20,880 nucleotides of DNA, from positions 1 to 20,880 of the IMG/VR virus record IMGVR_UViG_3300037502_000112, one strand, 5' to 3'. The DNA comes from a virus. The notes under the pieces are model-generated. The model did not search any database, was not told the origin of the DNA, and was given only the letters and a program-made list of their open reading frames with translations. Made by a program: the position numbers and the translations under genes. Shown here in pieces: positions 1-20,880 of the stretch (its first letter is position 1; every line of letters starts with the position of its first letter).

Positions 1-140
1 AAGATTTCACCTGCAACACCCCGGCTGGGCGTGTGAGCTTTGGTGATCCTGGCCGCGACTATGTGAAGACCGACGGGATCAAGATCCGTGGGACTGGCGC
101 AGCAACCAAGGGCGTAATGGCTAGAGGGCCGATGGCGTGA
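1..140 (+). CDS. 3' end of a small phage protein of unknown function (partial)
   Basis: An open frame runs in from the left edge, with codons in phase with position 3, and stops at TGA 138-140. The 46 visible residues are Gly/Arg/Lys-rich and end in KGVMARGPMA. From memory, this kind of C-terminus belongs to a small, common, uncharacterised phage protein found near adaptor genes. The stop overlaps the GTG start of the next gene, so the two are probably translationally coupled. The start lies outside the window and no function can be assigned. Confidence 0.7.
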   Translation, partial: DFTCNTPAGRVSFGDPGRDYVKTDGIKIRGTGAATKGVMARGPMA

Positions 141-793
141 ACTACACAGAATTGACCGCTGCAATTAAGGGCTACGCAGAGAATGACTTCCCAGAAACAG
201 TGGGATCGTTTACCTCTGCCAGCCAGATAGCTACGTTTGTCGAACAAGCAGAGCAGCGGATCTACAATTCAATTCAGATTCTTGCCCTGCGGAAGAACTC
301 TACTGGCACGGTTACTGGTGGAAATCAGTATTTGACCGCCCCCGTGGATTGGTTGGCAACATTTTCTCTGGCGGTTATTGACCCCGTGACTGGCGAGTAC
401 GAATACCTGCTGGACAAGGATGTGAACTTCATCCGCCAGGCGTATCCATATCCGACGACATCGGGCAAGCCTCTGTACTACGGCCTATGGGATGAGAACA
501 CGTTCATCCTGGGGCCGACGCCGGACGCCAACTATACGATGGAACTGCACTACTTCTATTATCCCGAGTCGATTGTGACGGCTGGAACGTCTTGGCTTGG
601 GGATAACTTTGATTCGGTGCTGCTGTACGGTGCTCTGCTGGAGGCCGCGGCGTTCATGAAGAGCGAACCGGATACGATTGCCAACTATACGGCCCGGTAC
701 AACGAGGCCATGAGCGTTTTGAAACAGCTTAGCGAAGGCAAGAACCGGTCAGACGCCTACCGTAATGGCCAGATTAGAGTGCCGATTAGATGA
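137..793 (+). CDS. Probable head-to-tail adaptor protein (SU10 adaptor / T7 gp11-like)
   Basis: This 218-residue protein starts at GTG 137, inside the TGA of the upstream gene, behind a weak AGAGGG at 123-128. The N-terminal half is helical, with an early segment (ASQIATFVEQAEQRIYN) typical of phage adaptor proteins that dock on the portal. A beta-rich middle follows (DWLATFSLAVIDP, then LYYGLWDENTFILGPTPDA), and the C-terminal helix (YTARYNEAMSVLKQLSEGKN) ends the protein. This layout and length resemble the short-tailed phage adaptor family (SU10-type, functionally like T7 gp11), which forms a 12-subunit ring below the portal. The assignment is from remembered family pattern, not an alignment. 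It ends in an ATGA overlap with the next gene. A head-completion protein of another type is the main alternative. Confidence 0.72.
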   Translation: MNYTELTAAIKGYAENDFPETVGSFTSASQIATFVEQAEQRIYNSIQILALRKNSTGTVTGGNQYLTAPVDWLATFSLAVIDPVTGEYEYLLDKDVNFIRQAYPYPTTSGKPLYYGLWDENTFILGPTPDANYTMELHYFYYPESIVTAGTSWLGDNFDSVLLYGALLEAAAFMKSEPDTIANYTARYNEAMSVLKQLSEGKNRSDAYRNGQIRVPIR

Positions 794-1206
794 TCACTCA
801 AACACAGACCACGTCGTTCAAAGAGGAACTCTACGAGGGTATCCACGATCTTTTGACCGACACCATCAAGATCGCTCTCTACACCGCCAACGCCGATCTA
901 GGGGCATCCACGACGGTCTATACCACGGACCAAGAAGTCACTGGAACAGGCTACACCGCCGGGGGAGTTACTGTAACAAATGTTACAGTGGAATCGTCTG
1001 GAACAACCGCGTATGTGAGCTTCGACAATCCTCAGTGGACCGGGGCGTCATTTACCTGCCGAGGCGCTTTGATATACAACTCCAGCAAGGCAAATAGATC
1101 CATAGCAGTCCTAAACTTTGGCAACGACAAGATTGTGACCAACGGAACATTCACGGTCACGATGCCTGCCAACACGGCTACAACCGCCCTGATAAGGTCT
1201 CAATAA
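790..1206 (+). CDS. Small beta-rich virion-like protein, unknown function
   Basis: This 138-residue protein starts in an ATGA overlap with the adaptor gene. A short N-terminal helix (SFKEELYEGIHDLL) is followed by almost pure beta sequence rich in Thr, Val and Gly, with the landmarks IKIALYTANADLG, GYTAGGVTV, FTCRGALIYN and NGTFTVTMPANT. Such proteins recur among phage structural genes and are thought to be virion components, but I know of no defined role. The landmarks line up loosely with the protein at 2074-2541 (KMALFRTSS, GGYVSGGKA, LTNIRYAVITYG), so the two are likely distant paralogues. It ends in a TAATG overlap with the next gene. A perfect inverted repeat lies inside it at 970-989. 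Confidence 0.7.
   Translation: MITQTQTTSFKEELYEGIHDLLTDTIKIALYTANADLGASTTVYTTDQEVTGTGYTAGGVTVTNVTVESSGTTAYVSFDNPQWTGASFTCRGALIYNSSKANRSIAVLNFGNDKIVTNGTFTVTMPANTATTALIRSQ
970..989. repeat. Perfect 8-bp inverted repeat with 4-nt loop
   Basis: ACTGTAAC at 970-977 and GTTACAGT at 982-989 are separated by AAAT. The site is inside the coding sequence and encodes T-V-T-N-V-T-V. A near-identical 7-bp version occurs at 14337-14354. It may be a protein-binding half-site pair or simply a by-product of complementary Val-Thr codons. Confidence 0.5.
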
Positions 1207-2072
1207 TGTTTGCTTCGTTCTTCTCCGAGCCACCGACGGTAGTGGTATCTCAGATTCCTCCGACTCAGCACGAAACCTGGATGCCAGCGGAAGACTTTGA
1301 GATGTGTGGGTCGCTGAACGTAGACCTGGACCTTCTGAAAAAGAACGTCGAGACCAACATTAGGAAGGGTTTCCAGCAGATCGTTCCCCATCCGACTAAC
1401 GAGGTGGAGGCAATGATTGTTGGGGGCGGACCGTCCTTGCGTGAGTACATTCAAGAAATTAAGAGCCTGCGCCGCCAGGGTGTAAAGCTCATTACTTTGA
1501 ACAACGCTTACCAATACTGTATCGACGCGGGGGTGATGCCCTCTGCGATGGTCATGGTAGACGCCAGGCCGTTCAATGCACGGTTTGTAGAAAACATCGT
1601 CCCGGACTGTAAATATTTTATTGCATCGCAATGTGACCCGACGGTCTTTGACAAGCTGCCCAAGGATCGGACATATATCTGGCACACCAGCGCGGAAGAG
1701 ATTAGTGACATTCTGGCGACCGAATACGCCAATTGGTATCCCGTTCCTGGCGGTTCTACCGTCTTGTTGCGGACCTTACCTTTGTTTAGAATGTTGGGAT
1801 TCAAGCGGTTTCATATCTTTGGATGTGATTCCTGTTTGGAAGATGGAGCGCACCATGCTTACGAGCAGCAAGAAAATGATGATCAGATGGTCATTCCTGT
1901 GCGTGTCGGCGGCAAAGTTTTTCACTGTAATCCGTGGATGGTTTCGCAGGCCAAAGAGTTTATTGACTTGATCGCCTGCATGGGTGATGTGATGGAGTTG
2001 GAAATCTACGGCGGATTACTCCGTCAAATTTTGGAAACTGGCGCTTCTCGCGCAGACTTAGAGGAGATTTAA
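1206..2072 (+). CDS. MptE/Maf-like DUF115 enzyme (transferase-like)
   Basis: This 288-residue protein starts at ATG 1206, sharing one base with the upstream TAA. It carries the signature of the DUF115/MptE-like family: a nucleotide-binding-type loop VGGGPSLRE at residues 72-80, DARPFN at 119-124, GGSTVLLR at 182-189, FGCDS at 205-209 and HHAYEQ at 216-221. Known members include archaeal 6-hydroxymethylpterin diphosphokinase MptE and the bacterial Maf flagellin glycosyltransferases. Phage copies are widespread and uncharacterised. The length fits the core domain alone, without the long extensions of Maf. It sits between two structural-type genes, so a virion-modifying role is possible, but the substrate cannot be read from the sequence. 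Confidence 0.75.
   Translation: MFASFFSEPPTVVVSQIPPTQHETWMPAEDFEMCGSLNVDLDLLKKNVETNIRKGFQQIVPHPTNEVEAMIVGGGPSLREYIQEIKSLRRQGVKLITLNNAYQYCIDAGVMPSAMVMVDARPFNARFVENIVPDCKYFIASQCDPTVFDKLPKDRTYIWHTSAEEISDILATEYANWYPVPGGSTVLLRTLPLFRMLGFKRFHIFGCDSCLEDGAHHAYEQQENDDQMVIPVRVGGKVFHCNPWMVSQAKEFIDLIACMGDVMELEIYGGLLRQILETGASRADLEEI
2061..2066 (+). promoter_or_regulatory. Ribosome binding site for the gene at 2074
   Basis: GAGGAG lies 7 nt before ATG 2074 and inside the last codons of the upstream gene. It supports this start. Confidence 0.6.
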
Positions 2073-2073
2073 A

Positions 2074-2541
2074 ATGGCTGCAACCGCATGGCAACTGTAT
2101 AACACTGCTAAACGCTACATCGGCAACGGGACGATTGAACTCGGTGCTGGTAACTTCAAGATGGCGCTGTTCCGTACTTCCAGTAATGCTTCGACCTTTA
2201 CCCTCAGCACGTTTGGTTCGTTGACGGCTCAGATTTCTGCGACCGGCGGATACGTGAGTGGTGGTAAAGCTCTTGTTCCGGCTACCGGCCAATGGACAAC
2301 GGGTGCATCGGCCAAGCAGATGAAGTTCACCTACTCGACAGTAGGACTGACCTTTACCGCTTCTGGTGCTTCGTTAACAAACATCCGGTACGCTGTGATT
2401 ACGTATGGAGCATCGGCTGCTGTGGCTTCCGCCCGTAAGTTGGTCTGCTTCTGCCAGCTATCGAGCGCACAGTTTACTGTCACGTCGCCCAATACTCTTA
2501 CGGTTCTCCCGGCTGCTACTGGCGTCTTCACCCTTACCTAA
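2074..2541 (+). CDS. Beta-rich virion-like protein, unknown function
   Basis: This 155-residue protein starts at ATG 2074 behind GAGGAG at 2061-2066. The N-terminus (WQLYNTAKRYIGNG) precedes Ser/Thr/Ala-rich beta sequence including FKMALFRTSS, GGYVSGGKALVPA, IRYAVITYGA and FTVTSPNTLTVLPA. From memory, proteins with this pattern are common in phage structural operons and are described only as hypothetical or structural. The order of landmarks resembles that of the 790-1206 protein, suggesting distant duplication on either side of the MptE-like gene. No signal peptide or membrane segment is present. A decoration, neck or tail-surface protein is a guess. Confidence 0.72.
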   Translation: MAATAWQLYNTAKRYIGNGTIELGAGNFKMALFRTSSNASTFTLSTFGSLTAQISATGGYVSGGKALVPATGQWTTGASAKQMKFTYSTVGLTFTASGASLTNIRYAVITYGASAAVASARKLVCFCQLSSAQFTVTSPNTLTVLPAATGVFTLT

Positions 2542-2557
2542 ACAGTAAGGGGGCAAG

Positions 2558-3526
2558 ATGTTTGCACAAGCCCCGTTTTCGGGTGCCCCTTTTGCATCTG
2601 AAGAGGGGGTATTTCAATATGTAGTCACACCGGCTACAGGGACAGTTGTCGTTGCTGGAGTTGCACCAGCCGTTAGGGTTGATACGTTTGTAACTCCAGG
2701 CGTGGGGCAGATTGTTGTTGCTGGGTCTGCTCCAGATGTATTCCAAGCCTTTGCTATTACTCCTGGAGCGGGGAGTCTTACCCTTGCAGGGTTTGCTCCT
2801 ACTATTACTGGCGAGGGCCAGATTGCTCCTGCAACGGGAAATATATCTATACAAGGTCACGCGCCAAGCCTTGAAAGAACATTTGATATTGAAGTTGGTA
2901 CAGGGGCAATCTCTGTACAAGGTAACGCACCTATAATTTCAGAGACTGGACTTGTAAAAACAGTTACTGGAGCAATTAGCACACAAGGTTTTGCGCCAAG
3001 TGTTGTATCTGGAAGTGTTGTTACACCGGATGTAGGATCGCTTGTTATTGTTGGTGAAACGCCGGCAATCCTCAGAGAGACGATTATCTCTCCGACTGGT
3101 GGTTCAGTCATTGTCGGATCCGCTCCAAGCGTAGTAGTTGCAGGTCAGATCACGATACCGGGCACGGGATCATTAGTAGCTACAGGAGCTGCACCTCAGA
3201 TAAACCTTGCAATTATTCCTGGTAGTGGTGCGGCGAACATTCAAGGACAGGTGCCGGACTCTGGGCAATCAATCGTTACAACACCAGCAGGGGCAAACCT
3301 TTCACTTGTAGGGGCTGCCCCGATTACGGCGCTAGGTCGAGATATAGTTCCAGGCACAGGTGCGATAACATCGGCAACAAGCGCACCTGATGTGGTGCAA
3401 AGCGCAGTCATAACACCGGGAACAGCAAACGTAGTAATAGTGACTTTTGCTCCCAAACGGCAGAGTCCAAATTGGGTCGTAATCAACGACGCGCAGAATC
3501 CGAATTGGATACCGATTGCCGCATAG
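2558..3526 (+). CDS. Fibre-like protein made of 13 repeats of about 22 residues
   Basis: This 322-residue protein starts at ATG 2558 behind AAGGGGG (2547-2553). After a short N-terminus (MFAQAPFSGAPF) it consists of about 13 copies of a 21-23-residue unit with the pattern (I/V)TPGxGxxxxxGxAPxv. Early copies are clean, for example ITPGAGSLTLAGFAPTI; later ones such as IIPGSGAANIQGQVP are degenerate. The C-terminus is a non-repetitive cap with two NW motifs (SPNWVVINDAQNPNWIPIAA). Regular Gly/Pro turns alternating with short hydrophobic strands suggest an elongated beta-solenoid or beta-roll stalk. That is inference, as no catalytic motif is visible. Two copies of the same unit close the protein at 16096-16989, which ties the two into one virion substructure or shared lineage. 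The gene opens the fibre cluster. Confidence 0.75.
   Translation: MFAQAPFSGAPFASEEGVFQYVVTPATGTVVVAGVAPAVRVDTFVTPGVGQIVVAGSAPDVFQAFAITPGAGSLTLAGFAPTITGEGQIAPATGNISIQGHAPSLERTFDIEVGTGAISVQGNAPIISETGLVKTVTGAISTQGFAPSVVSGSVVTPDVGSLVIVGETPAILRETIISPTGGSVIVGSAPSVVVAGQITIPGTGSLVATGAAPQINLAIIPGSGAANIQGQVPDSGQSIVTTPAGANLSLVGAAPITALGRDIVPGTGAITSATSAPDVVQSAVITPGTANVVIVTFAPKRQSPNWVVINDAQNPNWIPIAA
2621..3457 (+). repeat. 13 tandem degenerate 63-69-nt coding repeats
   Basis: The repeats are visible only at protein level: PGxG followed by GxAP every 21-23 residues. DNA identity between neighbours is low, so the array is old rather than recently expanded. Confidence 0.7.
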
Positions 3527-3536
3527 AGGATAGATC

Positions 3537-5120
3537 ATGCCACTTGTACTAAAAGACAGAGTTAAAGAGACTACGACAACCACCAGCACGGGCAGTTATA
3601 CGCTCGCTGGGGCGGTCGGTGGATACCAGGCATTCTCCGTCATCGGGAATGGAAATACGACGTACTACGCGGTTACAAATGGGACAGACTGGGAAGTGGG
3701 CATTGGAACCTACACTTTGTCTGGTACTGTACTTAGCCGTGACACAATCTTAGAGTCATCTAATTCAGGCAACGCCGTTAACTGGAGCGCAGGAACTAAG
3801 GAGATCTTCTGTACTTATCCAGCCGAGCGTTCGATGTATGTGGATGGCACGACGATTACGCCAGCTATATCAGCCAGGCTTGGGTTTACTAACCTAGCCC
3901 AAGGTTCTGCGCTTTCTGTTTTAGGGGTTACTGGTAACGCCACTGCGGATAACGCAAGCATAGCTGCTGGTACAGACAACCAAGTTCTTCGTAGGTCTGG
4001 TACATCAGTAGCGTTTGGTGCAGTCAACCTTGCGTCAACAGATGCTGTCACTGGAGATCTTCCATTCTCTAATCTTGCCCAAGGTTCTGCTCTGTCAGTT
4101 CTTGGTGTAACAGGTAACGCAACGGCAGACAACGCCAGTATTGCGGCAGGAACGGATCACCAGGTACTTCGTAGGTCTGGAACGACTGTAGCGTTTGGTG
4201 CGGTTAACCTTGCTCAGTCAGCGGCTGTAACAGGAACCCTTGCAGTAACTAATGGTGGTACTGGCATAACTTCGTTTGGTTCTGGTGTAGCTACATGGCT
4301 AGGAACGCCGTCTTCCGCTAACCTTGCAGCGGCTGTAACAGATGAAACGGGTTCAGGCGCTCTTGTATTTGCTAACACCCCAACCCTAGTCACACCGGTA
4401 CTTGGTGCTGCGACGGGTACTTCGTTAGCGCTTACCGGGGGATCGCTCACCACCCGTCCTGCTGCAACGCAAGATGGTGTCGTGGTAGCCGGTCGTGCAG
4501 GTGGCACATCTACTTATAACGTCACAATTACTCCAACAACGCTTAGTGCAAGCCGGACATTAACTCTGGCTAACGGGGATACAACGCTTCAAGCCGGTAC
4601 GATGGCTGTAACGGGCACGGGGTTAGGGCAGTTCGCTTCTACCACCTCTTCGCAGTTGGCGGGTGTTATTAGTGATGAAACAGGCTCAGGCTCTCTAGTC
4701 TTTGCCACTTCACCTACCCTTGTAACTCCAGTCCTCGGCACCCCCACGTCAGGAACTCTGAGCAACTGTACGGTTGATGGTACGGATGCTGTTGGGTTTA
4801 GGAATACGCCGATCAACTCGCAGTCTGCCGCCTACACCTTGGTGCTTGCTGACGCTGGTAAAACAATCCTGCACCCCATCTCGGACAACAACGCACGGAC
4901 ATTTACAATACCGGCTAACTCAAGCGTGGCGTATCCAGTAGGTACAGTCATTACCTTTGTGAACCTTATCAACACCGTGACGATTGCAATCACTTCTGAC
5001 ACGATGTATTTGGCTGGCCCAGGAACCACGGGGTCACGGACTTTAGCGGCGTATGGGGTTGCAAGTGCAGTTAAGGTGACATCGACCTCCTGGGTTATAT
5101 CTGGCAACGGCCTTACTTAA
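3537..5120 (+). CDS. Tail fibre protein with internal 60-residue duplication
   Basis: This 527-residue protein starts at ATG 3537 with AGAGGAT just upstream. The N-terminal ~100 residues (MPLVLKDRVKETTTTTSTGS, then AVNWSAGTKEIFCTYPAE) match a domain I recall at the virion-proximal end of many phage fibres. Residues 117-167 and 177-227 are near-identical copies (NLAQGSALSVLGVTG..., DNQVLRRSGTSVAFGAVN) set 60 residues apart. Later, DETGSGALVFANTPTLVTPV and DETGSGSLVFATSPTLVTPV form a second repeated fibre motif. The C-terminal ~100 residues (SQSAAYTLVLADAGKTILHP, ending TSWVISGNGLT) form a beta-rich knob seen in other phage fibres. It lacks an S74 chaperone, unlike the second fibre at 10330. 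It probably forms a trimeric receptor-binding or shaft fibre. Confidence 0.82.
   Translation: MPLVLKDRVKETTTTTSTGSYTLAGAVGGYQAFSVIGNGNTTYYAVTNGTDWEVGIGTYTLSGTVLSRDTILESSNSGNAVNWSAGTKEIFCTYPAERSMYVDGTTITPAISARLGFTNLAQGSALSVLGVTGNATADNASIAAGTDNQVLRRSGTSVAFGAVNLASTDAVTGDLPFSNLAQGSALSVLGVTGNATADNASIAAGTDHQVLRRSGTTVAFGAVNLAQSAAVTGTLAVTNGGTGITSFGSGVATWLGTPSSANLAAAVTDETGSGALVFANTPTLVTPVLGAATGTSLALTGGSLTTRPAATQDGVVVAGRAGGTSTYNVTITPTTLSASRTLTLANGDTTLQAGTMAVTGTGLGQFASTTSSQLAGVISDETGSGSLVFATSPTLVTPVLGTPTSGTLSNCTVDGTDAVGFRNTPINSQSAAYTLVLADAGKTILHPISDNNARTFTIPANSSVAYPVGTVITFVNLINTVTIAITSDTMYLAGPGTTGSRTLAAYGVASAVKVTSTSWVISGNGLT
3885..4217 (+). repeat. Tandem 51-residue coding duplication, 180-nt period
   Basis: Copy A spans 3885-4037 and copy B 4065-4217. 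Over the 48 codons I compared from NLAQG to VNLA, 28 differ synonymously and only 2 change the residue (N to H, S to T). The protein copies are conserved while the DNA has diverged widely at third positions. Confidence 0.85.
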
Positions 5121-5128
5121 GGATCAAC

Positions 5129-8100
5129 ATGACCGGGATTCTTAATGCTCTCTTAGGTTTTCTTCGCCCATCAGCGGCGCAGCCTTACACCGTCATCCAG
5201 ACGTTCACCTCTTCGACCACATGGGTCTGCCCTTATGGTGTAACGGAGGTTGAGTATTTGGTTGTTGCTGGTGGGGGTGGTGGAGGGCAGCTAGGTGGCG
5301 GTGGAGGCGGCGCTGGTGGTTTTAGAACTGCTTCTGCATACCCAGTTGTTGCTGGTACGGCGTATACGGTTACAGTCGGTGGAGGTGGTGCCGGTGCTGC
5401 CGCTGCGCCTGTGAGTCCTTATCAGGGTCTACGAGCAACTTCTGGGTCTAATTCAGTCTTTGGTAATTCACCAAATGCTATTACCTCTGCTGGAGGTGGT
5501 GGCGGTGGTTCATACGGTCAACCCACTAATAATAGCCGTGGGGGTAGTGGCGGTAGCGGTGGTGGCGGTGCTATTGATACGTCAACAAATATCGCAGAAA
5601 TTGGCGGGGCCGGTAATACGCCTTCTGTAGCCCCTGCTCCTTCGCAAGGAAATGGCGGGGGCACGTCTTACCGCAATTCTTCTCCAAGTTGGGTATTAGG
5701 TGGTGGTGGTGGTGGTGCTAGTGCTGTTGGGGCGACTTCACCCTCTACCGGCCCTGCTGGTGCAGGTGGTAATGGTACAGCGTCTACTATCTCTGGAACT
5801 TCCGTTACTTATGCTGGTGGCGGTGGTGGCGGTGGTGATCCACGGGCACCAAATACAGCCGGAGGAACTGGAGGTACAGGTGGTGGTGCTAATGGTGGTG
5901 GATCACCAGGCGTTGCAGGTAGCTCAGCACCGGAAAATACCGGCGGTGGTGGCGGTGGCGGCAGTGGTTCGCTTGTTCCTTTGGCATCAGCAGCAGGTGG
6001 CGCAGGCGGCTCTGGCATTGTCATCATCAAATACACGGTCACTCCTGCGACTACGATTGACGTAGTTCAGACCTTTACATCATCTGGCAACTGGACTGCC
6101 CCTGAAGGGGTGACAAGTGTTGAGTACCTTGTGGTTGCTGGTGGGGGTGGGGGGGCTAGGCAACAGGGTGGCGGAGGCGGAGCAGGCGGATTTAGAACTG
6201 GAACTGGACTTTCTGTTACCGCAGGTACTTCATACACTGTAACTGTTGGTGCAGGCGGTGCTGCCGCTACTGGAAATGCGCCCAATAATCAAGGGAGTCC
6301 TGGCGCAAATTCCGTATTTGGAAATGCACCCAGCGCCATTACATCTGCTGGTGGGGGTAACGGGGCTAGTTTTGATACAAATGGCGGGAACGGTGGATCA
6401 GGCGGCGGTGCTGGAGGTTTTTTAACGACACAGGGGCTTGGCGGCTCTGGTAATACTCCCGTTACATCGCCATCTCAGGGAAATAATGGGGGCAATGGTT
6501 TCACATCTGGAAGTCCCAACAATAGACCATCTGGAGGTGGCGGCGGTGCTAGTGCGGTAGGTGGTAATGCAACATCTCCCGCATCTGGCAATGGTGGTAA
6601 TGGAACTGCGTCCACTATATCTGGATCATCTGTCACTTATGCAGGTGGTGGTGGCGGTGGGATGGGATCTAGTGGAGGATCGGCTGGTTCAGGAGGTTCT
6701 GGCGGAGGCGGCGCTGGAGGAAAAGCCCCTGCTGTTGGAAGTGCTGGAACCGCTAACACAGGCGGAGGCGGAGGCGGCGCTGGAGATGACAACATTGCTG
6801 CTGGCGCAGGCGGCTCCGGCATTGTCATTCTCAAGTGGACTCAAGCCTTACAGGTCACAAACACCTTTACATCTTCAGGAACATGGGTAGCCCCACCAGG
6901 GGTCAGCACGGTGGAGTATCTCGTCGTGGCTGGCGGGGGTGGGGGTGGCTATGTCGGTGGTGGTGGAGGTGCTGGTGGATTTAGAACGGGGACAGGTCTT
7001 TCTGTTACCCCAGGTACTTCTTATCCAGTTACTGTTGGTGCCGGTGGTGCGGGTAAAAATTCATCAGTAAAAGCTGATTCTGGAACATCTTCAACATTCA
7101 GCACAATTACTTCTGCGGGGGGCGGTGGCGGTGGTTCTTACATAAATAACCCTTCGGCAGCAGTTGCTACGGGAGCAGATGGAGGTTCTGGTGGTGGCGG
7201 CACTCTTAAAGACGGGCCGGCTGCGTTTGGCCCAGGCGGTACAGGAAATACACCTTCTGTTTCGCCAAGCCAAGGAAACAACGGAGGTTCAGGAATTTAT
7301 GGCCCTACCCTATTTGGTGGCGGAGGTGGCGGTGGCGCATCCGCAGTAGGGCAGTCAGCAAGTGGTTCTCCAGCACGAGGTGGCGGTAACGGCACAGCAT
7401 CCTCTATTTCTGGCACATCAGTAACGTATTCCGGTGGTGGAGGTGGTGGCGGTCATAGTGGGGGTGGAACTACAGGTGGTACAGGCGGTACAGGTGGTGG
7501 TGGAAATGGTGGTAATGCAACTCCAGCCGCTACTGCTGGAGGTAATGGCACAGATAACACAGGTGGTGGTGCTGGTGGAGGCGGTTGGAATGCACCAACG
7601 TCAGCAACTGGTGGCAACGGCGGCTCCGGTATCGTGATCCTTAAATACCTCTCCAAGCCCAATTTCCAAATCTTCCAGGCTACTAGCACATGGGTATGCC
7701 CAACGGGGGTTACTGAAGTTGAGTACCTAGTAGTGGCTGGCGGGGGTGGGGGTGGTTCTGTTTTTGGTGGTGGGGGTGGCGCAGGAGGTTTTAGAACTGG
7801 TACAGCCCAGCCTGTGGTTGCAGGAACTGCTTATACGGTGACTGTTGGTGCAGGTGGTAATGCTGCGCTTGCACGAGGAACACGAGGTTCCGCTGGTACA
7901 AATTCTGTTTTTGGTAATGCTCCGTCTGCAATTACTTCAGCAGGCGGTGGTGGAGGTGGTTCTTATTCCAGTCCTATCGATGCGAATGTGTCTACCGGAC
8001 AGGATGGTGGGTCTGGTGGTGGCGGCACTATAGGATTTACATCACCATCTACATTTACAGCATATTCAGGTGGAGCAGGCAATACCCCAAGTGTTAGTCC

Positions 8101-8500
8101 TGCACCAGCGCAAGGAACAAACGGTGGAGCTGGGAATCTTGGCCCTAGCAATTCTTATGGTTTAGGGGGTGGCGGTGGCGGTGCAGGCGCTACTGGAACT
8201 GGGGCCACAACTACGACTGCTGGTGCGGGTGGTAATGGCACAGCATCTTCTATTTCTGGTACATCTGTAACTTACGCTGGCGGCGGCGGCGGAGGATCTG
8301 ATTCACGTTCTCCTGTAACTACAGGAGGCGCAGGTGGTACAGGCGGCGGCGGTACGGGTGGTAGTGGTGTTAGTCCAGGAAATGCTACGGCTGGCACTGC
8401 TAACACAGGTGGTGGCGGTGGTGGCGGAGCTTTTTTTGCGCCAGCTACAGATGGTGACGGAGGTAACGGCGGCTCCGGTATAGTAATTATTCGTTGGTAA
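5129..8500 (+). CDS. Giant glycine-rich adhesin with four tandem tip-type domains
   Basis: This 1123-residue protein starts at ATG 5129 with AAGGATC overlapping the upstream stop. After about 19 residues it is four units of 261-283 residues. Each opens with a strand like QTFTSSGNWTAPEGV and VEYLVVAGGGGGG, continues with GGFRT and (Y/S)TVTVGAGG, then ITSAGGG, NGTASTISG(T/S)SVTYAGGG and NTGGGGGG, and ends in GGSGIVI(I/L)K(Y/W). This matches the glycine-rich domain used by T-even-like tip adhesins such as phage S16 gp38, where glycine runs pack as polyglycine-II helices and variable loops bind the receptor. Usual adhesins carry one such domain. Four in one chain is unusual. The conserved scaffold with divergent intervening loops suggests receptor binding. 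No enzyme motif is present. Confidence 0.85.
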   Translation: MTGILNALLGFLRPSAAQPYTVIQTFTSSTTWVCPYGVTEVEYLVVAGGGGGGQLGGGGGGAGGFRTASAYPVVAGTAYTVTVGGGGAGAAAAPVSPYQGLRATSGSNSVFGNSPNAITSAGGGGGGSYGQPTNNSRGGSGGSGGGGAIDTSTNIAEIGGAGNTPSVAPAPSQGNGGGTSYRNSSPSWVLGGGGGGASAVGATSPSTGPAGAGGNGTASTISGTSVTYAGGGGGGGDPRAPNTAGGTGGTGGGANGGGSPGVAGSSAPENTGGGGGGGSGSLVPLASAAGGAGGSGIVIIKYTVTPATTIDVVQTFTSSGNWTAPEGVTSVEYLVVAGGGGGARQQGGGGGAGGFRTGTGLSVTAGTSYTVTVGAGGAAATGNAPNNQGSPGANSVFGNAPSAITSAGGGNGASFDTNGGNGGSGGGAGGFLTTQGLGGSGNTPVTSPSQGNNGGNGFTSGSPNNRPSGGGGGASAVGGNATSPASGNGGNGTASTISGSSVTYAGGGGGGMGSSGGSAGSGGSGGGGAGGKAPAVGSAGTANTGGGGGGAGDDNIAAGAGGSGIVILKWTQALQVTNTFTSSGTWVAPPGVSTVEYLVVAGGGGGGYVGGGGGAGGFRTGTGLSVTPGTSYPVTVGAGGAGKNSSVKADSGTSSTFSTITSAGGGGGGSYINNPSAAVATGADGGSGGGGTLKDGPAAFGPGGTGNTPSVSPSQGNNGGSGIYGPTLFGGGGGGGASAVGQSASGSPARGGGNGTASSISGTSVTYSGGGGGGGHSGGGTTGGTGGTGGGGNGGNATPAATAGGNGTDNTGGGAGGGGWNAPTSATGGNGGSGIVILKYLSKPNFQIFQATSTWVCPTGVTEVEYLVVAGGGGGGSVFGGGGGAGGFRTGTAQPVVAGTAYTVTVGAGGNAALARGTRGSAGTNSVFGNAPSAITSAGGGGGGSYSSPIDANVSTGQDGGSGGGGTIGFTSPSTFTAYSGGAGNTPSVSPAPAQGTNGGAGNLGPSNSYGLGGGGGGAGATGTGATTTTAGAGGNGTASSISGTSVTYAGGGGGGSDSRSPVTTGGAGGTGGGGTGGSGVSPGNATAGTANTGGGGGGGAFFAPATDGDGGNGGSGIVIIRW
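5186..6034 (+). repeat. Glycine-rich adhesin unit 1
   Basis: Residues 20-302 of the adhesin. The unit opens with YTVIQTFTSSTTWVCPYGVT and closes with GSGIVIIKY. It is the longest unit and has several long Ser/Asn/Pro-containing loops between glycine runs. Confidence 0.8.
6056..6838 (+). repeat. Glycine-rich adhesin unit 2
   Basis: Residues 310-570. The unit opens with IDVVQTFTSSGNWTAPEGVT and closes with GSGIVILKW. It is the shortest unit, and its loops differ from unit 1 (for example GGFLTTQGLGGSGNTPV). Confidence 0.8.
6854..7648 (+). repeat. Glycine-rich adhesin unit 3
   Basis: Residues 576-840. The unit opens with VTNTFTSSGTWVAPPGVS and closes with GSGIVILKY. Its loops include GTLKDGPAAFGPGG, which has no counterpart in units 1 and 2. 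Confidence 0.8.
7664..8497 (+). repeat. Glycine-rich adhesin unit 4
   Basis: Residues 846-1123. The unit opens with FQIFQATSTWVCPTGVTEVE, closest to unit 1 (WVCPYGVTEVE), and ends the protein with GSGIVIIRW. Units 1 and 4 share the WVCP form, while units 2 and 3 have W(T/V)AP. This suggests a non-random duplication history. Confidence 0.8.
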
Positions 8501-8510
8501 AGGAGAGGGA

Positions 8511-8768
8511 ATGAACACAGCAAAGGTCTTTAGGCTTTACGGAATAAATACAGCGATGGAACTTTTGCGCCCAGGTGCAAAGTGGGAGATCTCAAACCGC
8601 ATCATTACTCGGTGGGATGACCCAAGACCATGCCCGACATGGGAAGAGATTGACGAGACGATGGAAAAGATTCGTCAGTTTGAAGAGTCCATCAACACCA
8701 TCTGGTTGCCAGAAGACTGGGCACGACTTACCGGTCAAGTAGAAGCCTTAGAAAAGGCGGTAGCGTGA
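8511..8768 (+). CDS. Small phage protein after the adhesin, unknown (possible chaperone)
   Basis: This 85-residue protein starts at ATG 8511 behind AAGGAGAGGG. It reads as a compact beta/alpha N-terminus (VFRLYGINTAMELLRPGAKW, IITRWDD) followed by charged helices (TWEEIDETMEKIRQFEE, LTGQVEALEKAVA). I recall this pattern from small proteins directly downstream of tail-fibre genes in many phages, some of which help fibre folding. Size and position fit a chaperone or small tail protein, but there is no firm family assignment. The stop overlaps the GTG start of the first oxygenase gene. Confidence 0.65.
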   Translation: MNTAKVFRLYGINTAMELLRPGAKWEISNRIITRWDDPRPCPTWEEIDETMEKIRQFEESINTIWLPEDWARLTGQVEALEKAVA

Positions 8769-9364
8769 ACATTCACAACCTATTTCCTACCGCATTGGGT
8801 ATGTTCGACCTCGGGCGTGACTTCACCGAGACAGAAATTGCGTTCATCAAGAACCAAGAGAAGCGCAACAACATGGGCAATACCACAAGCGTCGATAACA
8901 CGATTCTGAAGAACCCTGAACTTAAGGGAGTTAAAGAGTTTATCGAGGCGTCTGTTGCCAACTACTTCAAGGCCGTCTACGCCCCCAAGCACGAGACTAC
9001 CCTGCGGATTACGCAGTCCTGGTGCAATTACACCGAGCCGGGTCAGTTCCACCATAAACACGCTCACCCTAATTCATTTATCAGTGGTGTCTTTTACCCC
9101 CAGGCCGACAAAGAGACAGACAAGATCTATTTCTACCGTGACGGGTATCAGCAACTAAAGACCCCTACAGAAGACTTCAACCCGTACAACTCTGAGTCTT
9201 GGTGGATGGAAGCCTACACAGGCCGATTGTTCATTTTCCCGTCGCACCTGACGCATATGGTCGAGACCGTAGAGGGTAAACAGACCCGCATCAGTCTGTC
9301 GTTTAACACCTTCCCTATTGGCAACTTTGGGCAAGACGAATCATTGACGGGGCTGCACCTGTGA
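8765..9364 (+). CDS. 2-oxoglutarate/Fe(II)-dependent oxygenase, TIGR02466-like
   Basis: This 199-residue protein starts at GTG 8765 in a GTGA overlap. The core reads SWCNYTEPGQFHHKHAHPNS at 85-104, then FISGVFYP. It continues with a C-terminal FIFPSHLTHMVE (157-167) and RISLSFN (175-181). This matches the putative 2OG-Fe(II) oxygenase family (Pfam 2OG-FeII_Oxy_5, TIGR02466). Likely iron ligands are His in the H99-x-H101 segment and distal His164, with Arg175 binding the 2-oxoglutarate carboxylate; the ligands are inferred by analogy. The family is common in marine phages and no substrate is established. It is followed directly by a second, unrelated-looking oxygenase. Confidence 0.85.
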   Translation: MNIHNLFPTALGMFDLGRDFTETEIAFIKNQEKRNNMGNTTSVDNTILKNPELKGVKEFIEASVANYFKAVYAPKHETTLRITQSWCNYTEPGQFHHKHAHPNSFISGVFYPQADKETDKIYFYRDGYQQLKTPTEDFNPYNSESWWMEAYTGRLFIFPSHLTHMVETVEGKQTRISLSFNTFPIGNFGQDESLTGLHL

Positions 9365-9933
9365 CGCCGCAGAACCTCCTCGATTACGTCAAGGTGTATG
9401 AGAACCACCTACCTGCGGATCTATGCAAGTCGGCCTCAGAGAACCTAGACAAGATCAACTGGCAGCAGCACACCTTTTATCAAGCAGGGTCTGATTCGTT
9501 TGTCAGTTACGACCACGAACTAGCCATTAGCCATGACGATATTGCAGAGAAGGCCGAGATCAATAAGCAGGTCTGGTTTGCCGTCGAGCGCTATGTCTTA
9601 AAGGACTTCGCTAGTTTTGAGCCTTGGTTCGGTGGTTGGAATGGTTATACCAACATTCGGTTCAATCGGTATGACCCCACTACGCAGATGAAACTGCACT
9701 GTGACCACATTCATTCGATGTTTGATGGTCAGCGAAAAGGCATCCCAACCTTGACGATACTGGGTGCTTTAAACGACGATTACGAAGGCGGTGAGTTGAT
9801 GATGTTTGGTGACCACCGTATTCATCTGCCTGCTGGGGCGGTAGTGGTTTTTCCCAGTAACTTCATGTATCCGCATGAGGTAAAGCCTGTGAAATCGGGC
9901 ATTCGTTATTCATACGTTTCATGGACTTGGTAA
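9361..9933 (+). CDS. 2-oxoglutarate/Fe(II)-dependent oxygenase, prolyl 4-hydroxylase type
   Basis: This 190-residue protein starts at GTG 9361, overlapping the TGA of the previous gene. It has the full facial triad of the prolyl-4-hydroxylase superfamily: HCD at residues 113-115 in MKLHCDHIHSMFDG, then YEGGEL (141-146), distal His172 in YPHEV, and Arg182 in GIRYSYVSW for 2-oxoglutarate. Fold and length fit the catalytic domain alone, with no extra targeting domain. Known relatives hydroxylate proline or other side chains, but phage members in tail clusters have no proven substrate. The intact active-site residues suggest a working enzyme. Candidate substrates include neighbouring fibres or host proteins. 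Confidence 0.88.
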   Translation: MTPQNLLDYVKVYENHLPADLCKSASENLDKINWQQHTFYQAGSDSFVSYDHELAISHDDIAEKAEINKQVWFAVERYVLKDFASFEPWFGGWNGYTNIRFNRYDPTTQMKLHCDHIHSMFDGQRKGIPTLTILGALNDDYEGGELMMFGDHRIHLPAGAVVVFPSNFMYPHEVKPVKSGIRYSYVSWTW

Positions 9934-9938
9934 AGGAG
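9933..9938 (+). promoter_or_regulatory. Strong ribosome binding site selecting a TTG start
   Basis: AAGGAG overlaps the upstream TAA stop and sits 7 nt before TTG 9946. It is the main reason for choosing this rare start codon. Confidence 0.65.
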
Positions 9939-9945
9939 AATTATT

Positions 9946-10326
9946 TTGGCGCACTTTGTGAAACTCGACGAAAACAACGTGGTGACTCAGGTCATCGTGG
10001 TAGCCAACAAAGACACGGCAGACGCTAATGGTGTGGAGAAGGAATACATCGGGGCTGCGTTCTGCGAGAAACTCTTTGGCGGCACATGGAAGCAGACTTC
10101 CTACAACGGCACCATCCGCAAGAACTATGCTGGTATCGGTTACACCTACAACGCCGACATTGATGCGTTTGTACCGCCCAAACCTTTTGCGTCTTGGCTG
10201 CTAAACAATGAGACAGCCCAGTGGGAAGCCCCGGTTCCTATGCCTGAAGGCGGTATGTATTCGTGGGATGAAGACACGGGTTCTTGGATTGAAATGCAGG
10301 TCGCAGGCAACGTAGAAGCGGAGTAA
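9946..10326 (+). CDS. Conserved marine-phage protein, unknown function (TTG start)
   Basis: This 126-residue protein starts at TTG 9946, 7 nt after a strong AAGGAG (9933-9938), and I see no better start. The N-terminus (AHFVKLDENNVVTQVIVVAN, then TSYNGTIRKNYAGIGYTYNA) is a pattern I recall from many cyanophage and other marine-phage hypothetical proteins next to tail fibres. A C-terminal Trp-rich part (SWLLNNETAQWEAP, YSWDEDTGSWIEM) looks like a small beta domain repeating W-x(n)-W. No catalytic residues stand out. Its position before a fibre gene fits a virion surface protein or an assembly helper. Confidence 0.75.
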   Translation: MAHFVKLDENNVVTQVIVVANKDTADANGVEKEYIGAAFCEKLFGGTWKQTSYNGTIRKNYAGIGYTYNADIDAFVPPKPFASWLLNNETAQWEAPVPMPEGGMYSWDEDTGSWIEMQVAGNVEAE

Positions 10327-10329
10327 ATC

Positions 10330-11979
10330 ATGGCAAGTGATTACAGCCCATTAAAGATTGAACTGATTGGAACCGGTGAGCAGGTAGCCACCTGGGGCCA
10401 GACGACAAACACGAACCTAGGCACAGCCATTGAGCAGGCCATAGGTGGCAAAGCAGATGTGACGATGTCGAGCACAACTGAACAGCTCACGCTCACAAAT
10501 ACCAATGCGGCACAAGATGCTCGGGCGCTTTATCTGAACCTTGCGGGCACGCCTGGCGGAGCTGCTGTCCTAGAAGTTCCAGCGGTCCAAAAAGCTTACA
10601 TCGTCAAAAACGGTACGACTGGTGGATTTGCGGTTACGGTCAAGGTAGCTGGCCAGACAGGTGTCTCTGTGCCCAACGGTGCGACGATGCACCTATACAA
10701 CAATGGGACGGACGTAGTAAACGCGGTGACTAATCTTCCTGCTGGAGCAACGATTGGCGGGGCGGCAATCTCCACGGCAGGTGGCACGGTCTCATCTGTT
10801 GCGGCTGGTAATGGGATGAACTTCTCCACGATTACCACGACTGGATCGGTAACTCTTGGAACGCCAAGCACGCTCGACACCACGACAACTAACCTAGTGT
10901 CTGGATCAACTCACACCCACGCGATCACTACAGCGTCTGCAAGTACAGCATCCACGATTGTGGCCAGAGACGGAACAGGTTCTTTTTCAGCATCAACAAT
11001 TTCAATGACCACCGGCAACATTGGTACATTGAACGTTGGCACCCAGACTAACAAAGCAACAATTAACTACACCACCAATGCAGCCAGGACGCTGACAGTA
11101 CCTGCTGTGTCAGGCAACAGAACCTTTGCGTTTCTTGAAGAAGCCCAGACGTTTACGGCCAATCAAACTATTGGTGCCAACTTAGTATTTAGTGGAGATG
11201 CTAGAAGGCTTCAAGCGAAGTTTGATTCGCAAAACGCTAATGGTTTTTTGTTGCAGCACTCAACGCCGACTATGGGAACTTCTTTAGGGGTAATTCCTGG
11301 AGTCTCGTCAATACAAAGTGATACGTCATTAATTCTGTATGGGTCAACAGACCCAGCAAATTGTAGCTATGTATCTCTTTACTCTTCTCCAATTAACGCA
11401 TTTATAGAATCAAATTCTGTTGGTACTGGTGTAACACAAGACTTTGCTATTTATACAGACGGATTTGGTCGCATATTAATTACCGCAACTGGAGAGATTG
11501 GTATTAATGACACTCCAGCGGCAAATGCGTCTCTTAAAACAGTAGCTGCTGGTCGCACGTATTCTTTGCGAGCCGACAATAGAGTGTTGTTTGATGATAC
11601 GTATTCAATTGCGGTAGGCGGCACTAATCGTGCTCTTTATATAGATAACACCGGGCTTGTTGGCACCTTAAGTTCTACCCGTGAGTCGAAGGCTAACATT
11701 GCGCCAATAGCAGACGCAGACTGGTTGATGTCTTTGGAGCCTGTGTCATATAACCGTCGTGAAAGAGCTGAAGACGGTTCCTATACGGGCAAGATCCATG
11801 AAACAGCAGAGTTTGGCCTTATTGCCGAAGACGTTGTTACTGTGCGCCCAGAGATTTGTGCATTTGTTAAGGGTGAAGTTGCTGGCATCAATTACGAACA
11901 GCTTATTGCGCCGATGCTGAAAGAGATTCAGAAGCTCCGTGCAGAGATCAATGCGTTGAAGGAGAAGGTGAATGGATAA
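10330..11979 (+). CDS. Tail fibre/spike with C-terminal S74 self-cleaving chaperone
   Basis: This 549-residue protein starts at ATG 10330 behind GCGGAG (10318-10323). The N-terminal ~150 residues (YSPLKIELIGTGEQVATWGQ, GALYLNL-type strands, IVKNGTTGGFAVTVKV) form a fibre domain I recall from many phages. A Thr/Ser-rich shaft follows. Residues ~290-440 are a distinct, AT-rich module. The last ~100 residues are an S74 intramolecular chaperone: S449-TRES-K454 gives the Ser/Lys spacing expected of the self-cleavage dyad, followed by GLIAEDV (496-502) and a terminal coiled coil (GINYEQLIAPMLKEIQKLRA). Such domains trimerise the fibre and are then cut off, so the mature fibre probably begins at Met1 and ends near residue 448. 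Probably a receptor-binding fibre. Confidence 0.87.
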   Translation: MASDYSPLKIELIGTGEQVATWGQTTNTNLGTAIEQAIGGKADVTMSSTTEQLTLTNTNAAQDARALYLNLAGTPGGAAVLEVPAVQKAYIVKNGTTGGFAVTVKVAGQTGVSVPNGATMHLYNNGTDVVNAVTNLPAGATIGGAAISTAGGTVSSVAAGNGMNFSTITTTGSVTLGTPSTLDTTTTNLVSGSTHTHAITTASASTASTIVARDGTGSFSASTISMTTGNIGTLNVGTQTNKATINYTTNAARTLTVPAVSGNRTFAFLEEAQTFTANQTIGANLVFSGDARRLQAKFDSQNANGFLLQHSTPTMGTSLGVIPGVSSIQSDTSLILYGSTDPANCSYVSLYSSPINAFIESNSVGTGVTQDFAIYTDGFGRILITATGEIGINDTPAANASLKTVAAGRTYSLRADNRVLFDDTYSIAVGGTNRALYIDNTGLVGTLSSTRESKANIAPIADADWLMSLEPVSYNRRERAEDGSYTGKIHETAEFGLIAEDVVTVRPEICAFVKGEVAGINYEQLIAPMLKEIQKLRAEINALKEKVNG

Positions 11980-12283
11980 CCAGATGATCTGGAATGTATA
12001 TAACCTAATTCGTACCGTGCCAGAAGGCGTGGTAATCATGGTTTGTTGCAATGTCTCGATGGTAGATGGTCAATATAAAGCCAATGGAAACGTGGGCCAA
12101 AAGGTGCCGTACAAGTCTCCGTCAGACCCAGACTTTATACCGTTTGACCAGCTCACTGAAGCTGAGACTATTGCATGGGTTCAAGAGCAGTTAGGCCCAG
12201 AAAGAATTGCTCAGATGGAGCGAGGTTTAATTTCTTCCATAGCTAAGCAGCACGTACAAACCGCCCAAGGGGTTCCTTGGTAA
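11972..12283 (+). CDS. Small phage protein of unknown function
   Basis: This 103-residue protein starts at ATG 11972, 8 nt inside the end of the fibre gene, with GGAGAAGG at 11961-11968. It begins with MIWNVYNLIRTVPEGVVIMV, a mixed strand-helix segment. The rest is soluble, with a helical C-terminal half (EAETIAWVQEQLGPERIAQM). Similar small proteins lie next to fibres in other phages, but I do not recognise a characterised family. It could be a fibre-associated or assembly protein. There is no membrane segment, so it probably does not belong to the lysis cassette that follows. Confidence 0.65.
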   Translation: MDNQMIWNVYNLIRTVPEGVVIMVCCNVSMVDGQYKANGNVGQKVPYKSPSDPDFIPFDQLTEAETIAWVQEQLGPERIAQMERGLISSIAKQHVQTAQGVPW

Positions 12284-12298
12284 TGGAAAGGGTCTGTC

Positions 12299-12766
12299 AT
12301 GTTGTTAGAACTTGCCGCTGCCAACGCAGCCTTTGCAGTGATAAAGGAGGCTATCAATAACAGCGGGGAGATCATCCAGGCTGGCAAAGCGGTATTTGAG
12401 TATTTCGACAACAAGGCAAAGATTCAAGAAAAAGTAGTAGCAACACCGGATCACAAGCGCAACGACCTAGAAGAATTCTTTGCGCTAGAGCAGTTAAAGA
12501 AGCAAGAACAGGAACTGCGTGAGATGTTTATCTACCAGGGTAGACCTGGGTTGTGGGATGACTGGCAAGCGTTTCAGGTTAAGGCTAGGCAGAACAGAGA
12601 AGCAGCAGCACGGGAAATAGCAAAGGCAGCGCAGGAGAAGAAGGCTCGCCGTGCAAGGATAATGGAGCAGCTTCTTCTGGGGTTCTGGCTGTTCGTGGCA
12701 GGGTCTATATTTGTTGGGATGATGGTCGGTGCAATCTGGTTATACATGCTGAAAGGCCGAGGATGA
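12299..12766 (+). CDS. Helical protein with one C-terminal membrane segment, lysis region
   Basis: This 155-residue protein starts at ATG 12299 behind GGAAAGG. An Ala-rich N-terminal helix (ELAAANAAFAVIKEAI) is followed by a long charged helical region (FFALEQLKKQEQELREMFIY, then PGLWDDWQAF and REAAAREIAKAAQEKKARRA). It ends with one strong transmembrane segment at about residues 126-150 (LLLGFWLFVAGSIFVGMMVG). The Arg/Lys block just before the membrane segment suggests the N-terminus is cytoplasmic. I recall related proteins in phage lysis regions. The topology is opposite to Rz spanins, whose membrane segment is N-terminal. Its position before two holin-like genes suggests a lysis role, not proven. 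Confidence 0.7.
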   Translation: MLLELAAANAAFAVIKEAINNSGEIIQAGKAVFEYFDNKAKIQEKVVATPDHKRNDLEEFFALEQLKKQEQELREMFIYQGRPGLWDDWQAFQVKARQNREAAAREIAKAAQEKKARRARIMEQLLLGFWLFVAGSIFVGMMVGAIWLYMLKGRG

Positions 12767-12996
12767 AATACACAGCAGAAGAAATTCAAACGATGGTCTG
12801 GGCCACGGTGGTCATAGGCGTCTTGTCGTTGCTGGTTATCTCAACTATTGGAATCATTCTTAGTGTTTTGTTTGTAGACCATGACCTGACGCAGATGGCA
12901 CCCATAGACCAGAAGTTTCTTGAGATTCTGAAAGAGATCATGCTGGTGGCGATTGGCGTAATTTCTGGCGTTGCCAGCACAAAGATAGGAAAGTAA
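12763..12996 (+). CDS. Two-segment membrane protein, candidate holin or antiholin
   Basis: This 77-residue protein starts in an ATGA overlap with the previous gene. Two hydrophobic segments are clear: about residues 11-37 (VWATVVIGVLSLLVISTIGI onward) and about 56-73 (IMLVAIGVISGVAST). They are separated by a short acidic/polar loop (DHDLTQMAPIDQK). Small size, two helices and the position directly before another membrane protein and an endolysin-type enzyme fit a class II holin or its regulator. Sequence alone does not tell holin from antiholin. Confidence 0.68.
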   Translation: MKYTAEEIQTMVWATVVIGVLSLLVISTIGIILSVLFVDHDLTQMAPIDQKFLEILKEIMLVAIGVISGVASTKIGK

Positions 12997-13395
12997 ATGC
13001 TACCCATTGCCGCACTGCTATCCATAGGTGAAAAGGTCTTAGACAAGGTACTCCCCGATCCGGCTGCTAAAGCAGAAGCCCAAGCCAAACTCATGGAGAT
13101 GGCCCAGAAAGGTCAGTTGGCTGAACTTCAAGCCGACATGAATGAGCAGGACAACCTCACAGAACGTGCCAAGAATGACATGGCATCTGACTCTTGGTTG
13201 TCAAAGAACATTCGCCCCATGACGCTGATCTTCATTCTGGTGGTCTACACGGTCTTTGCCATGATGTCTGCCTTTGGACATAACGCTAACGAAGCCTATG
13301 TAACCTTGCTGGGCCAGTGGGGGATGCTGATAATGAGTTTCTATTTTGGTGGTCGTACGCTTGAGAAGATTCTGGCTATGAAAGACAAGAAATGA
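12997..13395 (+). CDS. Holin-like protein, GTA_holin_3TM type
   Basis: This 132-residue protein starts at ATG 12997, immediately after the upstream TAA. The N-terminus (PIAALLSIGEKVLDKVLPDP) is followed by AAKAEAQAKLMEMAQKGQ and a charged segment. RPMTLIFILVVYTVFAMMSA then begins the first clear membrane helix, and LLGQWGMLIMSFYFGGRTLE gives the second. The pattern D-K-(V/I)-L-P-D-P, Ala/Glu helix, then IRP before the membrane helices is typical of the 3TM holin family first named for gene transfer agent release (PF11351). The probable role is to permeabilise the inner membrane and release the endopeptidase encoded next, which overlaps it by 4 nt. Confidence 0.78.
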   Translation: MLPIAALLSIGEKVLDKVLPDPAAKAEAQAKLMEMAQKGQLAELQADMNEQDNLTERAKNDMASDSWLSKNIRPMTLIFILVVYTVFAMMSAFGHNANEAYVTLLGQWGMLIMSFYFGGRTLEKILAMKDKK

Positions 13396-13859
13396 CCCAA
13401 CTGACCAAGAACTTTAGCCTAGCTGAGATGGTGAAGTCTGAGACTGCGCTGCGCCATGACCTACCAAACAACCCTGGCCCAGACGAACTGAACAATCTTT
13501 TGAACCTCTGCGCCAACGTATTGCAGCCCATCCGTGATCATTACCAGAAGGGCGTCAAAGTCAACTCGGGCTATCGCTCGCCAGACGTAAATGCTAAAGT
13601 AGGGGGGTCTAGAACCTCGGATCACTGCCGGGGAATGGCTGCTGACATTGAGATACCGGGGGTAGGAAATCCAGATTTAGCAGAATGGATAGCAAATAAT
13701 TTAACGTACACCCAATTGATTCTTGAGTTTGTAACGCCGGGCGTACCTGATAGTGGATGGGTACACGTGTCGTATGACCCACAAAACTTAAAGAAACAAA
13801 ATCTTACTGCAACAAGAAGAGACGGTAAGGTGATGTATCTACCTGGATTGGTTGCTTAA
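13392..13859 (+). CDS. Endolysin, M15A zinc peptidase
   Basis: This 155-residue protein starts in an ATGA overlap with the holin-like gene. It shows the full peptidase M15_3 signature: VNSGYRSPDVNAKVGGS at 57-73, SDHCRGMAAD at 76-85 (zinc ligands His78 and Asp85) and WVHVSY at 123-128 (third ligand His125). It would cut peptide bonds in the peptidoglycan stem or cross-link. There is no signal peptide and no cell-wall-binding domain, so release depends on the holin. This fits a Gram-negative host. The 3' half looks richer in A and T than the first half. Confidence 0.9.
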   Translation: MTQLTKNFSLAEMVKSETALRHDLPNNPGPDELNNLLNLCANVLQPIRDHYQKGVKVNSGYRSPDVNAKVGGSRTSDHCRGMAADIEIPGVGNPDLAEWIANNLTYTQLILEFVTPGVPDSGWVHVSYDPQNLKKQNLTATRRDGKVMYLPGLVA

Positions 13860-13861
13860 TC

Positions 13862-16096
13862 ATGCTTAAAAAGATCGTCCTGCGTCCTGGTATCAATCGT
13901 GACACCACGAACTACGCCAACGAGGGCGGCTATTACGAGTGCGACAAAGTCCGGTTTTACTCTGGATTCCCGCAGAAGATTGGCGGCTGGGTAGAAGCTA
14001 CGACTGAGCGGTTCATTGGAACCTGTCGGCAGCTCTGGAACTGGGTTACTTCGTATTCAGATAACTTTCTGGCGGTTGGTACGGATCAGAAGGTCTACAT
14101 CGAGGTTGGTGGGTTGTTCTACGACATCACGCCTATCCGCAGTCCACTTGCCTCGCCCGATGAAGAGTACACATTTAAGACTCCCACTACAGATAACTGT
14201 ATTGATACGACTAATGGTTCAACCACAGTCAATATCAACATCACGGCGCATGGATGCCTAGTTGGTGACTACATCACGATTGCCGGTGCGACTGACGTAG
14301 GCGGTATACCCAGTGCCATATTGAACGCCGAGCACACTGTAACATCTGTTACAGATAACAATAACTTTAAGATTACCGTATCGACTGCGGCAACATCTAC
14401 AGTGACCGGCGGAGGTGGTACAGCGATTTTTGTTGGGTGTCAGATCCACCCAGGTTTTGCGCTTCAAACGGCAGGTTATGGATGGGGGACGGGTGGCTTT
14501 GGTGGAACAACCGGGCTTTCAACCCCTCCGTCGATATTTACAGTGACCATCGCTTCTCCAGCGGTTCTTACGTTTGCGGCTTACACCCCCGTTGACAACA
14601 CAGTCATTCTTTTAAGTACAACCGGTGCTCTTCCAACAGGGTTGTCTGCTGGTGTGGCGTATTACGTGGTTGGAGCCTCTGGTAACACGTGTAACCTGGC
14701 ACCAATTCTGCCTAATGGATCTGCTGGTGCAGTCATCAATACTACGGGCACACAGAGTGGCACGCATAGTGCACAACTCGTAGCGTCTCCTACTGGATGG
14801 GGATTGGCCAGCCCGGTGCCGGTAAACCTCCCGCAGCGCGACTGGTTCTTTGATAACTTTGACAATGACCTGGTGATGAACATCCGGGCCATTACCACGG
14901 GATCTGGTATTGCAACTGGTGGGCCGATCTACTACTGGGTGCGAGACACGGCAACAAACCCGCAGGCGTCACTCAATACTCGGGCGGTTCTTCTTTCTGG
15001 ACTGACAATTGATGGCGTGGCCCCGGCAGACGTTCCCGATGCAGCCTATCAAATCCTCGTATCTCAAAACGACAAACACCTTCTTGCGTTTGGGTGCCAG
15101 CCATACGCTGGGTCTGTTGGTGACTTTGACCCGCTTCTGATTCGTTGGGCTACGCAGGACCAGCCAAACGTTTGGACGCCGCTGCTGACAAACTCCGCTG
15201 GATTTATACGTGTGTCCCGTGGATCAAGGATTGTCCGGGCGCTGCCGACCAAGCAAGAGATTGTGGTCTTCACGGATACACACCTGTACAGCTTTCAGTT
15301 CCTAGGCACTATTGAGGTATTTGGTCTCCAGGAGCTGGCCGACAACATTTCAATCATGTCGCCACGGGCTTGTATCTCCGTGAACAACGTGACGTATTGG
15401 ATGGGATTAGATAAGTTCTATGCCTATGATGGCCGGGTACAGACGCTGCCTTGTACGCTGCGGGAGTATGTCTTCAAAGACATCAACTTTAACCAGGCCG
15501 ATCAGGTAATCTGCGGAACGAACGAGGGTTACAACGAAGTCTGGTGGTTCTATTGCAGCGCCAACTCCAACTGGATTGACCGGTATGTAATCTATAACCA
15601 CCTGGATCGGATCTGGTATTACGGCAACCTGACTCGCACGGCCTGGCTCGATGTGTCTTCCAGGGACTTCCCCACGGCAGTATCTACGGATCAAAACCAG
15701 AACCCAGGCATCCTCTATACCCATGAGGTAGGAGTGAATGACAATACACTGCCGCTAGAAGCCTACATCCAGTCATCAGACTTTGACATCGAAGATGGCG
15801 ACAAGCTGATGCTGACTAAGCGGGTGATTCCTGACGTGAACTTCAACGGTTCCACAGCCAACGATCCTGAAGTAACTATGGCCGTGCGGTCCCGTAATTT
15901 CCCTGGTTCAGTGTTTACCAACAACGCTTTGAACGAGAAGCCGGTTATTCAGACCACGATAGACCAGTACACGGAGCAGGTATTCATTCGTACTAGGGGA
16001 CGCCAGATGGCCATACGGATCAGCTCCGACGGGCTTGGGGTGCAGTGGCAGCTCGGTGCTCCTAGGTTGGACGCGCAGCCAGACGGCAAACGGTAA
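13862..16096 (+). CDS. Probable tail nozzle/hub protein (P22 gp10 or T7 gp12-like role)
   Basis: This 744-residue protein starts at ATG 13862, 2 nt after the upstream stop, without a strong binding site. The N-terminus (KIVLRPGINRDTTNYANEGG, CDKVRFYSGFPQKIGGWVE) is a hallmark I recall from short-tailed phage tail proteins annotated as packaged-DNA stabilisation or nozzle-type. Many short beta segments with W/Y-G turns (LWNWVTSYSDNFLAVGTDQK, WFYCSANSNWIDRYVIYNHL) suggest a beta-propeller, as in P22 gp10 and T7 gp12. Two extra beta domains appear inserted at about residues 109-190 (TAHGCLVGDYITIAGATDVG) and 223-309 (GALPTGLSAGVAYYVVGASG). The protein would cap the neck and gate DNA exit. It ends in a TAATG overlap. 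Confidence 0.75.
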   Translation: MLKKIVLRPGINRDTTNYANEGGYYECDKVRFYSGFPQKIGGWVEATTERFIGTCRQLWNWVTSYSDNFLAVGTDQKVYIEVGGLFYDITPIRSPLASPDEEYTFKTPTTDNCIDTTNGSTTVNINITAHGCLVGDYITIAGATDVGGIPSAILNAEHTVTSVTDNNNFKITVSTAATSTVTGGGGTAIFVGCQIHPGFALQTAGYGWGTGGFGGTTGLSTPPSIFTVTIASPAVLTFAAYTPVDNTVILLSTTGALPTGLSAGVAYYVVGASGNTCNLAPILPNGSAGAVINTTGTQSGTHSAQLVASPTGWGLASPVPVNLPQRDWFFDNFDNDLVMNIRAITTGSGIATGGPIYYWVRDTATNPQASLNTRAVLLSGLTIDGVAPADVPDAAYQILVSQNDKHLLAFGCQPYAGSVGDFDPLLIRWATQDQPNVWTPLLTNSAGFIRVSRGSRIVRALPTKQEIVVFTDTHLYSFQFLGTIEVFGLQELADNISIMSPRACISVNNVTYWMGLDKFYAYDGRVQTLPCTLREYVFKDINFNQADQVICGTNEGYNEVWWFYCSANSNWIDRYVIYNHLDRIWYYGNLTRTAWLDVSSRDFPTAVSTDQNQNPGILYTHEVGVNDNTLPLEAYIQSSDFDIEDGDKLMLTKRVIPDVNFNGSTANDPEVTMAVRSRNFPGSVFTNNALNEKPVIQTTIDQYTEQVFIRTRGRQMAIRISSDGLGVQWQLGAPRLDAQPDGKR
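14337..14354. repeat. Perfect 7-bp inverted repeat with 4-nt loop
   Basis: CTGTAAC (14337-14343) and GTTACAG (14348-14354) flank ATCT. It matches the element at 970-989 in both arms and loop length. It lies within coding sequence for T-V-T-S-V-T-D. Confidence 0.5.
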
Positions 16097-16989
16097 TGGC
16101 CCTCATAGGATTTCGCGCACCAGCACTTCCTCTGCCACGGGAGCAGTATGACCGTCAGCAGATGGATCAGTTAATCAATGCTTTGCGTTTGTACTTCAAC
16201 CAGTTAGATTCGCTTACCCCTCAGCAGGCCAACTCTTACCGGGCTGATGAGTTTATTGGTGGAGACTTTACCGGGGATGACTACACTGGGGATCTTTTTA
16301 CTGGCAACACGTTTAATGGCGGGGTGTTTAATGGCAGCTATTTCAACGGTGGCCATTTTAGCGGGCAACAATTTGTAGGCGGCACGTTTGTTGGGCAAGG
16401 GAACAGGATTGTTCTCCCGCACATAGCGGCTTCAGACTCGACAGACCAGATTGCTGGCGGCGATAACACGCCTACGGTTGTAGAGTGGAACACACTGGAT
16501 TCTGGGTTTGGTTGGACACTTAACGCGCCTGGATCGGCAACGGCTGATTATGCTGGGGTGTATAAGATTACCTACAGCCTACAGTTTATTAATACGGCCA
16601 ATGACGTTCACTACGCTACGGTTTGGATAAAAGTTAACGGTGTTGATGTAGCAAACTCGGCTACGATCTTTACAATTCCAGCCCGAAAAAGTGCCAGCCC
16701 TGGTGATGAAGGGTTTAATGCCGCCTATTCAGAAGCCACATTTAGTATGCAAGTGGGTGATGAGGTTGAGCTTTACTGGGCTACTGACCTGGCGTACAAC
16801 TCCACTGGCCCAATAGATGGGGTGTATATATTCCACGATGGACCGCAGGTGTCTCCTTTTGCAAGACCGGCGATACCGTCTGCAATAGGTTCAATTGAGT
16901 TCTTATCGGCTTTGCCAGATGTAACAGTCAAACCGAGCATTGATACTTTGGTGATTTCTGGAGCAGCTCCGACGGTGACCGTAGCCTAG
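16096..16989 (+). CDS. Fibre-like protein: period-5 aromatic helix, C1q-like domain, repeat tail
   Basis: This 297-residue protein starts at ATG 16096 in a one-base TAATG overlap. Residues 1-50 (MALIGFRAPALPLP, then DQLINALRLYFNQLDSLTPQ) are a conserved phage N-terminus with a helix likely to trimerise. Residues 53-100 have an aromatic residue every fifth position without exception (53, 58, 63 ... 98) in a FxGxx pattern, resembling a pentapeptide-repeat beta-helix but with Gly two places after the aromatic. Residues ~105-255 read as a C1q/TNF-like jelly roll (GVYKITYSLQFINTANDVHY, FSMQVGDEVELYWATD). The last ~36 residues hold two copies of the unit that builds the 2558-3526 protein. Probably a short trimeric fibre or tail appendage. 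Confidence 0.78.
   Translation: MALIGFRAPALPLPREQYDRQQMDQLINALRLYFNQLDSLTPQQANSYRADEFIGGDFTGDDYTGDLFTGNTFNGGVFNGSYFNGGHFSGQQFVGGTFVGQGNRIVLPHIAASDSTDQIAGGDNTPTVVEWNTLDSGFGWTLNAPGSATADYAGVYKITYSLQFINTANDVHYATVWIKVNGVDVANSATIFTIPARKSASPGDEGFNAAYSEATFSMQVGDEVELYWATDLAYNSTGPIDGVYIFHDGPQVSPFARPAIPSAIGSIEFLSALPDVTVKPSIDTLVISGAAPTVTVA
16252..16395 (+). repeat. Ten period-5 aromatic coding repeats (FxGxx)
   Basis: The aromatic residue is Phe in nine units and Tyr in one (residue 63). Gly falls two residues later in every unit. Tyr48 may be an eleventh, N-terminal unit. Confidence 0.8.
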
Positions 16990-17015
16990 TCAATGGCTAA
17001 TAAATCGCGGATAAT
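16987..17015 (+). promoter_or_regulatory. Candidate sigma70-like promoter before the ejection-type genes
   Basis: GATAAT at 17010-17015 matches TATAAT in five of six positions. TAGTCA at 16987-16992, 17 nt upstream, matches TTGACA in four of six. It lies in the largest gap of the window, between the fibre-like gene and the gene at 17045. The match is modest and could be chance. Confidence 0.3.
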
Positions 17016-17033
17016 ATGTCAATTCAAGCGTTT

Positions 17034-17040
17034 AGGAGGA
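17034..17040 (+). promoter_or_regulatory. Consensus ribosome binding site for the gene at 17045
   Basis: AGGAGGA lies 4 nt before ATG 17045. It is the best Shine-Dalgarno match in the window and suggests high expression of the gene that follows. It is also the only gene here that starts well clear of its upstream neighbour. Confidence 0.7.
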
Positions 17041-17044
17041 TTTC

Positions 17045-17998
17045 ATGGGTACGGGCGTAGGCGAGGCGATGATCATTGGTGCCGTAACAGGCGCTGGTAC
17101 TTCTGCAATCACAGGTGGAGACCCGCTTAAAGGTGCTCTCCTAGGTGCCGCCGGTGGTGGCGTTGGGGCCGGAATTGCTGGCGCTGGAACTGGTGCAGTA
17201 GCTCCGACAGCTACAAGCACGGGAGTGCAGACGGGTGTTAACGCGGGTTCGCAGGTTGCAACGGCAGCGGAAGCCGCAAACTTAGCAAGTGCCGCCCCCA
17301 CCCAATCAGCAACTATGGGACTTGGTCAAGGGCTGTCAGCGCCAACGACTGCTGGATACGGAACAGATATGTTGGCTGGTACATCGTTTGCCCCATCCCA
17401 AGGTTTTCAAGTAGCAGCAGATTCTGCTATGGCCCAAAACTTAGCGTCCGATGTTGGTGCCAGTCAAATGGGCACGGCAGGGTCTCCCACCTTCCCGTCG
17501 ATTAATTCCTTTTACGCTAGAAATCCAATCCTTATGCCTGCTGGTTTAGGTGCAACCACAGCGGCGATTGGGCAGTCTTATGATGTAGAAGGTCTGCCGG
17601 AAAAGGAAAAGTACAGCGGACCGCTCAGTCGATTCAGCTACAACCCTGACCGGTATCGCACGGCAATGGCAAGTGGTGGTCTAGCAGATACCGCAGTGGC
17701 ACAGCGTTACATGAAAGGTGGTCATCTGGGTTCTTACTCCGATGGTGGCCGTCTCTTAAAAGGGCCGGGCGACGGAATGTCTGACAGCATCCCTGCCAAG
17801 ATTGGATCTAAGCAGCCTGCTCGTTTAGCAGACGGTGAGTTTGTCGTTCCGGCAGATGTCGTTTCTGGCCTGGGTAATGGATCCACTGACGCTGGTGCAC
17901 GGAAGCTCTATGCCATGATGGACAAGGTACGCAAGTCACGTACCGGTAGTAAGCGCCAGGGCAAAGAGATCAATCCCAACAAGTACCTTCCTGCGTAG
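17045..17998 (+). CDS. Putative internal virion/ejection-type structural protein
   Basis: This 317-residue protein starts at ATG 17045 after a consensus AGGAGGA. The N-terminus has a glycine-zipper-like stretch (GAVTGAGTSAITGG, GALLGAAGGGVGAGIAGAG) that could insert in or cross a membrane. An Ala/Ser/Gln-rich middle follows. The C-terminal third has KGPGDGMSDSIPA and a conserved block at about 261-297 (LADGEFVVPADVVSGLGNGS, then DAGARKLYAMMDKVR), a motif I recall from structural proteins near the tail genes of many phages. KGG/DGG pairs (YMKGGHLGSYSDGGRLL) recall the C-termini of the two neighbouring low-complexity proteins. No enzyme motif. A DNA-ejection or internal-core role is inferred from position and composition. 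Confidence 0.68.
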   Translation: MGTGVGEAMIIGAVTGAGTSAITGGDPLKGALLGAAGGGVGAGIAGAGTGAVAPTATSTGVQTGVNAGSQVATAAEAANLASAAPTQSATMGLGQGLSAPTTAGYGTDMLAGTSFAPSQGFQVAADSAMAQNLASDVGASQMGTAGSPTFPSINSFYARNPILMPAGLGATTAAIGQSYDVEGLPEKEKYSGPLSRFSYNPDRYRTAMASGGLADTAVAQRYMKGGHLGSYSDGGRLLKGPGDGMSDSIPAKIGSKQPARLADGEFVVPADVVSGLGNGSTDAGARKLYAMMDKVRKSRTGSKRQGKEINPNKYLPA

Positions 17999-18007
17999 GA
18001 GATAGAC

Positions 18008-18805
18008 ATGGGATCAATGGCAGGATCTGTAGGCCAAGCAATTTCAGGTAGTCCAATGGGCGGGATGCAGGCATCTAATCAAATGTACCAGCCCCGATCT
18101 CCTCAATACGACCCCTACACAGCATCACGTAGGCCGAACTATATGCCGTATGGTCCGAACCAACAGTTCTACCAGCCAGTCTATCAACCCAGCTACTCAC
18201 AGTTCTCTCCGATGGGTTATGGCCAAGCACCGTTTGGTGGGTTCTACCAGCCGCCGATGATGGGATTTGGTCAGAGGTTTGGTCAACCTCACTTCGGAGC
18301 GATGAATTTCCAAGGCGGAGATCCTGGAGCTTTTAGAAATGCTTTGATAAGGCAGTCCGAAAGAAAAGGGTTTGGCCAGCCTCAAAGATCACTTAATGAC
18401 CTAAGCAACTTTGATATGACTGGGCAGGGCATATTCCGTAATAATCCTATGGATCGGCATATGATGCCGCCAGAAATGTTTGGGCCTGCTACAGATATAT
18501 CGAATCAGGGACAAGCGGCGTTAAGACAGATGCCCCAACCCATGCTCTCCCCGCAGCCGATGCAGTCACAGTACCGGCCTATACCGTACATGACACAGAC
18601 GCAATTAGACTCTCGTCAAAGAGCTGCTGAAGCTGCCGCCGCTGCCGCTATGCCTTATTCTGATTATGGTGGTGGTGGCGGTTATGGTGACGCTGGTGGT
18701 GGCGATGCTGGTGGAGTTGGTATGGGTGCAGGAAGCACTGGCGAAGGAGTGTTTAAAAAAGGTGGCGGCGTAGAAGAAGGTATTGACTCATTGTTGAAAA
18801 AATGA
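18008..18805 (+). CDS. Low-complexity Pro/Gln/Tyr/Met/Gly-rich virion-like protein
   Basis: This 265-residue protein starts at ATG 18008 behind AGGAGAT. It is almost wholly low-complexity: repeated YQP, PMGYG and FGQ motifs up to about residue 100, a more ordered middle (GAFRNALIRQSERKGFG), a Gln/Pro/Met stretch (QPMLSPQPMQSQYRP), an Ala run (AAEAAAAAAMPYSD) and a Gly-rich end. It closes with FKKGGGVEEGIDSLLKK, very like the end of the 19230-20807 protein. No globular family is recognised. The sequence is probably disordered. Position among ejection-like genes suggests an internal virion component or scaffold. It overlaps the GNAT-like gene by 4 nt. Confidence 0.65.
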   Translation: MGSMAGSVGQAISGSPMGGMQASNQMYQPRSPQYDPYTASRRPNYMPYGPNQQFYQPVYQPSYSQFSPMGYGQAPFGGFYQPPMMGFGQRFGQPHFGAMNFQGGDPGAFRNALIRQSERKGFGQPQRSLNDLSNFDMTGQGIFRNNPMDRHMMPPEMFGPATDISNQGQAALRQMPQPMLSPQPMQSQYRPIPYMTQTQLDSRQRAAEAAAAAAMPYSDYGGGGGYGDAGGGDAGGVGMGAGSTGEGVFKKGGGVEEGIDSLLKK

Positions 18806-19233
18806 ATCTTTCTATCCAGGTTGTTGATACCAACTACATTGCCCAGATATGGCCGCGTGTAGACAATTTCTTAATCGACGCCCTGATTAAAGACAATGAT
18901 GCGCCGGAGTGGAGTAACTGTTACAACATACATCATGTCCAAGGATTCTTAACGAGCGGTATGTGGTTGTTGTTGGTGGCTGTAGATGAACAAGGAGAAA
19001 TCCACGGTGCAGCCACAGTGTCTTTTGCGAACTACCCGATGGCCAGAGTGGCGTTCATCACTCTTATCGGCGGCAAGTTGATTTCAAACAGAGACACGTT
19101 TGAGCAGTTGAAGATGATTCTAAAGCAGCGCGGGGCGACAAAAGTCCAGGGATACGGTAGAGAATCTATCGTGCGTTTATGGAAACGGTACGGCTTTGAG
19201 CCACGAACTACTTTAGTGGAAGTACAACTATGA
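18802..19233 (+). CDS. GNAT-fold protein, possible internal virion protein (T7 gp13-like)
   Basis: This 143-residue protein starts in an ATGA overlap. The order of segments fits a GNAT acetyltransferase fold: an N-terminal helix pair (IAQIWPRVDNFLIDALIK), a hairpin (MWLLLVAVDEQGEIHGAATV), the strand ARVAFITLIGG (81-91), then a helix FEQLKMILKQRGATKVQGYG (100-119) and VRLWKRYGFEP (124-134), which is the usual GNAT C-terminus. The acetyl-CoA pyrophosphate loop (R/QxxGxG/A) is not recognisable, so activity is doubtful. T7 gp13, a 138-residue internal virion protein, belongs to a family I recall as placed in the acetyltransferase clan. The matching size and place in the ejection cluster suggest the same role. 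Confidence 0.7.
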   Translation: MNLSIQVVDTNYIAQIWPRVDNFLIDALIKDNDAPEWSNCYNIHHVQGFLTSGMWLLLVAVDEQGEIHGAATVSFANYPMARVAFITLIGGKLISNRDTFEQLKMILKQRGATKVQGYGRESIVRLWKRYGFEPRTTLVEVQL

Positions 19234-20807
19234 GATACGATCACTTTTCAATGCTTCCCGAGCGGGCTTTTCAGAAGCGCCCCTTTGGCGGCATGACCTT
19301 AGAAGGTGGTGGCAGCGGTGGCGGTCACACAACCAGCACAGTCACCCAGTCTTCAATCCCTGACTGGTTAAGACCTCAGACCGAAGCGCTACTGGGTGCT
19401 GCGACGCAAGAGACCTTTCAGACTCAGCGTACTCCAGAGGGTACGTACGAGATCACAGGCGTCAAACCTTTCACGCCGTACAGTGCTGATCCCCGAGACT
19501 ACTTTGCTCCGTTTAGCCCGATGCAGCAGCAGTCGATGTACGAAGCCGGGATGATGCGGCGTCCTGGCGGATTTGGTATGGGCCAACAGATGGTCGGTGG
19601 TGCTGGCATGGGCGGCATGGAAAGCGCTATGAACGCTTATGACTACGGCCAGATGGGTGCTGGCTACGGCGCACAAGGGTCTCGTTTTGGTGGACTGGGT
19701 GCTGGCTACGGAATGATGGGGGCTGGAATGGCTCCTGAAGCGCAAATGTATGGACGCACCGCAGCAGACATTGGCGGCATGGGCCTCCGTGCTGAAGAGT
19801 TAGGCCGAGACGTTGGAGAAGAGGCCCGTCAGTACGCCCGTCAAGCAGCAAGCATGGGTGGTACCTACGAGCGTATGGCGACAGATCCTCGGGCTATGCA
19901 AGCCTACATGTCTCCGTACCAACAGAACGTCACTGAGATTACTAAACGCAAGGCTATTGAAGACGCCCAGCGTGCTCAACTTGGTCAGAATCTGGGGGCG
20001 GTCCGTACAGGTACATACGGTGGTGCTCGCCAAGCTCTTCTCCAAGGGCAGCGTGAGGCCGGTCTACAGCAGCAGCTTAGCGACATTCAGGCACAAGGAC
20101 TTCAACGAGCATACGAGCAGGCTCAACAGGCTCAACAGTTTGGCGTTACGGCTGGTATGCAAGGTCTTCAGGGTGCACAGGCAGGACTTGGAACAGCGCT
20201 ACAGGGTGGGCAGCTTGGCCTATCTGGTATCGGCCAGGCGATGGCTGGACAAGAGGCTGGTCTTCGTGGGCTTGGTCAGGCTGGCCAACTCTATGGTCTT
20301 GGTATGCAAGGTGCAGGTGTTGGCATCCAAGGTGCTGAAGCTGGTATGCGTGGAGCAGGTGTGGGGCTTCAAGGTGTATCTGGTGCACAGGCTGGCTACG
20401 GACTTATGGGCCAGATGGGCCGGTCACTTGCAGATATTGCTCAGCAGCAACAGGCGGCAGACATTGCTCGGTTACAGTTCCAGCAGCAGGTTGGTGGAGC
20501 GCAGCAGTCACAAGAGCAGCAGATCATTAACCAGGCTATCCAGAACTATGCGATGGCTCAACAGTACCCGCAGCAGCAACTGGCGGCGTACAACGCTCTG
20601 TTACGTGGCTATCAGACTCCAGTCACTACGGTTTCTCAGTATCAGGCTGCACCAAGCCCCGTGTCTCAACTAGCAGGTTTGGGCACAGCCGCATACGGGT
20701 TCTCTCAGTTAGCAGGTGCAGGCCAGGGCAAGAAAGAAGGCGGTAAGATCGAAGAAGGAATTGATACCCTAGCCCTTCAAAAAGCTATGAAAAAGGTGGC
20801 AGCATGA
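19230..20807 (+). CDS. Gly/Ala/Gln-rich ejection-type protein with heptad array
   Basis: This 525-residue protein starts in an ATGA overlap with the GNAT-like gene. Residues 1-100 carry SSIPDWLRPQTEALLGAATQ and FTPYSADPRDYFAPFSPMQQ. Residues ~110-185 are Gly/Met-rich. Residues ~190-310 are long amphipathic helix rich in Gln/Ala/Arg (ITKRKAIEDAQRAQLGQNLG, QREAGLQQQLSDIQAQGLQR). Residues 312-397 are a strict 7-residue Gly/Ala array. Gln-rich helices follow, and the end KKEGGKIEEGIDTL resembles the 18008-18805 protein. The helical, alanine-rich make-up and place before another gene match ejection proteins that leave the capsid and form a conduit through the envelope. Function is inferred, with no sequence family firmly recognised. 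Confidence 0.68.
   Translation: MRYDHFSMLPERAFQKRPFGGMTLEGGGSGGGHTTSTVTQSSIPDWLRPQTEALLGAATQETFQTQRTPEGTYEITGVKPFTPYSADPRDYFAPFSPMQQQSMYEAGMMRRPGGFGMGQQMVGGAGMGGMESAMNAYDYGQMGAGYGAQGSRFGGLGAGYGMMGAGMAPEAQMYGRTAADIGGMGLRAEELGRDVGEEARQYARQAASMGGTYERMATDPRAMQAYMSPYQQNVTEITKRKAIEDAQRAQLGQNLGAVRTGTYGGARQALLQGQREAGLQQQLSDIQAQGLQRAYEQAQQAQQFGVTAGMQGLQGAQAGLGTALQGGQLGLSGIGQAMAGQEAGLRGLGQAGQLYGLGMQGAGVGIQGAEAGMRGAGVGLQGVSGAQAGYGLMGQMGRSLADIAQQQQAADIARLQFQQQVGGAQQSQEQQIINQAIQNYAMAQQYPQQQLAAYNALLRGYQTPVTTVSQYQAAPSPVSQLAGLGTAAYGFSQLAGAGQGKKEGGKIEEGIDTLALQKAMKKVAA
20163..20418 (+). repeat. Gly/Ala heptad coding array, about 12 units
   Basis: From residue 312 the chain splits into sevens that mostly begin with Gly: GLQGAQA, GLGTALQ, GGQLGLS, GIGQAMA, GQEAGLR, GLGQAGQ, LYGLGMQ, GAGVGIQ, GAEAGMR, GAGVGLQ, GVSGAQA, GYGLMGQ. 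The array is helix-compatible despite the glycine content. Confidence 0.75.
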
Positions 20808-20880
20808 TCGGAAGCGCTCTTAGCCGTCTGGACACGGCAGAAAAGCTCAGCATCCCCCAGCTACAGCAGGCCATTCAGTC
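20804..20880 (+). CDS. 5' end of a probable large structural protein (partial)
   Basis: ATG 20804 overlaps the TGA of the previous gene (ATGA), and the frame stays open to the right edge. The 25 visible residues (MIGSALSRLDTAEKLSIPQL, then QQAIQ) have a helical, amphipathic look. I recall similar starts (KLSIPQLQQAIQ) on long phage structural proteins that follow ejection-type genes. Whether it is the large ejection protein or a tape measure cannot be judged here. Confidence 0.65.
   Translation, partial: MIGSALSRLDTAEKLSIPQLQQAIQ

Follow-up and report, generated by a model that had tools for sequence, protein, structure and literature searches.

A phage adhesin carrying four glycine-rich units in one chain and the apparent exchange of single units among its relatives

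INTRODUCTION

The best-documented fold match to the glycine-rich unit described here is the fibre protein gp24 of cyanophage Pam3 (PDB 7ypx, 7yfw), which covers the unit end to end. The published account describes gp24 as a trimer with a conserved glycine stem, a variable tip and a helical baseplate-docking domain, served by a two-domain chaperone, gp25 (PMC9608196). Each gp24 chain has one such unit. The gp38 adhesins of Salmonella phage S16 and of PP01 also carry a single glycine-rich domain, behind another kind of N-terminus, and in PP01 gp38 loops on a polyglycine-II lattice were cross-linked against OmpC (PMC12892980). Syntenic relatives with this kind of unit are the Pelagibacter phage HTVC023P, with four consecutive one-unit genes (gp59-62), and phage 023Pt_psg01, with three one-unit genes in a row. 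In both phages each single unit sits behind an N-terminal part, which in gp59 matches tail-fibre and tail-spike PHROGs.

The window analysed here (20,880 nucleotides, IMG/VR record IMGVR_UViG_3300037502_000112) shares the structural-gene module and the kind of unit with these two phages, whereas its units are fused, four in one gene. The product belongs to the family PF21722/PHROG 2295, called 'Glycine-rich domain-containing protein' in UniProt, whose Pfam and PHROG entries carry no function.

RESULTS

Four complete units in one open reading frame

The adhesin matched PF21722 (Gly_rich_2) in four stretches (E 1.6e-95; 319.8 bits against a curated cut-off of 24.3), far beyond chance, and PHROG 2295, a 1183-position model of unknown function, likewise matched it in four stretches. 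The aligned units 1 to 4 are 283, 260, 266 and 279 aa long, and each contains the landmarks VEYLVVAGGGG (adhesin residues 41, 331, 595 and 864), GGFRT (63, 353, 616 and 886), NGTAS.ISG (215, 491, 754 and 1036), NTGGG (270, 543, 810 and 1092) and GSGIVI (294, 562, 832 and 1115). Unit 3 deviates at one landmark (VTYSGG), and the tetrapeptides of units 1 to 4 are WVCP, WTAP, WVAP and WVCP. Tandem Repeats Finder, with periods up to 500, is blind to a unit of about 800 bases. An assembly artefact is unlikely, since closed four-unit ORFs were found on the separate contigs L317 and L237. In contig L004 the ORF has four unit starts and runs off the contig end, and that of L005 has three units and the tail of a fourth.

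The result showed that 119-126 of the 136 scaffold columns were identical in pairwise comparisons between the window units, against 29-51 of the 113-137 loop columns. The conserved scaffold bears nine hypervariable loops, and all four window units show this hypervariability. On these points the initial annotation, which had described four complete units with differing loops and inferred that one chain could show different surfaces, was borne out, and the variation proved to be concentrated in the loops rather than in the scaffold, a point it had proposed to check. Over residues 1-862 the window and L004 differed by 27 nonsynonymous and 91 synonymous codon changes; units 1-3 were conserved, loops included, suggesting that the loops do not change fast by point mutation.

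Table 1. Coordinates of the adhesin, its parts and the neighbouring genes in the window
Feature	Position	Strand	Basis or comment
Fibre-shaft-like gene, 527 aa	3537..5120	+	phrog_6002 virion structural, E 4.3e-10, residues 289-422
Four-unit glycine-rich adhesin	5129..8500	+	1123 aa from ATG; phrog_2295 E 2.4e-205; PF21722 x4
N-terminal peptide MTGILNALLGFLRP	5129..5170	+	Putative shaft docking peptide; pattern M[STG]G[I/L/V]..LL
Unit 1	5189..6031	+	Landmarks and alignment
Unit 2	6059..6835	+	AlphaFold2 model, pLDDT 95.4, pTM 0.92
Unit 3	6851..7645	+	Modelled jointly with unit 2: pLDDT 94.0, pTM 0.67
Unit 4	7658..8494	+	Landmarks and alignment
Replaced unit 4 segment versus L004/L005	7760..8470, ends approximate	+	DNA comparison
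85-aa conserved gene	8511..8768	+	phrog_21526; may assist multi-unit adhesins as assembly partner or chaperone
2OG-Fe(II) oxygenase	8765..9364	+	PF13759; commonly next after 85-aa gene
Second 2OG-Fe(II) oxygenase	9361..9933	+	PF13640

The units are predicted to fold like the Pam3 fibre

Unit 2 was confidently folded by AlphaFold2. With the predicted models as queries, the nearest solved folds were the Pam3 fibre (unit 2: 178 residues, 2.4 Å, Z 15.7; unit 3: 183 residues, 2.5 Å, Z 16.4) and the Bxb1 tail-tip chain 9d93_Qb (unit 2: 186 residues, 3.1 Å, Z 16.4); ALK/LTK glycine-rich domains were matched as well. The models of units 2 and 3 have a beta-rich, TNF-like base and a glycine-rich lattice, as in a fibre of the Pam3 gp24 type, and on these structural matches a polyglycine-II geometry is possible. 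Given the pTM of the two-unit model, the placement of the units relative to each other is not fixed by it. Among predicted viral structures, 241 matched the unit fold at E ≤ 0.001, and some of the 50 matches listed are proteins of 800-1477 aa, indicating that members of such length are already deposited. Searches of PDB sequences gave only chance-level matches, both by phmmer with the whole adhesin and with the unit profile, which found no relative and 13 such matches to fibronectin/monobody chains.

The adhesin had initially been assigned to the S16 gp38 kind. Neither PF05268 nor PF21721, both of which S16 gp38 itself matches (4e-73 and 1.1e-19), was found in the adhesin at E ≤ 1, and profile comparison by hhalign gave a probability of 1.9%. 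The assignment was therefore rejected on different Pfam families and lack of profile similarity; as far as sequence can tell, S16 gp38 is an analogue and not a detectable relative. The structure 6F45 was not among the fold matches listed, which by itself proves nothing. The adhesin gene does lie directly behind a shaft-like gene, as S16-type gp38 genes do, and this pairing recurs elsewhere.

One- to four-unit forms occur among relatives

Homologues with one, two, three and four units, which the initial annotation had proposed to seek, were all found. In a motif-selected sample of 326 closed ORFs, with unit starts set by a start-region profile, 145 had one unit, 160 two, 18 three and three had four, the highest number of fused units seen in this sample. 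The multi-unit form is thus not unique to the window adhesin, and the syntenic relative DSL-LC04 has one two-unit gene. A PF21722 search of seven related phages found the unit in three and gave no match in the other four. A tblastn search of named phages with the adhesin came back blank; since the unit is present in these three, this is a false negative, for which the low-complexity filter is probably to blame. With the window as query, megablast gave no match to named phages. Among the literature matches listed, no title or abstract opening names a fused multi-unit adhesin of this kind.

Shaft, N-terminal peptide and 85-aa gene are linked to the adhesin

Eight bases separate the end of the shaft-like ORF from the adhesin ATG. 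The C-terminal ~105 aa of the shaft-like product, a 'tip-like' domain present in 105 ORFs, recur at the end of ORFs directly upstream of unit ORFs on other contigs (at least 35 cases, window included). Only about 20 residues precede unit 1; Pam3 gp24 carries its own helical N-terminal anchor. The peptide pattern was present in 24 of 39 shaft-paired unit ORFs compared with 0 of 158 others with a short N-terminus, and in one of eight unit ORFs without an upstream ORF. The 85-aa gene followed 132 of 179 multi-unit ORFs but only 2 of 149 single-unit ORFs; 59 of its loci were classed as shaft-paired, and in 99 of 118 a homologue of either window oxygenase lay within 700 bases. Its product had no Pfam match at E ≤ 1 and no NCBIfam match at E ≤ 0.1; the chaperone gp25 of Pam3 is Tfa-like and has two domains. 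Common descent confounds the shaft-peptide linkage as well as that of the 85-aa gene. In systems other than Pam3, too, such small proteins can act as tail chaperones, and the stabilization protein is P22-like.

Loci with the shaft showed ten in-chain and no tandem expansions, compared with two and 13 in loci without (Fisher 2e-5). On the tree of the 85-aa gene, which is poorly resolved, each label changes only about four times. The four-unit ORF of L237 has neither a recognised shaft nor the peptide. Because of the few label changes and this exception we keep the split only as a hypothesis, and the contrast may reflect descent. It is possible, though we would not favour it, that two to four exchangeable heads share one chain served by an invariant shaft, docking peptide and 85-aa partner. 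Each head would be a specificity of its own, traded singly by way of the shared scaffold, so that host range could shift without loss of existing receptors, and valency would grow within the chain where the shaft offers a single docking site and by added genes otherwise.

Units appear to be swapped singly, as cassettes

Units 1-3 of the window were 93-99% identical to those of L004/L005. Unit 4 was replaced, with 126 of 136 scaffold but only 36 of 118 loop positions identical. In blocks of 150 columns, DNA identity to L005 was 45-63% within the replaced segment; it reached 94-100% in units 2-3 and 87-99% between positions 8589 and 10388. Single units differed in 20 of 27 close ORF pairs; after removal of two truncation artefacts, one unit was kept and another differed in 18 of 25. 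Among two-unit pairs, the first unit differed and the last was kept in L195/L248, L180/L190, L295/L298 and L073/L325, and the reverse was seen in L234/L310, L281/L324 and L216/L225. Single units thus appear to be exchanged as cassettes, presumably by recombination.

The phage is related to HTVC023P, and we consider it likely that the ORF encodes a host-recognition adhesin of separate heads, mounted on a shaft, assisted by the 85-aa protein and exchanged unit by unit. Each unit would be an independently folded head in which a small beta-rich base is joined to a glycine-rich lattice ending in about nine hypervariable loops, where the receptor would be contacted. As gene linkage suggests, the N-terminal peptide of about 14 residues probably mounts the chain on the tip of the upstream shaft, and the protein encoded downstream probably assists assembly. 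Since the conserved scaffold offers a common frame, homologous recombination could swap a complete unit without altering those beside it. The phage would therefore show several different binding surfaces per chain and could renew them singly. By inference the heads may bind receptors, with avidity or more than one specificity as possible gains. Several points count against this reading: the linkages may reflect descent, the loops of units 1-3 are conserved between the window and L004, unit 4 is not the only divergent patch relative to L005, four of the seven related phages gave no PF21722 match, and the two-unit pTM is 0.67. Receptors change and phages have to follow; singly exchanged heads would sample new receptors while the others still work. 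The evolution of multivalent recognition would become testable unit by unit, and the 85-aa gene and the N-terminal peptide are unannotated candidates for building and mounting such arrays.

The replacement of the terminal unit alone in the window would also fit a chain in which receptor binding falls to a single unit, for example the terminal one. The others would then serve as spacers lengthening the fibre tip or as loose binders of surface polysaccharide, their loop diversity being drift on a tolerant scaffold. We regard this as unlikely, because other close two-unit pairs change the first unit and keep the last, the reverse occurring too, and because hypervariable loops lie on a kept scaffold in all four window units. 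The trimeric state of gp24 (PMC9608196) and the short linkers between the window units would suit units packed like that trimer within one chain, replacing an oligomer rather than adding specificities. The excess of two-unit over three-unit chains in the selected sample and the strong sequence difference among the window units make such packing highly improbable.

As to the origin of the four units of this putative multi-headed adhesin, the initial annotation had paired units 1 and 4 against 2 and 3 and seen in this a hint of stepwise duplication. Units 1 and 4, which have WVCP in common, did group in the smaller samples (support 84 and 91, non-starred). In the larger sample, however, unit 4 was nearest to a unit of L266 (66.9%, against 64.3% to unit 1; support 90, non-starred), and unit 2, besides its near-identical L004/L005 alleles, was nearest to L169 (70.6%, starred 95-99, against 59% to unit 3). 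A clade of units 2 and 3 was absent from the best tree, although neither this clade (p-AU 0.44) nor one of all four window units (p-AU 0.29) was rejected. Across phages, the units of two-unit proteins clustered according to whether they stood first or last (14 changes, compared with 35.4 after shuffling), implying that the unit lineages predate these genes, and units 3 and 4 of L317 paired with units 2 and 1 of L205. Stepwise duplication within the gene is thus not supported and is, in our view, very unlikely. When units of the window and of L004 matched out of register at the DNA level, identity was mostly 64-69%, suggesting that the units are old copies.

Elsewhere in the window, comparison with L005 revealed another divergent patch besides unit 4 (13122-13375, 35-46%), a region free of blastn matches (16263-17001) and an insertion of about 0.8 kb near 10389.

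The four-unit adhesin and its relatives

The adhesin is an open frame of 1123 residues in which the landmark set occurs four times and a Pfam search found four PF21722 stretches, confirming the initial annotation of four complete units in one ORF. The adhesin is thus a real, well-formed four-unit protein, with aligned unit lengths of 283, 260, 266 and 279 residues (units 1 to 4); relative to unit 1, identity is 59% for unit 2, 63% for unit 3 and 68% for unit 4. It matches PHROG 2295, whose model has 1183 positions; this glycine-rich family is known but has no function assigned to it, and the adhesin is one of its larger members. The class of fold is likewise known already.

Coordinates of the features discussed in the window, an IMG/VR virus record of 20,880 bases
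Feature	Coordinates	Remark
Protein shared with related phages	137-793	15 matching records
phrog_644 gene	790-1206	unknown function
288-aa ORF	1206-2072	between the phrog_644 genes
phrog_644 gene	2074-2541	unknown function
Repeat protein	2558-3526	no match in PHROG search
Shaft gene	3537-5120	directly upstream of adhesin
Internal shaft repeat	3889-4213	180 bases, 1.8 copies
Adhesin ORF (+)	5129-8500	four units
85-aa gene	8511-8768	phrog_21526; conserved across contigs
Two adjacent 2OG-Fe(II) oxygenases	8765-9933	behind adhesin module; recurrent in relatives
Difference from L005	near 10389	~0.8 kb insertion
Difference from L005	13122-13375	
744-aa protein	13862-16096	
Protein with C-terminal repeats	16096-16989	
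Difference from L005	16263-17001	

Homologues with one, two, three and four units were all found: among the loci listed, these classes numbered 145, 160, 18 and 3 for closed unit ORFs (n = 326) and 35, 29, 3 and 2 for truncated ones (n = 69), counts that are not frequencies because the loci were selected by motif or junction and only among the matches listed. The 395 non-redundant unit ORFs came from searches for relatives and a start-motif pattern, and also from junction patterns, which biased the sample toward fused forms; no five-unit ORF was seen among them. Two contigs carry two three-unit genes each, adjacent in L142 and about 900 bases apart in L167, and L144 carries three neighbouring two-unit genes, giving six heads per locus.

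Conserved scaffold, variable loops and predicted fold

Scaffold columns, defined on 66 units from outside the window's clade, number 136, of which 73 are glycine. Within the adhesin, unit pairs agree at 119-126 of the 136 scaffold columns, whereas in the loops only 29-51 of 113-137 columns agree. Variation is thus concentrated in the loops, in keeping with the loop differences between units seen in the initial annotation. Among 71 units, nine loop segments each have 69-71 distinct sequences, and three more listed segments, which are insertions or ends, have few distinct forms.

The AlphaFold2 model of unit 2, with the 71 units as input, reached a pLDDT of 95.4 and a pTM of 0.92. Among its best solved matches were the Bxb1 tail-tip chain 9d93_Qb (Z 16.4, 186 residues, 3.1 A) and the Pam3 fibre 7ypx (Z 15.7, 178 residues, 2.4 A), and the next matches after these two phage chains were ALK and LTK through their glycine-rich domains (Z 6.6-8.0); Foldseek alone gave low TM-scores for the Bxb1 and Pam3 chains (0.41-0.47). 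When units 2 and 3 were modelled together (pLDDT 94.0, pTM 0.67), each matched solved glycine-rich domains, their mutual orientation not being fixed by the model. Searching BFVD with the unit fold gave 241 predicted viral structures (E<=0.001), and 'Glycine-rich domain-containing protein' is the name borne by most of the 50 that were listed. In the Pam3 fibre a TNF-like domain leads into a glycine-rich lattice of 12 motifs, whose stem is conserved and whose tip is hypervariable and proposed as the receptor-binding part (PMC9608196); the scaffold-and-loop pattern of the window units is in keeping with this arrangement. In PP01 and S16, gp38 has a single polyglycine-II domain, which bears receptor loops (PMC12892980).

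Probable exchange of single units

The window shares 93-99% identity with contigs L004 and L005 over units 1-3 (unit 1 being comparable only in L004). Unit 4, by contrast, is another allele over the stretch that runs from just past VEYLVVAGGGGGG to just short of GSGIVI. Between the window and L005 (unit 4 of L004 is cut by the contig end), unit 4 is identical at 126/136 scaffold and 36/118 loop columns, with 31 loop gap columns. Further differences from L005 lie outside unit 4 (see table). Another unit falls below 75% in 20 of the 27 ORF pairs that share a unit at >=88% identity, and in 18 of 25 when two truncation artefacts (L004/L005 and L198/L204) are removed, pairs that are not independent because some share members. 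Many differing pairs show sharp identity steps near unit boundaries, the odd unit being the first or the last.

The initial annotation had read the pairing of units 1 and 4 against 2 and 3 as a hint of stepwise duplication. Clade tests do not reject duplication (p-AU 0.44 for units 2 and 3 together, 0.29 for units 1-4), yet outside their own alleles the nearest relative of unit 2 is a unit of L169 and that of unit 4 a unit of L266, and units 3 and 4 of L317 pair with units 2 and 1 of L205. Moreover, clustering in two-unit proteins follows position, first units grouping apart from last units (14 changes versus 35.4 in shuffles). Because of these affinities, the single-unit differences and the clustering, exchange from a shared unit pool is favoured, and judged from the sequences it would account for the unit pattern better than fresh duplication. 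Among the papers listed, no earlier description of single-unit exchange in such glycine-rich chains was found.

Shaft end, N-terminal peptide and downstream genes

The shaft ORF ends in a domain of ~105 residues. In at least 35 cases, window included, this domain closes the ORF that immediately precedes a unit ORF. A short N-terminal peptide, M[STG]G[I]..LL, was found in 24 of 39 unit ORFs with a shaft-end neighbour (of the other 15, several look clipped by the unit boundary used and others are without peptide), in 0/158 with other neighbours and in 1/8 without an upstream ORF. This linkage suggests that the peptide is a putative shaft docking element. Two more N-terminal classes were noticed, on contigs L237, L228 and L208: a second short one, close to MPVLSxLAxATAKAYG, in unit ORFs without the recognised shaft, and a third, with '..GIWTLxQA...GxWP', which is also present in tandem two-plus-two loci. 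The shaft frame of L004 is 111 residues shorter than that of the window (417 vs 528), which, with the internal repeat, suggests that the shaft may be longer or shorter according to how many repeat copies it has.

Among the loci listed, a homologue of the 85-aa gene lies directly behind 132/179 multi-unit ORFs versus 2/149 single-unit ORFs, beginning 11-29 bases behind a two-unit ORF among 30 matches listed. Its linkage makes the 85-aa protein a candidate dedicated chaperone or connector. Common descent contributes to both the shaft-end/peptide and the 85-aa gene linkages. Among the papers listed, no earlier description was found of this set of linked elements (anchor peptide, shaft end, 85-aa protein). 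In 99 of 118 85-aa-gene loci among those listed, a homologue of the window oxygenases follows at a distance of up to 700 bases, and a role in protein or glycan hydroxylation is speculation.

Related phages and other window genes

The 744-aa protein matches six phages at 28-36% identity, namely Pelagibacter phages HTVC023P and HTVC027P, 023Pt_psg01, DSL-LC04 (where it is annotated 'stabilization protein') and Roseobacter phages CRP-901/902, all of which are also among the records matching the 137-793 protein. The HTVC023P type belongs to the Podoviridae, i.e. is short-tailed (PMC9599517). PF21722 was found in three of seven related phage records searched, and not in HTVC027P, CRP-902 or two Manatee Spring phages. 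In HTVC023P, gp59-62 are four one-unit genes side by side and gp70 is a further one; 023Pt_psg01 has three one-unit genes in a row and DSL-LC04 a single gene with two fused units, indicating that within one gene module the same head type occurs in varying number, fused or unfused. The HTVC023P-type genome paper mentions neighbouring 2OG oxygenases, and the terms tail fiber, receptor, adhesin, hypervariable and glycine-rich do not occur in its main text (PMC9599517). Among the under-recruiting islands described for marine phages are 'gp38' adhesins and other genes of host recognition as well as oxygenases dependent on Fe(II) (PMC3909814).

Elsewhere in the window, two phrog_644 genes flank a 288-aa ORF, and degenerate repeats of ~20 residues, of the type 'TGxxxVxGxAPxV', were recognised by eye in the 2558-3526 protein and at the C-terminus of the 16096-16989 protein.
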